Below are positions 1 to 64,000 of a stretch of DNA of 64,000 nucleotides, in pieces. Source of the DNA: Archangium gephyra. GTDB taxonomy: Bacteria; Myxococcota; Myxococcia; Myxococcales; Myxococcaceae. Position 1 is the stretch's first letter; every line of letters begins with the position of its first letter. The translations under genes and the position numbers were made by a program. The DNA lies in assembly GCF_001027285.1 (NCBI RefSeq), contig NZ_CP011509.1:8084501-8148500 (forward strand). Reading direction: 5' to 3'. The notes beneath the pieces are model-generated. The model was not told the origin of the DNA. It saw only the letters and a list, made by a program, of their open reading frames with translations, and did not search any database.

Positions 1-278
1 CGCGCATAGAAGTCGAGCATGAAGGTGCGCGCCTCCTCCGACGACACCCGGCGCAGCCGCTCGAGCATCTGGAGGTCTCCCCCCGCGGAGAACGCTCCGC
101 CGGCCCCGGCGAGGACGACCGCCCTCACCTCGGGGCGTTGCTGCAACTCGGCCACCCGGCCCCGCAGCGCCTCCCCGAGCTCGGGTGTCATGGCGTTGCG
201 GCGGGCGGAATCATTCAGCGTGAGGGTGGCGACGGCACCCTCCACCTCGAGCAGGACGGCGGTGGACGGAGTGGACAT
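1..278 (-). CDS. Enoyl-CoA hydratase/isomerase family protein (N-terminal part, cut by window edge)
   Basis: Reading from the ATG at 278 gives a crotonase-fold N-terminus. A short beta-strand start (LLEVEGAVATLTLND) leads to the oxyanion-hole segment GAGGAFSAGGDLQML around residues 55-69, which is the family hallmark for binding the thioester carbonyl of acyl-CoA. The reading frame is still open at base 1, so roughly the last two thirds of a usual 255-270 residue protein lie outside the window. A G-rich stretch (AAAGGGG) precedes the ATG. The gene follows a lipoprotein gene on the same strand with a 60-base gap. Substrate and pathway cannot be told from this fragment. Confidence 0.85.
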   Translation of the reverse strand, partial: MSTPSTAVLLEVEGAVATLTLNDSARRNAMTPELGEALRGRVAELQQRPEVRAVVLAGAGGAFSAGGDLQMLERLRRVSSEEARTFMLDFYA

Positions 279-338
279 GGGGCCCCTTTTATCAGGCTCG
301 ACCCGGGGCCCCAGCCCGTACGTCCTGGAGGACGGGTG

Positions 339-1517
339 TTACTTCTGGCCGCCCAGCCACGAGCCCCAGCGCACGATCCGCGTGCCGCCCTCGGGCTCGC
401 GCTTGCCACCGGCGGCCACGCGCTCGGTGGAGCTGGCCAGTGGCTGGAAGCGCGCCTCATAGGGCAGGCCCGCGAAGCCCGGGGCCCACGGATCGGCCGC
501 GTAGGTCTGCGAGAAGACGCGCTGGGTGCCCTCGACGTTCTCCGTGCTCTGCTCGGTGAGGGCGGGCACCTCGCGGCCCTCCGCGGTGAAGGTGCCACGG
601 GTGACGGACGCGGCGGTGGCGGGCGGCCAGTCCCCCGAGGACAGCGCCTCCCAGGGCAGGTTGATCAGCACTTCCTCGAGGGGCTCCGGCTCCACCTGGG
701 AGAAGTCGGAGCAGGGGGCGGCGTTGGCGTCCACGGGGGCCTCGGTGCGCAGCAGGTAGCCGCGCTCGGCGGCGAAGCACACGCGCTGCACGCTCGGCGA
801 GGGGCCCACGTCCACGCGCCGGTCGTAGTACGAGCCCGGGCCCAGGGGCCGCTCCAGCGAGGGCACGGGGGCGTTGGCACCCGCCGAGCCCTCGCGGAAC
901 TCGCGCAGGGTGAGCTGGAAGCCGCCCGCGGCGCCGAAACCGGAGAGCGTGATGTTCGCGTCGATCAGGCCGCGGGTGAGGTAGAGCGGGCCCGGCTCGT
1001 TGGCGTACACGCGCGTGCGCAGGGGGCCGTCCACGGGGCGCTGATCGCTCACGTAGCGCGAGGCCTCCCAGGTGCGGCCCGCGCTGGAGGGCTTCTCGGC
1101 GGAGACCTCACCCGCGTGGGGCACGTCGAGCGGGCGCGTCGTGTCCGCGCGCACGGGGAAGAGCAGCTCCCGCGCCAGCCGCGTCTGGGCCAGGGGCTTG
1201 CCGGCCTCGTCGGTGAAGGCCAGGCGCACCCAGACCCAGGGCTGCTGCACGGCCACCACCTCCAGCGTCACCTGACCGCCCAGGGTTCGCAGGGTGCCGC
1301 CGCCGCGGGGCTCGGTGCTCTGGGTCCCGGAGAAGGAGTAGGTGACCCGGTCGCCCACGCGGGCGCGCTTCCAGGCGTCAGCGGCTTTCATGGAGGTGGA
1401 CTCCTGGGCCTGGGGGTCGGAAGGAGACGGGCTGCCCGACTTCGTGCTCTCGCAGCCCGGGAGGAAGGACAGGGCCGCGCCCAGCAGCGCGGCGATGGGG
1501 AGGGTGGTGTGGCGCAT
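339..1517 (-). CDS. Putative lipoprotein of unknown function
   Basis: This 392-residue protein begins with a type II signal peptide: basic MRHTT, a hydrophobic core and a lipobox-like LPGC, with the lipidated Cys at residue 22. A Ser/Pro/Gln-rich linker follows. The rest is a soluble domain with several short beta-rich segments and no catalytic motif that I recognise. It may belong to a myxobacteria-specific DUF family (I think of DUF6068, from memory only). It is probably exported and anchored in the inner or outer membrane. It ends 60 bases before the hydratase gene on the same strand, so the two may be co-transcribed. The start at 1517 is fixed by the signal peptide; its Shine-Dalgarno is weak. 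Confidence 0.75.
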   Translation of the reverse strand: MRHTTLPIAALLGAALSFLPGCESTKSGSPSPSDPQAQESTSMKAADAWKRARVGDRVTYSFSGTQSTEPRGGGTLRTLGGQVTLEVVAVQQPWVWVRLAFTDEAGKPLAQTRLARELLFPVRADTTRPLDVPHAGEVSAEKPSSAGRTWEASRYVSDQRPVDGPLRTRVYANEPGPLYLTRGLIDANITLSGFGAAGGFQLTLREFREGSAGANAPVPSLERPLGPGSYYDRRVDVGPSPSVQRVCFAAERGYLLRTEAPVDANAAPCSDFSQVEPEPLEEVLINLPWEALSSGDWPPATAASVTRGTFTAEGREVPALTEQSTENVEGTQRVFSQTYAADPWAPGFAGLPYEARFQPLASSTERVAAGGKREPEGGTRIVRWGSWLGGQK

Positions 1518-1642
1518 ATGCCTGTGAGACTTGATCCACCGGGAGTGTATTCACAAGGACGAGCGCGGCCCTTCGAGGACCTGGAGCGCCCGCGCGCCCT
1601 CCCCTTCCGGCCCGCACCCGCTGTCCGATGGGTGAGCACCCC

Positions 1643-1657
1643 GTCCGAGACTCGGAC
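1643..1657. promoter_or_regulatory. Perfect palindrome upstream of first M57 gene
   Basis: GTCCGAGACTCGGAC is a 7+1+7 perfect inverted repeat with further GTCCGA half-sites at 1623 and 1659. The identical 15-mer recurs at 2783 before the second copy of the gene, 1140 bases downstream. Conservation in both copies, 260-270 bases ahead of the start codons, suggests an operator or a short terminator kept under selection. The function is inferred. Confidence 0.4.
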
Positions 1658-1683
1658 AGTCCGAGTGTCGTGCGCACAACTGC

Positions 1684-1714
1684 TTGACACTCAAACGTTT
1701 TGAACGCAAAACGT
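1684..1714 (+). promoter_or_regulatory. Possible -35 box and inverted repeat, first M57 gene
   Basis: A consensus TTGACA lies at 1684-1689, followed at 1695-1714 by a perfect 8-bp inverted repeat, ACGTTTTG-AACG-CAAAACGT. The repeat sits where the spacer and -10 region would be, so a protein bound here would block or modulate the promoter. No good -10 hexamer is visible. Unlike the flanking sequence, this inverted repeat is not conserved upstream of the second gene copy, so the two paralogues may be regulated differently. Confidence 0.3.
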
Positions 1715-1917
1715 CAGGGCACTTTACAAGAAAGCCCAGGACGACGGGTGCATCCATGCTCCAGGGAGAAGATTGAGCTGCCAACCAAGTCCCTGTTTTC
1801 CCGAGGTGTCCAGGTGTTGGCCCGGGGGTTGCTCAGGGCAAGGGGCGCGCGGCCGCGGCTGGGAACCCCTCAGGCGGCGGCGTCCAACCCCTGTAGTCCC
1901 CCGAAAAGGAAGCCCCC

Positions 1918-2679
1918 ATGCGCAAGCTTTCCATGGCGTTGCTGGCCGGTGTTGCCCTCGTTGGTTGCGGTGTCGACTCGCAGGTGGAGAACCAGGAGAT
2001 CGTCTCCAACCTGGTCGAGGCCGGCTTTCCGGCCGACGACATCCTGGTCCACGAGGGGGAGGTGTACGTGGGGCTCGACGCTCACGTGACCCTCGAGGCC
2101 TCCCGCGAGATGCTCCAGACCGGCAAGGAGACCGCGGAGCAGTACCGGACGACCAATCTCGTCGCCACCACCGTGACGAAGATCTGCGTCAACCCCACCT
2201 CCGGGTTCAACAGCTACACCCGCCTGAGCCAGGGCCTCGATCTGGCCATCCAGAACTACAATGGCCTGGGGCTCAGCTTCACCATGGCGCGCGGCCCCAC
2301 CACCGGCTGCAGCGCGAACATCACCGCGCAGACCATGTCCGGCACTGGCGGCTCCGCCGGCTTCCCCTCGGGCGGCAAGCCCTACGGCACCATCAACATC
2401 GGCACCGGCCTGAACAGCTACAGCGTTGACGTGAACGAGCACGTCATCACCCACGAGCTGGGCCACGCGATCGGCTTCCGTCACTCCGACTACTACAACC
2501 GCGCCATCAGCTGCGGCAGCGGCGGCAACGAGGGCGCCTCCACCGTGGGTGCCATCCACATCCCCGGCACGCCGACCACGGCCACGGTGGGCGGCTCCAT
2601 CATGAACTCCTGCTTCCGCTCCACCGAGACCGGTGAGTGGACCAGCTCCGACAAGACCGCGCTGTACTACCTCTACTGA
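1918..2679 (+). CDS. M57-type (PrtB-like) zinc metallopeptidase, lipoprotein, copy 1
   Basis: This 253-residue secreted zinc protease has a lipoprotein signal (MRKLSMALLAGVALVGC, Cys at 17), an N-terminal propeptide-like region of about 75 residues, and a catalytic domain ending near the C-terminus. The zinc motif HELGHAIGFRH at residues 179-189 is the extended HExxHxxGxxH of metzincins. The 'dual-action HEIGH' family M57, whose type member is Myxococcus xanthus PrtB, fits in size and layout. The start is well supported by AAGGAAG six bases before the ATG. A close paralogue follows at 3054. The likely role is extracellular or surface proteolysis during predation or development, which is inferred. 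A met-turn Met may be the Met in the segment SIMNSC near residue 230. Confidence 0.88.
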   Translation: MRKLSMALLAGVALVGCGVDSQVENQEIVSNLVEAGFPADDILVHEGEVYVGLDAHVTLEASREMLQTGKETAEQYRTTNLVATTVTKICVNPTSGFNSYTRLSQGLDLAIQNYNGLGLSFTMARGPTTGCSANITAQTMSGTGGSAGFPSGGKPYGTINIGTGLNSYSVDVNEHVITHELGHAIGFRHSDYYNRAISCGSGGNEGASTVGAIHIPGTPTTATVGGSIMNSCFRSTETGEWTSSDKTALYYLY

Positions 2680-2782
2680 GGTGACGCGCGGACCGGGGAT
2701 GCACCTCCTCGGCAGGAGCTGACCCGGTGTGGGCCCCCCTGAAACCCGGGGGTGGGCCCACTGTCCGATTGGTGTGCATACC

Positions 2783-2797
2783 GTCCGAGACTCGGAC
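2783..2797. promoter_or_regulatory. Perfect palindrome upstream of second M57 gene
   Basis: This is identical in all 15 bases (GTCCGAGACTCGGAC) to the element at 1643-1657 and is preceded by the same GTCCGAT half-site twenty bases upstream. It lies in the 374-base gap between the two M57 genes, which otherwise holds the duplicated leader and no other gene. Confidence 0.4.
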
Positions 2798-3053
2798 GAT
2801 CGGGGTGTCCTGCGCGCAACCCCTTGAGCCCACGGACGATTCACCAGGAAACGTCAGGACTCTTTACAAGAAGTTCCGGGACGGCTGGTGCGGCTGTGTT
2901 CCAGGGCTAAACTTGTATTGCAAACTAAGCCCTTGTTTTCTGGTGTGTCCGCGCGTTGGCCCGAGGGTTGCTCAGGGGTCTGGGTGCGCAGCCGAGGCTG
3001 GAAACCCAGGCGGCAGCGTCTCACCCCCGTAGTCCCTCGAAAAGGAAGCCCCC

Positions 3054-3809
3054 ATGCGTAAGCTTTCTATGGCGTTGCTGGCCGGTGTTGCTCTCGTTGG
3101 CTGCGGTCTCGACACGGAGACCGAGAACAAGGAGATCGTGCAGAACCTGGTCCAGGCCGGCTTCCCGGCGAACGACATCCAGGTCATCGACGGCCAGGTG
3201 TACGTGGGCCAGGACGCTCACGTGACGCTCGAGGCCTCCCAGGAGATGCTCCAGGCCGACAAGGGCGCCGAGCAGTATCGGACGACCAACCTGATGAGCG
3301 GCATCACCAAGATCTGCATCAACCCCACCTCCACGTTCAACAGCTACAGCCGTCTGAGCGCGGGCCTTGATGCGGCCATTGCCAACTACAACAACCTGGG
3401 CCTGTCCTTCTACATGGTGCGCGGCCCGTCCACCGGCTGCAGCGCGAACATCACCGCGACCACCATGTCCGGCGCCGGCGGCTCGGCGGGCTTCCCCTCG
3501 GGTGGCAAGCCCTACGGCACCATCAACATCGGCACCGGCCTGCAGAGCTACAGCGCGGGCGTGAACAAGCACGTCATCTCGCACGAGCTCGGTCACTGCA
3601 TCGGCTTCCGTCACTCTGACTACTACAACCGCGCCATCAGCTGCGGCTCCGGCGGCAACGAGGGCGACTCCGGCGTGGGCGCCATCCTCATCCCCGGCAC
3701 GCCGAGCACGGCCGTGGCGGGTGGCTCGGTCATGAACTCCTGCTTCAGCTCGAGCTCGACCGGCACCTGGACCAGCTCCGACGTCACCGCGCTGAACTAC
3801 CTGTACTGA
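3054..3809 (+). CDS. M57-type (PrtB-like) zinc metallopeptidase, lipoprotein, copy 2
   Basis: This 251-residue paralogue of the preceding gene has a near-identical lipoprotein signal (Cys at 17) and the zinc motif HELGHCIGFRH at residues 177-187. Compared with copy 1, the Ala after the second His is Cys, an unusual free cysteine next to the zinc site. The N-terminal propeptide-like region has diverged more than the catalytic core. The same AAGGAAG ribosome binding site precedes the ATG. Only four bases separate its stop from the next start (a trypsin-like lipoprotein), so the two are probably translated from one mRNA. Confidence 0.88.
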   Translation: MRKLSMALLAGVALVGCGLDTETENKEIVQNLVQAGFPANDIQVIDGQVYVGQDAHVTLEASQEMLQADKGAEQYRTTNLMSGITKICINPTSTFNSYSRLSAGLDAAIANYNNLGLSFYMVRGPSTGCSANITATTMSGAGGSAGFPSGGKPYGTINIGTGLQSYSAGVNKHVISHELGHCIGFRHSDYYNRAISCGSGGNEGDSGVGAILIPGTPSTAVAGGSVMNSCFSSSSTGTWTSSDVTALNYLY

Positions 3810-3813
3810 GAAA

Positions 3814-4581
3814 ATGGCGCGGCGCCCCGCCAGTCCGTTCATGACTCCGTGGGGCCCGCTCCTCGCGGGCACCGTCCTCCTGGGCCTCACGGCCTGTGGA
3901 GAGCCGGTGCCCGTGGATCCTCTGGTCTGCGGGAAGGTGACGCGGCCGGAGGTGAGCAGTCTGTCGCAATGCGGCCCAACCGCTGATTTCACCCCCATCA
4001 ACAGCTATCAGGGCGAGTTCGCCAACGTCCAGGACGCGGAAGACGCGGTCGTCCTGATCAACGGGCGCTGCACCGGAACGCTGATTGAAGCGAGCGCGGG
4101 CCCGGTGGTGATCACCGCGGGTCACTGCGTGGGGCTCGGAGAGGAACCGTTCCTGGTCTTCAACTTCGAGGACAATCCCGACGGCGACGAGTCGACGACC
4201 GAGGGCACTGTCATCGAGCAGTCGTCCGAGCCCGACTACGCGCTCATCCAGCTGAAGGTACTTCCCGCCGTCACGCCGGTCCTGCTGACGACCCAGGCCA
4301 GTGAGCGGTTGGCGATCATCCAGCATCCCCGGGGCAAGCCCAAGGCCATCGCCGAAGGCAGGTACCTGGACTCGTGTGATCAGCAGCTCTACTACGCGGA
4401 CCTGGACACCCTGGTGGGGAGCTCCGGCGCTGGCGTGCTCAACCGTCAAGGCCACCTGCTGGGCATCCACACCGACGGCGATTGCGACGAAAAGGGCCGT
4501 GGCTCCAACAGGGGCTGGACCGCGCAAGCGATTGTCGAAGCGTCCCCGTACCTGGAGAGCGCCGACCTCGCCGAACGTTGA
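3814..4581 (+). CDS. Trypsin-like serine protease, putative lipoprotein
   Basis: This protein of up to 255 residues has a hydrophobic export signal ending in LTAC (Cys 28). The chymotrypsin-fold triad is visible: His104 in ITAGHCVG, Asp141 in PDYALIQL and Ser204 in GSSGAGVLN. It is compact, like V8/glutamyl-endopeptidase relatives. The ATG at 3814 lies four bases after the metallopeptidase stop. An in-frame ATG at 3841 would also keep the signal peptide, and neither has a strong Shine-Dalgarno. Coupling to a zinc protease suggests a shared role in surface or extracellular proteolysis, one possibly activating the other (inference). Confidence 0.85.
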   Translation: MARRPASPFMTPWGPLLAGTVLLGLTACGEPVPVDPLVCGKVTRPEVSSLSQCGPTADFTPINSYQGEFANVQDAEDAVVLINGRCTGTLIEASAGPVVITAGHCVGLGEEPFLVFNFEDNPDGDESTTEGTVIEQSSEPDYALIQLKVLPAVTPVLLTTQASERLAIIQHPRGKPKAIAEGRYLDSCDQQLYYADLDTLVGSSGAGVLNRQGHLLGIHTDGDCDEKGRGSNRGWTAQAIVEASPYLESADLAER

Positions 4582-4652
4582 GGACGTGACAGGTACGGCT
4601 TGATTCCGGGTACCCGCATGGGAAAACAGCTCGCCCTCGCAAAGGACTGTTT

Positions 4653-7490
4653 TTGCCATCGCCGGAAGCACCCGAGAACGCACCGTTCCATCAGTTCCCG
4701 GAAGGCGGGGAGATGGGTGCGCTCATGCGCGCCGTGGATTGGAGCAAGACGGCGGTAGGCCCGGTGGAGGGCTGGCCGAGTCCCCTCAAGACCACCGTGC
4801 GCACCCTGCTCGAGTGCCGCCTGCCCATGTATCTCGCCTGGGGCCGCGAGTTCACGCAGTTCTACAACGATGCCTACCGGCCGATCCTGGGAAGCACGAA
4901 ACATCCCCAGGCCATGGGCGGGCGCGCGCCGGAAACCTGGCCGGAGCTCTGGGCCACCATTGGCCCCATGTGGGACGAAGTCTGGAGGGGCCGCTCCTTC
5001 GGGTCCGACAACTTCCGGCTCACCCTCGAGCGAAACGGCTACCCCGAGGATTGCTACTTCAATTTCTCCTATAGCCCCGTGAGGGATGAAGCCGGCGCCG
5101 TGGCGGGTGTGCTCGTGACGTTCGCCGAGACCACCGCCCAGGTGATGAGCGAGCGCCGCCTGATGGAGGAGCGCGACAAGCTCAACAACATCCTGCAGAA
5201 CCTCAACGACGGGATCTTCACCGTCGACACCGGCGCCAACATCGTGGACATGAACGCAGTGGCCTTGCGCATGCACGGCTACTCCTCGTTGGAAGAGGCG
5301 CAGCGGGCGGCCCCGAGCCGCGAAGCCCATTTCGAAGTGCGCACGGCCGAGGGGAAGGTTCTTCCGCTGCCCGAGTGGCCGGTGATGCGGGTGCTGCGCG
5401 GCGAACGCTTCTCCGACGTGGAGCTCCGGGTCCGGTTGCGGAAACAAGACAGCTCCTGGATCGGTTCCTATAGCGGCACGCCGATCCACGATGCTCAGGG
5501 CAACGTCCGCCTCGGTGTGATTTCCTTACGCGACGTGACGGAGCGCCGTCAGCTGCTGGAGAACGAAAAATCCGCTCGTCGCGCGGTGGAGAAGAGCGAG
5601 GCCAAGTTCCGCTCGATCTTCAATCTCGCCGCCGTCGGCATCGCGAGAAGCGATCCCCAGAGCGGCCTCTTCCTCGAGGTGAATCGCCGGTTCGAGGAGC
5701 TCACCGGCTACTCCGCCGAAGAGCTCTCGCGATTGACCTTCAGCGACATCACCCACCCCGAGGACCGGCAGCGGGACCGGGAAGGCTTTCGTGCTTTCGC
5801 GCAAGGGAGCCTCCCCAGCTTCCGCACGCAGAAACGCTACGTGCGCAAGGATGGCCGCGTGGTCTGGGTCAACCTCGAGGCCGTGGCCGGCGCCCACGGT
5901 CCGGACGGCCGGATGCTCGAGACGATCGGGATCATCCAGGACATCACCGAGGAGAAGCAGGCCCTCCTGGCCGTGGAAGAACGGGAGCGCCGCTTCCGGG
6001 TGCTCGCCAATTCGATGCCCCAGATCGTGTGGATGGCTCGCCCCGACGGAACCTTCGATTACTTCAACGAGCGCTGGTTCGAGTACACGGGAGTGTCCGA
6101 GACAGCGCCCATGGGCCCGGTGCCCTGCGAGGGCGTGGTCCATCCGGACGATTCCACCAGGGGGCGGGAAGCCTGGCTGCTGTCGATCCGCACGGGAGAG
6201 CCCCTCTACACGGAGTCGCGCCTGCGGCGAGGGGACGATGGGACGTACCGCTGGTTTCTCACCCGGGCCATTCCGGTTCGCGGCGACGATGGCGCGGTCG
6301 TGCGCTGGTTCGGAACCTCGACCGATATCGACCAGCAGAAACGCGCCGAGGAGCTCCTCGCCCACTCCGGGGAGCTCTTCCGCCGCGTGACCGAAACGAT
6401 TCCCCAGGCCGTGTGGCGCACGAACCTGGACGGCTCGGCCGACTACTTCAGCCAGCGCTTCTACGAAATCGTGGGTTATGGCCCGAAGGATTTCCTCGGC
6501 TGGGGCTGGTCGGAGCTGATCCATCCCGACGACAGGCACCACGTGCTCGAGGAGTGGCGGCGCTGCCGCGATGCGCTCATCCCCGTTTCCTACGAGTTCC
6601 GCGTGCTTGGCTCCGATGGCAGGTACCGCTGGTTCCTGGCCCAGGGAAACCCCCACCGCAACGAGCGCGGCGAGGTGGACAAATACTACGGCACCTGGAC
6701 GCGGATCGATGAACAGAAGCACGCCCAGGCCGAGCTGCTCGAGCTCACGCAGGAGCTCCAGGCCTCCGTGCGCGCCCGCGATGAGTTTCTCTCCCTCGCG
6801 AGCCACGAGCTGAAGACTCCGCTCACCACCCTCAAGCTGCAGGCACAGGTGCTCCAGCGCGGGGTGGAGAAGAACGACGCCCGTCTTGGCAGGGAGCGGC
6901 TCGGCCAGCTGGCGGAGCAGTCGAAACGGCAGATCGCGCGGCTCGAACGGCTGATCGACGACATGCTCGATATTTCGCGCATCCGCACGGGCCGCCTCAC
7001 CCTGCGGCTCGAGAAGGCGGATTTCGTCGAGCTCGTGCGCGAGGTGCTCGAACGGATGCAGCACCAGTTCGACGCCGCGCGCTTGCCCGCGCCGGAGCTC
7101 TCGGCGAGCGCCGCCATCGCCGGTGTCTTCGACCGGCTCCGCATGGAGCAGGTGATGACGAACCTGCTCACGAATGCGATTCGCTACGGCGGCGGGCAGC
7201 CCATCGCCGTGCGCGTGGCCGAAGCGGGAGAACGGGTGCGCCTCGAGGTGAGCGACAGGGGCGTGGGCATTGCCCCGGAAGACCACGAGCGCATTTTCGA
7301 GCGCTTCGAGCGCGTGATGCGCCCTTCGGAGGTCAGCGGCCTCGGGCTCGGGCTCTTCATCACCCGGCAGATCGTGCGGGCACACGGGGGCGACGTGCGC
7401 GTGGAGAGCCAGCTCGGACATGGCTCCACCTTCATCGTGGAGCTACCGCGAACCGCCGTGACCGGGGGCGAGGGCGTGCACGTGGTTTGA
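4653..7490 (+). CDS. Multi-PAS sensor histidine kinase (cytoplasmic)
   Basis: This 945-residue sensor kinase has no membrane segment. About five PAS/PAC modules occupy roughly residues 20-155, 165-300, 315-440, 445-570 and 575-700. A HisKA helix follows with the phospho-acceptor His718 (LASHELKTPLTTL), then an HATPase_c domain with the N-box (NLLTNAIRYGG, ~834-845), G1 box DRGVGIAP (~868) and G2 box GLGLGLF (~896). It has no receiver domain, and no response regulator lies next door, so its partner is encoded elsewhere. The start is a TTG at 4653, chosen because AAAGGA lies six bases upstream and no ATG precedes the first PAS domain in frame. The ligand of the PAS domains cannot be told from sequence. 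Confidence 0.9.
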   Translation: MPSPEAPENAPFHQFPEGGEMGALMRAVDWSKTAVGPVEGWPSPLKTTVRTLLECRLPMYLAWGREFTQFYNDAYRPILGSTKHPQAMGGRAPETWPELWATIGPMWDEVWRGRSFGSDNFRLTLERNGYPEDCYFNFSYSPVRDEAGAVAGVLVTFAETTAQVMSERRLMEERDKLNNILQNLNDGIFTVDTGANIVDMNAVALRMHGYSSLEEAQRAAPSREAHFEVRTAEGKVLPLPEWPVMRVLRGERFSDVELRVRLRKQDSSWIGSYSGTPIHDAQGNVRLGVISLRDVTERRQLLENEKSARRAVEKSEAKFRSIFNLAAVGIARSDPQSGLFLEVNRRFEELTGYSAEELSRLTFSDITHPEDRQRDREGFRAFAQGSLPSFRTQKRYVRKDGRVVWVNLEAVAGAHGPDGRMLETIGIIQDITEEKQALLAVEERERRFRVLANSMPQIVWMARPDGTFDYFNERWFEYTGVSETAPMGPVPCEGVVHPDDSTRGREAWLLSIRTGEPLYTESRLRRGDDGTYRWFLTRAIPVRGDDGAVVRWFGTSTDIDQQKRAEELLAHSGELFRRVTETIPQAVWRTNLDGSADYFSQRFYEIVGYGPKDFLGWGWSELIHPDDRHHVLEEWRRCRDALIPVSYEFRVLGSDGRYRWFLAQGNPHRNERGEVDKYYGTWTRIDEQKHAQAELLELTQELQASVRARDEFLSLASHELKTPLTTLKLQAQVLQRGVEKNDARLGRERLGQLAEQSKRQIARLERLIDDMLDISRIRTGRLTLRLEKADFVELVREVLERMQHQFDAARLPAPELSASAAIAGVFDRLRMEQVMTNLLTNAIRYGGGQPIAVRVAEAGERVRLEVSDRGVGIAPEDHERIFERFERVMRPSEVSGLGLGLFITRQIVRAHGGDVRVESQLGHGSTFIVELPRTAVTGGEGVHVV

Positions 7491-7662
7491 AGGTTCCAAT
7501 GGCAAACGGCTTGCTCTCTCGCTCCCTCTCTTGGCGAGGCAGCACCATGGCCAGCTCTCGAGCGGGAGGGCCGCCATGGACCTGTCCCAGGGGCCCCGGC
7601 TACATTGGCGAGCAGCTCGCGCCCTCCCCATCCCCCACGTGCCGAGCCCCCCCGGCAGGTCC

Positions 7663-8427
7663 ATGCGCCCCCCTTCGAGCCGTCTCGCGTCTGTCATTGC
7701 CCTGGTTCTCCTGACGGGGTTGCTGACCGCCCCACGTCCGGCTCGGGCCTACCCCATGCTGCCGTGGCCGGCGACCCCCTTCCCCGAGGGGACGCTGTTC
7801 ATCTTTCCCTTCAACTTCGTCTCGGGTGACGCCAGGTTCATCAATTCCTACCTCTATGGCGCCCTGGGGTTGTCCGAGCGGTGGGATCTCATCGCCGGAG
7901 CCTCGGTCAACTTCACGACCGACCCCTGCTCGGCCAGCTTCGGGGTGGTGGATGTGACGCCCCGCTACCTGGTGACACCGCAGCTCGCCCTGTCGCCACG
8001 CATCCTCTACACCCCAGGCCAGTCGCTGGTGTTCTCCCCGGAGGTGCACACCTTCTGGAACAGGGACAAGTTCACCCTCTGGGTCAACGCGGGCCTGCGC
8101 CCCTCCCTGGACCTGAACGGGGGTGGCATCACCTCCACCACCGCCTACGCCTACTTCTCCACCGAGTATGCCTTCACCCCCCAGGTCTGGGGCATCTTCG
8201 AAGTGGACCCCTACCTCACCCTCACCCACTCGCCGTCGGCCTCGCTTCAGCCCACGATGCAGTTGGTGGCGGGCGTGGGTTTCGCGCTGGATCCGCAGCA
8301 GACCCACCTCTTCGAGGTCGGGGCGATTGCGGCCTTCTCCCCCGCCACCCCCTTCTCCTACGCCAGCTCCATCACCTATGCAGCTTGGTACGCCACGTCG
8401 TTCGAGCTCTGGAAGAAGCAGCGCTGA
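7663..8427 (+). CDS. Exported protein, probably outer-membrane beta-barrel
   Basis: From the ATG at 7663 the protein has 254 residues and a clear Sec signal peptide ending PARPARA before YPMLPW. The mature part alternates aromatic and hydrophobic residues in strand-sized stretches and ends with a charged KKQR, consistent with a small outer-membrane barrel. Hints of repeated strands are LSPRILYTP, FTLWVNAGL and AYFSTEYAFTP. An earlier in-frame ATG at 7531 would place 44 extra residues before the signal peptide and is unlikely. I recognise no named family. It lies downstream of the PAS kinase but is separated by 172 bases. Confidence 0.65.
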   Translation: MRPPSSRLASVIALVLLTGLLTAPRPARAYPMLPWPATPFPEGTLFIFPFNFVSGDARFINSYLYGALGLSERWDLIAGASVNFTTDPCSASFGVVDVTPRYLVTPQLALSPRILYTPGQSLVFSPEVHTFWNRDKFTLWVNAGLRPSLDLNGGGITSTTAYAYFSTEYAFTPQVWGIFEVDPYLTLTHSPSASLQPTMQLVAGVGFALDPQQTHLFEVGAIAAFSPATPFSYASSITYAAWYATSFELWKKQR

Positions 8428-8502
8428 ATCCCAGCGCACCCAGCGCCAGCCACGCGAGCGGCGCCTCTTGATTTCTCGCACTCGGCGACTGAGCGGGAGC
8501 TG

Positions 8503-8518
8503 CACGGTTTTCACCGTG
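8503..8518. terminator. Short hairpin between exported-protein genes
   Basis: CACGGT-TTTC-ACCGTG forms a perfect 6-bp stem with a 4-base loop, 75 bases after one stop and 50 before the next start. No U-tract follows, so it could equally be an operator. Confidence 0.25.
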
Positions 8519-8567
8519 ATGTCTTGAAAACCTGTTATGGCGGGTTTCCAAACCAAGGAGCCCCCGC

Positions 8568-11180
8568 ATGGTCCCTCCCCTCCGTTCCTGGCCCCATCTG
8601 CATTCGCTGTCACGCCTCCTCGTCCCCCTGCTTGGACTTGCCCTGTCCGTGACGGAGGCAGCCGCGGCGACGCGGCCCTCGCTGGTGAATACACGCATCT
8701 CGACGCCCTTTGGCTCCAACGGCCACACCTCGAGCCTGGATGGCCGGCTCTTCATCGGCAACGTGGGGGAGGATCACGCGACGACGACCACCACCTGGAG
8801 GGCTCGCGTGTTCCGGCCCGAGGCGGTGACCTACGACGCCGAGGGAAAGCCGGGCTTCTCGAGCGCCTTCTCTCCCGGAAAGACGCTCCAGGTGAACAAC
8901 GGGGAGAACGCGCTGGCCTTCTGCTTCCTCAACCCGGCGCAGCCCTACACGCTCAGCAGCGGCGTCGCCGTCTACCAGCCCTTCATCTTCGACTCGATGA
9001 TGTTCAACGGCCCGAATCGCTTTCGCCGCCGGACCGCGGAGGTCCGGGTCAGCCAGCCCTTCACGGTCCAGGCGGAGATCGCCTCCTTCTCCACGGGGCC
9101 GCTGGAAGAGCTGAAGACCGTTTCGGGCGCCCCCATCCTGGGCATCGAGCCGACGATGACCTCCGACGGGCGGCTGCTCCTCTTCCAGGGCGGTCCCCTC
9201 AACAACGGCGCCATCGACTACCTGATGTACAGCTACAACCCGACGCCCTGCGCCGCCTCGGGATGGAGTGAGCCCCGGCCCCTGTCCATGATGTTCAACG
9301 ACCCCCACCCGGGTCTCAAACGCTACCCGATGGCCTGGCAACGGATGAAGGCGGCCACCGGCGAGGACTTTGGTGACACCGTCGCTGGCGGCAATCTGAT
9401 TCGTGCCGCCTATCCCTGGGTGGACCACGAGGGCCGCAACGTCCTCTATGCCGCCGTCGGGTTCACCGGGGCCGCGGGCGGGCGCCGCGAGGCAATGAGC
9501 CTGGTGGGCGCGGACACGGGGTGGATCGCCCATCACCTCGACGGGAGCCTCAACACCGACCGGCAGGACATCGCTCACCTCTTCTACTCGGGCCCCATGT
9601 GGAACTTCGAGCAGGAGCGCGCTCCCTCCCAGAACTTCCCGCCGGGCTCGAGCAACGAGACCCGCTTCCTCCCCGTCACCAAGACGCACGACGTGCTCTC
9701 GCTCTTCGGCAGCAACACGGCGGACTACAACGAGGTGGACCTGGGAGAGTTGCTCAATCCCTTCCAGCTGCTCTTCCTGCCCATGAACGAGCTGGTCACC
9801 CGGGCGGGAACGTATGACTTGACGCGCACGCCCGATGGCGCGGGCCGCTTCTACACGGGCACGCTCGTGGGCACGGCTCAGATCTCCGAGAAGAACGACG
9901 TGACGCAGCCGCCCTCGGGCTCCTTGTGGGAGCCGCACGGCAAGGGCAAGGCCCTCGTCCTGCCCGGTGGCGGCGCCGCCACCGTGAACCTGACCGACTC
10001 CACCAACAGCATTCCAGGCGTCGGGGCAACCGTGCGTGGCTTCACCGTGCAGCTCGCCCTCCGCCCGGACCCCGCCATCAACCAGGGCTGCACCGGCAAT
10101 CCCTACCGCTACCTCCTGGCGAAGCCCGGGGGCCTGGATCTCATCTACGAGGCGAACGGCGCGGTGCACATGTCGTTCGTGATCAATGGACAGCGGGTCC
10201 GCCTGGGGTTCAGTCAGCCGCTGCCCAAGGGCGTCTGGACGCACCTGGCCTACACCTGGGATGGGGTTACGGGACAGTTCGGCGAGTACATCAACGGCAA
10301 GGCCACGGGACGCGTGCTGCCCACCGCCCCCGGTACCCTCCGGTTGGGCACGGGGACGCTCTCCATTGGCGCGGGCACGAACCTCGACACCCAGAGCTGC
10401 CCGGCCAACGGGGAGGGCTCGTTCAAGGGCTTCATCGACGAGGTGCGTTTCTTCACGAATGCGCGCTCCAACCGCAGCATCTGCCTGACGACTCTCGGAG
10501 CGGACTGCAAGGAGGCCGCCATCCAGGAAGAGCCCACCGGGGGCCAGTTCGTCATGAATCAGCAGCACCCATCCTGCAACAGCCTGCCGGCGCTGGGCTC
10601 GCAGGCGTGTGCCGTGTCCATGCACCGCGTCTGCGCACAGCGTGGAGCCGATGACGCACTGAGCAGCGCCACCAACTTCTACGAGACCCTCCAGCAGGTC
10701 ATCGGCAACCGCCCGCCCATCTCCCTGCTGGGAGTTCCCGCCTCCGCCAGCAGCACGGAAGTCGGCGTGGCGTGTGCGCCCATCCAGCACCAGAGCCTGG
10801 GGGTCACTTTCGAGGAGCTGGCGCGCCGTCACTCGGGTTGCACCGATGATCGGGTCTCCATGTCCAGCGACTGCACCGCCGCCGCCCACCGGTGGTGCCA
10901 GGGCCTGGGGTGGACGACTGGAATGATCTTCGAGATGACCTCGCGGCCGTGGGTGGGCTGCTTCAATTCGGGGCTCATCCAGGATGTTGCCCGGTCGCAG
11001 CTCGGGCCCGTCTCCAACGCGGGCAGCCTCACCTCCGGGGAATCGCGGCTGGAGGTCAGCAAGTGGTGTCAGGCGCGCGGTTACGGCGCGGGGGTCATCC
11101 AGGAGCTGCCCAGCACCACCACCGCCCACGTCCACTGCTTCCAGCCCGCGGTGACCCAGACCTGGAAGTTCGTTCCCTGA
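8568..11180 (+). CDS. Large secreted protein with LamG-type lectin domain
   Basis: This 870-residue exported protein has a signal peptide of about 33 residues ending EAAA. Its N-terminal 440 residues have repeated 'beta-propeller-like' blocks (for example GIEPTMTSDGRLLLFQGG). A concanavalin A-like/LamG domain follows at about 480-640 (PGGGAATVNLTDS, GFTVQLALRPD, WTHLAYTWDG, GFIDEVRFFT). The C-terminal 200 residues are Cys-rich with three similar W/C motifs. AAGGAG eight bases before the ATG fixes the start. LamG domains bind carbohydrate or protein ligands, so a surface-adhesion or polymer-degrading role is plausible but not shown. No glycosidase catalytic motif was recognised. Confidence 0.75.
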   Translation: MVPPLRSWPHLHSLSRLLVPLLGLALSVTEAAAATRPSLVNTRISTPFGSNGHTSSLDGRLFIGNVGEDHATTTTTWRARVFRPEAVTYDAEGKPGFSSAFSPGKTLQVNNGENALAFCFLNPAQPYTLSSGVAVYQPFIFDSMMFNGPNRFRRRTAEVRVSQPFTVQAEIASFSTGPLEELKTVSGAPILGIEPTMTSDGRLLLFQGGPLNNGAIDYLMYSYNPTPCAASGWSEPRPLSMMFNDPHPGLKRYPMAWQRMKAATGEDFGDTVAGGNLIRAAYPWVDHEGRNVLYAAVGFTGAAGGRREAMSLVGADTGWIAHHLDGSLNTDRQDIAHLFYSGPMWNFEQERAPSQNFPPGSSNETRFLPVTKTHDVLSLFGSNTADYNEVDLGELLNPFQLLFLPMNELVTRAGTYDLTRTPDGAGRFYTGTLVGTAQISEKNDVTQPPSGSLWEPHGKGKALVLPGGGAATVNLTDSTNSIPGVGATVRGFTVQLALRPDPAINQGCTGNPYRYLLAKPGGLDLIYEANGAVHMSFVINGQRVRLGFSQPLPKGVWTHLAYTWDGVTGQFGEYINGKATGRVLPTAPGTLRLGTGTLSIGAGTNLDTQSCPANGEGSFKGFIDEVRFFTNARSNRSICLTTLGADCKEAAIQEEPTGGQFVMNQQHPSCNSLPALGSQACAVSMHRVCAQRGADDALSSATNFYETLQQVIGNRPPISLLGVPASASSTEVGVACAPIQHQSLGVTFEELARRHSGCTDDRVSMSSDCTAAAHRWCQGLGWTTGMIFEMTSRPWVGCFNSGLIQDVARSQLGPVSNAGSLTSGESRLEVSKWCQARGYGAGVIQELPSTTTAHVHCFQPAVTQTWKFVP

Positions 11181-11189
11181 CCCGGCGTG

Positions 11190-11213
11190 GCCCCGGAGCG
11201 TAGGCCTCGGGGC
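11190..11213 (+). terminator. Putative terminator after LamG gene
   Basis: GCCCCG and CGGGGC (11190-11195 and 11208-11213) form a perfect 6-bp stem nine bases after the stop codon, flanked by further CCGG pairing. No long U-tract follows. Confidence 0.4.
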
Positions 11214-11403
11214 ACCGGCGGTGGGCCGCTACCTCTTCCTGGCGATGTCCACGACTCGAAGAGCCGCGGCTCATTGAAGGTCAATTGTAACATTCCGGCC
11301 AACGGGGATGTGCGGGGGCCCCTCTGGGGCTGAGTGTTGAGTGGGAATTTCCGCCGGCCTGGCAACTCGCTCGGTGGGCGCGGCGCTCCGGTAGAATGGA
11401 GCC

Positions 11404-12048
11404 ATGCTCTTCGGAAAGAAGGAGCCGCCCTCGCGTTCGGAGCTCATCGTCGAAGCGGATCGCGCTCGCTCCAAGGGCAAGCTCAAGAAGGCGATCGCTG
11501 GATACCGAAAGGCGCTGGAGCTGGAACCGAAGGATCCGGCCGTGCACGTGAAGCTGGCACCGCTGCTGGCCCGGGTGAACGAGGGCGAGGCCTCGCTCCA
11601 GAGCTTCCGCACGGCGGCCCAGGCCCACCTGGACAAGGGATTCGCGGACAAGGCGCTGGCCGTCTACACGCAGGCGGCGGAGACGTTCCCGGCGCAGGTG
11701 AACCTCTGGCAGCAGGTGGCGCAGATGAACCTCGCGCGGGGGCGCCGCGCGGATGCGGTGAAGATGCTCCTGCGGGGCCGGCTCCACCTGCGCGCCAAGA
11801 ACGAGCGCCGCGAGGCCATCGCCCTGCTGAAGGAGGCGCTCGCGCTGGAGCCCACGCTCTTCGATCCGCGGCTGGACCTGGCGCTGCTGCTGGCCCGCCA
11901 GCGGCAACAGGCCGAGGCGATGGCACTGCTCGAGCCGATGGTGAAGGCCGTGAAGGGCGTCCAGCTCCGCCAGGTGCGCTGGACGATGCTCCGGGTCGCT
12001 CCGAGCCTGGGCGCGCTGTGGCGCTGGCTGCGCGCCACGCCTGGGTGA
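11404..12048 (+). CDS. TPR-repeat protein
   Basis: This 214-residue soluble protein is built of about four to five TPR-like helical hairpins. The first, GKLKKAIAGYRKALELEPKDP at about residues 24-44, is a near-consensus TPR, and others lie around 70-100, 105-125 and 135-165. There is no signal peptide or membrane segment, so it is probably cytoplasmic and acts as a protein-interaction scaffold. GGAG four bases before the ATG supports the start. It stands alone between the LamG gene and a convergent membrane-protein gene, so no partner can be named. Confidence 0.8.
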   Translation: MLFGKKEPPSRSELIVEADRARSKGKLKKAIAGYRKALELEPKDPAVHVKLAPLLARVNEGEASLQSFRTAAQAHLDKGFADKALAVYTQAAETFPAQVNLWQQVAQMNLARGRRADAVKMLLRGRLHLRAKNERREAIALLKEALALEPTLFDPRLDLALLLARQRQQAEAMALLEPMVKAVKGVQLRQVRWTMLRVAPSLGALWRWLRATPG

Positions 12049-12125
12049 CGCCAGGTCGCGGAGCCGCTGCTCCTGTCACCGCCCCACCGGGGACACGTTG
12101 AACAGCTGGAGCAACGCACCCCCTC

Positions 12126-12172
12126 GCCCTCCGAGGGAGGGCAGGAGGACGAGAAGTAACGACCGTCCTCCT
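12126..12172. terminator. Pair of hairpins between convergent genes (bidirectional terminator)
   Basis: Two perfect stems lie side by side: GCCCTCC-GAG-GGAGGGC at 12126-12142 and AGGAGGAC (12143-12150) with GTCCTCCT (12165-12172). They sit between the stops of the TPR gene and the convergent spermidine-synthase-like gene and probably end transcription from both sides. Confidence 0.5.
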
Positions 12173-12203
12173 GGGGTGCGGGGGAAGCGGGCTCACGTCG
12201 AGC

Positions 12204-14732
12204 TCAAGGAGCCGGAGCGCCCTTGAGCTTCTCTGTCTTGGCGAGCAGGCGTTCGAGGTCGGCGCGAAGAGGCTCGGCCTGGCTCGCACCCGCGGCGACG
12301 GCCTCGGTGAGCGCCGAGATCGCCTCCTTGAGCTTGCGTTGGCCGGCCAGGCGGGCGCCACGGACATGCGCTGCTTCTCCGGGCCCCTCCACGCCCCGAA
12401 CGGGTAGCTCCGCTTGCCCCACCGACCCGATCGCCTGCAACAGCTCGCGCTGCTGTGACATGGGGAAGACATTGCCGCGAGGCGTGGAGTACTCGAGATA
12501 GAGGTTGTCGTCCGTCGAGACGAACCCCGAGGGCCGTCCCGACGAGCCCGTGGCCATCTGCTGCTGGATGTACGCCTCGACGCCCTGCTCGTTGAGCAAG
12601 GCCTCTCCGGCGAGCATCATGAAGTCGCTGGCCGGGACGTTGTTCGCCGCGAAGGAACCTCGCAGCTTTGCCGAGAGCTCACGAATGCGCGCGTAATCCA
12701 TCACGAGTGGCTCGCGCGAGGCGATGATCTGTCCTTGCCGCCCGCCATAGAAGAGCGCGACGTGCGGCAACTCCTGGCGGACGGTGTGGAGGATGATGGC
12801 CAGGTCCCGAGGGGTCATGTGGTGCAGCTGCACCCACTGCTGCAACACCCCCTTGGGCCGCAGATGGTTCTTCACCAACGCGTAGAACTCGCGATTGTAG
12901 AGGTCCGCTTCGCCGGCGATCCAGATGCTGGTGACCTCGATGGTGATCAGGTCATACACATGCTCGCTGAGCATCAGCATGTTCCGTCCGTCGGCGTAAT
13001 GAACGTGCACGCGCGGCGAATCGAGAGCCCCCTTGTTCACCTCCTGGAAGTGCTCACGTGAGGCGCGCAAGATGTCCGGCGACAGCTCGGCGGCATCGAT
13101 CCGCTGATAGGGCGATGCGGCGAGCACGGCGACCGAGGTGCCGGTGCCCACGCCAATGAGCAGGGCCCGCTCGAAGCTGTCCTGGAACAACAATGGAATC
13201 TGCGAGAACCGGACCTGCGCCACCAGCTCGCCGCCGTTGTTTCCCTGGAACTTGCCGTTGCTGAGGAGCACCTTGCGCGGTGGCGCTTCGCTGTATTGCA
13301 CCACCGTCGTCATTCCCGATTGCACACTCTCGGCGGAGTACAGCAGCTTGCCCCCCTGGAAGTACTGCGAGAGGAAGTAGACGTTTTCGCCAGACGTGAG
13401 CCGCAGCATGTCCCAGCCAGGAAGCGCGAACCCGGCCACCATGACCACCACCGCCGCTGCCATGAGCCTCGGACGGCCACGAAAGCAGAACAACGCGATG
13501 AGACAGCCCGCGGCGACCAGGACGAGCAGCGTGCCCCTGCTACCGAGGAGCGGCAACACGCCGAACCCGGTCACCAACGAGCCGAGAACAGCGCCTCCGG
13601 TGTTGAGCGCCGTCATCCCACCCACCGCATGCCCAAGCTCTCGATTGGCGGCGGCGACGCGCAAAAGCAGAGGGAAGAAGACGCCCAACAGCAACGCTGG
13701 AGGGAGCAGGACGACGGCGGCGGCCACGAACCGCACCAGCTCTCGTCCGCCGAAGGTCGTCACGTGGGGGCCGACCGACGAGAAGACCCCTGGAATCTTG
13801 TCCCACAGCGGAAGCGTCACCAGGACGGCCACCGACACCGAGAGTTGCACGTACCCGATGTGACGCCACTCGACCGAGGGCAGTTTCAACCGTGAGATGA
13901 TCGCCGACCCCAGCATCAGCCCGAGCAGGAACAGGGACAGCATCATGCCGAAGGCGTAGGCGCTGCTCCCGATGACCAGGCCGTTGAGCTGCGTCCAGAC
14001 GACCTCATACGCGAACACCGAGAACCCCGACCACGCCGCCGCCGCCAGGAGCACCCGGTTCGCGAGAGGCGGTGTCGCGGCGTCCTGCGCGGGAGACGGC
14101 GCGCCTTGTTCGTCGCGCAAGACAAGAGCGATGGCTCCCGCGATCGCGCTGAAGGCGGCACCGAGCCACAGGGTCTTCGACAGCCCGAGGTTCGGCAGCA
14201 GGAGATACGTCGCCGACAGCGAGCCGAGAAACGCGCCCAGGAGGTTCAGGGTGTAGAGCGTCGTCGTCGCCCGGGCCACCTCCGCCGCGCCGACGAGCTT
14301 CGAGACCGCGCGAGCCATCGCGGGAAGCGTGCCGCCCATCAACAGGGTGGGCGGCAGAGCGAACAGCAGCGCCAGGAGCAGGCGGAGGACGATCAGCCGG
14401 GTCGCGTGAGGGTCCACGCCGCTGGCCAGCCGCACGAACACGCCGGAGACGAGCGCCGTCAGCACCGGCGTGAGCAGGGCGTACACGGCGATGCCAAGCT
14501 CGAGCGCACCATACAGGCGCAGCGGACGGGCCACCCGGTCCGCGAGCGCGCCGAACAGCCGTGCACCGAGGGCGATGCCCCCCATATAGGCGGCGAGCAC
14601 CGTGGCGGACGCGAACGTGGTCACGCCGAAAACGCGGGAGAACTCGCGCTGGAGCGCGACCTCGTAGATGAGCCCGGCGATGCCCGAGAAGGTGTAGAGC
14701 GTGAGCAGCTGCAAGCGCGAGGTCGCTTTCAT
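12204..14732 (-). CDS. Fused membrane (MFS-like) / spermidine synthase-like protein
   Basis: This 842-residue protein has about a dozen hydrophobic helices within residues 8-440 (for example LYTFSGIAGLIYEVALQREF, typical of this fused family). A SpeE-like Rossmann domain follows at about 460-690. The SAM/dcSAM-binding loop LLIGVGTGTS is at 525-534, a conserved acidic residue is in DAAELSP (~549), and ADGR is at 580-583. The last ~100 residues form a helical, TPR-like tail. True spermidine synthases use putrescine and decarboxylated SAM. In these membrane fusions the catalytic residues are often altered and the substrate is unknown, so polyamine synthesis or polyamine export-coupled modification is only possible. 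The ATG at 14732 begins directly at the first helix. Confidence 0.85.
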   Translation of the reverse strand: MKATSRLQLLTLYTFSGIAGLIYEVALQREFSRVFGVTTFASATVLAAYMGGIALGARLFGALADRVARPLRLYGALELGIAVYALLTPVLTALVSGVFVRLASGVDPHATRLIVLRLLLALLFALPPTLLMGGTLPAMARAVSKLVGAAEVARATTTLYTLNLLGAFLGSLSATYLLLPNLGLSKTLWLGAAFSAIAGAIALVLRDEQGAPSPAQDAATPPLANRVLLAAAAWSGFSVFAYEVVWTQLNGLVIGSSAYAFGMMLSLFLLGLMLGSAIISRLKLPSVEWRHIGYVQLSVSVAVLVTLPLWDKIPGVFSSVGPHVTTFGGRELVRFVAAAVVLLPPALLLGVFFPLLLRVAAANRELGHAVGGMTALNTGGAVLGSLVTGFGVLPLLGSRGTLLVLVAAGCLIALFCFRGRPRLMAAAVVVMVAGFALPGWDMLRLTSGENVYFLSQYFQGGKLLYSAESVQSGMTTVVQYSEAPPRKVLLSNGKFQGNNGGELVAQVRFSQIPLLFQDSFERALLIGVGTGTSVAVLAASPYQRIDAAELSPDILRASREHFQEVNKGALDSPRVHVHYADGRNMLMLSEHVYDLITIEVTSIWIAGEADLYNREFYALVKNHLRPKGVLQQWVQLHHMTPRDLAIILHTVRQELPHVALFYGGRQGQIIASREPLVMDYARIRELSAKLRGSFAANNVPASDFMMLAGEALLNEQGVEAYIQQQMATGSSGRPSGFVSTDDNLYLEYSTPRGNVFPMSQQRELLQAIGSVGQAELPVRGVEGPGEAAHVRGARLAGQRKLKEAISALTEAVAAGASQAEPLRADLERLLAKTEKLKGAPAP

Positions 14733-14813
14733 TCCGCCGCGACTGTAGCGTGCGTCACAGGGCGAACCAACCTGAAGAGAACGAGCTCATGGGGCGCTCT
14801 GGAGCAAGGCCGT

Positions 14814-15707
14814 TCAGGGATCCACGTGTCCCGCGAGGCCGGCGGCCAGCGCATCGAAGACGATGCGGCAGCGCGGGGTCGACCTCAGGTTCTCGTGCAT
14901 CGCCAGCCACGTCCCGAGCTTCAGCTCGAAGGCGTCCGGAAGCACGCGGACGAGGTCCCGGTCCCGCTCCGCCAGCGCGACCTGGCAGGTACCGATCCCA
15001 AAGCCGGCCCGGATCGCCGCCAGCTGGGCGAGGTCGCTGTCGGTCCGCAGCGCGAAGCGGCTCACGTCGAACTTCGGGATTCTCTTGAGCATGCTCCGGA
15101 TCGCCGGCGTCTCCCGGTCGAAGCCGATCACGCTGTGGGTGGCGAGGTCCTCGAAGCGCTTGGGCGTGCCCCGTCGAGCCAGGTAGCGCCGATGGGCATG
15201 CAGCCCGACCGTGATGGCGCCGAGGCGCTTCACGACCAGGGCCTCCTGGCCCGGCTCCACCATCCGGACGGCGATGTCGGCATCACGCCGGAGCAGGTTC
15301 TCGACGGCGTTCGAGAGCGCGAGCTCGATGACGAGCTCCGGATACCGCTCGCGCAGGGCCGCCAGGATGGGCGGCAGGACCTCGACCCCCACGACCTCGC
15401 TGGCGCTCACCCGGACGGTGCCCTTCACGGCGCTCCCCTGCCCCGAGGCGGCCCGGAGCAGGGACGCCGCCGTCGACGACAGCGCCTCGGCGTAGGGCCG
15501 CAGCTCCAACGCCGCCTCCGTGGCGGCGAGGCCCTGGGGCGAGCGGGTGAAGAGCTGGAAGCCGATGGCCTGCTCGAGTGCTTCGATGTGCCGCCCGATG
15601 GTGGGCTGCGTGAGCCCCAACGCGCGCGCGCCGCCGGACAGGGATCCTTCCTGGAGAACAGCCAGGAAGGTCCGGTAGAGGTCCCAGCTCGGCTCGGCAT
15701 GGCTCAT
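14814..15707 (-). CDS. LysR-family transcriptional regulator
   Basis: This 297-residue regulator has an N-terminal winged helix-turn-helix at about residues 5-65 (FLAVLQEGSLSGGARALGLTQPTIGRHIEALE) and a LysR substrate-binding domain at about 90-290. It is transcribed away from the epimerase/dehydratase gene at 15802, the usual arrangement for a LysR regulator and its target. The start at 15707 was chosen because the conserved DNA-binding domain begins within ten residues. A longer in-frame extension upstream would run through the intergenic region and into the other gene. A palindrome overlaps its start codon. The effector is unknown. Confidence 0.9.
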   Translation of the reverse strand: MSHAEPSWDLYRTFLAVLQEGSLSGGARALGLTQPTIGRHIEALEQAIGFQLFTRSPQGLAATEAALELRPYAEALSSTAASLLRAASGQGSAVKGTVRVSASEVVGVEVLPPILAALRERYPELVIELALSNAVENLLRRDADIAVRMVEPGQEALVVKRLGAITVGLHAHRRYLARRGTPKRFEDLATHSVIGFDRETPAIRSMLKRIPKFDVSRFALRTDSDLAQLAAIRAGFGIGTCQVALAERDRDLVRVLPDAFELKLGTWLAMHENLRSTPRCRIVFDALAAGLAGHVDP

Positions 15708-15719
15708 ACATTCATGTAT
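15706..15719. promoter_or_regulatory. Palindrome overlapping LysR start codon (candidate LysR operator)
   Basis: ATACAT-TC-ATGTAT is a perfect 6-bp inverted repeat in the 94-base gap between divergent lysR and epimerase genes. Its AT-rich dyad has the shape of a LysR recognition box, in an otherwise GC-rich stretch. It overlaps the lysR start codon, so binding could both repress lysR and control the divergent gene. Confidence 0.5.
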
Positions 15720-15801
15720 AGCGACCCCACGATTTTGAGCAATGGCGTTCAACCGTCCCGGAGGCGATGTTCTTGTCGTCGGCAACGAACGGAGACCGCA
15801 C

Positions 15802-16803
15802 ATGAACCAGAATCGGAATGCACTCGTCCTTGGCGTGACTGGCGGTATCGGTGGGGAGGTCGCACGGCGGCTGAAGGCGCGCGGCTGGACGGTCCGGGCC
15901 CTGCACCGCGATGCCGCCAGGGTGGCGGCTGGCAATCGCGCACAGAACGGCATCACCTGGCTCCAGGGGGATGTCATGAACCCCGAGGACGTCGTGGCCG
16001 CGGCGCGAGGCGTGTCCCTCATCGTTCACGCGGTGAACCCGCCTGGCTACCGCAACTGGGGCGAGCTGGTGTTGCCCATGCTGGACAGTACGCTCGCGGC
16101 GGCGCGGGAGACCGGCGCCCGCGTCCTCCTGCCGGGGACCCTCTACAACTACGGACCCGACGCGTTCCCGGACGTGGAGGAGACGTCTCCCCAGAAGCCC
16201 GTCACCCGCAAGGGCGCCATCCGGGTCGAGCTGGAGCGCCGCCTGCGTGCGGCCGCCACGCGCGGCGAGGCGAAGGTGTTGATCGTCCGCGCCGGTGACT
16301 TCTTCGGGCCCGAGGCAGGCAACAATTGGTTCGCGCAGGGATTGATCAAGCCCGGTCAGCCCGTCACCACCATCAACGATCCGGGCAAGCGGGGCATCGG
16401 TCACGCCTGGGCCTACCTCCCGGACGTCGCCGAGACCATGGTCCAGCTGGTGGAGCGGGAGGAGGCGCTCGAGGCCTTCTCGACGTTCCACATGCGTGGC
16501 CACTGGGACGACGACGGAACCCGGATGATCGCCGCCATTCGCGCGGCCGTCGGCCAGCCGGGCCCGAAGGTCCGCGCCTTCCCCTGGTGGCTGCTGGGAC
16601 TGGCCTCTCCCTTCGTGCCGCTGTTCCGGGAGATGAAGGAGATGCGCTACCTGTGGGAGACGCCGGTCCACATGAACAACGCGCGCCTCCTGGCCGTGCT
16701 CGGCGCGGAGCCCCACACGCCACTCGAGGAAGCCGTCCGGACCACGCTGGTGGGGCTCGGCTGCCTGACGGCCAGGACCGAGCCCCTGGCCGTCATGGCC
16801 TGA
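15802..16803 (+). CDS. NAD(P)-dependent epimerase/dehydratase-like oxidoreductase (atypical SDR)
   Basis: This 333-residue Rossmann protein has a dinucleotide-binding glycine motif (LGVTGGIGGEVARRL, residues ~10-24). A second segment, DVMNPEDVVAAARGVSLIVHAV, is typical of NAD-dependent epimerases. The active-site YxxxK of classical SDRs is replaced: LYNYGPDAF stands near where the Tyr would be, so it fits the atypical/extended 'NmrA/epimerase' groups. The ATG at 15802 has GGAGA six bases upstream; an earlier in-frame ATG at 15742 lies before it. It is divergent from a LysR regulator that probably controls it. The substrate is unknown. Confidence 0.85.
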   Translation: MNQNRNALVLGVTGGIGGEVARRLKARGWTVRALHRDAARVAAGNRAQNGITWLQGDVMNPEDVVAAARGVSLIVHAVNPPGYRNWGELVLPMLDSTLAAARETGARVLLPGTLYNYGPDAFPDVEETSPQKPVTRKGAIRVELERRLRAAATRGEAKVLIVRAGDFFGPEAGNNWFAQGLIKPGQPVTTINDPGKRGIGHAWAYLPDVAETMVQLVEREEALEAFSTFHMRGHWDDDGTRMIAAIRAAVGQPGPKVRAFPWWLLGLASPFVPLFREMKEMRYLWETPVHMNNARLLAVLGAEPHTPLEEAVRTTLVGLGCLTARTEPLAVMA

Positions 16804-16901
16804 GCCTCGGTTGCGGCGGTGAAGTCCTTCGAAGCCTTCGATTTTCCTGATTATACTGGAATCCTCGGTATTTTCCTGGAAGCGAAAGGATGGAGACTCG
16901 A

Positions 16902-18815
16902 ATGGGAACACGCATGCACGCGCGCACGGTAGCGCTCACCCTGCTCGCACTGACGTTGTGGGGCTGTGGGCCGCAGGAGCCACGGACCGAGGGCCTGCCG
17001 GACACGGGCACCTCCGAGGCCGGACTGGAACGCCCGCTGACCATGGCTGGCTTCTACAACGTCATCATGCAGGATGGCGCCGATCCCTGGGTGTACCAGC
17101 ACACGGACGGCTACTACTACTTCACCAAGACGACGGGCGGAGATGTGAGCCTGTGGCGCTCGCGCACGCTCACCGGTGTCGATGCGGGCGAGCGGAAGAC
17201 CATCTGGTTCCCGCCAGCGTCGGGCCCTGGCAGCAAGGGCCTCTGGGCACCGGAGCTCCACTACCTCGATGGCAAGTGGTACGTCTATTACGCGGCGGAC
17301 GACGGGAACAACGCCAACCACCGCATGTACGTGCTCGAGAACGCGAGCGCCGACCCGTTCCAGGGCACCTGGACGAGCAAGGGGCAGATCACCGACTCGA
17401 CCAACCGCTGGGCCATTGATGGCACCGTCCTGGTGGTGGGCGCCGAGAAGTACTTCGTGTGGTCCGGCTGGGAGGGCACGGTCAACGACAAGCAACACCT
17501 CTACATCGCGCGCATGAGCAGCCCGTGGACCGTCAGCTCGGCCCGGGTGCGCATCTCCACCCCCACCCATGCGTGGGAGACCAACACCTCGCCGCAGGTG
17601 AACGAGGGGCCTCAGGTCATCGTCCGCAACGGCGTCATCAGCCTGGTGTACTCGGCCAGTGGCAGCTGGACGGACAACTACTGCCTGGGGCTCATCACGG
17701 CGCGGGTGGGCACGGATCTGCTCAACCCCGCCTCCTGGACGAAGCGCTCCACCCCCCTCTTCCGCAGTGGCAACGGCCTGTACGGCCCGGGGCACCACTC
17801 CTTCACGAAGTCGATGGATGGGACGGAGGATTGGATCGTCTACCACACCGCGCGCTGGCAGGGCGCCGGGTGGACCCGGAACATCCGTGCCCAGCGGTTC
17901 ACCTGGAGCGCGGACAACACGCCGAACCTCGGTGTGCCGGCGAACCCCAACCAGCCCATCCCGCTGCCCTCCGGCGAGCCGAGCCGGAGCCACTACGAGG
18001 CCGAGCGCGCCGCCTTCGCCAATGGCCCCCGGGTGGTGGCCGAGACCACCGCCGCCGAGGGCTCCAAGCTCAGCTACATCGACACCACGGCGAGCTACGT
18101 GCAGTTCACCGTCTCCGTTCCCCGCGCGGGCGAGTACATCGTCGCCGCGCGCACGGGCAATGGCACCTCGGGCGGGCCGTGGGCGGTGCACACGCTCTCG
18201 ATCAACGGCGGCCCGGGTTCGGACTTCTTCATCGCGAACTCGGGGTGGAACCAGTGGGGCAACGCCACGGCCCGGGTACAGTTGCTCGCGGGCAACAACA
18301 CCCTGCGCTTCACCAAGAAGGAGCACTACGCCGAGTTCGACAGCATCGACGTGTTCCCCGTGAATACCCTCGCGGGAGGCGTGATCGCCGACGGCACCTA
18401 CCGGCTGATCTCCAAGCTCAGCGGCAAGGCGCTGGACGTCGGCGGGTGCTCCGCGGCGGATGGCGCGGACGTCATCCAGTGGTCCTACACGGGCGGGGAG
18501 TGCCAGAAGTGGCGTCTGCAGCACCTGGGGGCCGGCTACTACGCGCTGCTGGCGGCCCACAGCGGCAAGGCGCTGGACGTGGCGGGGTGCTCGGCGGCGG
18601 ATGGCTCGGACGTCATCCAGTGGCCCTACTCGGGTGCCAGCTGCCAGCAGTGGCTGCTGGAGCGCACGGACGACGGCGTGAGCTTCCGGCTCCTGGCCCG
18701 GCACAGCGGCAAGGCGCTGGACGTCGGCGGGTGCTCCACCGCGGATGGCGCGGACGTCATCCAGTGGCCCTACTCGGGTGCCAACTGCCAGCGCTGGTAC
18801 ATCCAGGCGCCCTGA
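16902..18815 (+). CDS. GH43-type glycoside hydrolase with CBM-like and ricin-type lectin domains, lipoprotein
   Basis: This 637-residue protein has a lipobox ending LWGC (Cys 22). The five-bladed GH43 catalytic domain covers about residues 45-340, with the family's three acidic residues visible in order: Asp in DGADPWVYQ, Asp in WAIDGTV and Glu in NEGPQVIV, plus WAPELHY. A CBM6-like beta-sandwich follows at ~355-485, then a ricin-type beta-trefoil at ~495-637 with three near-identical QxW repeats (VIQW..CQ.W). It probably cleaves arabinan, arabinoxylan or xylan side chains outside the cell. The ATG at 16902 has GGAG six bases upstream; an ATG at 16890 has the AAAGG box too close. Confidence 0.88.
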   Translation: MGTRMHARTVALTLLALTLWGCGPQEPRTEGLPDTGTSEAGLERPLTMAGFYNVIMQDGADPWVYQHTDGYYYFTKTTGGDVSLWRSRTLTGVDAGERKTIWFPPASGPGSKGLWAPELHYLDGKWYVYYAADDGNNANHRMYVLENASADPFQGTWTSKGQITDSTNRWAIDGTVLVVGAEKYFVWSGWEGTVNDKQHLYIARMSSPWTVSSARVRISTPTHAWETNTSPQVNEGPQVIVRNGVISLVYSASGSWTDNYCLGLITARVGTDLLNPASWTKRSTPLFRSGNGLYGPGHHSFTKSMDGTEDWIVYHTARWQGAGWTRNIRAQRFTWSADNTPNLGVPANPNQPIPLPSGEPSRSHYEAERAAFANGPRVVAETTAAEGSKLSYIDTTASYVQFTVSVPRAGEYIVAARTGNGTSGGPWAVHTLSINGGPGSDFFIANSGWNQWGNATARVQLLAGNNTLRFTKKEHYAEFDSIDVFPVNTLAGGVIADGTYRLISKLSGKALDVGGCSAADGADVIQWSYTGGECQKWRLQHLGAGYYALLAAHSGKALDVAGCSAADGSDVIQWPYSGASCQQWLLERTDDGVSFRLLARHSGKALDVGGCSTADGADVIQWPYSGANCQRWYIQAP

Positions 18816-18825
18816 GCCGTGAGCG

Positions 18826-18867
18826 GGAGGTCTCCTTTCCCCCCGGGAGAGGGGGCCTCCGCCTTTT
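18826..18867 (+). terminator. Putative terminator after GH43 gene
   Basis: GGAGG at 18826 pairs with CCTCC at 18856 around CCTTTCCCCCCGGGAGAGGGGG. The stem is imperfect but G/C rich and is followed by GCCTTTT. Confidence 0.4.
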
Positions 18868-18939
18868 CTCCACCACTTCCGTGCCCCGGAGGGCACTTCG
18901 AGTAACGTGGGAACCTCCTATTTCGTGGAGACGACTCAC

Positions 18940-19590
18940 ATGCGCATGACTCGCAACATTGGCCTGATGACCCTCGCTTTGACGCTCGGCACCGTGAACG
19001 CGGCCCAGGCCCAGGGCAAGGCCGAGGCCCCCGCCCCCGCTCACGGCAAGGCCGAGGCCCATGGCAAGGGCGAGGCCCACGGCCAGGGCAAGGGCGAGGA
19101 GAAGAAGGCCGAGGCCCCGGCGGGCGACAAGGCCCAGGGCGAGGAGATGAAGGCCACGGCGATGTCGAAGAAGGAGGCGAAGAAGGCCGCCCAGCAGGCG
19201 AAGGGCGCCGCCCAGGCCGCCGAGCGCGCCGCGAAGAAGGCCGAGGCCGATGCGGCGAAGGCTGCGAAGCTCGCCGAGTCCGCGAAGAAGAAGGCCGACG
19301 ACGCCGAGGCGAAGGCCGCTGAGTCCGAGGCCAACGCCGCGAAGCTGACCACCGACGCCACCGCCGAGACCGACGCGGCCAAGAAGAAGAAGGCCGACAC
19401 CGCCGCCAAGGCCGCCCTGAAGAAGGCCGAGGCCGCGAGAAAGGCCGCCGACAAGGCCAAGGCCGAGAACGACAAGCAGCAGGCGGCGCACGCCAAGGCC
19501 GAGGAGGCCAAGGCCGCTGGGATGAAGAAGGCCGAGGAGGCCAAGGCCCTCGCCGAGCAGGCCGCCGCCGACGAGGCCAAGGCGCAGTAA
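18940..19590 (+). CDS. Secreted Ala/Lys/Glu-rich coiled-coil protein
   Basis: This 216-residue protein has a Sec signal peptide (MRMTRNIGLMTLALTLG..AQAQ, cleavage after AQA). A Gly/His/Glu/Lys spacer with repeated GKAEAHGK follows. From residue ~75 to the end it is almost entirely Ala, Lys and Glu in heptad-like repeats, predicting one long charged coiled coil or a histone H1-like tail. No catalytic domain is present. It may be a periplasmic spacer or a nucleic-acid- or polysaccharide-binding protein, but nothing in the sequence decides this. GGAG nine bases before the ATG at 18940 supports the start. Confidence 0.7.
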   Translation: MRMTRNIGLMTLALTLGTVNAAQAQGKAEAPAPAHGKAEAHGKGEAHGQGKGEEKKAEAPAGDKAQGEEMKATAMSKKEAKKAAQQAKGAAQAAERAAKKAEADAAKAAKLAESAKKKADDAEAKAAESEANAAKLTTDATAETDAAKKKKADTAAKAALKKAEAARKAADKAKAENDKQQAAHAKAEEAKAAGMKKAEEAKALAEQAAADEAKAQ

Positions 19591-19620
19591 CGCCCTGCCC
19601 CCTTCGCCCGGCGCGAGGGA

Positions 19621-19659
19621 AGAGCCGCATCCTCGAGTTCATCGGGGATGCGCCGCTCT
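19621..19659. terminator. Hairpin between convergent genes
   Basis: AGAGC-C-GCATCC (from 19621) pairs with GGATGC-GCC-GCTCT (to 19659): two perfect stem blocks separated by a small bulge. It lies between the stop of the coiled-coil gene and the stop of the convergent small membrane-protein gene. Confidence 0.45.
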
Positions 19660-19690
19660 CCGTGTTCGGGGCCGGCGAGGACAAGGGCAG

Positions 19691-20125
19691 CTACCACCAC
19701 CGCCTCATCTCGAACACCCGGTGCTCTCGTGAGCGCTCGCGGTTGTAGAGGATGATGAACAGCCGCCCGGGGCGAAAGGCGCGATCGTCATCGCCGCTCT
19801 CCATCCGGTGCAGCCGGAGCCGGCCGCGGTCGTCGTAGTAGCCGTAGACGCCGTCGTACCGGGTGTACTCCACATGCTCGCCTTGACGTCTGGAGCCGCT
19901 CGTCGAGAGCAGCTTTCCCCGGGTGAAGGTCCATGCCGGGCCGGGGTTCCAGTATTGGGGGGGCACGAAGGCCTCGAGCTCCGCCTCGCCGGGAGGGTGA
20001 ACCTCGGCGAGCAGCTCCTTCGCGTCGAGCCAGGCACTCAGGTAGAGCTCCAGGGTTTTCAGCGCCGAGCGAAGCACCAGCAGCGCTACGGCCCCAACCA
20101 AGAACCAGCCGCACCCTCCGCACAT
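19691..20125 (-). CDS. Small membrane-anchored protein of unknown function
   Basis: From the ATG at 20125 the protein has 144 residues. One hydrophobic helix lies near the start (CGWFLVGAVALLVLRSALK, residues ~4-22), with a Cys pair before it, followed by a soluble domain rich in Tyr, Arg and Asp (YTRYDGVYGYYDDRGR). A TTG at 20167, in frame and three bases after the upstream stop, would add 14 residues; neither start has a strong Shine-Dalgarno. It lies directly downstream of the next gene and is probably co-transcribed with it. No family was recognised. Confidence 0.6.
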   Translation of the reverse strand: MCGGCGWFLVGAVALLVLRSALKTLELYLSAWLDAKELLAEVHPPGEAELEAFVPPQYWNPGPAWTFTRGKLLSTSGSRRQGEHVEYTRYDGVYGYYDDRGRLRLHRMESGDDDRAFRPGRLFIILYNRERSREHRVFEMRRWW

Positions 20126-20170
20126 GTCGAAGTCCAGGTGGGGGCCACGCGGATGGCTCCCACGCAAGCC

Positions 20171-20653
20171 TCAGGGCTCGTAGAAGCCGCCGCGCACCCA
20201 CTCGTTGGCGACGTCTCTGTTGAACTTGAAGTTCACGGGCACGCGATGCTTCGCGACGGTCGCGCCAGCGTCGTCGATGGCTGAGAGCAGCGCGTGGGGC
20301 TCATACTCATCGGCCACGAGCTCGAGCCGGACCTCGTACCAGCGGCCCTCCCAGGCGATGGAGAGCTTCTTGGTCATCGCCTGGTCGCGCTGTCGCGCGG
20401 AGCGATCCAGGACCTCCGAGGCCGTCTTCACGAAGGTCGCGAACGCCGTCGCATCGAAAGGCTTGGGGTTCTTCTTGTCGCGGCCCATCACCCACGGACT
20501 GATGAGGACAGGCTCGGCGATCCCCTGCTTGCGGATTTCCACGGCCCAGCCGTCGTCCTCCTCGTTCTTGATGACCCTGGCCGTCCAGCCATTCTTCCGC
20601 CAGAACGTGGGCTCCATGACTTCGGGCTCGGCAGGCGTGCGCTCGTCGCTCAT
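20171..20653 (-). CDS. Hypothetical protein
   Basis: This 160-residue soluble, acidic protein has no signal peptide. A beta-rich N-terminal part (WTARVIKNEEDDGWAVEIRKQG) precedes a helix with RQRDQAMTKK and a second beta-rich region (WEGRWYEVRLELVADEYEP). No catalytic motif is seen. Strong GC3 bias like its neighbours, and tight spacing to the small membrane-protein gene behind it, support it as real. I do not recognise the family. Confidence 0.65.
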   Translation of the reverse strand: MSDERTPAEPEVMEPTFWRKNGWTARVIKNEEDDGWAVEIRKQGIAEPVLISPWVMGRDKKNPKPFDATAFATFVKTASEVLDRSARQRDQAMTKKLSIAWEGRWYEVRLELVADEYEPHALLSAIDDAGATVAKHRVPVNFKFNRDVANEWVRGGFYEP

Positions 20654-20727
20654 GGGCGTTCCTCATACCCTCCGATTGCCATTTGCCAGAGAAGTATCTG
20701 CCCCCTGCGCGACAGAAGTCCACCCGC

Positions 20728-20750
20728 GCTCGACCTCATCGCGGTCGAGC
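20728..20750. terminator. Hairpin downstream of DUF1993 gene
   Basis: GCTCGAC (20728-20734) and GTCGAGC (20744-20750) form a perfect 7-bp stem with a 9-base loop in the gap after the minus-strand DUF1993 gene. It is likely that gene's terminator. Confidence 0.35.
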
Positions 20751-20824
20751 ACGACTCGCAACGCTGACCACTGGACGTCTTCGCCTGAACCTGGCGTCCT
20801 GGCCTTCTGGGGCGGCGCTCGTCC

Positions 20825-21346
20825 TCAGGCCTTGAGCCGGAGTTGACCCATGAAGTCGAGCTTGCCGATGGGCGTCCCGCGAGAGCGCAGGATGTCGTAG
20901 GCAGTCGTGGCGTGGAAATAGAAGTTGGGAAGCGAGAAGGAGAACAGAAACTCCTCCGCGGTGAAGGTCATCGCCCCACGCGGCGTGTTGAAGACGACCT
21001 CCTGGCCTTCCCTGGCGTCGATCGCCTCGGCGGGGATGGCCTCGAGCCCGGCGCAGGTGTCCTTCACGAGCTGCTGAAGCTGCTCATAGGTGTGAGCCGG
21101 GCGCTGGCCGGGCATGTTGAGCGCGCCGCTGCGGATCGCCTCGATGGCCCCGGCCGAATGGAAGGCGATGGATTGGATCTGGAAACGGAACGGACGCATG
21201 TCCGGCGCGAGCTGGTGCTCGACGATCTCTTCCGGATTGACGCCCCTCTCGCGGGCGTGGGCGAGCCCCTTGTCCAGCACGCCGGACATGGCCCGGAGCG
21301 TCTGCAGGTAGGTCGGAATGCTTGCGGCGTAGAGTCGGATGGCCAT
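20825..21346 (-). CDS. DUF1993-family protein
   Basis: This 173-residue all-alpha protein matches the DUF1993 pattern I know: an N-terminal SIPTYLQTLRAMSGVLDKG helix, the conserved APDMRPFRFQIQ block, and a C-terminal FSLPNFYFHATTAYDILRSRG block that carries a conserved His/Tyr pair. The fold resembles DinB/YfiT-type four-helix bundles. No enzymatic role is established. The ATG at 21346 has AGGGGA eight bases upstream; a longer reading from 21379 would add an Arg-rich leader and is less likely. Confidence 0.8.
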   Translation of the reverse strand: MAIRLYAASIPTYLQTLRAMSGVLDKGLAHARERGVNPEEIVEHQLAPDMRPFRFQIQSIAFHSAGAIEAIRSGALNMPGQRPAHTYEQLQQLVKDTCAGLEAIPAEAIDAREGQEVVFNTPRGAMTFTAEEFLFSFSLPNFYFHATTAYDILRSRGTPIGKLDFMGQLRLKA

Positions 21347-21860
21347 GGCTGTTTCCCCTCGCCCTCTCCTGGGGCGCAAGGCGGCGAGTCTACGCAGGCC
21401 GGTCGGCGGTGGCCACCCGCGTCAGGACGCGAAGCCCTGGGCGATGCCGGCCTGCGTCAACACGCGCCTGCCCTCCACTCGTGGCGCGCTGGCGCTGGAG
21501 CACATGTCGCGAGCGGAGGACGGCCGCCACTCCCCGTGACGGGCGCTTGCGTAGGCTACCGTGCCGATCCTCCGTATGCATGAGCCGGTGACGGCTCCGC
21601 GGGGGCACTGCGTCCTCTCGTCTCCTCTCGCGCAGGGGTACATGGTGAGCAGTGACGCATCCCACAGACCGGGTGTGAACCACGTCACCACGCCAGCGGG
21701 GTTCACGTGGTAGCGTGGCTTCTCACAACAAGCGCCCAGGCACTCCCATGTGAACGGATGCCATGCCCTCCACGCTCGCCCACGAGCGCTGAATGAGTGC
21801 CGAGGGTGTCTGGCTTCGACTCCTCTTTCAAAGAACACATCACATCTGAAGGCGGCCTTC
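21347..21860. other. 514-base non-coding stretch before the Kelch gene
   Basis: I see no convincing gene here. The reading frames present lack codon bias and recognisable motifs. It holds the divergent leaders of the DUF1993 and Kelch genes. One perfect 7-bp inverted repeat, GTGAACC (21675-21681) and GGTTCAC (21700-21706), overlaps a second pair, CCACGT and ACGTGG, and could be an operator or a leader hairpin. Confidence 0.4.
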
Positions 21861-23234
21861 ATGCCATCCTCACCAAGAACTGGAATGGAAGTGGTTGCGC
21901 GGTTGGCCATGGCTTTATCTCTGCTGTGGCTTGCTTGCGGAGAGGCGCCGCGAGGCGGGAGCGGCGCGGTGCTCCGGAAAGGGTTTGAGCCCAAGGCTCT
22001 CCAGGCCACGTCCAGTGGGCAGTGGAGTTTCACCGGCCCTTTGCTCACGGCGCGCTGGGGGCACACGGCGACGTTATTGCCCTCTGGCAAGGTATTGGTC
22101 ACCGGTGGAGAGGACTTGATCCGATTCCTCACCAGGGCGGAGGTGTACGACCCGGGCACGGGGGAGTGGCGCACCACCGACCCTCTGGCCATGGCCCGTC
22201 GTGGGCACGCGGCAACGCTGTTGCCCTCGGGCAAGGTGCTCGTCACCGGTGGCTGGAATTCAAGGTACACACCACTCGCCAGAGCGGAGTTATATGATCC
22301 GGGCACGGAGAAGTGGCACACCACGAGCGATTCTTTCAAGGCCCGCGCCAACCATACGGCAACGCTGTTGCCCTCGGGCAAGGTGCTCGTCACCGGTGGA
22401 GAGGACTGGAATGGCTCCCTCAAAAGCGCGGAGGTGTACGACCCGGGTACGGGGGAATGGCGTACCACGAACGCTCTGGCCGAGGCCCGCGCCAACCATA
22501 CGGCGACGCTGTTGCCCTCCGGCAAGGTGCTCGTCACTGGAGGCTGGAACGCGAGCGGCCCTCTCGCCAGCACGGAGGTGTACGACCCGGACACGAAGGA
22601 GTGGAGCAGCACGAGCGCTCAGGCCGAGGCCCGCGCCAACCACACGGCGACGCTGTTGCCCTCCGGCAAGGTGCTCGTCACTGGTGGGGAGAGCACAAGC
22701 AGCCAATTCGCCAGCGCGGAGGTGTACGACCCGGACACGAAGGAGTGGAGCAGTACGGGCGCTCTGGCCGAGGCCCGCGCCAACCACACGGCGACGCTGT
22801 TGCCCTCCGGCAAGGTGCTCGTCACCGGAGGGCGGGAACCAAACGGGCCCCTCACCCGTTCAGAGGTGTACGACCCGGACACGAAGGAGTGGAGCAGCAC
22901 GGGTGCTCTAGCCGAGGCCCGCGCCAACCACACGGCGACGCTGTTGCCCTCGGGCAAGGTGCTTGTCACCGGAGGGCAGGGACCAAACGACTCCCAAGAT
23001 GGCTCAGAGGTGTACGACCCGGGTACGGGGGGTGGCGCACCACAGGCGCTCTGGCCATGGGCCGCATCTGGCACACGGCGACGCTGTTGCCCTCGGGCAA
23101 GGTGCTTGTCACGGGAGGGCGGGGACCAAACGACTCCCAAGACGGCTCGGAGGTATACGACCCGGGCACGGGGGGGTGGAGCACCACGAGCGCTCCGACC
23201 ACGGCCCGCTATTTTCACACGGCGACGCTGTTGA
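21861..23234 (+). CDS. Kelch-repeat secreted protein, 5' part of a frameshifted gene
   Basis: This frame encodes an export signal (MALSLLWLACG, lipobox-like but with Trp at -3) and the first seven Kelch-type repeats. Each has the core HTATLLPSGKVLVTGG and a EVYDP.T..W strand, forming about one beta-propeller. The frame is correct up to about 23027. There a G run one base too short (six G at 23027-23032 where the equivalent repeat has seven) shifts it, and the remaining residues to 23234 are nonsense. The rest of the gene continues from 23033 in another frame. The start at 21861 has GAAGG eight bases upstream; an in-frame ATG at 21885 is an alternative. Confidence 0.8.
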   Translation: MPSSPRTGMEVVARLAMALSLLWLACGEAPRGGSGAVLRKGFEPKALQATSSGQWSFTGPLLTARWGHTATLLPSGKVLVTGGEDLIRFLTRAEVYDPGTGEWRTTDPLAMARRGHAATLLPSGKVLVTGGWNSRYTPLARAELYDPGTEKWHTTSDSFKARANHTATLLPSGKVLVTGGEDWNGSLKSAEVYDPGTGEWRTTNALAEARANHTATLLPSGKVLVTGGWNASGPLASTEVYDPDTKEWSSTSAQAEARANHTATLLPSGKVLVTGGESTSSQFASAEVYDPDTKEWSSTGALAEARANHTATLLPSGKVLVTGGREPNGPLTRSEVYDPDTKEWSSTGALAEARANHTATLLPSGKVLVTGGQGPNDSQDGSEVYDPGTGGGAPQALWPWAASGTRRRCCPRARCLSREGGDQTTPKTARRYTTRARGGGAPRALRPRPAIFTRRRC

Positions 23235-24080
23235 CCTCGGGCAAGGTACTCGTCACCGGAGGTATCGCCCCAGACGCCTCGACTACCCCCCTCGCCAGCG
23301 AGGAGGTGTACGACCCGGACACAGGGGAGTGGAGCACCACGGGCGCTCTGGCCACGGCCCGCTATCGCCACACGGCGACGCTGTTGCCCTCCGGCAAGGT
23401 GCTCGTCACCGGAGGCAATGATGGCTCAAGCGAACTCCTCCTCAACAGCGCGGAAGTGTATGACCCGGTCACGGGAACGTGGAGCCCCACGGGCGCCATG
23501 GCCACATTCCGCTATGGTCACACGGCGACGCTGCTGCCCTCCGGCAAAGTGCTCGTCACCGGAGGCTCTGCCGCAACAAACGACGCTCTCAATAGCGCGG
23601 AGGTGTACGACCCGGTCACGAGGGCCTGGCGTTTCACGGGCGCTCTAACCAGGGGCCGCGTCGGGCACACGGCGACGCTGTTGCCCTCGGGCAAGGTGCT
23701 GGTCACCGGAGGCATTGGCTCAAGCCGCTCCCAATACAGCGCGGAGGTGTACGACCCGATTACGGAGACGTGGAGTCCCACGGGCCTCCTGGCCACAGCC
23801 CGCGCGAGTCACACGGCGACGCTGTTGCCCTCAGGCAAAGTGCTGGTCATTGGTGGGTATACCCTGAACGACGATGGGGAGGACTCAAGCAGTTCCCACG
23901 ACAGCGCGGACGTGTACGACCCGGCGACGGGAACGTGGAGCCCCACGGCCGCTCCGGCCACAGCTCGCTATTTCCACACGGCGACGCTGTTACCCGCAGG
24001 CACGGTGCTGATCGCCGGAGGTACCCTCCCAGACTCCTCTACTACTACCCTTGCCGGCGAGGAGCTGTACGAAGACACAG
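22040..24080 (+). repeat. Fourteen direct DNA repeats coding Kelch motifs
   Basis: Units of roughly 140-165 bases repeat fourteen times, each with a nearly unchanged core reading CACGGCGACGCTGTTGCC. Units near 22500-22950 are almost identical to one another, so unequal recombination could change their number, and short-read assembly could collapse or mis-join them. Confidence 0.85.
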
Positions 24081-24787
24081 GAGCCCGCCAGGAGTGGCGC
24101 CCAGTCATCACCTCACCTGCCGAGCTGCAACCGGGTGAGACATTCCGTATCACCGGGAGCCGGTTGCGAAGTCCCTGGGAGGCAAGCAGCGGCAACACTC
24201 AGAGTTCCGCCACGGATTTTCCCCTGGTCAGCTTGTTGTCATTGGAGAGTGGGATGCTGACACGTGTAACGTCCTTGGACTCGTTCTCCGACACGGAAGT
24301 GTCTGTTCAGGCGCCGCTCGTGCCGAACGGCTATTACATTCTTTCTGTGGTGACCAATGCCATACATGGTGGACGGTTGGTGCTTGTGAACGGGCCTCCT
24401 CTGGCTGCGCCCAGGGTTACCTCTCCAGAAGCCTCTGTCCAAACCCTGACGCCAACCATCAGTGGTACAGCGAAGGCCGGTGTCACGGTGGTGGTGTCGC
24501 TAGATGGGGCCGTGGTGGGCACACCTAAAACCGACGCGCAGGGAAAATGGAACTTCACCCCGGATACCGCATTGGCTTTAGGACGCCACGACATCGTGGC
24601 CATCGCTACGGACGAGGTGGGCAACATCAGCCCTGAATCCACGCATCAGTTCGCTATCCAGAGAAGCCATTACGGCTGGAGTTGCGCCACCACCCCGGCA
24701 TCTTCCGCCACCTGGGCCTTGCTGGCACTGGTCTGGTCCCTCGGCAGGCGCCGGGGTCACCGGGCCCCGATGACCTCGAGGAGGTAG
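23057..24787 (+). CDS. Kelch-repeat secreted protein, 3' part of the same frameshifted gene, with MYXO-CTERM-like tail
   Basis: This is the continuation of the Kelch gene after the frameshift; the first in-frame ATG is at 23057, but the natural reading joins at about 23033. It encodes seven more Kelch repeats (to ~24080), an IPT-like region (FRITGSRLRSPWE) and a bacterial Ig-like domain (SGTAKAGVTVVVSLDG, VGTPKTDAQGKWNF). The tail has one Cys (WSCATTP), a hydrophobic helix (WALLALVWSLG) and RRR, which resembles the myxobacterial C-terminal sorting signal. Frame-corrected, the protein would have about 975 residues and fourteen repeats. It overlaps the end of the convergent ATP-grasp gene by 31 bases. 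Confidence 0.78.
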   Translation: MGRIWHTATLLPSGKVLVTGGRGPNDSQDGSEVYDPGTGGWSTTSAPTTARYFHTATLLTSGKVLVTGGIAPDASTTPLASEEVYDPDTGEWSTTGALATARYRHTATLLPSGKVLVTGGNDGSSELLLNSAEVYDPVTGTWSPTGAMATFRYGHTATLLPSGKVLVTGGSAATNDALNSAEVYDPVTRAWRFTGALTRGRVGHTATLLPSGKVLVTGGIGSSRSQYSAEVYDPITETWSPTGLLATARASHTATLLPSGKVLVIGGYTLNDDGEDSSSSHDSADVYDPATGTWSPTAAPATARYFHTATLLPAGTVLIAGGTLPDSSTTTLAGEELYEDTGARQEWRPVITSPAELQPGETFRITGSRLRSPWEASSGNTQSSATDFPLVSLLSLESGMLTRVTSLDSFSDTEVSVQAPLVPNGYYILSVVTNAIHGGRLVLVNGPPLAAPRVTSPEASVQTLTPTISGTAKAGVTVVVSLDGAVVGTPKTDAQGKWNFTPDTALALGRHDIVAIATDEVGNISPESTHQFAIQRSHYGWSCATTPASSATWALLALVWSLGRRRGHRAPMTSRR

Positions 24788-25674
24788 TCCGCCAGCTGTT
24801 CGTGCGGATCCCACCCCAGCACCTCGAGCGGTCTGGCCACGAAGTTGGACAACCCGTTGATGTCATAGAAGCGGCGCGTGCCGTCGCGGTCGTCGATCAT
24901 GAACTCGATGCCGCACAGCTCCATGTTCGCCGCGCGCGAGATGGTCTCCACCGCCTGGGTGGTCTCTGCGTCGATCCGGGTCTGCTCGATGGTGATCTTC
25001 GGCTTGCCCACCATGCAGGCATCGGCGGGGCACAGATCGAAGGAGCCGCCATCGGTGGTCAGGGAGATGGCGTACAGGAAGCGCCCGGCCAGGGTCTCCG
25101 CGCGCACGATGCGGCCGCCGCGCGTGGGGATGTACTCCTGCACGAGCAGGACGCTGTCGATGCTGGTGGGCGTGGTGCCGTCGGCAACGGCCTGGACGAG
25201 CTGCTCCATGCTGTCGTAGCGCACAACGCCCGCGCCCGAGCCACCGATGTTGACCTTGACCACGATGGGAAAGCGCAGGCCCTGGGCGGCGCGAGGCAGA
25301 TCGGCCCGCCGATGCACCACGCGCGTGGCCGGGGTCGCGTAGCCCAGCGAGTTGATGAGCGAGAGCTGGCGGGCCTTGGACGTGTCCACCGCGAGGGCCG
25401 GGTTGCCGTTGATGATGCGGGCGCCGCACTGCTCCCAGTGCGAATAGAGCGACTGGGCGTAGAAGATGCCGTGCTCGTCCTGGCGCAGGAAGGAGCTCAT
25501 CGCCACGCGGCTGAAGACGACCGGCGCGGGCGGCGTGCGGTCATTCAGGTCGAAGAAGTGCTCGTCGAGGCGCAGCGGCACATAGGGAATGCCGCGCCGC
25601 TCGAGCGTGGCGAACAGGGGTTTGAACCACTCGGGGTGCTCGTAGAGGACGGCGATCCGCGGCTGCGTGCTCAT
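24757..25674 (-). CDS. ATP-grasp protein at the end of the sulfate-reduction operon
   Basis: This 305-residue protein has a pre-ATP-grasp domain (IAVLYEHPEWFKPLFATLERRG) and an ATP-grasp domain from ~105. The glycine-rich loop is VVKVNIGGSGAGVV, the adenine/hinge strand is VLLVQEYIP, and the metal-binding end is CGIEFMIDD and FYDINGLSN. RimK/glutathione-synthetase relatives ligate an amino acid or acyl group to an amine or thiol using ATP. It starts 16 bases after cysI, is probably translationally coupled (no Shine-Dalgarno is visible) and is the last gene of the operon. Its substrate may therefore be a sulfur compound such as cysteine or a cysteinyl peptide, which is inference only. Its 3' end overlaps the convergent Kelch gene. 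Confidence 0.8.
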   Translation of the reverse strand: MSTQPRIAVLYEHPEWFKPLFATLERRGIPYVPLRLDEHFFDLNDRTPPAPVVFSRVAMSSFLRQDEHGIFYAQSLYSHWEQCGARIINGNPALAVDTSKARQLSLINSLGYATPATRVVHRRADLPRAAQGLRFPIVVKVNIGGSGAGVVRYDSMEQLVQAVADGTTPTSIDSVLLVQEYIPTRGGRIVRAETLAGRFLYAISLTTDGGSFDLCPADACMVGKPKITIEQTRIDAETTQAVETISRAANMELCGIEFMIDDRDGTRRFYDINGLSNFVARPLEVLGWDPHEQLADYLLEVIGAR

Positions 25675-25690
25675 GGAGGTCAGGTGAGGA

Positions 25691-27403
25691 TCAGCCAGCG
25701 GCGGCGGGGACGGGACGCGCGGCGGCCGGAGGCTCGGTCACCACGCCCGTGCGCACGGTGAAGTCACCGAACCCTTCCCCGGGCTTCCGGTCGCGTGCGA
25801 ACGCGGCGAACAACGGCTCGAGCGCCGTCAGAAGGCCGGCCTCGTCCAGGTTCTCGCGGTACAGGCGGTTGAGCCGCTGTCCCCGCTGATCGCCTCCGAG
25901 GAAGAGGTTGTAACGGCCGGGCCCCTTCCCCACCAAGGCGATCTCCGCCAGGTACGGCCGCGCGCAGCCATTCGGGCAGCCGGTGATGCGCAGCAGGATG
26001 TTCTCCTTCTCCAGCCCGTGCGCCGCCAGCCGCTCCTCCAACTGCCCCGCCACGCGCGGCAGGTAGCGCTCGGCCTCGGCCATGGCCAGCGCGCACGTCG
26101 GCAGCGCCACGCAGGCCAGCGCATTGCGCCGCAGCGGGCTCGCGCTCCGGAAGCTGGTGATGCCATACGACTCGACCAGCTTCTCGATGGTCTGCCGCTC
26201 CTCCGCCGGAATGCCCGCGATGATCAGGTTCTGGTTGGGCGTGAGCCGGAAGTCTCCCTTGTGCACCCGGGCGATCTCCCGCAGGCCCGTCAGGAAGCGC
26301 TGGCCCTCCGTGTCCGCCACCCGGCCACTGTCGATGTGCAGCGTCAGGTTCCACCGGCCGTCATGGCCCTGGATCCACCCGAAGCGGTCCCCGTTGTGCT
26401 CGAACGCGAACGGCCGCGCCGGCTCCAGCGGGTAGCCCAGCCGCTTCTGCAGCTCGGCGACGAACCAGGCGATGCCGCGGTCCTCGATGGTGTACTTCAG
26501 GCGCGCGTGCTTGCGGTTGGTGCGGTCGCCGTAGTCGCGCTGCACCATCACCACGTTCTCCGCCACGTGCAGCATCTGCTCGGGGCGGATGAAACCGATG
26601 ACGTCCGCGAGCCGCGGGAACGTCGCCGCCTCACCGTGCGTGGCGCCCATGCCTCCACCCACCAGGACGTTGAAGCCCACCAGCTCCCCGCCCTCGATGA
26701 TGGCGATGAAGCCCAGGTCCTGCGAGAAGACGTCCACGTCGTTCAACGGCGGCACCGTGATGCCCGCCTTGAACTTCCGAGGCAGGTAGGTGGGGCCGTA
26801 GATGGGCTCCTCCTCGCCACCGGCCACCTTCTCCTTGTCCAGCCAGATCTCGTAATACGCCCGCGTCTTCGGCAGCAGGTGCTCGGAGAGGCGGACAGCC
26901 CACTCGTGCACCACCTCGTGCGCGCGCGAGTCCACCGGGTTGGGGTTGCACATCACGTTGCGGTTGACGTCTCCGCACGCGGCGATGCTGTCCAGCAGCA
27001 CCGCCTCCATCCCCTTCATGGTGCTCTTCATGTCCCCCTTGAGCACCCCATGCAGCTGGAAGGCCTGACGCGTGGTGATGCGCAGCGTGCCATTGGCGTA
27101 CGTGCGCGCCAGCTCGTCCAGGGCGAGCCACTGCTTCGGGGTGCACACCCCGCCCGGCAGGCGGGTGCGGATCATGAAGCTGTAGGCCGGCTCCAGCTTC
27201 TGCTGCCGGCGCTCCTCGCGGATGTCCCGGTCGTCCTGCTGGTAGCTGCCATGGAACTTGATGAGCTGCGTGTCGGCCGGAGCGATGGCTCCGGTGAGCG
27301 GGTCCGCGAGGCTCTCGGCCAGCGTGCCTCGCAGGTTCCGGCTGCGCGCCTTGATGTGCTCTACCTCGGAGAGGGCCGGAGTCGTCGGATTCTTGCTGCT
27401 CAT
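25691..27403 (-). CDS. cysI: Sulfite reductase hemoprotein beta subunit
   Basis: This 570-residue protein reduces sulfite to sulfide using siroheme and a 4Fe-4S cluster. The cluster ligands are visible: Cys431 and Cys437 in CVALPTC, and Cys476 and Cys480 in CPNGC. The first half carries the siroheme-binding Arg/Lys-rich segments ([15 protein letters not shown], ~108-122; [15 protein letters not shown]). Length and order match the CysI family. It lies 12 bases after cysJ, with GAGAG before the ATG, so CysJ and CysI are made together for the alpha8beta4-type NADPH sulfite reductase. It acts in the cytoplasm in assimilatory sulfate reduction. Confidence 0.95.
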
Positions 27404-27415
27404 GGTGTCTCTCGC

Positions 27416-29254
27416 TCAGTAGACGTCGCGCAGGTAGCGCTGCTGCTCGCGCAGCGAATCAAGGTAGGCCTTCGCGTCCTCACGGCTCTTGCTCCCGTGG
27501 GTCGCGATGATGTCGACGAGGGCTTCCTCCACGTCCGGAGCCATGCGCTTCGCATCGCCGCAGACGTAGAAGGAGGCACCGCCCTCCAGCCACGCGTAGA
27601 CGTCGCTCCCCTTCTCGCGCAGGCGGTTCTGGACGTAGACCTTCTGGCCCTGGTCCCGGGAGAAGGCGAGATCGATCCGGTGCAGCGCTCCCTGCTTCAC
27701 CGCCTCCTGCCACTCCACCTGGTAGAGGAACTGGCTGCGGAAGTGCTGCTCGCCGAAGAAGAGCCAGTTGCGGCCGCTCGCGCCCGTCTCGGCGCGCTCC
27801 TGCACGAAGGCGCGGAACGGCGCCACGCCCGTGCCGGGGCCCACCATGATGATGTCGCGGCTCGTGTCCTTCGGAAGCCGGAACCGCTCGTTGGCCTCGA
27901 TGAAGACCTCCACTGTGTCCTGGCCCGCCTCGCGCGTCGCCAGGTAGTTCGAGGCCGCTCCCACGTGGCGCGTACCGAAGGCCTCGTACTCCACCAGGCC
28001 CAGAGTGAGGTGGACCTCCTCCCCTACCCGCTTCTGGCTGGAGGCGATCGAGTAGAGCCGCGGCGTCAGGCGGCGCAGCGCGCCCACCAGCTCCTCCGCG
28101 CTCCACTTGCCGGGATGCTGGCGGAGCAGATCAATCACCTGGTGGCTGGCGAGCAGCGCGCGCAAGGCCTCACCACCCTCCGGCGTGAGCAGGCGCCGCA
28201 GCTCCGCGTCGTTGGAGCGCTCGGCATGGCTCGCCAGGAACGGACGGCTCAGGCGGGTGATCTCCAGCTCCTCCGTGAGCCAGCGCTTCAAGGGCAGGCC
28301 GCGCCCTTCGCGCTTCACCTCGGTGGCCCCATCGAGCCGCAGCTCGGAGAGCACCGCCTCGACCAGCTCCGGCGGATTCCGGGGCACCACGCCGAGCGCA
28401 TCGCCCGGCTCGTACGTCAGGCCCGAGCCCTCCAGCGAGAGCTCCAGGTGGCGGACGTCCTTGAGCGCCCCACGCCCGGTGATGCGCTGGTTGGCCAGCA
28501 CCTGGGACGGATAGGGATTCTCCTTGCTGAAGGTGGGCGGCACCTGCACGGTGCGCAGCGGCGTGACGGTCGCCAGCGAGGCCTCGGGCGCCAGCTCCTT
28601 CTTCGCGTGCTCCAGGGCCTGACCCAGCCAGGGCTCGGCCACGGGCTCGAAGTCCACGTCGCACTCGGCGCGCGCGAACAGCCGCGTGCCGCCGAGCTCC
28701 GCGAAGCGCTCGTCCAGGACGCGGCCGATCTCGCAGAACTTGGGGTAGCTCGTATCGCCCAGCCCCAGCACCGCGAACCGCAGCTGCCCGAGCGCCGGAG
28801 CGCGCTTGCTCCGGATGAAGTCGAAGAAGCCCCGCGCGTCGTCCGGCGGATCTCCGTCGCCCTGGGTGCTGATCACCACGTACAGAAGCCGCTCGTTCTT
28901 CAGCTCGCGCACGGGGTAGTCGCTGGCACGGAAGCTCCGCACGGCCAGCCCGGCGGCCTCGGCCCGCTGCTTCAGGCGGTCGGCCAGCTGCCGGCTGTTC
29001 CCCGTCTGGGTGCCATAGACGATGGTCAGCGTCCCCTGGGGCGCGGCCTGCACCGCCGCCGCGGGCGGGGCCACCGGGAGCGCGCCCGGGAGCGCGCCCG
29101 GGAGCTGCCGGGCCGCGAGCCCAGCGAAGTAGCCGCTCAGCCACGTGAGCGACGGCGCATCGAGCCCCTCGAGCAGCCGCTGCAGCTGCGCGCTCTTCTC
29201 CGCACCGAGGGGTGTGGCCAGGGCGGGGATGGAGGCATTCACGGAAGAGGTCAC
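27416..29254 (-). CDS. cysJ: NADPH sulfite reductase flavoprotein alpha subunit
   Basis: This 612-residue diflavin reductase has an FMN flavodoxin domain at ~75-215 (VYGTQTGNSRQLADRL, STQGDGDPPD), an FAD domain at ~240-450 (PRLYSIASS) and an NADPH domain at ~460-612 (VGPGTGVAPFRAFVQE, FFGEQHFRSQFLY, with the C-terminal RYLRDVY). It passes electrons from NADPH to CysI. It starts at a GTG whose bases overlap the natural cysN stop in the four-base GTGA, evidence for translational coupling and for the frame-corrected end of cysN. An Ala/Pro linker, PGALPGALPVAPPAAAV, before the flavodoxin domain is unusually repetitive. Confidence 0.95.
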   Translation of the reverse strand: MTSSVNASIPALATPLGAEKSAQLQRLLEGLDAPSLTWLSGYFAGLAARQLPGALPGALPVAPPAAAVQAAPQGTLTIVYGTQTGNSRQLADRLKQRAEAAGLAVRSFRASDYPVRELKNERLLYVVISTQGDGDPPDDARGFFDFIRSKRAPALGQLRFAVLGLGDTSYPKFCEIGRVLDERFAELGGTRLFARAECDVDFEPVAEPWLGQALEHAKKELAPEASLATVTPLRTVQVPPTFSKENPYPSQVLANQRITGRGALKDVRHLELSLEGSGLTYEPGDALGVVPRNPPELVEAVLSELRLDGATEVKREGRGLPLKRWLTEELEITRLSRPFLASHAERSNDAELRRLLTPEGGEALRALLASHQVIDLLRQHPGKWSAEELVGALRRLTPRLYSIASSQKRVGEEVHLTLGLVEYEAFGTRHVGAASNYLATREAGQDTVEVFIEANERFRLPKDTSRDIIMVGPGTGVAPFRAFVQERAETGASGRNWLFFGEQHFRSQFLYQVEWQEAVKQGALHRIDLAFSRDQGQKVYVQNRLREKGSDVYAWLEGGASFYVCGDAKRMAPDVEEALVDIIATHGSKSREDAKAYLDSLREQQRYLRDVY

Positions 29255-30908
29255 GGCCGGTTCTCCTGGGCATCCAGGATCTGCTTCACCTGGCGCTCCA
29301 GCTCGTGGGTGGGATCCAGCTCCAGCCAGGGGACACCGGCGCCGCGGAGTTGATCCCGCAGCCCCAGCCGCGCCTGCGGAACGGGGTGTAGAGGATGGCG
29401 AGCAGCCCGGCCTCGGCCAGCGCGAGCGCGTTCTCCGCGTCGCCCCGGACGGTGACCACGTGCCGGCCCTGGTCGAACAGGGCCCGCTCCAGCCGGGGCG
29501 CCAGCGTCTGCACCTCGGGAGTGCCCGTCAGGAGGATGACCGCGCCCGACTGCCCCAGGCGCGCGCGCCGCTCCTCGGCGGAGATGAGCGAGCGCGCTTC
29601 CTGATCGCCCGCCTCTCCCGCCGCGCCGAGGATCATGCCCGCCGCGACCGTGTCGTTGGTGAGCGGATCCACGACGATGAAGGCGCCCGTCTTCCGGTTC
29701 TCCGTGTACGGGTCGCAGATGAGCGGCCGCTTGCAGACGAGCCGGACCTTGCCGATGTCGTTGAGCGACAGGGACTCGGCGGGCACTTCGGAGAGGGCCT
29801 CCAGGTCCTTGCGCCAGAGCACCTGCTCGACGTGGGCCGGCACGTACTTGGAGGTGTGCTTCACGAGGTAGCGGCGCGAGGTGTCCAGGCGCTCCTCGCC
29901 GAACCACACCAGCATGGCCTCCAGGTACTGGAGCGCCACCGGCGGCTTCTCGGCATGCGCGATGAGGTCTCCCCGGCTGACATCCACCTCGTCGGCCAGA
30001 CGCAGCGTCACCGAGGACGGCGCGCTGGCCTCCCCGAGGCTCCCATCGAAGGTGTCGATGGCGGCGATGTGCGTGCGCCGCTTCGAGGGGAAGACGACGA
30101 CCTCGTCACCCACGCGCACCGTGCCGGAGGCGATCTGCCCGGCGAACCCGCGGTAGTCCAGGTTGGGCCGCAGCACGTACTGCACGGGGAAGCGGAAGGG
30201 CGCACCGTCCAGCCGGCGCTGGTGTGGCAGCGACTCCAGCCACCCGAGCAGCGTCTCTCCGTCATGCCAGGGCGTGCGGCCGCTCGGCTGGGTGATGTTG
30301 TCACCGCCGCGCGCGCTGATGGGGAAGTAGCGCACCTGCTCGAAGCCGAGCGTGGAGGCGAACGCGTCGAACTCCTTCGTCAGCCGCGCGTAGACGGCCG
30401 GGTCGAAGTCCATCAGATCCATCTTGTTGATGGAGACGGCCAGGTACGGAATGCCCAGCAGCGAGGCGATGTACGCATGCCGCCGCGTCTGCGGGAGGAT
30501 GCCCAGGCGCGCGTCCACCAGGATGACGGCCGCGTCGGCCGTGGAGGCCCCGGTGGCCATGTTGCGCGTGTACTGGATGTGTCCCGGCGTGTCGGCGACG
30601 ATCACCTTGCGCCGGCGCGTGGAGAAGTAGCGGTACGCCACGTCGATGGTGATGCCCTGCTCGCGCTCGGCGCGCAGACCGTCCGTGAAGAGCGAGAAGT
30701 CGATCTCCTCGCCCGCGCTGGCGCGCTTCACCGCCGCCACCTGGTCCTCGAACAGCCCGTTGCACTCGTACAGAAGCCGGCCGATCAGCGTGGACTTGCC
30801 GTCGTCCACCGAGCCCACCACCACCAGGCGCAGCAGCTCCTTCTCGTAGTGCTCGGCGAGGAAGCGCTGGAGGTCACCCTTGTCATTCAGCTGCAGTGCG
30901 GCGGTCAT
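29251..30908 (-). CDS. cysN: Sulfate adenylyltransferase subunit 1 (GTPase) with degenerate APS-kinase-like C-terminus; frameshift near 3' end
   Basis: The EF-Tu-like GTPase drives APS formation with CysD. GTP-binding motifs are GSVDDGKST (32-40), DTPGH (106-110) and NKMD (161-164). After the beta-barrels, residues ~454-552 align with APS kinase (VILLTG..., LERAL, AGLLAILYTPF, GVPWLELD), but the P-loop is replaced by TGTPEVQTLA and the LDGD motif by VRGD. A missing base at about 29378 (two G on the plus strand where three are expected) shifts the last 42 residues. As read, the frame stops at 29286; corrected, it ends at 29251 with TGA in the GTGA overlap with cysJ. It begins one base inside the cysD stop (TAATG). 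Confidence 0.92.
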
Positions 30909-31825
30909 TAGAAGTACCCCTCGCGCTTCTTGAGCTCCATCGAGCCTTCTTCGTCGTGGTCGATGAGGCGGCCCTGCCGCTCGGACACGCGGGCCTCCAT
31001 CATCTCGGTGATGATCTCCTCGACGTTGGTAGCCGAGGACTCGATCGCACCACTCAGCGGGTAACAGCCCAGCGTCCGGAAACGCACGCGCTTCATCGTG
31101 GCCTTCTCGCCCGGACGCAGCCGCATCCGCTCGTCGTCCACCATGATCCACTGGCCCTTGCGGTCCACCACCGGGCGCTCGGCGGCGAAGTACAGCGGCA
31201 CCACGGGGATGCGCTCCTTGAGGATGTAGTGCCACACATCCAGCTCGGTCCAGTTGGAGAGCGGGAAGACGCGCATGCTCTCGCCCGCGTCGATGCGGCC
31301 GTTGTAGAGGTTCCACAGCTCGGGCCGCTGCTTGCGCGGCTCCCACTGGCCGTGGCGATCGCGGAAGGAGTAGACGCGCTCCTTCGCACGGGACTTCTCC
31401 TCGTCGCGCCGGGCGCCACCGAAGGCCGCGTCGAAGCCGTGCAGTGCGAGCGCCTCCAGCAGCGACTGCGTCTTCATGGCGTGCGTGTACTTCTGGCTGC
31501 CATGATCGAAGGGGTTCATGCCCTCGGCGAGCGCCTTCTTGTTCTGGTGCACCAGAAGCTTCAGCCCGAGCTTCGCCGTGAAGCTGTCGCGGAACTGGTA
31601 CATCTCCCGGAACTTCCACGTGGTGTCCACGTGCAGCAGCGGGAACGGCAGGGGCGCCGGATGGAAGGCCTTGCGCGCCAGGTGCAGCAGCACCTGCGAG
31701 TCCTTGCCAATGCTGTAGAGCATCACCGGGTTGGCGAACTCGGCCGCCGTCTCGCGGATGATGTGGATGCTCTCCGCCTCGAGCACCGCCAGATGCGAGA
31801 GCCGCGCGGACAGGGTTTCACTCAT
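30908..31825 (-). CDS. cysD: Sulfate adenylyltransferase subunit 2
   Basis: This 305-residue PP-loop (N-type) ATP pyrophosphatase makes APS from sulfate and ATP together with the CysN GTPase. The PP-loop [17 protein letters not shown] is at about residues 38-54, with downstream family blocks [28 protein letters not shown] and the C-terminal LKKREGYF. Its length is standard. The start overlaps the cobA stop by eight bases, and its stop shares a base with the cysN ATG. It acts in the cytoplasm as the first committed step of the pathway. Confidence 0.96.
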
Positions 31826-32618
31826 GACCAGCCTCCACCTTCAGGAACTGCTCGCGCTCGGACACCACGGGCCGCGACTCGACCAGCGAGCGGAGCTGGG
31901 AGCGCAGGGAAACGACTTCGCCCACCACCAACATGGCGGGAGATCCAACGGACGCCTCACGGGCCTTCGCGGCGATGCCCGAGAGCGGAGCCTCGATCAC
32001 CCGCTGGTGCTCCCAGGTCCCCGCCTCGACGATGGCCGTGGGGGTATTCGGAGAACGTCCCGCGGCGATGAGCCCCAGGGTCGCCTCCTCCAGACGGCTG
32101 CCCGTCATGAACAGCACGAGCGTCTCCGAGCCAGCCAGGTGCGCCCAGTCCGGCGCCTTCCCGGCCCGGTACGCGGTGGCGAACGTCACCGAGCCCGACA
32201 CGCCCCGGTGGGTGATGGGAATCCCCGCCGCCGCCGGAGCCGCCACGCCGCTGGAGACACCCGGCACCACCTCGTAGGCAATGCCCGCCTCCTCCAGCGC
32301 GAGGGCCTCCTCGCCACCGCGGCCGAAGACGAAGGGATCTCCCCCCTTCAGCCGCACCACCGAGCGGCCGAGCCGCGCCTGGGCGATGAGCAGCGTGTTG
32401 ATCTCCTCCTGCCGCACCGACTCGCCCCCGCCCTCCTTGCCGACGAACAGCAGCCGGGCCCGAGGCCGGGCGTGCTTCAACACGTCGGGGTGGATGAGGC
32501 GGTCGTAGACCACCGCGTCCGCGCCCGCGAGCAGCTGGGCCGCTCGCAGCGTCAGCAGACCGGGATCTCCGGGCCCCGCGCCCACCAGGTAGACCTTGCC
32601 GTTGACCTGCTTGCTCAT
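31818..32618 (-). CDS. cobA: Uroporphyrinogen-III C-methyltransferase
   Basis: This 266-residue SAM-dependent methyltransferase makes precorrin-2 from uroporphyrinogen III, the first step to the siroheme of CysI. Motifs are [18 protein letters not shown] near the N-terminus, [25 protein letters not shown] (~95-110) and [22 protein letters not shown]. It is a stand-alone SUMT domain, with the dehydrogenase/chelatase part of CysG encoded by the separate gene just upstream. The two overlap in ATGA. Placement inside the cys operon argues for siroheme rather than cobalamin synthesis. Confidence 0.94.
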
Positions 32619-33256
32619 TGCTTCTCTCCAAAAGTCTCCAGCGCGGCGCGCACCCGCACCCAGGCGGCCTTGCGCTCACCGCGCGTCAGCAACTCCCCCG
32701 CCTCGCCTTCCACCAGCTGCTTCAGCAACCGCATCCGCTCGGCGCCCGCGGGCAGCTTCTTGCGGAGCCATCCCGTCAGCCGGGCGAGCTGCACGTGCCC
32801 GGGCGCCACCTGCTCCACGAACTGCTTGCGCAGCCGCCGCGCCAGTGCGGGCGACTGTCCGGAGGTGGAGACCGCCACCACGATGGGGCCGCGCCGTCCC
32901 ACCGAGGGCAGCGTGAAGTCGCACAGCTCCGGGATGTCCGCCGCGTTCACCCAGATGCCCAGGGCCCGCGCCTCATCCGCCACCGCCTCGCTCACCCGCC
33001 GGTCATCCGTGGCCACGAACACCACATGGTGCCCACGCACGTCTCCGGCCGCGTACGGGCGCTCGGCCAGCTCCAGCCGGCCCGCTTCCGCGAGGCGGCG
33101 GATGGCGGGGCTCACGTTGGGCGCCACCACGCGCAGCACCGCGCCCGCGTCGACGAGCTGCTGGCTCCGCTCGTCGGCGATGTTGCCGGCTCCCACCAGG
33201 AGCACCCGCTTGCCGTTCAACCGGAGGCAGACGGGGAAGTCCACGTGCGCGCTCAC
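32615..33256 (-). CDS. Precorrin-2 dehydrogenase / siroheme ferrochelatase (Met8/CysG N-terminal type)
   Basis: This 213-residue protein oxidises precorrin-2 to sirohydrochlorin with NAD and probably inserts iron. The Rossmann start VLLVGAGNIADERSQQLVDAG is followed by VVFVATDDRRVSEAVADEAR and the conserved ..NAADIPELCDFTLPSVGRRGPIVVAVSTSGQSPALARRLR block of this family. The GTG at 33256 overlaps the transporter stop in GTGA and begins directly before FPVCLRLNGKRVL, the usual N-terminus. A longer in-frame reading into the transporter gene is an artefact. It supplies siroheme for CysI. Confidence 0.92.
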   Translation of the reverse strand: MSAHVDFPVCLRLNGKRVLLVGAGNIADERSQQLVDAGAVLRVVAPNVSPAIRRLAEAGRLELAERPYAAGDVRGHHVVFVATDDRRVSEAVADEARALGIWVNAADIPELCDFTLPSVGRRGPIVVAVSTSGQSPALARRLRKQFVEQVAPGHVQLARLTGWLRKKLPAGAERMRLLKQLVEGEAGELLTRGERKAAWVRVRAALETFGEKQ

Positions 33257-34116
33257 GACGACGCCACCTGACTCTTGCGCAGCAGGAGGAACCGCTGCCA
33301 GGCGGAGCCCACGAGGAAGCCGCCGATCGCCGCCGACACCGCGTAGCTCACCGCGCGATCCACCCAGCCCAGCTGCTGGAGCGCGACGCCCAGGCCCACG
33401 GTGACGAGCGCCGCGTCCACGCCCATGCACAGCCGCCGGAAGGCCTCCTTGCTGACACGCCGCAGCAGCAGGCGGCCCAGGGGAAGCCCGAGCGCGACCG
33501 CGGGCAGCAGCAGCCAGAAGAGGCCAAGGCTCGGCGCGCCATAGAATCCGAGGAAGAGGTACGTCACCAGGGTGAGGCTGGATTCTGCCACGCGGATGAG
33601 AGCGATGGCCGCGCGGAACTCGTCCTGCGCGAGGCCCTGGTTGTTGAGCAGGAGGGCGAGCGGCGGACCGGAGATGGTGGTGGTCGAGTACAGCACCCCG
33701 AGCCCCAGGCCGAACGGGACACCCACGGTGCGCTCGTCACGGATGGGCCAGCGCACGCCCGCGGCCTGCAGGAGGATGAGCGGCAGCAGGACGGCGTAGG
33801 TGGCCGCCTTGAGCGCCACGGCCGCGACCACCGTGAGGAACACCCCGCCGAGGAGGACTCCCGGCACCAGGCCGCCGATCAGCGGCAACATGCGCCGCCA
33901 GACCGCCGGGAGCGCCCGCCGGTTGAGGAACAGCGAGACGAGGTTGAGCACCACCTCCAGCAGCACCAGCGCGGGGTTGAGCACCCGGTTGGCCACGAAC
34001 CCCAGCGCCACCGGCACGGTGATGGACGAGAACCCGTAGCCCAGGGCGCCATTGACCATGGCCGCCACGAGGGCGGTCAGGAACAGGGCGAGCTCCGCTG
34101 GAGTGATGGAAGACAT
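33253..34116 (-). CDS. TSUP-family (TauE/SafE) membrane transporter
   Basis: This 287-residue inner-membrane protein has about eight hydrophobic helices and the two-fold repeated layout of TSUP transporters (GALGYGFSSITVPVALGF near residue 25; PFGLGLGVLYSTTTISGPPLALLLNN near 150). Members move sulfite, sulfonates or other sulfur anions. Being second in a sulfate-assimilation operon, it may take up sulfate/thiosulfate or export excess sulfite; the direction cannot be told from sequence. It lies 21 bases after cysH and overlaps the next gene by four bases. Confidence 0.85.
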   Translation of the reverse strand: MSSITPAELALFLTALVAAMVNGALGYGFSSITVPVALGFVANRVLNPALVLLEVVLNLVSLFLNRRALPAVWRRMLPLIGGLVPGVLLGGVFLTVVAAVALKAATYAVLLPLILLQAAGVRWPIRDERTVGVPFGLGLGVLYSTTTISGPPLALLLNNQGLAQDEFRAAIALIRVAESSLTLVTYLFLGFYGAPSLGLFWLLLPAVALGLPLGRLLLRRVSKEAFRRLCMGVDAALVTVGLGVALQQLGWVDRAVSYAVSAAIGGFLVGSAWQRFLLLRKSQVASS

Positions 34117-34137
34117 GGGCTCTGCTCAAGCGAGGGG

Positions 34138-34875
34138 TTAGCGGCGGACGTGCAGCCCGCACTCACGGTTCTCGGGGGACTCCCACCACCAGCGGCCAGC
34201 GCGCTCGTCCTCGTAGGGCTTCACCGCGCGCGTGCACGGCGCGCACCCGATGGACGGGTAGCCCCGGTCGTGCAGCGCGTTGTAGGGCACGCCGTTGGCC
34301 TTGACGTACGCCCACACGTCCTTGGAGCTCCACCGCACGAGCGGGTTCACCTTGATGAGGCCGTGATCGGCATCCGCCGACACCGCCTGGACCTCCGTGC
34401 GGGTGACGGACTGCTCGCGGCGCAGCCCCGTCACCCACGCCTCCCGCCCCGCCAGCGCGCGCCGCAGCGGCTCCACCTTGCGGATGCCGCAGCACTCCTT
34501 GCGCGCCTCGACGCTCTGCTTGAACGAGAAGTACCCCTTGGCCGACTCCAGCGCCTCCACCCGCGCCCGCTCCGGGAAGTACGTCTCGATCTCCACGCCG
34601 TAGCGTCGGCGCACCACGTCCATCACCTCGTACGTCTCCGGCGGCAGCCGGCCCGTATCCAGCGTGAACAGGCGCACGCTCGGAGCGTGCGTGCGGGCCA
34701 GATCGATGAGGACCATGTCCTCCACGCCGAAGCTGGAGGCGATGGCCGCGCGCGCGCCGAACCGCTGCTCCACCCAGGCGAGCACCACCTCGGCGGGTGC
34801 CTCGAGCAGCTGCTCCGTCGTGGCGCGCAGCTCTTCCTGGGACAGGGCGAGGGACAGGGCTGAAGACTGGGACAT
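34138..34875 (-). CDS. cysH: Adenylyl-sulfate (APS) reductase, CysH family
   Basis: This 245-residue PP-loop protein reduces activated sulfate to sulfite. Besides the PP-loop-like AIASSFGVEDMVLIDL and TLDTGRLPPETY, it has Cys128-Cys129 (ECCGIRK) and Cys211/Cys214 (GCAPC), the four ligands of the 4Fe-4S cluster found in APS reductases. The catalytic Cys239 is in the C-terminal ECGLH. Enteric PAPS reductases lack the CC...CxxC set. With no working APS kinase seen in the operon, APS is the likely substrate. It is the promoter-proximal gene of the nine-gene minus-strand operon. Confidence 0.93.
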   Translation of the reverse strand: MSQSSALSLALSQEELRATTEQLLEAPAEVVLAWVEQRFGARAAIASSFGVEDMVLIDLARTHAPSVRLFTLDTGRLPPETYEVMDVVRRRYGVEIETYFPERARVEALESAKGYFSFKQSVEARKECCGIRKVEPLRRALAGREAWVTGLRREQSVTRTEVQAVSADADHGLIKVNPLVRWSSKDVWAYVKANGVPYNALHDRGYPSIGCAPCTRAVKPYEDERAGRWWWESPENRECGLHVRR

Positions 34876-34902
34876 GGCGATTCCCTGAACGAAAACAGCC
34901 CG

Positions 34903-34992
34903 TCACCTCTCACGAGGGCGGGCCACACCAACGGGGGGGTGGAGAAGCAATTCGCCCGGCACCGCCCTGGCGCTCAGGGGGTGGAGCTTCAT
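34903..34992 (-). other. Possible 29-codon leader ORF before cysH
   Basis: An ATG at 34992 opens a 29-codon frame (MKLHPLSARAVPGELLLHPP...) ending with TGA at 34903, 27 bases before the cysH ATG. It starts 10-13 bases after a possible -10 box, so it could be read as a leaderless or near-leaderless leader peptide. It has no Cys, and no Shine-Dalgarno precedes it, so it may be chance. Confidence 0.25.
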
Positions 34993-35002
34993 CGTGTGGA
35001 CA

Positions 35003-35032
35003 CTAGTAACGCCGATGACTTCCATCCGTCAA
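35003..35032 (-). promoter_or_regulatory. Likely promoter of the cys operon
   Basis: On the minus strand TTGACG (35032-35027) is followed after 18 bases by TACTAG (35008-35003), or after 17 by TTACTA. The -35 matches the housekeeping consensus in five of six bases; the -10 is weak, as expected for an activator-dependent promoter. Confidence 0.45.
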
Positions 35033-35060
35033 GGTGGACAGTGCGCCAATATGACGGATG
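35023..35060. promoter_or_regulatory. Perfect 9-bp inverted repeat at the cys operon promoter
   Basis: CATCCGTCA (35023-35031) and TGACGGATG (35052-35060) are exact reverse complements, 20 bases apart (29 bases centre to centre, nearly three helical turns). One arm covers the -35 box of the cysH promoter, the other lies upstream. This is the layout of a dimeric regulator site, for example a CysB-like LysR or an Rrf2-type sulfur regulator. The regulator is not in this window. Confidence 0.5.
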
Positions 35061-35157
35061 CCCACCCGGGCCCGCTCCCCCGGACGCTCCCGAGCCGTGT
35101 TGACCCGGTGGAGATGACCCGCTAGAACCGGCGCCCCCATCCAACCCTGGAGGTCAT

Positions 35158-35565
35158 GTGATTCAGCGTGTCACCCACGTCACGGTGTACGTGAAGAACG
35201 ACGACGAGGCCCTCGCCTTCTTCACCGGCAAGCTCGGCTTCAAGAAGAAGATGGACAGCGCGATGGGCCCGGGGGGTCCCCGGTGGATCACCGTCACGCC
35301 CGTGGGCCAGCCCGACTTCGAGCTCACCCTCCTCAACCCGGCCACCTGGTTCAAGGGCGAGGAGGCGGCCATCGCCTCGGAGCAGATCGGCCGGCAGGCG
35401 ATGATCATCCTCGACAGCGACGACATCGACACGGACCACCGCACCTTGAAGGACGCGGGCGTCACCATCGATCTGGGCGTGCGGGAGCTGCCCTGGGGCC
35501 GCGACCTCATCTTCCGCGACCTGTACGGCAACCGTTACAACCTGGTGCAGTCCAAGCAGGGATAG
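35158..35565 (+). CDS. VOC-superfamily (glyoxalase/bleomycin-resistance-like) protein
   Basis: This 135-residue protein is a two-module beta-alpha-beta-beta-beta protein. The opening RVTHVTVYVKNDDEALAFFTGKLGF and the closing GRDLIFRDLYGNRYNLVQ are characteristic of the VOC superfamily. The His of THVTVYV and the C-terminal region around FRDLYGN sit where metal ligands usually lie, though the last Glu ligand is replaced by Asn/Leu-type residues, so metal use is uncertain. The start is GTG at 35158, with GGAGG five bases upstream. The function is unassigned. It is followed 15 bases later by the MOSC gene. Confidence 0.85.
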   Translation: MIQRVTHVTVYVKNDDEALAFFTGKLGFKKKMDSAMGPGGPRWITVTPVGQPDFELTLLNPATWFKGEEAAIASEQIGRQAMIILDSDDIDTDHRTLKDAGVTIDLGVRELPWGRDLIFRDLYGNRYNLVQSKQG

Positions 35566-35580
35566 GGCAGAACAGGCCTC

Positions 35581-36386
35581 GTGCCGACCCTGACCTCCAT
35601 CACCCTCTATCCCCTCAAGTCGTGCGCGGGTCTACCGCTGACCCGCGCCACCGTGGAGCCGCTCGGACTCCAGCATGATCGCCGGTGGATGGCGATCCGC
35701 CCGGATGGCTCCTTCATGACCGGACGCGAGTTGCCCGCCCTGGTGCGCGTGCGTGCCGTGCCCGGGCCGTCGGGGCTGCTCCTGTCCGCCCCCGGCATGC
35801 CGGAGCTCGCGGTGCCCGTGCCGCCCACCGGAGCGCCCCGCCTCGACGTCACCGTCTGGGATGACACCTGTTCGGCCGCCCGCGCCCATGCGGATGCGGA
35901 CCGGTGGCTCTCCGAGTACCTCGGCCAGCCCGCGCTGCTCGTGTACGTGGACGAGCGGATGCAGCGCCCGGTGGACCCCAAGTACGCCGCTCCGGAGGAC
36001 CGTGTCGGCTTCGCCGATGGCTTCCCGCTGCTGCTCATCTCCGAGGCCTCGCTGGCGGATGTCAACCAGCGCCTGGCGCAGCCCGTGCCGATGAGCCGCT
36101 TCCGTCCCAACCTCGTGGTGGACGGCTGCGAGGCCTTCGCCGAGGACGGGTGGAAGCGGCTGCGCATCGGCACCGTGGAGCTCGCCGGGGTCAAGCCGTG
36201 CGCCCGCTGCGTCTTCACCACGGTGGACCCGGAGACGGCCCGCGCCGATCCCCAGCAGGAGCCGCTGCGCACGCTCTCCACCTACCGGCGCATGGGTCCC
36301 AAGAGCGGCGTGATGTTCGGTCAGAACGTCATCGTGCGGCGCCCGGGGAGATTCGCGTGGGCGACGCGGTGGAGATCCTGGAGTAG
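35581..36386 (+). CDS. MOSC-domain protein (molybdenum cofactor sulfurase C-terminal type), frameshift near 3' end
   Basis: This protein has an N-terminal MOSC beta-barrel (TLTSITLYPLKSCAGLPLTRATVEPLGLQHDRRWM) and a C-terminal MOSC domain with SRFRPNLVVDG and the conserved GVKPCARCVFTTVDPETA, whose Cys is a proposed sulfur carrier. MOSC proteins handle molybdenum cofactor sulfur or act like mARC reductases on N-hydroxylated compounds. One G is missing in the run 36345-36348. Restoring it gives the normal ending PGEIRVGDAVEILE with stop at 36384-36386 (268 residues). As read, the frame runs on into antisense of the kinase gene. Confidence 0.88.
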
Positions 36387-39300
36387 ACCGGAGCGAGCCG
36401 AGCAGGGCCCGGGCCTCCTGGAGCTCCGGTACCTCGAGGTCGGGCTCGAACCGGCCGCACAGGCGCTCCAGCCCACGCCGTGCCCTGTCCGGGTGTCCCG
36501 TGTCACGGAGCTGGCGAGCCAGGGCCACGCGTGCCCGCAGCTCGAAGAGCCAGGCCCGCTGCCGGTGGGCGATGACCACGGCCCGGAGCAGGCTGCGCCT
36601 GGCGTCCTCCTCCTTCCCGGCCGCCCGGAGCAGTTCTCCCTGAAGCCGGTTCATCTCGGACTTGAACAGGCGCGCCCTCGTCTCCCCCTCGAGCCCCAAC
36701 GCCTCTCTCACCTGGGCCAGCCCTTCCTCCACCCGCCCCAGCAGCAGGGACACATCCGAGAGAAGATAGAGGTAGTAGGGCATCAGGACCCTGGCGCCCA
36801 GTTTCCGCATCATCCCAATGCCAGCCCGCAGCGCTTCGAGCCCTTCCCGTGTCCGCCCGAGCCTGCACAGTGCCCACCCCTGAAGCCCCTTGGCGAAGGC
36901 CAGGAGAGGAGGGAAGACGCCCCGGGTGGCCACCGCCGCGCAGGCCTCCGCCCACTCCAGGGTGCCCTGTACCTCGCCGCGGAACTGACAGGCCGCGGAC
37001 AGGTAGACCAGCGCCGTCCCCCGGGACGCATGGGCCTGCCCACGGACCACCTCGATCAGCTCGTGACTGAAACGCTGGGACTCCCGAGGCCGGACCTGTA
37101 ACAGGTGGACGAGACAGTGAAGCACCAGATCCGCCACCCACTCGTCCACCCAGCTGTCCTCGAGGAGGGCCTGTCCCATCTCGAGCCGGGGACCCAACCG
37201 CACCGCCTGTTCACTGTACTCCCGCGCCCTGTCGAGCCCTCCTTCGTAGAAACAGAGGCTCGCCAGCAGCCGGTAGCCCTGAGACACCAGCCTCGGGTTG
37301 CGCCGCTGCTGGCCCAGCACGAGGAGCTGTCCGGCCAGCTCGTGCGCCTTCTCGAACCTCGCGCCCATGACGAGGTAGGAACCCAACCCCATACAGAGCA
37401 GATCGAGCTCCGGAAGTGCCTCTCCCCTCAGGCGGAGCAGTTCCTGCGCGCGGCCATAGGTCTGCTCCACCTCGGGTGAGCCGTAGCCCTGGGTGTTGAG
37501 CAAGATGAGACCGAGACCACTCAGCAAGCGCATCTCGTCCACGGCCCTCTGCGCGCCATCCGGGAGGCTGCGCACCAAGGTCAGCGCCTGTTTGAAGTGA
37601 GAGCTGGCCTCCAGGCTGGCGGAGCGGGCGAGGGCGAGCTTTCCGGCGAGCTCCCACTGGTGGATGGCCAGCACTTTCTCCGCTGCTTCCGTGTAGTGGT
37701 AGGCGAGCACCTCGGGCCGCGTCTCCACCACCTCCTGGAAGCCCTCCAGCAGGGCCTGGGCAACGCGCCGGTGATGCTGCCGCCGCAAGCCACGCGGGAG
37801 TGACTGATAGGCGGCCTCCTGGATGAGGGCGTGGCGGAACTGGTACTCCTCCACGCCGGGCTCATTCCCCAGGTGTTGCAGCAGCCCCGCCGAGACGAGG
37901 CCCAGGAGGTCCGCCCGTACCGTGGCCTCGTCCCGGGCCAAGAGCCGCACGAGCAGGGGCTGGAGGAAGTCGCGTCCGACCACGGCGCACAGCTGTGCCA
38001 GCGTCTTCTGCCGGGGCGGCAGCGTATCCAGCCGGGCCAGCAACAGCTCATGCAGGGTGACGGGGATGGAGGACAGGCTGCCCGTGAAGGATTGCTCGAG
38101 CACCATGCGTGTCATCTCCTCCACGAAGAGCGGGATGCCGTCCGTCTTCGCCACGAGCCGCTGGACCGTCTCCTCGGGCAGGCTCGCGCCATGAGCGGCC
38201 GCCCGCACCAGGGCCGTCGCGGACGCCGCCGACAGCCGGTCGAGCACGAGCAGGTGGAAACCCGGGGAGGGCGGCCAGGCCGGCTGGAACCCGGGGCGGG
38301 CAGTGAGGAGGAGGAGGAGCCTGGCCGTCGCGATGTCCTGGAGGAGAAGGCCGAGCAGCTCCAGCGAGGAGGGATCGGCCCAGTGCAGATCCTCGATGAC
38401 GAGCAGCACCGGCCGCTCCTCCGCCACCCGCACGAGCAGGAGCCGCAGGGCCTCGAGCACCTTCCGCTTGCGCTCCTTCTGGTGCTCCAGCGCGGCCAGC
38501 AGGGCGGAAGGCTCCGTGGCATCGGGTGAGGCGAGCAGCGCGACGATCTGCCGTCCGTGCTCCAGAGACACCCCCAGTTCTTCCAGCCGCGCCTCCACCG
38601 CGCGCGCACCGGGTGGCGAGCGCCCCTCCGCTCCGAGCAGGAAGAAGCGCCGCAGCAGCTCGAGGATCGGATGGAAGGCGCTGTTGCGGAACGGCTCCCA
38701 GCACTGGCAGAGCGGAAGGTGGCTCGACTCCGGAGACATCCGCTCGCGCAGCTCCTGGATGAGGCGGGACTTGCCAATACCGGCCTCGCCGCTGAGCAGG
38801 ACACAGGCCCCCTGCCCCCGCCGCGCCCGCTCCCAGAGGCCCATCAACCGCTCCAGCTCGTGCTCCCGCCCCACCAGCGGGGTGAGCCCCCCGGCCACGA
38901 GCGTCCGCTCGAAGCGGGAGACCGCTCTTCTCTCCCGCCCCACGCGGTACGCCTCGAAGGAGGGGGAGCCGGAGGGTTCGGTCTCGAAGGCGCCCCTCAC
39001 GAGCTTCCACGTGGTCGCGCTGAGCTCCACCCCCCCGGGCCCTGCCCTCCGTGCCAATGCGGCCGCCACCCGTGGAGCTTCACCCTGGATGGTGGGCATC
39101 CGTCCCAACCCCTCCGAGGGGAGCGCATCGAACACCACCGCATCCGTGTGGATGCCCACCTCCACCGCGAGCCCGGGGTGAGACAGCCACGGACCCTCGG
39201 AGGGGCGCTCCCGTGTCAGGTGGAGCCCCGCGCGCACCGCCCGCTCCGAGTCATCCTCCCGGGCCGTGGGGTAGCCGAAGCAGGCCAGCACCTCGTCACC

Positions 39301-40470
39301 CACGGACAGGGCGATGGCGCCGTCGTACCGCTGGAAGACGTCCGCACACCACCGCTGGAAGGCCGCCTGCAGCTCGCTGGCATCCTCGGGATCGAGCCGC
39401 TCCCGGGTGTCGGAGGAAACCACGAGCCCGCAGGACACCAGGGTGATCCGCCGGCGCTGAGGGACCTGAAGCACCGGGGTCTCGCGCCAGGGCCCGAGCG
39501 CTTCCTCCAACCGGAGCAGCCGCTCCCGCAACTCGGACGCGCTGCCCAGACGCCGCTCGGGCGCCTTGGCCAGCAGAGCGGCCACGAGCCGCTCCACCTC
39601 CTCGGGCACCTGCGGAACGCGCTCGCGCACGGAGGGTACCGGCTCGGAAGACAGGATGTTCTCGCGCAGCTCCTGGAACGAGGCGAACGGATAGGGCAGC
39701 TCGCCGGTGAGCAGCTCGTACAGCATGATGCCCGCCGCCCAGAGATCGGTCCGCGCGTCCTGCTTCTCTCCCCGCCACTGTTCCGGTGCCATGTACCCGG
39801 GCGTTCCGGCCGTGGGCAGATGGGGAACAAGCGGGGCGTTGCCCGACATGAGGTGCGCCAACCCGAAGTCGAGCAGCTTCACGCTGCCCTCGCGAGTGAC
39901 AAGCACGTTGCTCGGCTTGAGGTCGCGGTGGACGATGCCGTGCGCATGGGCATGCGCCAGACCCGCGGCCACGCCGCCCAGCAACTCCAGCGCCCGCCGC
40001 AGCCCCGGCTTCTCACGCCGCAGCAGTGAGGCCAGGGACTCGCCCTCGAGGAGCTCCATCACCAGGAAGGGAACCCAGGGCTCCCAGGGCGCACCGCTCC
40101 ACTCGGAGACGTCGAAGAGACGGACGATGTTCTCGTGATCGAGCCGGGCGATGGCCCGGGCCTCCTCCCACAGCGGCGAGCCCGGCGGTTGCCCGGCCCG
40201 CGTGCTCCGGGCCAGCAGGAACTTGAGGGCCACCTCGCGCCGCAGCTCGCAATCCCGGGCGCGGAAGACCTGTCCCATCGCGCCCCCACCCAGCTTCCCG
40301 AGAATCTCGAACCGGTGCCCTTCCCTGCCGCCCATCCGCGTCCCGGGCCGAGGAATCCGGAGCGGCGTCTCCTCCCGGGCCACTTCGATCAGGAAGGAGT
40401 CCTCGAAGTCCTCGGGCTTCGAAGGAGGCACGCTCCCTTGCTCCCCCTCCTGGCTGTTTTCCTGGTGCAT
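36329..40470 (-). CDS. Serine/threonine protein kinase fused to degenerate cyclase-like, AAA ATPase and TPR domains
   Basis: Frame-corrected length is about 1380 residues. The Hanks-type kinase is at ~54-310, with GKLGGGAMG, Lys83, HRDLKPSN (181-188) and DFG (201-203) all intact. A class III cyclase-like domain at ~340-500 keeps GDEVLACFGYP but has Gly in place of the first metal Asp (VSCGLV), so it is probably inactive. An AAA/STAND ATPase has its P-loop GEAGIGKS at 561-568 and Walker B LLVIEDLHWADP near 690; TPR-like helices run from ~960 on. The ATG at 40470 has GGGGAG upstream. Restoring a base at 36345-36348 makes it stop at 36329; otherwise it runs to 35632 as antisense of the MOSC gene. 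It is cytoplasmic signalling; the signal is unknown. Confidence 0.9.
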
Positions 40471-40662
40471 CACGCGCTCCCCGGGGGCCCTCGCCAGAGC
40501 CCTCCTCATGGGTAACCCTGGCGCGAGGGCCTGGAATCAGCGACCTCGGGGCAATGGAGTGCTCGCTCCCCCGAGAGGGCTGAAAGAATTACGCCCAATC
40601 ACCAGGCCGGAGCTGTCACCGGGCACCCGTTTCCCTCGGCTTCAAGGTGGAGCCGGAGCGCT

Positions 40663-40676
40663 GGCACGGCATGTGC
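40663..40676 (+). promoter_or_regulatory. Possible sigma-54 promoter before YihY gene
   Basis: TGGCACGGCATGTGCT (40662-40677) has the GG-N10-GC spacing of -24/-12 promoters, with one mismatch from TGGCAC..TTGCT. It would place transcription start within a few bases of the ATG at 40691, so either the mRNA is leaderless or this is a chance match. Confidence 0.25.
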
Positions 40677-40690
40677 TGTGCCCATGCGTC

Positions 40691-41569
40691 ATGACCGTTG
40701 CGCTGCGTGCTCGAAACACCTTCCAGCTCTTCAAGAAAGCCTTCTCGGAGTGGAACGAGGACAAGGCCCCGACGTTCGCGGCCTCGCTCTCCTACTACAC
40801 GATGTTCTCCATCGCCCCGATGCTCGTCATCGCCGTGAGCGTGGCCGGCATGGTCTTCGGCGAGGAAGCGGCGCGAGGACAGATCCAGACGCAGTTGCAG
40901 GATCTGGTGGGCACGAGCGGGGCCGAGGTCATCGGGCAGATGATGATCAGCGCCCGCAAGCCGAGCTCCGGCATCCTCGCGACGGCGCTGGGCGTGATTG
41001 CCCTCATCTTCGGTGCCACGGGCGTCTTCGTGCAGTTGCAGGAAGCGCTCAACCACATCTGGAACGTCCAACCGAAGCCACGCAGCGGAGTGCTGAACTT
41101 CCTGCGCAGCCGCTTCCTGTCGTTCGCGATGGTGCTGGTGATCGGCTTCCTGCTGCTCGTGTCGCTGGTGGTGAGCGCGGCGCTGGCGGGCATCGGCGCC
41201 TATTTCGATCACCTGTTCCCCGGCTGGGCGCTGCTATGGCAGGGGCTCAACCTGATCATCTCCTTCGCCGTCATCACCGTGCTGTTCGCGATGATGTACA
41301 AGATCCTCCCCGACACGCACGTGGCCTGGAGGGACGTGTGGCTCGGGGCGGCGGTGACGTCGCTGCTCTTCAGCCTGGGCAAGTTCGGCATCGGCCTGTA
41401 CCTGGGCCGGAGCACCGTGTCCTCGAGCTATGGCGCGGCGGGCTCGCTGGCGGTGGTGCTCATCTGGGTCTACTACTCCGCGCAGATCCTCTTCCTGGGC
41501 GCGGAGTTCACCCAGGTCTATGCCCGCAACCACGGCAGCCGGGCGCAGCCCACGCCTCAGCCGGCATGA
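40691..41569 (+). CDS. YihY/BrkB-family inner-membrane protein
   Basis: This 292-residue protein has six hydrophobic helices. The opening KAFSEWNEDKAPTFAASLSYYTMFSIAPMLVIAV and the closing SSSYGAAGSLAVVLIWVYYSAQILFLGAEFTQVYAR are the family's signature segments. It was once called ribonuclease BN, but the membrane protein is not that enzyme; transport or envelope roles are suspected. The start at 40691 is the ATG directly before the family's usual N-terminus; a reading from 40151 would add 180 residues antisense to the kinase gene and is rejected. It is divergent from the kinase gene. Confidence 0.88.
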   Translation: MTVALRARNTFQLFKKAFSEWNEDKAPTFAASLSYYTMFSIAPMLVIAVSVAGMVFGEEAARGQIQTQLQDLVGTSGAEVIGQMMISARKPSSGILATALGVIALIFGATGVFVQLQEALNHIWNVQPKPRSGVLNFLRSRFLSFAMVLVIGFLLLVSLVVSAALAGIGAYFDHLFPGWALLWQGLNLIISFAVITVLFAMMYKILPDTHVAWRDVWLGAAVTSLLFSLGKFGIGLYLGRSTVSSSYGAAGSLAVVLIWVYYSAQILFLGAEFTQVYARNHGSRAQPTPQPA

Positions 41570-41611
41570 ACCGCCTGTCAGGAAGCGACGCGCCGTGCGT
41601 CGTGCTAGGGT

Positions 41612-41706
41612 GAAGGAGCCGCTCGCGGGACTGTGATGCGACTTCCGAACCGAGCTTCTGCAGCTTGACTAGCTGGTCGTGTCCGCCTTCCCCGAGCGGC
41701 TCCTTC
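41612..41706 (+). ncRNA. Candidate Y-RNA-like small RNA upstream of Ro60-like gene
   Basis: Fourteen perfect pairs close a ~95-base hairpin: GAAGGAGCCGCTCG (41612-41625) with CGAGCGGCTCCTTC (41693-41706), followed by TTTCC. Inside, CGGG.C (41626-41631) can pair with GTCCG (41681-41685) and CGAC (41639-41642) with GTCG (41676-41679), giving a rod with internal loops. The 3' side holds CTTGACTAG (41664-41672), the same nine bases as the Ro-binding strand of human Y1 RNA as I remember it. A TGCTAGGGT at 41603-41611 could be an extended -10. It ends 26 bases before the vWA gene start. It is an attenuator or terminator if not an RNA gene. Confidence 0.5.
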
Positions 41707-41731
41707 TTTCCGCCTGGCGGAGGTGGACGTG

Positions 41732-43240
41732 ATGGACGCGGCGTTGGCGCGCGCCGAGCAGGTCGCTCGCGAGGATCTGGTGATGTTCGTGAACGCGTGC
41801 TTCTCCTGCACGGGGCAGCGCGAGTTCTACAACGACGCACGCGGGCAGGCCGTCTCCATCGAGTTCCTGCACTCGTACATCCTGGGCAACTACCGCCGCC
41901 TCTACGCGCGGACGCTGGCCGCGGGCATCAACCACTTCAACCAGGCGCAGATCATCCTCAACCTGCTGGCCACCGGGAAGCAGACGCGGGCCGAGGACAA
42001 GCAGGAGGAGGGAGCGCTCCTCGCGGCGGCGCTCCGGGCGTTGCCCCCGCAGCGGGCCTTCCGGGTGCTGGAGGTGCTGCGCGAGCGGCGCATCAACAAC
42101 CGCCGGGCCCGCGCCATCGCCCAGGAGTACCTGGAGGGACGTCCGGACCTGGGCTTCGATGCCATCAAGTACCGCTCCAAGCTGCGGGCCACGGTGGCGC
42201 ACGGGCACCTGAAGCTCGGGGGCGAGCTGAACCCGTTCCTCTTCCACGGCTGGCGCAAGCGCGTGTACGCGACGCCACTGCTGGAGAAGTTCCGCCAGGC
42301 GCACTACGACGAGTCGGCGATCTTCGAGCTGCCCTTCACCGTCGCCGAGGGCCTGGCCGTCAAGCACGGCATCCCCCGCGACGTGTTCCTCACGCGCATC
42401 GAGCCGCGTCTCACCGCGGCCGAGCGGCTGCGCCTCCAGGGCTCGGCGGCCCGCGCGGACGGGGTGACGCTCACGATGGACCTGGGACGTGCGCCGCTCA
42501 CGAAGCTGGCGCTCTACGTACTGTCCCTGAAGTCGGAGGTGCGGCGGGAGCGGCGGAACGAGCTGCATGCCGCGCTGGAGCAGGCCGCGGCCCGCACGCT
42601 GCGCCGCGCTTCCGTTCCCCTGGGCCGGGTGGCCGCCGTGCTGGACAACAGCTACTCCGCCTCGGGCTCCAGCGAGAAGCGCCGCCGTCCGCTCGCGGTG
42701 GCGCTCGCCGCGCACTACCTGCTGTCCGCCTCGGCCCGCGAGTACCGCGCCTTCTGGACGAACCCCGTCGAGGAGCCGCTCCTCATGGGTGCCCGGGGAC
42801 AGACCGATCTGGCCACTCCGCTGCTCGATGCCCTGGACTGGATGCCGCACCTGGTCGTCGTGGTGTCCGACGGCTACGACAATGATCCGCCCAACGCCGT
42901 GGCCGAGGTGACCCGCGTCTTCCGCACGAAGCTGGACCCGGCGCGCCGCACGTCCATCGTCCATGCGAACCCCGTGTTCGCCTCGGAGCTCTACGCGCCC
43001 CGGGGCATCGGCTTCCACGTGCCCACGGTGGGCGTGCGGGACGCGGAGGATCTGCCCACGGTGCTCGGCTTCGCGCGCTTCGCCGAGGGCGCGGCCCCAC
43101 TGTCGGAGCTCGAGGACTACCTCGCGGCGCGCGTGCGGCGGCTGCTGGAGCGCGGGCCTCGGAGCCAGACGTCGGCGGAGCCCCTGGAAGCCAGCGGAGA
43201 GGTCACCGGAGAGGCCACGACGGCCGGGGAGGAGGAGTGA
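41732..43240 (+). CDS. Ro60-like (TROVE-type architecture) helical-repeat + vWA protein
   Basis: This 502-residue protein has about 290 residues of alpha-helical repeats rich in Arg/Lys (for example INNRRARAIAQEY), then a von Willebrand A domain from ~298. Its MIDAS metal site is intact: Asp305-x-Ser307-x-Ser309 (LDNSYSAS), Thr358 (GQTDLAT) and Asp380 (VSDGYDN). Helical ring plus C-terminal vWA is the layout of Ro60/Rsr RNA-binding proteins, although the usual TROVE N-terminal signature is not evident, so homology is inferred. GGAGG lies eight bases before the ATG at 41732. It follows the Y-RNA-like hairpin and overlaps the next gene by one base (TGATG). Confidence 0.7.
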   Translation: MDAALARAEQVAREDLVMFVNACFSCTGQREFYNDARGQAVSIEFLHSYILGNYRRLYARTLAAGINHFNQAQIILNLLATGKQTRAEDKQEEGALLAAALRALPPQRAFRVLEVLRERRINNRRARAIAQEYLEGRPDLGFDAIKYRSKLRATVAHGHLKLGGELNPFLFHGWRKRVYATPLLEKFRQAHYDESAIFELPFTVAEGLAVKHGIPRDVFLTRIEPRLTAAERLRLQGSAARADGVTLTMDLGRAPLTKLALYVLSLKSEVRRERRNELHAALEQAAARTLRRASVPLGRVAAVLDNSYSASGSSEKRRRPLAVALAAHYLLSASAREYRAFWTNPVEEPLLMGARGQTDLATPLLDALDWMPHLVVVVSDGYDNDPPNAVAEVTRVFRTKLDPARRTSIVHANPVFASELYAPRGIGFHVPTVGVRDAEDLPTVLGFARFAEGAAPLSELEDYLAARVRRLLERGPRSQTSAEPLEASGEVTGEATTAGEEE

Positions 43241-44418
43241 TGGCCCACACGGAGACGAAGCGCATCCTGCCCACGGGCCTGCGGCTGGCGCCCTCGCAGG
43301 TATGGGGCAGCATCCGCCTGGTGCCGGTGCTGCGGGACGAGGTGCGGGGAGACCTGCGCTTCGCCCGGCGGACGTACGATGACGATCTCACCCTCGTCTC
43401 GTTGAAGGGCGGGCTGATGGAGCCCGGGCTCAAGTACATCTCCTACGTGCCGCACGGGCTGGTGATGGGGTGGGACGACCGGAGCCGGAGCGCGGGCGCC
43501 ATCTTCGGAACGCAGCTCCACAAGCCCGAGGGCAAGGCACTGAAGGTGGGCCCCTTCACCGTCCGCGTGTTGCACCGCATGGCGCACCGCGAGGACAAGA
43601 ACCGGCTGCGGCTGTTGCCCCTGCACCTCGCGATGGAGGGCTTCCTCGCCCTGCACTTCGGTGGGCCGGAGGTGGCGTGGACCGAGTACTCGCAGGAGGC
43701 CGTGTCCCGGGGGTTGGATCCCCGGAGCGAGTGGTCCGTGCCGGGCTGGTCGAGCACGGCCTTCGACGAGGCCCTGCGCATCTTCGAGATCCACGAGCAG
43801 CAGGTGGGCGTGCTCATCTTCCACGCGGACCTGCTGCTGTCCGCCTTCATCGTCTCGCACCCCGAGGACTACCGGGCGCTGCACCGGGCGCTGCTGGAGG
43901 ACTTCTACGGAGACCTGCTCCTCCAGTACGGCTTCCTCGGGGACGTGCCGCCCCTGTCGCTGTCCATCGAGGACCGGCGCGTCTCCTCGCTCGGGGACCT
44001 GCGGGCCGCCGTCGCGCGGATGCGCGAGGACTGGGGCGCGTTCCAGGGCTTCATGGCCGGAGGCGTCTTCGGCGTGGAGGTCTCGGCGAGCACCGTCTAC
44101 GAGGCGGGGCCCTTCCACCTCCAGCGCTTCGTCACCAGCCTGTCGCCCTCCGAGGAGAACCACCTCGGCGAGGTCATCGTGCGCGGGGACGGGACGCTCG
44201 AGTACCTCAAGACGTACCGCCTGTCGGCGGCGCAGACGCGGCGGGCCTACCTGCTCAAGCAGCTCTCGCAGGCGGACTGGAACCTGGAGCGCGCGGCGGT
44301 GAATCTGAAGACCACCCGGAATGATTTGATGCTGCGCCTGAGCAACGCGGGCTTCGGCTACCTGCTCAAGGAGTCCGTGCTCCAGGCGGCCCTGCGGCAG
44401 CACCAGGGCCGGCGCTAG
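43240..44418 (+). CDS. Unknown protein with C-terminal Fis-type helix-turn-helix, coupled to the Ro60-like gene
   Basis: This 392-residue protein has an N-terminal ~300-residue domain that I cannot name with confidence. It opens like a small beta-domain (TGLRLAPSQVWGSIRLVPVLRDEV) and may belong to the ARPP-2-type families. The last ~45 residues (LLKQLSQADWNLERAAVNLKTTRNDLMLRLSNAGFG) form a Fis/NtrC-type DNA-binding helix-turn-helix. No Walker motif is present, so it is not a sigma-54 activator. The TGATG stop-start overlap means it is translated with the vWA protein. It may regulate this locus or bind nucleic acid with it (inference). Confidence 0.7.
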   Translation: MAHTETKRILPTGLRLAPSQVWGSIRLVPVLRDEVRGDLRFARRTYDDDLTLVSLKGGLMEPGLKYISYVPHGLVMGWDDRSRSAGAIFGTQLHKPEGKALKVGPFTVRVLHRMAHREDKNRLRLLPLHLAMEGFLALHFGGPEVAWTEYSQEAVSRGLDPRSEWSVPGWSSTAFDEALRIFEIHEQQVGVLIFHADLLLSAFIVSHPEDYRALHRALLEDFYGDLLLQYGFLGDVPPLSLSIEDRRVSSLGDLRAAVARMREDWGAFQGFMAGGVFGVEVSASTVYEAGPFHLQRFVTSLSPSEENHLGEVIVRGDGTLEYLKTYRLSAAQTRRAYLLKQLSQADWNLERAAVNLKTTRNDLMLRLSNAGFGYLLKESVLQAALRQHQGRR

Positions 44419-44469
44419 CGCCCGGAGCCGGCGGCACCCCTACCCCGCCGTCCGCCGCGGCTCCGGCGC
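44418..44469. terminator. Strong hairpin between convergent genes
   Basis: GCGCC-C-GGAGCCG (44418-44430) pairs with CGGCTCC-GGCGC (44458-44469): twelve pairs with a single bulged C. It begins at the stop of the HTH gene and extends into the 3' end of the convergent gene. Confidence 0.5.
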
Positions 44470-45942
44470 CGTGTCGCGTGGCAGCAGGACGAGCCGCGTG
44501 GCCTCATGGGCCCGGACGCGCAGCGGCCTCTCCACCTCCAGGAGCATCGAGCCACGCGCCGTCACCCACAGGCCCTCGTGCTCGACCTCCAGCACTCCCG
44601 ACAGCACGAACGCGTGGGTGCCCGCCTCCAGCGAGAGCGTCTCCTGCGCCACCAGGTCGCGGTGCTCTCCGCGCTGCACCCAGGACAGCCGGCCCTTGCG
44701 CCCCAGGTGCCCGTAGCGGTCCAGCTCGCGCACCAGGTCATCGAAGCGCCGCTCGGCGAACTTCCGCCACACGCCCTGCCGGAGACTCGCGTTGGCCTCC
44801 ATCAACGGCAGCAGCGCCGAGCGCGGAATGCGCACCAGCATCGAGGAGGTGGCCGTGCGGATGGTGGCCGAGCGCCGCTCCCCCGCGAGCATGGCGATCT
44901 CCCCGAACAGCGAGCCGCTGCCGAGCTCGTCCACCACCTTCTCGCGCTCGCCGCCCTCGGCCAACACGTAGACCGCGCCGCTGGCGAGCAGGTACATCTC
45001 ATCGCTGGCGTCTCCCCGGTGGAAGACGTACCTGCCGCCCGGAAGCGTGATGATCTCCGAGCGCTGGGCCAGCTCGCGCAGCGTGTCCTCCTCGAAGTGG
45101 GAGAAGAGCGGCACCCGGCGCAGCTGCCGGATCACCTCGGGGCGCAGCACGCGGGCGCCGACGGACGTCTTCTGCATCAGCGCCGCCGTGGCCTGGATGG
45201 GCTGGCGCAGCTTGCGCTGCCCCATGGTGCGGAGCATGTTCGCGAGGTTGGCCGCGGTGAGGGGCACCACCGTCACCAGGCCATGTCCCTCGACGTAGCC
45301 CGGGTTGGTCTCGACGAAGAAGCGCGAGGCGGGCTTGTCGCAATGCAGCCAGTACTCGCGCTCCATCTCCGTCTCGCGCGTGCGCCAGCCCACGTGCCGC
45401 ACCAGGGGATTGGCCGGATCCACCCGCTCCAGACCGAACTCCGTGGCCAGCTCGTCCATGAAGGCCAGCAGCTCCGGCGGCACCACCGTCTGGTGCCGCG
45501 GCCACACCTCCTTGAAGTAACTGGCGAGCAGCGAATAGCTGGAAGGGTGCACCAGCGAGCCCAGGTAGAACACCCGCCGGCCCGGGTTCTTCAGCACGTA
45601 GTTCAGGATCATCTTCAGCCCGAAGCGCGTGCTGGCATTGGTGCCACGGTAGGCCCGCAGCGAGCCCGCCTCCGCGCGGAAGACGGACGTGGGCACGCCA
45701 CCGAATTCCTTGTCGAAGATGTGCAGGGCGAAGTACCCGACGACCTCCCCCTCCTCGTTCTTGTGGAGGTTGATCCACGTGTGCTCGGCCTTCGACTCGA
45801 CCACGTACTTCGCGAAGGACTCCCGCTCCACGCCCTCGAAGATCTGCCGGTGCACCTCGTAGAGCGAGTCGGTGAGCCTGCCGCGCTCCTCGGGGGTCAG
45901 GGACTTGGGGACGATGACCTCGCTGCTGGCGATCCGGGGCAT
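44440..45942 (-). CDS. GNAT-like acyltransferase fused to cyclic-nucleotide-binding domain
   Basis: This 500-residue soluble protein has a GNAT-like N-terminal half at ~10-150 (EVVGYFALHIFDKEF, LRAYRGTNASTRFGLKMI as a candidate acetyl-CoA loop). A cyclic-nucleotide-binding domain at ~275-400 carries a complete phosphate-binding cassette, GSLFGEIAMLAGERRSATIRT, at 342-362 with the key Glu and Arg. A third part at ~400-500 is beta-rich. Actinobacterial Pat enzymes join cNMP binding and GNAT to acetylate proteins under cAMP control, in the opposite domain order, so regulated acylation is a reasonable guess. A class III cyclase is encoded at 59805. The start at 45942 has only a weak Shine-Dalgarno. 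Confidence 0.8.
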   Translation of the reverse strand: MPRIASSEVIVPKSLTPEERGRLTDSLYEVHRQIFEGVERESFAKYVVESKAEHTWINLHKNEEGEVVGYFALHIFDKEFGGVPTSVFRAEAGSLRAYRGTNASTRFGLKMILNYVLKNPGRRVFYLGSLVHPSSYSLLASYFKEVWPRHQTVVPPELLAFMDELATEFGLERVDPANPLVRHVGWRTRETEMEREYWLHCDKPASRFFVETNPGYVEGHGLVTVVPLTAANLANMLRTMGQRKLRQPIQATAALMQKTSVGARVLRPEVIRQLRRVPLFSHFEEDTLRELAQRSEIITLPGGRYVFHRGDASDEMYLLASGAVYVLAEGGEREKVVDELGSGSLFGEIAMLAGERRSATIRTATSSMLVRIPRSALLPLMEANASLRQGVWRKFAERRFDDLVRELDRYGHLGRKGRLSWVQRGEHRDLVAQETLSLEAGTHAFVLSGVLEVEHEGLWVTARGSMLLEVERPLRVRAHEATRLVLLPRDTAPEPRRTAG

Positions 45943-45981
45943 GGCCGCGTCTTTTACCCCAATTTCCTATATTCCCATTTC

Positions 45982-47166
45982 CTACTTCACGCCGGCCGCG
46001 CGGCGCATCAGCGCCCCCTTCACGCGGTGGAGCCGCTTGCTGGCGGTGATGGTCAGCGAGGCCAGGTCCGTGGGGGCATGGGTGAGGCACTCGTACCCGT
46101 CCCGGGTCACCCGCACGGTGTCCGAATGGCGGATTCCCCCTACGCCGGGCAGGTAGATACCGGGCTCGATGCTGATGAACATGTTCTCGCGCAGCACGTC
46201 CGTGCATCCCTCGGCCACCCAGGGCGCCTCGTGGTTGCCCAGCCCGAAGCCATGACCCGTACGGTGCAGCAGGTGGCCGCCATGGCCCTCCTTCTGGAGG
46301 AAGTCCTTCGTCACGGCGTCGATCTCCGAGCAATCCACCCCGGGCCGGACCAGGGCGAAGGCCCGCCGCCGCGCCTCCAGCATGACGGCGAACGCCGCCC
46401 GCTCCACTTCACGGGGAGGCGACAGGAAGTAGGTGCGCTCGCACTCCGCGGCGTAACCGTTGACGCGCAGGAAGCCGAGCGCGATGTGGGGGCCCACCTC
46501 CAGGCGATCCGCGATGGTGGGCACGCCGTGGGGCTGCGCGCTCAGCGGAGCCGGCCAGCTGCCCACCAGCACGCTGCTGGTCAGCACGTCATAGCCGCGC
46601 TCCTTCATGATTCGCAGCTGCACCGCGCGCCCCTGCGCGAAGAGCTCCAGCTCGGAGACCCCGTAATAGGAGGTGGCCAGGAGCTTCTCCACGGCCAGGT
46701 CCGCGTAGCGGGCCGCGTCACGGAGCATCTCCACCTCGGCGGGTGACTTCACCACCCGGAGCGCCTCGACGAGCGGCAGCGTCCGCGGCGAGAGGTGCGC
46801 GAGCCGGCTGGCGATCTCCTGGGGCAGCGAAGGCTCCACGCCCACCTGGCCGAACCCCTCGAGCAGCTCCAGCAGCCGCTCCGCCCAGCCCTGGCCCACG
46901 GGGGCGGGATAGTCCCAGTAGTGCAGCACCTCGTCCACGTTGGGCGCGGCGCGCAGGTGCTCCTGCTCCAACGCGGGTACCAGGAGGACCTGCTTGCCCT
47001 CCGGTTTCACGAGGATGAAGAACGGACGCTCGAGCGGCCTGTAGGAGACACCGGTGAGGTAGTAGATGCTGTCCTCACTGGAGACCAGGAAGGCCTCGAG
47101 CCCGGCCTCGGCCACCCGCTGGCGCAGGCACCGCATCCGCTCCAGGTATTCACTCCGCGCGATCAT
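45982..47166 (-). CDS. M24-family Xaa-Pro aminopeptidase-like protein
   Basis: This 394-residue protein has an N-terminal creatinase-like domain at ~1-130 and a pita-bread metallopeptidase domain at ~150-385. Dinuclear-metal ligand segments are recognisable (RTGHGFGLGNHEAPWVAEG; ISIEPGIYLPGVGGIRHSDTVRV with Glu and a terminal Glu/Asp). The first Asp-rich motif is replaced by LGFLRVNGYAAECERTYF, lacking the usual DxG...D pattern. Metal ligands therefore may be incomplete and peptidase activity is uncertain. The ATG at 47166 has GGGGA five bases upstream; an in-frame ATG at 47202 is a weaker choice. It is probably cytoplasmic. Confidence 0.85.
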   Translation of the reverse strand: MIARSEYLERMRCLRQRVAEAGLEAFLVSSEDSIYYLTGVSYRPLERPFFILVKPEGKQVLLVPALEQEHLRAAPNVDEVLHYWDYPAPVGQGWAERLLELLEGFGQVGVEPSLPQEIASRLAHLSPRTLPLVEALRVVKSPAEVEMLRDAARYADLAVEKLLATSYYGVSELELFAQGRAVQLRIMKERGYDVLTSSVLVGSWPAPLSAQPHGVPTIADRLEVGPHIALGFLRVNGYAAECERTYFLSPPREVERAAFAVMLEARRRAFALVRPGVDCSEIDAVTKDFLQKEGHGGHLLHRTGHGFGLGNHEAPWVAEGCTDVLRENMFISIEPGIYLPGVGGIRHSDTVRVTRDGYECLTHAPTDLASLTITASKRLHRVKGALMRRAAGVK

Positions 47167-47230
47167 GTCCGTCCCCTGTTCGAAGAGGGCGGGCAGTCTC
47201 ATCCGATTTCGCGAGGCGCGGAAAGAGGAA

Positions 47231-47259
47231 CGCCCGGAAGCCTCATGGGCTCCCGGGCG
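47231..47259 (-). terminator. Rho-independent-type terminator after phasin-like gene
   Basis: CGCCCGG-A-AGCC (47231-47242) and GGCT-C-CCGGGCG (47248-47259) form an eleven-pair stem with one mismatch and a five-base loop. On the minus strand it is followed by TTCCTCTTTCC, a moderate pyrimidine/U tract. Confidence 0.65.
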
Positions 47260-47293
47260 TCTTGGCTTCAGCGGCTGCTCCGGCGCGGGACCA

Positions 47294-47971
47294 CTACGCC
47301 TTGGGAGCCTCCTGCTGCGACTGCTGCTCCGGCTTCTTGGGGGAGACCAGCGAGTCGATCTTCCGGGTGAGCCGATCCAGCTCGCGGTTGATGGCCTCCA
47401 CCTGCGACTGGCTCGCCACGCCGCCCACCACCTTCACCATGCGGTCCTGCAGTCCGTTGAGGCGCTGGCGAACCTCGCCGCCCACCCACGTCGCCTTCTT
47501 CTCCAGCTCCTTCACCGCCGGCTTCTCACGCAGCTCGTTCACGTTGAGCCGCTGCAGCACCTCGCGGCTGGACTCGCGGCTGCGCGACACCAGCGTCTGC
47601 AGCGCCTTCTGCGCCTCCGTCTCGAGCTGGCCGAACTGCTTCTGCGCCTGCTCCAGCCGGCCCTTCACGAAGGACGTCACCTGGCCCGCGGCCCCGGTCA
47701 CCACCGTCTCCACCTTGGCCGCCTCGGCCTTCACCGCCTCGGCCACCTTCTCCACCACCGGCGTCTCGGCCTTCACCGACTCGGCCTTCACCGCCTCGGC
47801 CACCACCGTCTCCGCCTTCACCGTCTCCGCCTGCTGCTCGGCCACCGGCGCGGCCTCCTGGGCCACGGGCGCGGCCTCCTGGGCCACCGCCTCGGTGTTC
47901 TGCTGCTCCGTCGTCTGGGCCACGGACTCCTTGGCGGCCCCCTCGGTCTTCACCGTCTTGTTCTTCGCCAT
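47294..47971 (-). CDS. Phasin-like coiled-coil protein
   Basis: From the ATG at 47971 this is 225 residues. An Ala/Glu/Val/Lys-rich repetitive N-terminal ~95 residues has VAQEAAPV twice and VKAE repeats. A helical region follows (TSFVKGRLEQAQKQFGQLETEAQKALQTLVSRSRES) and a C-terminal INRELDRLTRKIDSLVSPKK segment like those of polyhydroxyalkanoate granule-associated proteins. There is no signal peptide. It may coat storage granules, or be a DNA-binding Lys-rich protein; the assignment is tentative. It is divergent from the sugar-dehydrogenase gene. Confidence 0.65.
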   Translation of the reverse strand: MAKNKTVKTEGAAKESVAQTTEQQNTEAVAQEAAPVAQEAAPVAEQQAETVKAETVVAEAVKAESVKAETPVVEKVAEAVKAEAAKVETVVTGAAGQVTSFVKGRLEQAQKQFGQLETEAQKALQTLVSRSRESSREVLQRLNVNELREKPAVKELEKKATWVGGEVRQRLNGLQDRMVKVVGGVASQSQVEAINRELDRLTRKIDSLVSPKKPEQQSQQEAPKA

Positions 47972-48029
47972 GTGTGCTCGTCTCCTGGACTCGGACTGAC
48001 GGGCATACAGGTAACGCATCGCGTCACAG

Positions 48030-48049
48030 GCGTCAACAGGATTTGACGC
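48030..48049. promoter_or_regulatory. Inverted repeat in divergent phasin-like / dehydrogenase promoter region
   Basis: GCGTCAA-CAGGAT-TTGACGC is a perfect 7-bp inverted repeat. A third GCGTCA half-site sits at 48021-48026. It lies midway in the 140-base gap between divergent genes, and its TTGACG also looks like a -35 box, so a bound protein could control both genes. Confidence 0.45.
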
Positions 48050-48111
48050 AATGCGACAATCGCCTCGTACCCGGGGGAGGAACGGGCGAGCGAGCGTACA
48101 GTGCGCGCGCC

Positions 48112-49575
48112 ATGTTCAACGCTTTTCGCTCCATCCTCACCTGCGGCCTGCTCGGATTGTCCACTGTTGGACAGGCCCAGCCCACCCCGTCCTCCCGGCG
48201 CGACGTCGCCGACCTCTATGCCTCGCTCTGCGCCAACTGCCACGGTCCCAAGATGGAGGGGGCGCTGGGGCCGAGCCTCGTCGACGACATCTGGAAGTCC
48301 GGTGCCGACGACGCGGGCATCGCGCGGAGCATCCGCGAGGGGCAGCTGGCTTCGGGCATGCCCGCGTTCTCGGGCGCGCTGTCGCCGCAGGACACCCGGG
48401 CGCTCGTCATCTACATCCGCGAGCAGGGCGCGAGGCGGCGGAGCGAGGCCGCCTCCATCGCGAAGCCGGTGGCCGACAAGCCCGTGCGCAGCGAGCTGCA
48501 CGCCTTCAAGCTCGAGACGGTGGCCGAGGGACTCGACACCCCGTGGTCCGTGGCGTTCCTGCCCGACGGGCGCATGCTCGTGACGGAGAAGGCCGGACGC
48601 CTGCGCGTGGTGGAGAAGGGCCGCCTGCTGCCCGAGCCCATCGCGGGCACGCCAGACGTCTGGTCCAGGGGCCAGGGCGGGCTGCTCGATGTCGCCGTGC
48701 ATCCCGACGCCGCGAAGAATGGGTGGATCTACCTTTCCTACAGCGACCCGGGCGCGAATGGCTCCGCCATGACGGCCATCGTCCGGGGCAAGCTGCGCGA
48801 GGGCCGCTTCGTGGAGCAACAGACGCTCTTCCGCGCGCCGCCCGGGCTGTACCGCACCGGGAACGTGCACTTCGGCTCCCGCTTCGTCTTCGATGGCAAG
48901 GGACACCTGTTCTTCTCCATCGGCGAGCGGGGCCAGAAGGAGGACGCACAGGACTTGTCGCGGCCCAATGGCAAGGTGCACCGCATCCGCGAGGACGGGA
49001 GCATTCCCAAGGACAACCCGTTCGCCGGCCGCGAGGGCGCCATTCCGAGCATCTGGAGCTACGGCAACCGCAACCCGCAGGGGCTCGCGCGGCATCCGGT
49101 GACGGGGGACCTGTGGGAGACGGAGCACGGCCCCCGGGGTGGCGACGAGCTGAACCGCATCGAGCCGGGCCGCAACTACGGCTGGCCGGTCATCACCTAC
49201 GGCATGAACTATGACGGCACGCCGATGACCGATCGCACCGCGCAGGAGGGCATGCAGCAGCCCGTGCTGCACTGGACGCCGTCCATCGCCGTGTGCGCGG
49301 CGGACTTCTACACGGGCAGCCGCTTCCCCCAGTGGAAGAACGATCTGTTCGTGGGCGCGCTCGCGGAGCAGGAGGTGCGGCGCCTGAGGATCGAGAACGG
49401 CAAGGTGGTGCACCAGGAGGTGTTGTTCAAGGACGTCGGCCGCGTGCGCGACGTCGTGAGCGGCCCCGACGGGTACCTCTACGTCGTCTTCAACGACCCG
49501 GATCGCCTCGCACGGCTCGTCCCGGCGCCCGCGCTCGAGCCCGCCTCCGGCAAGGCCCCGGGCGCGAAGCCGTGA
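48112..49575 (+). CDS. Cytochrome c fused to PQQ-dependent soluble aldose dehydrogenase-like protein
   Basis: This 487-residue exported protein has a signal peptide of ~22 residues (MFNAFRSILTCGLLGLSTVG QA). A class I cytochrome c domain follows with heme motif CANCH (40-44) and a Met ligand in ASGMPAF. From ~130 on it has a six-bladed PQQ/glucose-sorbosone dehydrogenase propeller (LDTPWSVAFLPDGRMLVTEKAGRLR, RGQGGLLDVAVHPD, YGNRNPQGLARHP, ETEHGPRGGDELN). It probably oxidises sugars in the periplasm and passes electrons directly to its own heme. No Shine-Dalgarno is visible, and TACAGT at about 48097 lies so close to the ATG that a near-leaderless mRNA is possible. Confidence 0.88.
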   Translation: MFNAFRSILTCGLLGLSTVGQAQPTPSSRRDVADLYASLCANCHGPKMEGALGPSLVDDIWKSGADDAGIARSIREGQLASGMPAFSGALSPQDTRALVIYIREQGARRRSEAASIAKPVADKPVRSELHAFKLETVAEGLDTPWSVAFLPDGRMLVTEKAGRLRVVEKGRLLPEPIAGTPDVWSRGQGGLLDVAVHPDAAKNGWIYLSYSDPGANGSAMTAIVRGKLREGRFVEQQTLFRAPPGLYRTGNVHFGSRFVFDGKGHLFFSIGERGQKEDAQDLSRPNGKVHRIREDGSIPKDNPFAGREGAIPSIWSYGNRNPQGLARHPVTGDLWETEHGPRGGDELNRIEPGRNYGWPVITYGMNYDGTPMTDRTAQEGMQQPVLHWTPSIAVCAADFYTGSRFPQWKNDLFVGALAEQEVRRLRIENGKVVHQEVLFKDVGRVRDVVSGPDGYLYVVFNDPDRLARLVPAPALEPASGKAPGAKP

Positions 49576-49585
49576 GCGAGGGACG

Positions 49586-49628
49586 CGCCTCCGCTCGAGG
49601 CGGTCCCCCCGGGAGCCCTCACGGGCTC
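49586..49628. terminator. Two hairpins between convergent genes
   Basis: CGCCTC (49586-49591) pairs with GAGGCG (49597-49602), and GAGCCC (49613-49618) with GGGCTC (49623-49628). Both are perfect six-bp stems just after the dehydrogenase stop and at the SDR stop. Confidence 0.45.
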
Positions 49629-50373
49629 ACGACATGACGACCCCGCCGGTGGCGCCAATCGACTGGCCGGTGACCCAGCGGCTGTTCTCCGAGGCGAGGA
49701 AGGCGACGACGTCCGCGACATCCTCGGGCTGGCCCGTGCGCCGCAGCGGGGTGGCCTGGACAAACGCCTGGACGCCCTCCGGTGAGCTGCCCGCCGTCAT
49801 GTCCGTCTCCACCATGCCGGCGAAGACGTTGTTGACGGTGATGCCCCTCGGCCCGAGCTCCGTCGCGAGGGTGCGCGCGAACGCCTCCACGGCTCCCTTG
49901 CTCGCCGCATACATGCCGAGCGCCGGGAAGGTCGAGCGGGTGGAAGCCGAGGTGATGTTGATGATCCGCCCGCCCTGGCCGAGGCGCCGCGCCGCCTGCT
50001 GGCTGGCGGTCACGACGCCCCACAGGTTGATCTCCATGATGCGCTGGTAGTGCGCCCGATCGATGGCCTCGAGGGGACGGAACTCGAGGATGCCCGCGTT
50101 GTTGACCAGGATGTCCAGGCGCCCGAAGCGCGCGTCCACCCGCTCGAAGAGCTGCTTCACCTGGGCTTCATCGGCCACGTCCGCGCGCTCGATGAGCACC
50201 TCGCCCCCGGCGCGCTGGATGTCCGCGGCCACCTGGCGGGCGGCCTCCTCGTTGCGCGTGTAGTTGATGACGACCTTCGCCCCCTGGGCGGCCAGCTTCC
50301 GCGCGATGCTCGCTCCGATACCGCGCGAGGCCCCCGTGACGACGGCGACCTTTCCTTCGAGTCCGTTGTTCAT
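49627..50373 (-). CDS. Short-chain dehydrogenase/reductase
   Basis: This 248-residue classical SDR has the NAD(P)-binding TGASRGIG (~14-21) and a strand-2 NYTRNEEAAR suggesting NADP preference. The NNAG motif (LDILVNNAG) and the catalytic Ser (NITSAS), Tyr and Lys (MYAASKGAV) are intact. PQ-type positions and overall length resemble FabG-like 3-oxoacyl-ACP or glucose/secondary alcohol dehydrogenases. The substrate is unknown. The ATG at 50373 has AGGGAG six bases upstream. It stands alone; the next gene upstream is an endonuclease III-like gene on the same strand, 70 bases away. Confidence 0.9.
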   Translation of the reverse strand: MNNGLEGKVAVVTGASRGIGASIARKLAAQGAKVVINYTRNEEAARQVAADIQRAGGEVLIERADVADEAQVKQLFERVDARFGRLDILVNNAGILEFRPLEAIDRAHYQRIMEINLWGVVTASQQAARRLGQGGRIINITSASTRSTFPALGMYAASKGAVEAFARTLATELGPRGITVNNVFAGMVETDMTAGSSPEGVQAFVQATPLRRTGQPEDVADVVAFLASENSRWVTGQSIGATGGVVMS

Positions 50374-50443
50374 GTGTGCTCCCTGAGAAGAAGCCACATC
50401 ATGCCCCAATCCCGCCGGGGACCGGCTCGGCCCGCCGGAAAGG

Positions 50444-51220
50444 TCACGTCGCCGGGAATTTCTCCTCTCCGGTGTCCCCAGCGGGCTTCGCTCCCCGCTG
50501 GGATGCGAGCCGGGCCTGGCCGGTGGGACACAAGTCGAGCACCACGCACCGCTGGCACGCGGGCTCCCGATAGAAACAGCACCGCTGCCCGTGCAGCATC
50601 AGCGCCTCGTGGTTGTCGTAGACGCGTTGTGCATCCCAGTCCTGCGGGAGCTGCGCCTCCAGCAGCCGGTGCGCTGGCCCCACCGCCACGGTCTCCGGGA
50701 TGAGCCCCAGCCGCACCGCGACCCGGTGGTGGTGGCTGTCCACCGGCAGCGCGGGCTTCCTCAGGCGGCTGAACAGCAGCGTCGCGGCGCTCGACTTCGG
50801 CCCCACCCCGGGCAGGTGCTCGAGCCAGTCCCGCGCCTCCCGCACCGGGAGCTCCGCCAGGAAGTCCAGCGACAGCTCCCCTCCCCTCCGCTCGGTGATG
50901 CACCGCAGCACCTGCTGGATGCGCGGCGCCTTCTGCTCCGGCCAGGTCACCGCGGAGATCGCCTCCTGCACCTCCACACAGGGTGCATCCCGCACCGCCT
51001 CCCAGGTGGGGAAGCGCGCGCGCAACTGCCGGAAGGCCGCGCCACTGGAGGCGTTGCGCGTGCGGTGGCTCAGCAGCGCGGAGACCAACTCACTGAGCGG
51101 ATCCTGTGAACGGAACCAGGGGATGGGACAGCCGTACTCCGCGCACAGGCGCTCGTGCACCCGCAGTGCCTTCGCGCTCGGTCCGGACGGGGCTTCGGGA
51201 AACAACGGGAGAGATGGCAT
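50444..51220 (-). CDS. Endonuclease III-like HhH-GPD DNA glycosylase with 4Fe-4S cluster
   Basis: This 258-residue glycosylase has a helix-hairpin-helix LPGVGPKSSAATLLF with a candidate catalytic Lys (in PGVGPKS). The catalytic Asp is in the VDSHHHRVAVRLG motif, and the N-terminal LLSHRTRN corresponds to the family's LLSxQTxD. A C-terminal Cys cluster (CC...CQRC....C) is in the endonuclease III arrangement for 4Fe-4S. Differences from canonical Nth (Pro after the hairpin Gly, Arg in place of Asp in LLSHRTRN) suggest an altered lesion range. It acts on oxidised bases in repair. A wide, GC-biased C-terminal extension of ~20 residues is seen. Confidence 0.88.
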   Translation of the reverse strand: MPSLPLFPEAPSGPSAKALRVHERLCAEYGCPIPWFRSQDPLSELVSALLSHRTRNASSGAAFRQLRARFPTWEAVRDAPCVEVQEAISAVTWPEQKAPRIQQVLRCITERRGGELSLDFLAELPVREARDWLEHLPGVGPKSSAATLLFSRLRKPALPVDSHHHRVAVRLGLIPETVAVGPAHRLLEAQLPQDWDAQRVYDNHEALMLHGQRCCFYREPACQRCVVLDLCPTGQARLASQRGAKPAGDTGEEKFPAT

Positions 51221-51360
51221 GGCGGGGCCCCACTTCTGAAGTCACCCTTCCAACCTTCTCATCCCCTCCCCTCCTGGCGACCCCGCACGTCCCCTCCGGG
51301 CAGCGGCCGGGCCAGCGAGCGTCCGAGAGTCGGCGCGATGGCCAGCCCACCCCCTCCACG

Positions 51361-51366
51361 TATAAT
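51361..51366 (+). promoter_or_regulatory. Consensus -10 box (TATAAT) before the two-component pair
   Basis: A full TATAAT stands in strongly GC-rich sequence 22 bases before the ATG at 51388, which puts transcription start about 15 bases ahead of translation. No matching -35 box is seen, so an activator may help. Confidence 0.5.
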
Positions 51367-51387
51367 GCGCGCGCCCCTCGGGCTCCC

Positions 51388-53238
51388 ATGCTGCGCCGGC
51401 TCCTCCCCACCCTCGTCGCCCTCGGATGCGGCCTCCTCGCCCTCACCTGGGGGCTGGTGAGCCTCCAGCGCATCTTCGCCCAGGAGCGCGAGGACGCCCG
51501 CGCCCAGCTCGCCTCCCGCCGCTACGCGGTCGAGGAGTACGCCACCCAGTCCCTGCGGTACACGCTCGGCGAGCAGCTCAAGGGCAACCTCACCGCCCTC
51601 CATGCCGCCATGGGAGATCCACTCGCCCCGGGCGAGGGCTTCCTCCTCAATTTCCGCGGCCACCAGTTCCTGCCCCGCCTCACCCGCTCCGCCCGCGGCT
51701 CGCGCGCCACCGCCAGGCGGCATTACCGCGAGCTCGTCAAGGCCTTCGCCGAGGGCGCTCCGGCCGAGCCCTGGGGCGAGCGGCTCGTCCGCCTTCGCGC
51801 GGTGGAGGAGGCGCTCGACAAGGGCCGCGTCTCCCGCGCCCATGCGCTCGCCGAGGAGCTGCTGCACTACCACGCGAAGAATCCCCTCCCGCCCGTCCAG
51901 GAGCTCCCCTTCGTTCTCCTCATGCTGGAGCGGCTCCAGCGCGGCGAGGCCACCCCACCGCTCGTCCGCGCGCTGCTGCGCGAGGGACTCCCCGAGGACT
52001 TCGGCGGCATCGAGCGCTCCGCTGGCCTGCAGCGGGATCTCCTGCGCGAGCGCTGGCGCTTCACCCAGCCCGACTTCACGTTCCTGCTCGCCCACATCGT
52101 CCAGGTCAGCACCGCGCTCGGCGAGCCCTCCGACGACTTCCTGGCCCGCGCCCGCGAGGCCGACGCCGGCATGCTCGTCATCCCCGAGAGCCTCCCCGGC
52201 CCCACCCTCATCGGCCAACGCTGGTACGTGGAGCAGCAGGAGGAGGTGGTGCGCGGCATCGCCGTGGACCTCGACGCCCTCTTGCGCGACCTGGCCCAGG
52301 AGCTGCGCAGGCGCAACCACTTCGGCGCGGACGGCCTGGTGCGGCTGAGGGACCCCGACGCGGTGCAACCCGTGGAGTCCCTGTGGCTGGAGGTGTCCGT
52401 CCCCGCGTGGACCGCCGCCGAGAACGCCCTCGAGCAGCGCTACGGGCTGAAGACGCTGCTGGTGGCCACCTGCGGGGCACTCGCGGTGGCCATCGTGGTG
52501 ATGGCGGTGGTGGCCCAGCACGGCCGCTACCGCTACGTCGAGCTCAAGAGCGACTTCGTGGCCACCGTCTCCCACGAGCTGCGCACCCCCCTGGCCTCCA
52601 TCCGCCTGCTGGCCGAGACGATGGAGCGCAAGCTCTCCAAGCTCCCCGAGATGCGCGACTACCCCGAGCGCATCATCCAGGCCGCCGACGGGCTGCACTT
52701 CCTCGTCGAGAACATCCTGTCCTTCAACCGCATCGACAAGGGACGCTGGCAGCTCAAGCCCGCCCGCGTGAAGCTGGACGAGCTGCTCGGCATGCTGCGC
52801 TCGGACCTGGTGGGCAACACCTCCGTCCCCGTCCAGCTCACCGCCGACGTGGGCGACGTGGAGCTCGAGGTGGATCCGTCCCTGCTGCGCCTGCTGTTCA
52901 TCAACCTCGCCCGCAACGCGTGCGCCTACAACCGCCGCAACCCCGTGGAGCTCACCGTCCGCGCCTACCCCCACCAGGGCCATGGCTGCGTGGTGCTCTT
53001 CGGCGACAACGGCATCGGCATCCCCGAGGCCGAGTGGGACAATGTCTTCCGCGACTTCTACCGGCTGAGCTCCCAGGGCCCCGAGGTCCACGGCAGTGGC
53101 CTGGGGCTCGCCCTGTGCCGGAGGATCATGTCCCTGCACGGGGGCCGCATCTCCATCGATCAGTCCAGCCCCCAGGGCACCACCTTCTCCCTGCTCTTCC
53201 CCGAACCCCGCCATGAACGCCCCGAGCAGCCCTCCTAA
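51388..53238 (+). CDS. Membrane sensor histidine kinase
   Basis: This 616-residue protein has TM1 at about residues 4-24 (LPTLVALGCGLLALTWGLV), a large extracytoplasmic sensor domain of ~340 residues with helical, TPR-like stretches, and TM2 at ~366-386 (LLVATCGALAVAIVVMAVV). There is no obvious HAMP, then HisKA with His396 (TVSHELRTPLASIRLLAET), and HATPase_c (NLARNACAYNRRN; DNGIGIPEAEWDNVF; GSGLGLALC). Its C-terminus overlaps the response-regulator gene by 26 bases, so the pair is co-translated. The unusually long sensor region, shared with some myxobacterial kinases, gives no ligand. The ATG at 51388 is 22 bases after a TATAAT. Confidence 0.9.
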   Translation: MLRRLLPTLVALGCGLLALTWGLVSLQRIFAQEREDARAQLASRRYAVEEYATQSLRYTLGEQLKGNLTALHAAMGDPLAPGEGFLLNFRGHQFLPRLTRSARGSRATARRHYRELVKAFAEGAPAEPWGERLVRLRAVEEALDKGRVSRAHALAEELLHYHAKNPLPPVQELPFVLLMLERLQRGEATPPLVRALLREGLPEDFGGIERSAGLQRDLLRERWRFTQPDFTFLLAHIVQVSTALGEPSDDFLARAREADAGMLVIPESLPGPTLIGQRWYVEQQEEVVRGIAVDLDALLRDLAQELRRRNHFGADGLVRLRDPDAVQPVESLWLEVSVPAWTAAENALEQRYGLKTLLVATCGALAVAIVVMAVVAQHGRYRYVELKSDFVATVSHELRTPLASIRLLAETMERKLSKLPEMRDYPERIIQAADGLHFLVENILSFNRIDKGRWQLKPARVKLDELLGMLRSDLVGNTSVPVQLTADVGDVELEVDPSLLRLLFINLARNACAYNRRNPVELTVRAYPHQGHGCVVLFGDNGIGIPEAEWDNVFRDFYRLSSQGPEVHGSGLGLALCRRIMSLHGGRISIDQSSPQGTTFSLLFPEPRHERPEQPS

Positions 53239-53929
53239 CGCCCGCCCCTCCATCCTCGTCGTCGAGGACGACGCGAACCTGCGGATCGGCCTGCGCGACA
53301 ACCTCCAGGACGAGGGGTACGAGGTCACCGTGGCCTCCCACACCCAGGAGGCCGAGCCGCTGGTGCGCGCGCGCGCGTACGATCTGCTCATCCTCGACGT
53401 GATGCTCCCGGGCGAGGATGGCTATTCGTTCTGCCGGCGGCTGCGCGCCAGCGGTGTGCAGTCCATGGTGCTGATGCTCACCGCGCGCTCGCTCGAGGAC
53501 GACATCGTCCGCGGCTTCGACGCCGGGGCGCAGGACTACCTCACCAAGCCCTACCGGCTGCGCGAGCTGCTCGCCCGGGTGGGCGCCCTGGTGCGCCGGG
53601 CCGGTGGGGCGCCCCCCTCCGTCATGCCCTTCGCCGGCTTCTCGCTGGACCTGGGCAAGCGCACGCTCTCGCGCGCCGACGGGAGCGTCATCGACCTCAC
53701 CCGCACCGAGTTCGATCTGCTCGCCTTCCTCCTCAAGCACCGCGACCGCGCCCTGCCGCGGGGGGAGATCCTCGACGCCGTGTGGGGCCGGGACGTCATC
53801 GTGGACCCGCGCACCGTGGACAACTTCGTCTCCAACCTGAAGAAGAAGCTCGGGTGGACGAGCGCTTCCTCCTTCACCATCCACACCATCCGCGGGGTGG
53901 GCTACCGCCTGGAGCTCGGGGGTCCGTGA
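53213..53929 (+). CDS. OmpR-family response regulator
   Basis: This 238-residue protein has a receiver domain at ~13-125 with acidic pair EDD (18-20), phospho-acceptor Asp62 (LLILDVMLPG), the switch Thr in MLTARS and Lys112 (YLTKPY). The C-terminal winged helix at ~145-235 has the OmpR family pattern (LTRTEFDLLAFLLKHRDRALPRGEILDAVWG, RTVDNFVSNLKKKL, IHTIRGVGYRL). It overlaps the kinase gene by 26 bases and is certainly its partner. Its 3' end overlaps the convergent gene at 53902 by 28 bases. Confidence 0.94.
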   Translation: MNAPSSPPNARPSILVVEDDANLRIGLRDNLQDEGYEVTVASHTQEAEPLVRARAYDLLILDVMLPGEDGYSFCRRLRASGVQSMVLMLTARSLEDDIVRGFDAGAQDYLTKPYRLRELLARVGALVRRAGGAPPSVMPFAGFSLDLGKRTLSRADGSVIDLTRTEFDLLAFLLKHRDRALPRGEILDAVWGRDVIVDPRTVDNFVSNLKKKLGWTSASSFTIHTIRGVGYRLELGGP

Positions 53930-55263
53930 CGGTGGCGCTCGGCCACGCGGTAGAGCTGCGTGAGGGAATGCTCCAGCAGCGACTGGCGCGACTGCAGGTA
54001 CCGCCGGGCCCGGACAAAGGGAAGCCAGATACGCTGGCCGACGAGGACCTGTGACTCCTCGAGCTTCTCGCGAGGAATCCACCGCCCGCCCAGGTGGCGC
54101 ACCAGGACCTCGCCCAGGTACGCGCCCACGGCGGGCACCGCGTGCTCGTCGATGGCTTCTCGCAGGCGGGTCTTGGGGAAGTCCTCGGACCAGAAGTAGA
54201 CGTCGGCGTCCGTGAGGGATTCGGGAGTCTCCTGGAGGACCGAAGGCACCTCGGAGTGCAGCAGTGCCACGAGACGTTCGGACAGGTAGCCGTAGTGCGC
54301 GAGGACGCTTTGCGGATCCTCCAAGTCGGAAGGCAGTGCGGCGTCCGCGGGGAGCCACTCCTCCGGCTCGGGCGGCTGCCAGACGTTGAGCTCCGCGATC
54401 TTGCGCTGGCGCTCGCTGATGGCGAAGCCGTCCAGCGTGCGTGACAGGAGCGGAGCCACGTCCGGGTGGAAGTGGGGCTCCACGGGAGCGAGCGTGGCAC
54501 TGCGCTCGCGCAGGGTGTGCAGCACGGTGTCGAAGTCGAGCTCTGGCCGGAGGTGCACGAGGGCCCGGGCCTGGGCCTGACGTGCTGCCTCGGAGGCGAA
54601 GTCCGCGGCGGTGGGCCACGTCACCAGGAGGACGGAGCCGTCCGGGAGTTCTTCCACCCGATGGGCTGGCGTGGACAACATGCGCTCTCGGCCTACGGTT
54701 TCCACCAGCCGTGGACCGAAGACATTGAGCCAACACACTTCATAGACCTTGTCGTATCCGTCCCTCTCCGTGGTTTTGTCGTCGCGCCCGAAGTTGGGAG
54801 AGTCCGTCAACTGCTCGTCAGCTGCACTATGGGCCCAGGCGTAGGGGACTGGATACCGGGAGACCCAGACTCGCACCATCTCCACGAACCTGCGGCAACG
54901 CTCCGCCTCCGCGAAGAAGGACAGGGGTTGCACATCGAGCCAGATGCGCAACTCGGGAGGGATATGAGCGAGTCCAAGATCGACCGTCAGCGAAACGAGA
55001 GGGGATGTCGTGCGACACAGGCCAATGAGTGAACCGTATTCATCGCGGCTCTCCTCCAAGGCTTTCCAGACAGCGGCGCGGGAGTAGTTGCGTCGCCGTT
55101 TGCCCTTGACGAGGTTCGGCATCCACTCCCTCGAATACTCCTCGAGCGCCTGAAGAAAAGGCTCCAACTCGTGCTCGAGAGCGGATTGATGCTCGAAGGT
55201 GCCGACAAAGGAGAGCCTCAGGGTGTCCTCCACGTTCAAGTCCCGAAGCGTCAGCAACTTCAT
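53902..55263 (-). CDS. Unknown protein coupled to toxin-like lipoprotein; possible immunity/partner protein
   Basis: This 453-residue soluble protein has no signal peptide, many Trp/Tyr/Arg residues and mixed alpha/beta character. I see no catalytic motif and no known family; DTLRLSFVGTFEHQ at the start and the acidic Pro-rich middle (QPPEPEEWLP) are features only. Its ATG lies in a four-base ATGA overlap with the upstream lipoprotein gene, so the two are made together. Such pairing is common for secreted toxins and immunity proteins, but 450 residues is long for an immunity protein, and a paired structural or chaperone role is as likely. Confidence 0.6.
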   Translation of the reverse strand: MKLLTLRDLNVEDTLRLSFVGTFEHQSALEHELEPFLQALEEYSREWMPNLVKGKRRRNYSRAAVWKALEESRDEYGSLIGLCRTTSPLVSLTVDLGLAHIPPELRIWLDVQPLSFFAEAERCRRFVEMVRVWVSRYPVPYAWAHSAADEQLTDSPNFGRDDKTTERDGYDKVYEVCWLNVFGPRLVETVGRERMLSTPAHRVEELPDGSVLLVTWPTAADFASEAARQAQARALVHLRPELDFDTVLHTLRERSATLAPVEPHFHPDVAPLLSRTLDGFAISERQRKIAELNVWQPPEPEEWLPADAALPSDLEDPQSVLAHYGYLSERLVALLHSEVPSVLQETPESLTDADVYFWSEDFPKTRLREAIDEHAVPAVGAYLGEVLVRHLGGRWIPREKLEESQVLVGQRIWLPFVRARRYLQSRQSLLEHSLTQLYRVAERHRHGPPSSRR

Positions 55264-57311
55264 TGGAAAAGCACCTCCACTCCTTTGACAGCGCCTTTGG
55301 CCATTTCCACCGCTCCCCTCAACACCCTTGCGTCCTTGGGCTTGAGTCCACCGCCCTCATAGATGAGACGAACCTTGTGGACCCGCACCTCCCTGCCGCG
55401 GAGTTCAATGGACGGCCGGCGGATCTCAAGGGTCTCGCCGTAGTACCGCAGTGCATCGCTCGCATCCACCCTCATCTGCGCCGCCAACCCCGTTGCATCC
55501 AGCGCTTTCAGGTTTCGACTCTTGAAGCTGAAGGTCTCCACGCGAGGAGGCAGGCCGGAAGACGGCCGTTCCTCGATGATGAGCACGTCCGCGAAACGCA
55601 GGCCCGTCCCCGGTTTATACACGCCCACGTACGTCTCGATGCGCGGCTGGTCGAAATCCTGGAGGAACCGGCGCTGCGCCTTCGGGAGAGCCGCATCGGC
55701 GCGCAGCAGTTCCACCATCGCCCGCTCGAAGGCGAGCCCCCGGGCGAACAGCCCGCGCATCTGCTCGTAGCCCGCCCACGCCAGGGGCGGTTTGACGGCC
55801 TTGCGCTGGTGAAGCTCCGCGAGGCGGTTCTCCCAATAAGCGACGTACTCGCCCCAGAGCAGGTGTCCCCGGGCTTCCGGCGGCGGGGCATCGAGCACGG
55901 GACGCTGCTTCTCCAGGACGGCCACATTGCCGGACAGGCGCGGGCCCGCGGAGTCGAGCTCCACCTGCACCAGTTTGGCGTCCACCACCTCCCGGGGAAG
56001 GCCCGCCGCTTCGTCCGCCAGGGCCACCGCGCTACCGAGGCCCTTCCCGACCCCAGCCCTTGTCGAGGTGGGGCCCGTGCGCCCGGACTTCGCTTCCGAC
56101 AACCACGCCTGGGCCCGCGCCACATCGCCCCGGGCCTCGAAGAGCGCCACGGCACCGGCCTCTCCCCCCTCGTACACCAGCAGGGCCGCCTCCCGGTCGG
56201 CTTGCATGTACCTGGCCAGCTGGCGGATGCCCTCTCCTCCGAGCCGGTTCAGCAACCGCTCCGCGATTCGTGACAGTCCCTCGAAGCCCAGCTCCGGCAC
56301 CGGAAGTGACCCCACCCGGGCCCACCGGCTCCCCAACGTGCCCCTGTTTTCGGCGAGGTAACGCACGCCCTTGCCGCCCGCGTACAAGGACACCAGCACC
56401 ATCGCGGCCGACAGCTCGCGCGTGGCCTGCTCGTACCGGCCCTCCGACAACGCGTACACCCCGTGGCACGTTCCAGCCACCATGTTGTAGAAGCCCACCG
56501 GCACTCCGAACGTCAGCGTGTCGAAGCCTCCCAGCAACACGTTGCCGGGCGAGAAGGCCGCCTCCCTCTCCGCTCGCTCCACCTGGCCGAGGACCTCCTG
56601 GTAGGGCGGAGGCAGCTGCCCGCGTTGCACGGAGTACTTCATCGCCAGGGCACCCCGGCTCAGCTCGCTGGTGGACAGGGCGTCGCTGGCCGCGCTGGCC
56701 AGGCCCCGGGCCACATCTCCCAGGCGCTCGGGCCGGTCCTCGTAGTCCGAGAGCTCCAATCCCCGCTGCCGCAGCGCCTCGCGCACGGCCTCCATCCGCC
56801 CCAGCGTCTCTCCCAATTGCTTGTCCCGGCCCAGCAGCACGAGCACCTGACGCAGATCGTCTCCGAAGGCGGAGTGGACCAGGAAGAGCGCGAACAGCTC
56901 GGCCCGGGCCACGCCGTACTCCCGGGTGGCGGTGACCAGGAAGGCCGCGCGCTGGCGGTTGAGCACGCCGGCGGCCTCCGCGCGCATCGGACCCAGCGAG
57001 CCGAGCCGGACGGCGGACCACGCATCCAGCTCCTCCACCACCCGCGCCATGTCCACGGCACGCTGCAGCTCGATGAACTCCGCGGGCGAGGTACACGACA
57101 GGAATGGCGCGAGCACCTCCTGGCTGGAGGACAAGTGGGGCCAACCCGGCGGCCGGTCCCCTTCCTCCGAGCACCCCCCTACCCGGGAGGCGCCCAGCGT
57201 CTTCCCGGAAAAGCAAGAGGGCCTGGAGCCATTCAGCGCTTCCCGATGCGGACGGTCCGTGACGCACCCGCACCACAGCACCAGCGCCACCAGCACGAGA
57301 CGGGTCGACAT
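55260..57311 (-). CDS. Toxin-like lipoprotein with candidate nuclease-type C-terminal domain
   Basis: This 683-residue protein has a short hydrophobic signal ending WCGC (probable lipidation at Cys16). A helical middle holds a small glycine-rich membrane-like stretch (GNVLLGGFDTLTFGVPVGFYNMVAG, ~255-280). The last ~170 residues hold RFADVLIIEE....VETFSFKSRN, which has the spacing of a PD-(D/E)xK-type nuclease core (Asp, then ..K), with the middle acidic position unclear. Long N-terminal carrier + small catalytic tip + adjacent coupled gene is the usual plan of a polymorphic toxin. The ATG at 57311 has GGAGG eight bases upstream. Confidence 0.55.
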   Translation of the reverse strand: MSTRLVLVALVLWCGCVTDRPHREALNGSRPSCFSGKTLGASRVGGCSEEGDRPPGWPHLSSSQEVLAPFLSCTSPAEFIELQRAVDMARVVEELDAWSAVRLGSLGPMRAEAAGVLNRQRAAFLVTATREYGVARAELFALFLVHSAFGDDLRQVLVLLGRDKQLGETLGRMEAVREALRQRGLELSDYEDRPERLGDVARGLASAASDALSTSELSRGALAMKYSVQRGQLPPPYQEVLGQVERAEREAAFSPGNVLLGGFDTLTFGVPVGFYNMVAGTCHGVYALSEGRYEQATRELSAAMVLVSLYAGGKGVRYLAENRGTLGSRWARVGSLPVPELGFEGLSRIAERLLNRLGGEGIRQLARYMQADREAALLVYEGGEAGAVALFEARGDVARAQAWLSEAKSGRTGPTSTRAGVGKGLGSAVALADEAAGLPREVVDAKLVQVELDSAGPRLSGNVAVLEKQRPVLDAPPPEARGHLLWGEYVAYWENRLAELHQRKAVKPPLAWAGYEQMRGLFARGLAFERAMVELLRADAALPKAQRRFLQDFDQPRIETYVGVYKPGTGLRFADVLIIEERPSSGLPPRVETFSFKSRNLKALDATGLAAQMRVDASDALRYYGETLEIRRPSIELRGREVRVHKVRLIYEGGGLKPKDARVLRGAVEMAKGAVKGVEVLFQ

Positions 57312-57390
57312 GCCGTACCTCCCCAGGCAATCGCCCGGGCCACGGGCCGTAGTATCGGAGAATCGGCACCGGGCCGCCTGGTGCTCGCGT

Positions 57391-57411
57391 CCATGACGAA
57401 ACCATGACGAA
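57391..57411 (+). promoter_or_regulatory. Direct repeats upstream of first TonB-like gene
   Basis: CCATGACGAA occurs at 57391-57400 and 57402-57411, exactly one helical turn (11 bases) apart. The same arrangement stands before the second TonB-like gene at 62065-62086. Two half-sites on one face of the helix, conserved in both copies, suggest an activator or repressor site. Confidence 0.45.
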
Positions 57412-57560
57412 GAGATGGCCAACCCAAGGCCACCGTCCCTCCTGGAATCCGTAGCTTGACGAGTGTCAGCCAGGAGGGATTCCAAATGTTCCAGTCGGTC
57501 ATCAATCAGCCGGGATTGAGCGCGGGTCGGTTCGGGACGGGGATGTGGGTGTCTTTGATG
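57391..57560 (+). repeat. Dispersed repeat, copy 1: TonB leader and N-terminus
   Basis: The leader (CATGACG repeats, GTGTCAGCCAGGAGGGA) and the first ~25 codons of the TonB-like gene recur at 62065-62234, about 4.67 kb downstream in the same orientation. The unit was duplicated and then diverged in the Pro-rich middle. Confidence 0.75.
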
Positions 57561-58235
57561 GTGCACGCGGGCGTGTTCGCCGGCATGCTCGGTCTGTCCG
57601 GCAAGGCGGTGGACAAGATCCGCAACGAGCCCGAGATCGTCTTCAACGTCCCCCAGCCGCCCAAGGGCAACCCGAATCCGCCCAAGCAGATGGCGGCCAC
57701 CACGCCCAAGCCGAAGCCCAAGCCCAAGACCGAGCTGGTCCAGCCCAAGAAGATCCCTCCTCCGCCTCCGGAAGAGACGAAGACCGTCGAGGCGGCTCCT
57801 CCCCCGGAGGACACCGAGCCCGAGACCGAGGAGCTGCCCTACATCCCCGGCAGCGATCCCAATGGTGTCGAGGTGGGTGGCATCCCCGGTGCCAAGGCCA
57901 TCGCCGGGCTGGCGTTGGGCAACATCGGCCAGTCGACGGGTGAGGAGATCCTCCCGTTCGGCGCCGGCATGACGCCGCCGCAGCTCGTCTCCACCGGCGT
58001 GCCCCTGCAGTACACCTACGACGCGCTCCGGGCCCGCGTCAGTGGCGTCATCATCGCCAAGTGCACCATCACCCGCGAGGGCGACGTCGAGAACTGCCGC
58101 ATCATCAAGGGGCTGCCCTTCATGGATGATGCCGTGCTCCAGTCCGTGACGAGCCGCCAATACCGCCCGGTCACCTTCCAGGGCAGGCCCGTCAACGTGA
58201 GCTACACCTTCACCGTGAACCTCAAGTTGCCGTAG
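57486..58235 (+). CDS. TonB-like energy transducer, copy 1
   Basis: This 249-residue protein has an N-terminal membrane anchor (GMWVSLMVHAGVFAGMLGL, ~24-42) and a periplasmic Pro/Lys-rich spacer (~65-130: KPKPKPK, PPPPPEE). Its C-terminal TonB-like domain at ~175-249 has YTYDALRARVSGVIIAKCTITREGDVENCRI and YRPVTFQGRPVNVSYTF, the family hallmark. It would transmit proton-motive force from an ExbB/ExbD complex (not in this window) to outer-membrane receptors. The ATG at 57486 has AGGAGG eight bases upstream. A paralogue lies at 62160. No TonB-dependent receptor is adjacent. Confidence 0.88.
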   Translation: MFQSVINQPGLSAGRFGTGMWVSLMVHAGVFAGMLGLSGKAVDKIRNEPEIVFNVPQPPKGNPNPPKQMAATTPKPKPKPKTELVQPKKIPPPPPEETKTVEAAPPPEDTEPETEELPYIPGSDPNGVEVGGIPGAKAIAGLALGNIGQSTGEEILPFGAGMTPPQLVSTGVPLQYTYDALRARVSGVIIAKCTITREGDVENCRIIKGLPFMDDAVLQSVTSRQYRPVTFQGRPVNVSYTFTVNLKLP

Positions 58236-58385
58236 CGGGTACGCCCGGCCGGGGGGGTCCGGGCCTGAAGGGAAATACCCGCTGTGCTCGCACAGGCACC
58301 GGCTCGTCGGATATGCCTGCCTCCTGGACGTCCATCCCGCCCCCCGCTGGTGCGGAGGGACTGGTGCACGTCCTCGGGAGGGTAG

Positions 58386-59153
58386 ATGAGCGCAGTGCGT
58401 CGTTTCGTGTTGCTGGGGGCTCTCGCCCTCGCCGTGCTTCCCACACCGGCCGAGGCCGGGCGGCGGCCCTTCATCTGGGTCTGGGACACGGAGATCGTCC
58501 CCAAGGGCGATGTGGAGCTCGAGCAGTGGTTGTGGGCGAAGTCCCGGGCGCCCGGTGTGCCGGAACGGACCTCCAGCTATTGGATCTGGTGGGCCCCCGT
58601 CTTCGGCCTCACCCAGCGGCTGGAGCTGGCCGTCCCCTTCCAGGTGCTGGCCACCCGGGATCACACGCAGCTCGAGTCCTTCGACGCGGACCTGCGCCTG
58701 CGCCTCAACCCCCGAGGGGATGACGCGCCCTGGCAGGGCCTGCTGCGCGTGGCCTACCACCACACCATCCACACGGCTCAGCCCTCCCGCCTGGACGCCA
58801 ACCTGGTGCAGTCCTTCGAGACGGAGGGCGGCCTGCGCCTGGTGCTCGACCTGGGCGCGCAGGTGGGCCTGCCGGCACTGCGAGGGCAGGAGGGCCCGGT
58901 GCGGCTGCTCGGCACCTATGCGGCGGGGGTGTCGCTGCCGCTCGTCGAGGACGAGCTGCGCGCCTCGCTCGAGGCCTTCGGGGAGATTCCCCTCCAGGGC
59001 ATTCCAGGCGGCCAGCACCACTTCGTGGGCGCCGACCTGGCCTGGACGTTCGGCCGCACGTGGGTCACGCTCGGCGTCCTGGTGGGGCTCACTCCCCTCT
59101 TCCCGGAGACGCCCCAGTTCATGCCGAGGCTGATATGGGCCGTGGTGCTCTGA
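58386..59153 (+). CDS. Exported outer-membrane beta-barrel-like protein
   Basis: This 255-residue protein has a signal peptide (MSAVRRFVLLGALALAVLPTPAEA). The mature part has alternating strands (WDTEIVPKGDVELEQWLWAK, GLTQRLELAVPFQVLATRD, LVLDLGAQVGLPALRG) and a C-terminal LIWAVVL ending in a hydrophobic residue, typical of outer-membrane barrels. I do not recognise a named family. The next gene, a cupredoxin, begins 19 bases inside its 3' end, so the two are translationally coupled. Confidence 0.75.
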   Translation: MSAVRRFVLLGALALAVLPTPAEAGRRPFIWVWDTEIVPKGDVELEQWLWAKSRAPGVPERTSSYWIWWAPVFGLTQRLELAVPFQVLATRDHTQLESFDADLRLRLNPRGDDAPWQGLLRVAYHHTIHTAQPSRLDANLVQSFETEGGLRLVLDLGAQVGLPALRGQEGPVRLLGTYAAGVSLPLVEDELRASLEAFGEIPLQGIPGGQHHFVGADLAWTFGRTWVTLGVLVGLTPLFPETPQFMPRLIWAVVL

Positions 59154-59815
59154 TTCTCCTGCTGTCCCTCGCCGCTCCACTCGCCGCCGCGCAGCAGGGC
59201 ACCGTCCGCGGCGAGGTCCGCATCACCGTCCAGGGCCCGGATGGGCGCCCCGTGCCCAAGGCGGATCGCTCCGGCGTGGTGGTGTACCTCACCGGTTACA
59301 CCGAGCCTCCTCCCGCGAGCGAGGTCAACATGGCCCAGCGCAACAAGGCCTTCCAGCCCTCGGTGATGGCCGTGGTGGCCGGGCAGAAGGTGCGCTTCTC
59401 CAACAACGACGTGGTGGTGCACAACGTCTTCTCCCGCTCGCGTGCAGGGAAGTTCGACGCCGGCAAGAACCGCCCGGGCGAGAGCTACACGGAGACCTTC
59501 AAGAAGACGGGCCTCATCGACGTCTACTGCGACATCCACGAGCAGATGGTGGCCACGCTGGTGGTGGTGCCCAACCGGGCCGTGGCCGTCACCGGGCCGG
59601 ATGGGCGCTTCGTCCTCACGGGCGTTCCTCCCGGCACCCATCCCATCTTCGCCGTGCACCGGAGGGACGAGCGCAGCGACGTGTCGCGCGCCGAGGCCAC
59701 GGTGAAGCCCGGCGGGGAGACGGTGGTGACGCTGGAGCTGACCGAGACGCGCGCCGACGACAAGCACCTGGACAAGCATGGCCGCCAGTACACCCCCCGC
59801 TCCGATGCCTACTGA
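59135..59815 (+). CDS. Exported cupredoxin (plastocyanin-like) protein with carboxypeptidase-regulatory-like tail
   Basis: This 226-residue protein has a signal peptide (MGRGALILLLSLAAPLAAAQQ) and a plastocyanin-type core with the four type-1 copper ligands in order: His in VVVHNVFSRS, Cys in YCDIH, His and Met in IHEQM. A CarboxypepD_reg-like beta-sandwich follows (VTGPDGRFVLTGVPPGTHPI). It may carry electrons or sense copper in the periplasm, possibly alongside the preceding barrel and the downstream cyclase. Its start overlaps the barrel gene, and its end overlaps the cyclase start by 11 bases. Confidence 0.85.
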   Translation: MGRGALILLLSLAAPLAAAQQGTVRGEVRITVQGPDGRPVPKADRSGVVVYLTGYTEPPPASEVNMAQRNKAFQPSVMAVVAGQKVRFSNNDVVVHNVFSRSRAGKFDAGKNRPGESYTETFKKTGLIDVYCDIHEQMVATLVVVPNRAVAVTGPDGRFVLTGVPPGTHPIFAVHRRDERSDVSRAEATVKPGGETVVTLELTETRADDKHLDKHGRQYTPRSDAY

Positions 59816-62057
59816 GTCCCCCGCGCAGGGGGAAGCCGGCCCCCGTGCCGGAGGCCCGGGGTTGCACTCGCTCTCCGCGCGGCTCGTGGCGGCCTTCATG
59901 CTGCTGTCGGTGCTGGCGCTCGCCGTGGCACTGATGGTCACCTGGCGAGCGGTGGAGACCGCCGCGGAGGAGAAGATCCGCGGCGACCTGGCCCGCACGT
60001 TGGAAGCATTCCAGCGGCTCTCCCTGGCCACCCAGGACCGCATCCGCGCTGTCGCTGAAGCCCATGCGCGTGACCGCACGTTCAAGGAAGCTGCCCTCAC
60101 CGTCAACTCCGACGACAGCGTCGCCGGACTCGACGACGGAGATGCCGAACTCGAGGGCATCCAGAGTGCGCGTGAGGTCATCATCTCCGCGGACACCGAG
60201 GTCTTCGGATGGGTCGACAGAAAAGCGAGCATCTGGGCCCTCTTCAACATGCGCAAGCGGTTGGTCTTCACCCACGGCGATGATGAACAGGTGGGGAACA
60301 ACGTGGACGGCGTCCCCCTCCTGGACCGGGCGCTGCACCAGGACTCCGCCTCCGAGCGTGGGGGGTTCGTCTCCGAGCTCTGGTCTCCCGCCTACCTGCG
60401 CAGCCTGCCCTTCACCTTCGTGTCCGGGGAATGCACCGATAGGAGCGAGAACGAAAAGCTGTGCATTCGCGAGGACGATCTGTTGCTCGTACACGCGCAC
60501 CTGGTCACCACATCCGGTGGAGAGAACTCGCTGGAACAGCCGGTCCGCCGACCCATTGGCGTGGTGCTGACGGGCCGTTGGGTGAAGGAACTGCTGTGGG
60601 AGAACACCCAGGAGCAGGCGTCCTCTGGAGCCACCCGCCAGGGTGACCGGGCACGCTTCGCCCTGCTCGCCAAGGACGGCACGCTGGCCACCTTCAGCGA
60701 TGTACCCGAACAGGTGCGCAAGAGGCTCGTCGAGTCCGGCTCCACCGCCATCACTTCTCCCGAAGCACCCATCGACGATGGCGCTCACATCCCCCGTGAC
60801 GATGCCTCCCAGGAAGAGCACAAAAAGAACACCGGCCGGGCCTTCGAAGTACGCACTGACGATGGCCTCTATCTCGTCCGCGAAGCCATCTACGAGGACG
60901 TGCAGGGGACGGAAATCGGCCGGGTGTTCGTCATGCAGAATCTCGACGCGGAGATCGGGCCCATCCGCACGGGCATCCGCAATTGGATGCTGCCCACCGC
61001 GGTGGGCGTGGTGCTGCTGGCCTTCGTCCTCGCCGTGTTGCTGGCACGCCGCCTCTCCGCGCCCCTGGTGCAGTTGGAGGCCGCCGCCCGGCAGGTGCGT
61101 CTGGGCTCGCTGGACGTGGTGGTCCCCGTCCAGGGCACGGACGAGGTGGGCCGGCTCACCGGCGCCTTCAACGAGATGGTCGCCGGCCTGCGCCAGCGGG
61201 ATCAGATCCACGGCCTCTTCAAGCGCTACCTGAACCCCCAGGTGGTGGACGAGCTCATCCGCAACCCGGAGAAGGCCGCCCCCGGCGGCGAGCGCCGCGA
61301 GCTCACCGTGCTCTTCAGCGATCTGGTGGGCTTCACCTCCATGAGCGAGGAGATGAGTCCCGAGGCCCTCGTCGACGTGCTCAACGGCTACTTCGAGCGG
61401 GCCACCGAGGTGCTCGGCCAGAATGGCGCCACGCTCGACAAGTTCATCGGCGACGCCATCATGTGCTTCTGGAACGCTCCCCTGCCCCAGGAGGACCATG
61501 CGGCGCGGGCATGCCTCACCGCGCTGCGGCTGGTGGCCGTGGTGGAGCAACTGGCCCCCGAGCTGGAGGCGCGAGGCATGGCCCGGTTGCACTGCCGCAT
61601 CGGCCTCAACACCGGCCCCGGCGTGGTGGGCAACATCGGCTCGCGCGCGGCCCAGGAATACACCGTCATCGGCGACACGGTGAACCTCGCCTCCCGCCTG
61701 GAGGGCGCCGCCAAGGTGTACGGCACCCGCATCCTCGTCTCCGAGGAGACGGTGCGCGCCGCCCACGGCACCGTGCTCGCCCGGGAGCTGGATCTGCTGC
61801 GCGTGAAGGGGCGGCAGCTCCCCGTGCGCGTCTACGAACTGGTGGACGTGGCCGGGGCCCCGCCGCCCGCGCACCTCGCCCGGTTCGCCCAGGGGCTCGC
61901 CCTCTACCGCGCCCGCCGCTTCACCGAGGCCCTCGAGCACTTCCGCGCCTCGCCCGAGGATCCGCCCTCGCGCATCTTCGCCGCCCGGTGCGAGGCCTTG
62001 AGCACCCTGCCTCCCCCCGAGGACTGGGACGGCGTGTTCTCGCTCGATTCCAAGTAG
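59805..62057 (+). CDS. Membrane class III adenylate/guanylate cyclase
   Basis: This 750-residue protein has TM1 at ~25-47, a ~340-residue periplasmic sensor region and TM2 at ~393-412 (MLPTAVGVVLLAFVLAVLL). A HAMP linker at ~413-465 leads to a class III cyclase domain at ~495-670. The two metal aspartates are present: Asp506 in LFSDLVGFT and Asp550 in KFIGDAIMCFW. The Lys of DKFIGD and Thr of EYTVIGDT are the residues usually found in adenylate cyclases, so cAMP is likely. It could feed the cNMP-binding protein at 44440 (inference). It is coupled to the cupredoxin gene, which suggests a redox- or copper-sensing signal. Confidence 0.9.
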   Translation: MPTESPAQGEAGPRAGGPGLHSLSARLVAAFMLLSVLALAVALMVTWRAVETAAEEKIRGDLARTLEAFQRLSLATQDRIRAVAEAHARDRTFKEAALTVNSDDSVAGLDDGDAELEGIQSAREVIISADTEVFGWVDRKASIWALFNMRKRLVFTHGDDEQVGNNVDGVPLLDRALHQDSASERGGFVSELWSPAYLRSLPFTFVSGECTDRSENEKLCIREDDLLLVHAHLVTTSGGENSLEQPVRRPIGVVLTGRWVKELLWENTQEQASSGATRQGDRARFALLAKDGTLATFSDVPEQVRKRLVESGSTAITSPEAPIDDGAHIPRDDASQEEHKKNTGRAFEVRTDDGLYLVREAIYEDVQGTEIGRVFVMQNLDAEIGPIRTGIRNWMLPTAVGVVLLAFVLAVLLARRLSAPLVQLEAAARQVRLGSLDVVVPVQGTDEVGRLTGAFNEMVAGLRQRDQIHGLFKRYLNPQVVDELIRNPEKAAPGGERRELTVLFSDLVGFTSMSEEMSPEALVDVLNGYFERATEVLGQNGATLDKFIGDAIMCFWNAPLPQEDHAARACLTALRLVAVVEQLAPELEARGMARLHCRIGLNTGPGVVGNIGSRAAQEYTVIGDTVNLASRLEGAAKVYGTRILVSEETVRAAHGTVLARELDLLRVKGRQLPVRVYELVDVAGAPPPAHLARFAQGLALYRARRFTEALEHFRASPEDPPSRIFAARCEALSTLPPPEDWDGVFSLDSK

Positions 62058-62064
62058 GCCGCCC

Positions 62065-62086
62065 GCATGACGAGGCCATGACGCAG
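62065..62086 (+). promoter_or_regulatory. Direct repeats upstream of second TonB-like gene
   Basis: GCATGACGAGG (62065-62075) and CCATGACGCAG (62076-62086) repeat the arrangement found before the first TonB-like gene at 57391-57411, again 11 bases apart. Confidence 0.4.
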
Positions 62087-62234
62087 AAATGGCATGGCCA
62101 AGGCCACCGGCCCCCTCCAACTCCGTACGTTGTGCGGTGTCAGCCAGGAGGGAGTCCGGATGTTCCAGTCGATCATCAGTCAGCCAGGCGTGGGCGCGGG
62201 CCGTTTCGGAGCGGGCGTGTGGGTGTCCTTGATG
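62065..62234 (+). repeat. Dispersed repeat, copy 2: TonB leader and N-terminus
   Basis: This is the downstream copy of the sequence at 57391-57560. It includes GTGTCAGCCAGGAGGGAGTC and the start of a MFQS..ISQPG..AGRFG.G coding segment, showing that leader and N-terminus duplicated together. Confidence 0.75.
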
Positions 62235-62921
62235 GTGCACGCGGGCGTGTTCGCCGGTGTGCTCGGCCTGTCGGGCAGGGCCGCCGAGGAGCTCCAGCCC
62301 AAGGTGTACGAGATCGGCCCCATGCGCCGCGTCGTGCAGTCCGCGCCTGGCAACGCGAATCCCCAGCCCGCCCCCGCGCCCACCCCGCCGCCGCGCCCCC
62401 GGACCGAAAGAAAGCCCCCTCGAGAGCTGGTCCAGCCCGTGAAGATTCCTCCGCCTCCTCCCCTGGATGAGACGCCGAGGACCGAGCCCTCCCCCTCGGA
62501 GACGCTGCCGGCCGCCCCCGGTGGCAGCACCTCCCACCCCAGCGATTCCGTCCAGCACGAGTCGAGCGGCCTCCACAGCCCCCCCAACCCCACCTACCCC
62601 TATGCGTGGCACACGAACCACGAGGGCGCCGAGGAGGTGCTCCCGTTCGGCGCCAGCATGACCCCGCCACAGCTGCTCTCCGGAGCGCAGCTCCAGTACA
62701 CGCGGGAAGCCCTGGAGGCACGTGTCAGTGGCACCGCCATCGCCCGATGCACCATCACCCGTGAGGGCGACGTGGAGAACTGCCGCATCATCCGCGGCCT
62801 GCCCCACATGGACGAGGCGGTGCTCGACGCACTGACGAGCCGCCACTACCGCCCGGTGTCCTTCCAGGGCCAGCCCGTCAGTGTCTCCTACACCTTCCAC
62901 GTCAGGCTCCAGCTGCCCTGA
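62160..62921 (+). CDS. TonB-like energy transducer, copy 2
   Basis: This 253-residue paralogue of the gene at 57486 has the same anchor (GVWVSLMVHAGVFAGVLGL) and C-terminal TonB domain (YTREALEARVSGTAIARCTITREGDVENCRI). The Pro-rich middle is replaced by a different, more Ser/His-rich linker (PSDSVQHESSGLHSPPNP) and has lost the poly-Lys-Pro. The two could serve different receptors or tether lengths. The ATG at 62160 has AGGAGG nine bases upstream. It closes the cassette that began at 57486. Confidence 0.87.
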   Translation: MFQSIISQPGVGAGRFGAGVWVSLMVHAGVFAGVLGLSGRAAEELQPKVYEIGPMRRVVQSAPGNANPQPAPAPTPPPRPRTERKPPRELVQPVKIPPPPPLDETPRTEPSPSETLPAAPGGSTSHPSDSVQHESSGLHSPPNPTYPYAWHTNHEGAEEVLPFGASMTPPQLLSGAQLQYTREALEARVSGTAIARCTITREGDVENCRIIRGLPHMDEAVLDALTSRHYRPVSFQGQPVSVSYTFHVRLQLP

Positions 62922-63041
62922 CGCGGGATTGGCATGGCGTCTCTACACGCTCCGTGTCTTCAAGATGGCACCGGGAAAGGGGTACCAGACGGCCCCTCCC
63001 ACGTGTGACCGGTGAGAGTCTCATCGGGTCTTCCTGCAGCG

Positions 63042-63344
63042 ATGCGTCGTTCCGAGAATCTCTTCGAAACCCAGAACGCTCCGGCCTCGTCCTCGACTCC
63101 CCAGCCGTACGAGGTCCAGATTCCACCGCATGTCCGCGCCGTGCTGGACAAGGCGCCTCGCCGCAGCCGTGCGGCCCTCGAGCGCAAGCTCCAGGAGGCC
63201 GCACGGCTCGCGGCGATGCGGCAATGGATGCACGAATCCGAGGAGCAACACCCCATCCGTCTCCAGCTCGCCGGGTACGAGGGCACCTACTCGCTCGACC
63301 CTCGTACCCGCCAGCTGACGCTCTGGGATCTCAGCCGGCGCTGA
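63042..63344 (+). CDS. Small Arg/Gln-rich hypothetical protein
   Basis: From the ATG at 63042 this is 100 residues. A short N-terminal stretch (NLFETQNAPASSS) is followed by an amphipathic helix (RRSRAALERKLQEAARLAAMRQWM) and a short beta-like end (LAGYEGTYSLDPRTRQLTLWDLS). A GTG at 63012 would extend it by ten residues; no Shine-Dalgarno supports either. It might be a small regulator or remnant. No family was recognised. Its stop lies a few bases from the convergent gene at 63354. Confidence 0.45.
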   Translation: MRRSENLFETQNAPASSSTPQPYEVQIPPHVRAVLDKAPRRSRAALERKLQEAARLAAMRQWMHESEEQHPIRLQLAGYEGTYSLDPRTRQLTLWDLSRR

Positions 63345-63353
63345 GCCCGCCCC

Positions 63354-64000
63354 TCACGGGGACAGGGCGATCCAGTCGGACAGCGGGGTCACCTCCTGGG
63401 GGGCCTCGCCCGGCCGCACGATGAAGGCCCCCCGGATGCCCACCCGGCCCTGGGAGCCGAAGGTGACGGGCCACGTGACGCCCGTGTCCACGTCCTGGAA
63501 GGACTCCAGCGCCGACACGAGCCCGGCCCGGCTGACATCCGCCCCGCCGCGCCTCAACGCCTCCACCAGCAGCCGCGCCGAGGCGTAGGCATTGAGCTGC
63601 CAGGCGAGGTTCCTCGGGGCCAGTCCGTGCCGCTTCAGGAAGGACTCGAACTCCTGGCGCCCGGGCGCGTGTCCCTCCGAGGGTGACGCGGGGTGGATGA
63701 AGCGCACCCGCGACCAGGCGGCCGCGGGGACGGGCCCGGCCAGTCCCGACAACAGGCCCGGCGCATAGATGGGGACACTCCCGCTCGCAGCCCCCCGCTC
63801 CGACAGCAACGCGGACAGCTCGGCACCTGTACCGGAGAACAATACGGCTCCGGCGCGCAGGCCCTGCCACCACCGGGTGGCCTCCGCCGCGTCGAGCTGG
63901 CCCGGCGCGTAGGTGAAGACCTGGGGCCGTGGCCAGTCCCGGCGCTCGGCCTCGGAGCGCACGCCCCGGGCCCAGGCCTCCCCCGCGTCGTTGCGCGCGT
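63354..64000 (-). CDS. Periplasmic-binding-protein-type (class 6, Leu/Ile/Val-like) substrate-binding protein, cut by window edge
   Basis: The frame is open at base 64000, and the visible 3' part codes ~215 residues. It shows the C-terminal lobe of a type I periplasmic binding fold: an alternating alpha/beta layout with AGAVLFSGTGAELSALLSERG, YAPGLLSGLAG, the FLKRHGLAPRNLAWQLNAYASARLLVEALRRGG helix and TWPVTFGSQGRVGIRGAFIVRPGE. Such proteins bind amino acids or other small ligands for ABC importers or sensors. The N-terminus with signal peptide lies outside the window. Confidence 0.75.
   Translation of the reverse strand, partial: ARNDAGEAWARGVRSEAERRDWPRPQVFTYAPGQLDAAEATRWWQGLRAGAVLFSGTGAELSALLSERGAASGSVPIYAPGLLSGLAGPVPAAAWSRVRFIHPASPSEGHAPGRQEFESFLKRHGLAPRNLAWQLNAYASARLLVEALRRGGADVSRAGLVSALESFQDVDTGVTWPVTFGSQGRVGIRGAFIVRPGEAPQEVTPLSDWIALSP

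Follow-up and report, generated by a model that had tools for sequence, protein, structure and literature searches.

The window analysed here is the 64,000-base stretch 8084501-8148500 of the Archangium gephyra genome (G000:C1), which lies within one contig of 12,489,432 bases (12.49 Mb). It carries two genes that face each other tail to tail. A mARC-like gene for a MOSC_N-MOSC protein is placed at 35581..36386 on the plus strand by its Pfam MOSC_N and MOSC domains and by its relatives, and a gene for a Ser/Thr kinase-AAA_16 protein is placed at 36329..40509 on the minus strand by its Pfam Pkinase and AAA_16 domains and by its orthologue in Archangium lansinium (L112:4373-8536). The window ORF list gives the first as 35581..37101 (506 aa) and the second as 35632..40509 (1625 aa, minus strand), the kinase ORF overshooting its expected stop, and both printed ORFs enter the antisense of the opposing gene. 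The kinase ORF opens at 40509; inspected by eye, the start of the A. lansinium gene suggests an inner ATG at ~40470 as the likelier start.

The plus-strand text around the site reads ...CGGCGCCCGGGGAGATTCGCG..., with a run of four G at 36345-36348. Up to this run the MOSC gene keeps the frame of its relatives, and its last 13 residues are off frame. The neighbouring plus frame (ORF 35904..36386) ends with PGEIRVGDAVEILE and the stop TAG at 36384-36386, which is the MOSC stop expected from the window sequence, the ORF list and the congeners; the restored C-terminal end would read …GEIRVGDAVEILE. On the minus strand, one frame gives ...ESP, and the adjacent frame gives ...SPGAAR followed by the expected kinase stop TGA at 36331-36329, which is antisense to the conserved MOSC codons GTC ATC.

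The Pfam scan placed the window MOSC ORF in the MOSC, mARC-like family, with MOSC_N and MOSC both above the gathering score. In the same scan this ORF falls short of the C-terminal end of the MOSC profile, covering positions 2-111 of 120 as compared with 2-120 of 120 in the A. lansinium protein. The A. lansinium protein could also be aligned with human mARC1 (PDB 6fw2; E 4.4e-45) up to residue 267 of 268. Since the A. lansinium protein matches both the end of the profile and the end of mARC1, the off-frame MOSC end is part of the domain. The orthologue resembles mARC/MOSC family proteins in both domains and almost to the end of mARC1, whereas the printed window copy differs from them in lacking the final part of the MOSC profile. 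The A. lansinium kinase orthologue scored 565.2 bits against the TOMM system kinase/cyclase fusion model (TIGR03903), below the NCBIfam cut-off of 705.75, and its sequence resembles that family without reaching its cut-off.

The nearest named relative in our searches was A. lansinium MIWBW, and PMC10435759 describes A. lansinium as most similar to Archangium gephyra DSM 2261. In a DNA alignment of the genus genomes found, the MOSC tail is one base longer than in the window in all five congeners, with five G at the site in three of them (G001, G003 and G004) and the same length in other letters in G002 and G005. A. lansinium, the nearest relative, has five G. Its MOSC protein ends with PGEIRVGDAVEILE, exactly as in the neighbouring frame of the window, and the facing kinase (L112:4373-8536) ends with ...ESPPGVAR, while a tandem kinase copy (L112:85-4206) ends with ...GSPPGAAR; both copies then have the same stop. 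Since the two minus-strand frames of the window give ...ESP and then ...SPGAAR before the stop, the end expected for the window kinase corresponds to the A. lansinium end. The flanks on both sides of the site are ~90% identical to A. lansinium, and the MOSC gene shows no further decay.

We then compared the MOSC end across a wider set of relatives. From the contig search the best 80 of 235 confirmed relatives were used; the family search matched 20 of 96 family genomes, one of which was the own genome, leaving 19 others. After removal of L119, L123 and L124 (the same places as L032, L033 and L034), 96 distinct MOSC relatives remained; L118, likewise left out, is the window itself. This sample leans towards copies that are intact at the site, because the search patterns include VMFGQNVI just upstream. 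An in-frame stop follows 12-22 codons past the query end in 94 of the 96; one of the other two (L060) has a further in-frame stretch beyond the motif, and the other (L041) is interrupted by the end of its contig. All 95 readable relatives reach their own C-terminus in frame, and among the 96 relatives and the window only the window's own MOSC copy leaves it.

These comparisons bear directly on an earlier note on this DNA, which had read the site as one missing base that breaks two convergent genes. The frame break itself was confirmed, in that the window has four G at 36345-36348 and the five congeners are all one base longer. The note had predicted that one extra base would let the MOSC gene end at 36386 and the kinase gene end with ESPPGAAR at 36329, and had suggested that both protein ends be compared with orthologues; both A. 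lansinium ends fit these predictions, the MOSC end agreeing in full and the kinase end reading ESPPGVAR, where the note's ESPPGAAR joins the two window frames. Its statement that a base is missing holds in the sense that the run is short relative to the congeners, while a comparison of this kind does not separate the record from the organism. It had further regarded the joint repair of two genes as strong evidence. A minus-strand stop, however, is reached within 6 codons of a random frame entry in 9.6% of cases in this window, and the kinase stop stands opposite conserved MOSC codons; the joint repair by itself is therefore only moderate evidence, its stop arising by chance at a rate of ~10%. 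It is the orthologues that make the case for the frames strong, and the sequence comparison with them supports the earlier interpretation.

The note had also put the overlap of the restored genes at 58 bases. This agrees with the window as printed (36329-36386); in A. lansinium, which has the extra base, the tail-to-tail overlap of kinase and MOSC measures 59 bases, each stop lying inside the other gene. The window ORFs as printed do not form a convergent overlap of this kind, nor do the genes of G002 and G005, where the kinase stop falls short of the MOSC stop by 20 bases (G002) or 21 bases (G005), leaving the two genes 20-21 bases apart. In the alignment, the stretch that separates the shared parts is longer by ~50 bases in G002 and G005 than it is in A. 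lansinium and the window; the junction falls at 36398-36399 of the window, and the extra bases include the kinase's own stop. In the simplest reading, the kinase would have lost its own end, with the stop, through a ~50-base deletion, and would now read the MOSC antisense until the TGA opposite GTC ATC. A ~50-base insertion in G002 and G005 is a possible alternative. Within the overlap, the A. lansinium main copy differs from the tandem copy by 4 substitutions, the window from the main copy by 3 and the window from the tandem copy by 1. Small as the numbers are, all of these are synonymous in MOSC and non-synonymous in the kinase, which argues that MOSC and not the kinase tail is constrained; from the sequence, the kinase tail looks passive. 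The overlap is real but ordinary. Like the convergent overlapping gene pairs of prokaryotes (PMC2174442, PMC2716372), the two genes share 3' ends and have their stops inside the partner gene, and nothing unusual was found in the pair by comparison.

What is specific to A. lansinium is that part of the overlap was copied with the kinase. Of its two kinase genes in tandem (L112:85-4206, followed by L112:4373-8536), the first carries the last MOSC stretch, with a match from window position ~36322, without a MOSC gene. As the kinase gene ends inside MOSC, a copy of it brings such a MOSC relic along. Another MOSC-tail piece, of 95 bases and 87% alike, lies near 1.9657 Mb of A. lansinium (L113 ~6686-6780). 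A separate kinase-like piece is found nearby, and the two are probably a decayed kinase copy.

A break of the same kind lies 7 kb from the site. In cysN, a minus-strand gene of the sulfate-assimilation cluster, a run of five G is shortened to four at window positions 29383-29386, and the 3' end of the gene becomes a false tail: the shifted ORF stops at 29286, and the expected stop is at 29251. Both A. lansinium and G004 have five G there and keep the gene open. A difference at window position ~30909 was considered as a further break and rejected, as it falls at the junction of the cysD stop and the cysN start. These overlap by one base in the window (TAATG, ~30906-30910) and are adjacent in A. 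lansinium (TAAATG), so that nothing is broken there. Beyond the window, one further clean coding break was seen over 800 kb of the own genome, at ~8610333, where a C run is one base short (by eye, with no third genome for comparison). The 993 aa A. lansinium gene concerned is split in the own genome at this place and again ~515 bases further.

Nine flagged places in the own genome were examined by eye. Two were clean one-base losses in G or C runs (cysN and 8610333). The gene at 8610333 also holds a third, a complex indel in G-rich sequence; a fourth was a base lacking in A. lansinium, and the other five have the look of starts or ends of genes or of stretches with multiple indels. A tenth place displayed with these nine was the G-run site of the MOSC/kinase break. 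Differences were also seen in both directions elsewhere: at own-genome position 8137034 a base is absent from A. lansinium; at A. lansinium positions 5466502 and 5157905 a base is lacking and the gene is split, the own genome being open, and at 5466502 G004 sides with the own genome; two other runs, at 8215809 and 8022188, are shorter in the own genome than in A. lansinium.

The run is one base shorter in the window than in its relatives, and in these relatives both genes keep their frames and reach their own ends. How the shortfall arose is a separate matter. We consider it likely that it is a consensus (assembly) error in the G run and not a mutation of the organism. An ordinary convergent pair, with a 59-base tail-to-tail overlap in the organism's lineage, would then have been recorded one base short in the G run inside the overlap; as the base falls within the overlap, both ORFs would read through into each other's antisense. 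The site has the mark of a homopolymer error, namely a one-base length difference in a run that is unique to the own record among the relatives. It also resembles homopolymer indel errors of long-read bacterial assemblies in that a base is lost in a G run and a gene is fragmented while the relatives are intact, and in that a second identical case, cysN, lies nearby. It differs from them in that no general excess was found when A. lansinium was taken for comparison. Isolated one-base gaps over 198 kb were short in the own genome in 19 cases and in A. lansinium in 17, and over 800 kb the genes split in two frames were 10 of 285 in one direction and 9 of 296 in the other (own genome versus A. lansinium), so that neither the gap counts nor the split-gene counts revealed an excess of indel breaks in the own assembly. 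A periodicity scan gave two breaks in the own genome, of which one is only the cysD/cysN junction, and four in A. lansinium; a GC-frame scan gave two in A. lansinium and none in the own genome, missing both the G-run site and cysN. The A. lansinium genome is itself a PacBio assembly, according to PMC10435759, and is therefore not an error-free yardstick. The sequencing method behind the A. gephyra record was not found in the literature searched.

G runs are also prone to real slippage mutations, and the four-G run could be a recent one-base slippage deletion in the strain or laboratory line, a reading to which we give a minor but appreciable chance. Such a deletion would replace the last 13 MOSC residues and give both proteins a long antisense tail, an outcome that we regard as possible but unlikely to the same degree. 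It would accord with the similar indel counts of the own and A. lansinium assemblies, and neither the MOSC gene nor the kinase gene is known to be essential. However, the deletion is seen in none of the 95 readable relatives, the flanks are well conserved (~90% identity to A. lansinium) with no further decay of MOSC, and cysN, at a distance of 7 kb, has a break of this kind as well.

A real shift might instead be tolerated if ribosomes slipped by -1 on the heptamer C CCG GGG and so restored the MOSC frame. By eye, the zero-frame codons CGC CCG GGG AGA fit the pattern X XXY YYZ, and the slip would lead into GAG ATT CGC ... TAG, so that normal MOSC would be made along with a form bearing a long antisense-derived tail. 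The relatives, however, have no shift that needs correction, and the kinase frame on the other strand has no such heptamer (by eye), so that one gene would still be broken. Slippage as a means of tolerating the shift is therefore extremely improbable, and the production of two MOSC forms from a real four-G run is just as hard to credit. Programmed -1 frameshifting was rejected, as the shift site is not kept and the relatives read straight through. It is also very unlikely, if marginally less so, that the window frame is correct and the long read-through ORFs are true proteins. Both ORFs do stay open for more than 240 further codons, and in DNA as GC-rich as this, long ORFs often arise by chance. 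Against this, the extensions occur in no relative: 94 of 96 stop early, and of the other two one meets its contig end and one has an in-frame extension of another kind. The extensions are also the antisense of the adjoining gene. Long read-through proteins were rejected on the ground that the relatives lack the extensions. With an assembly error as the preferred reading, the frame break has most likely no biological basis.

For curation, this means that the record as printed gives two gene products long, false C-terminal tails, and that cysN, 7 kb away, looks similarly broken. For biology, the locus illustrates, on a small and ordinary scale, how one of two facing genes can borrow its neighbour's antisense as a new C-terminus and keep the piece on duplication.
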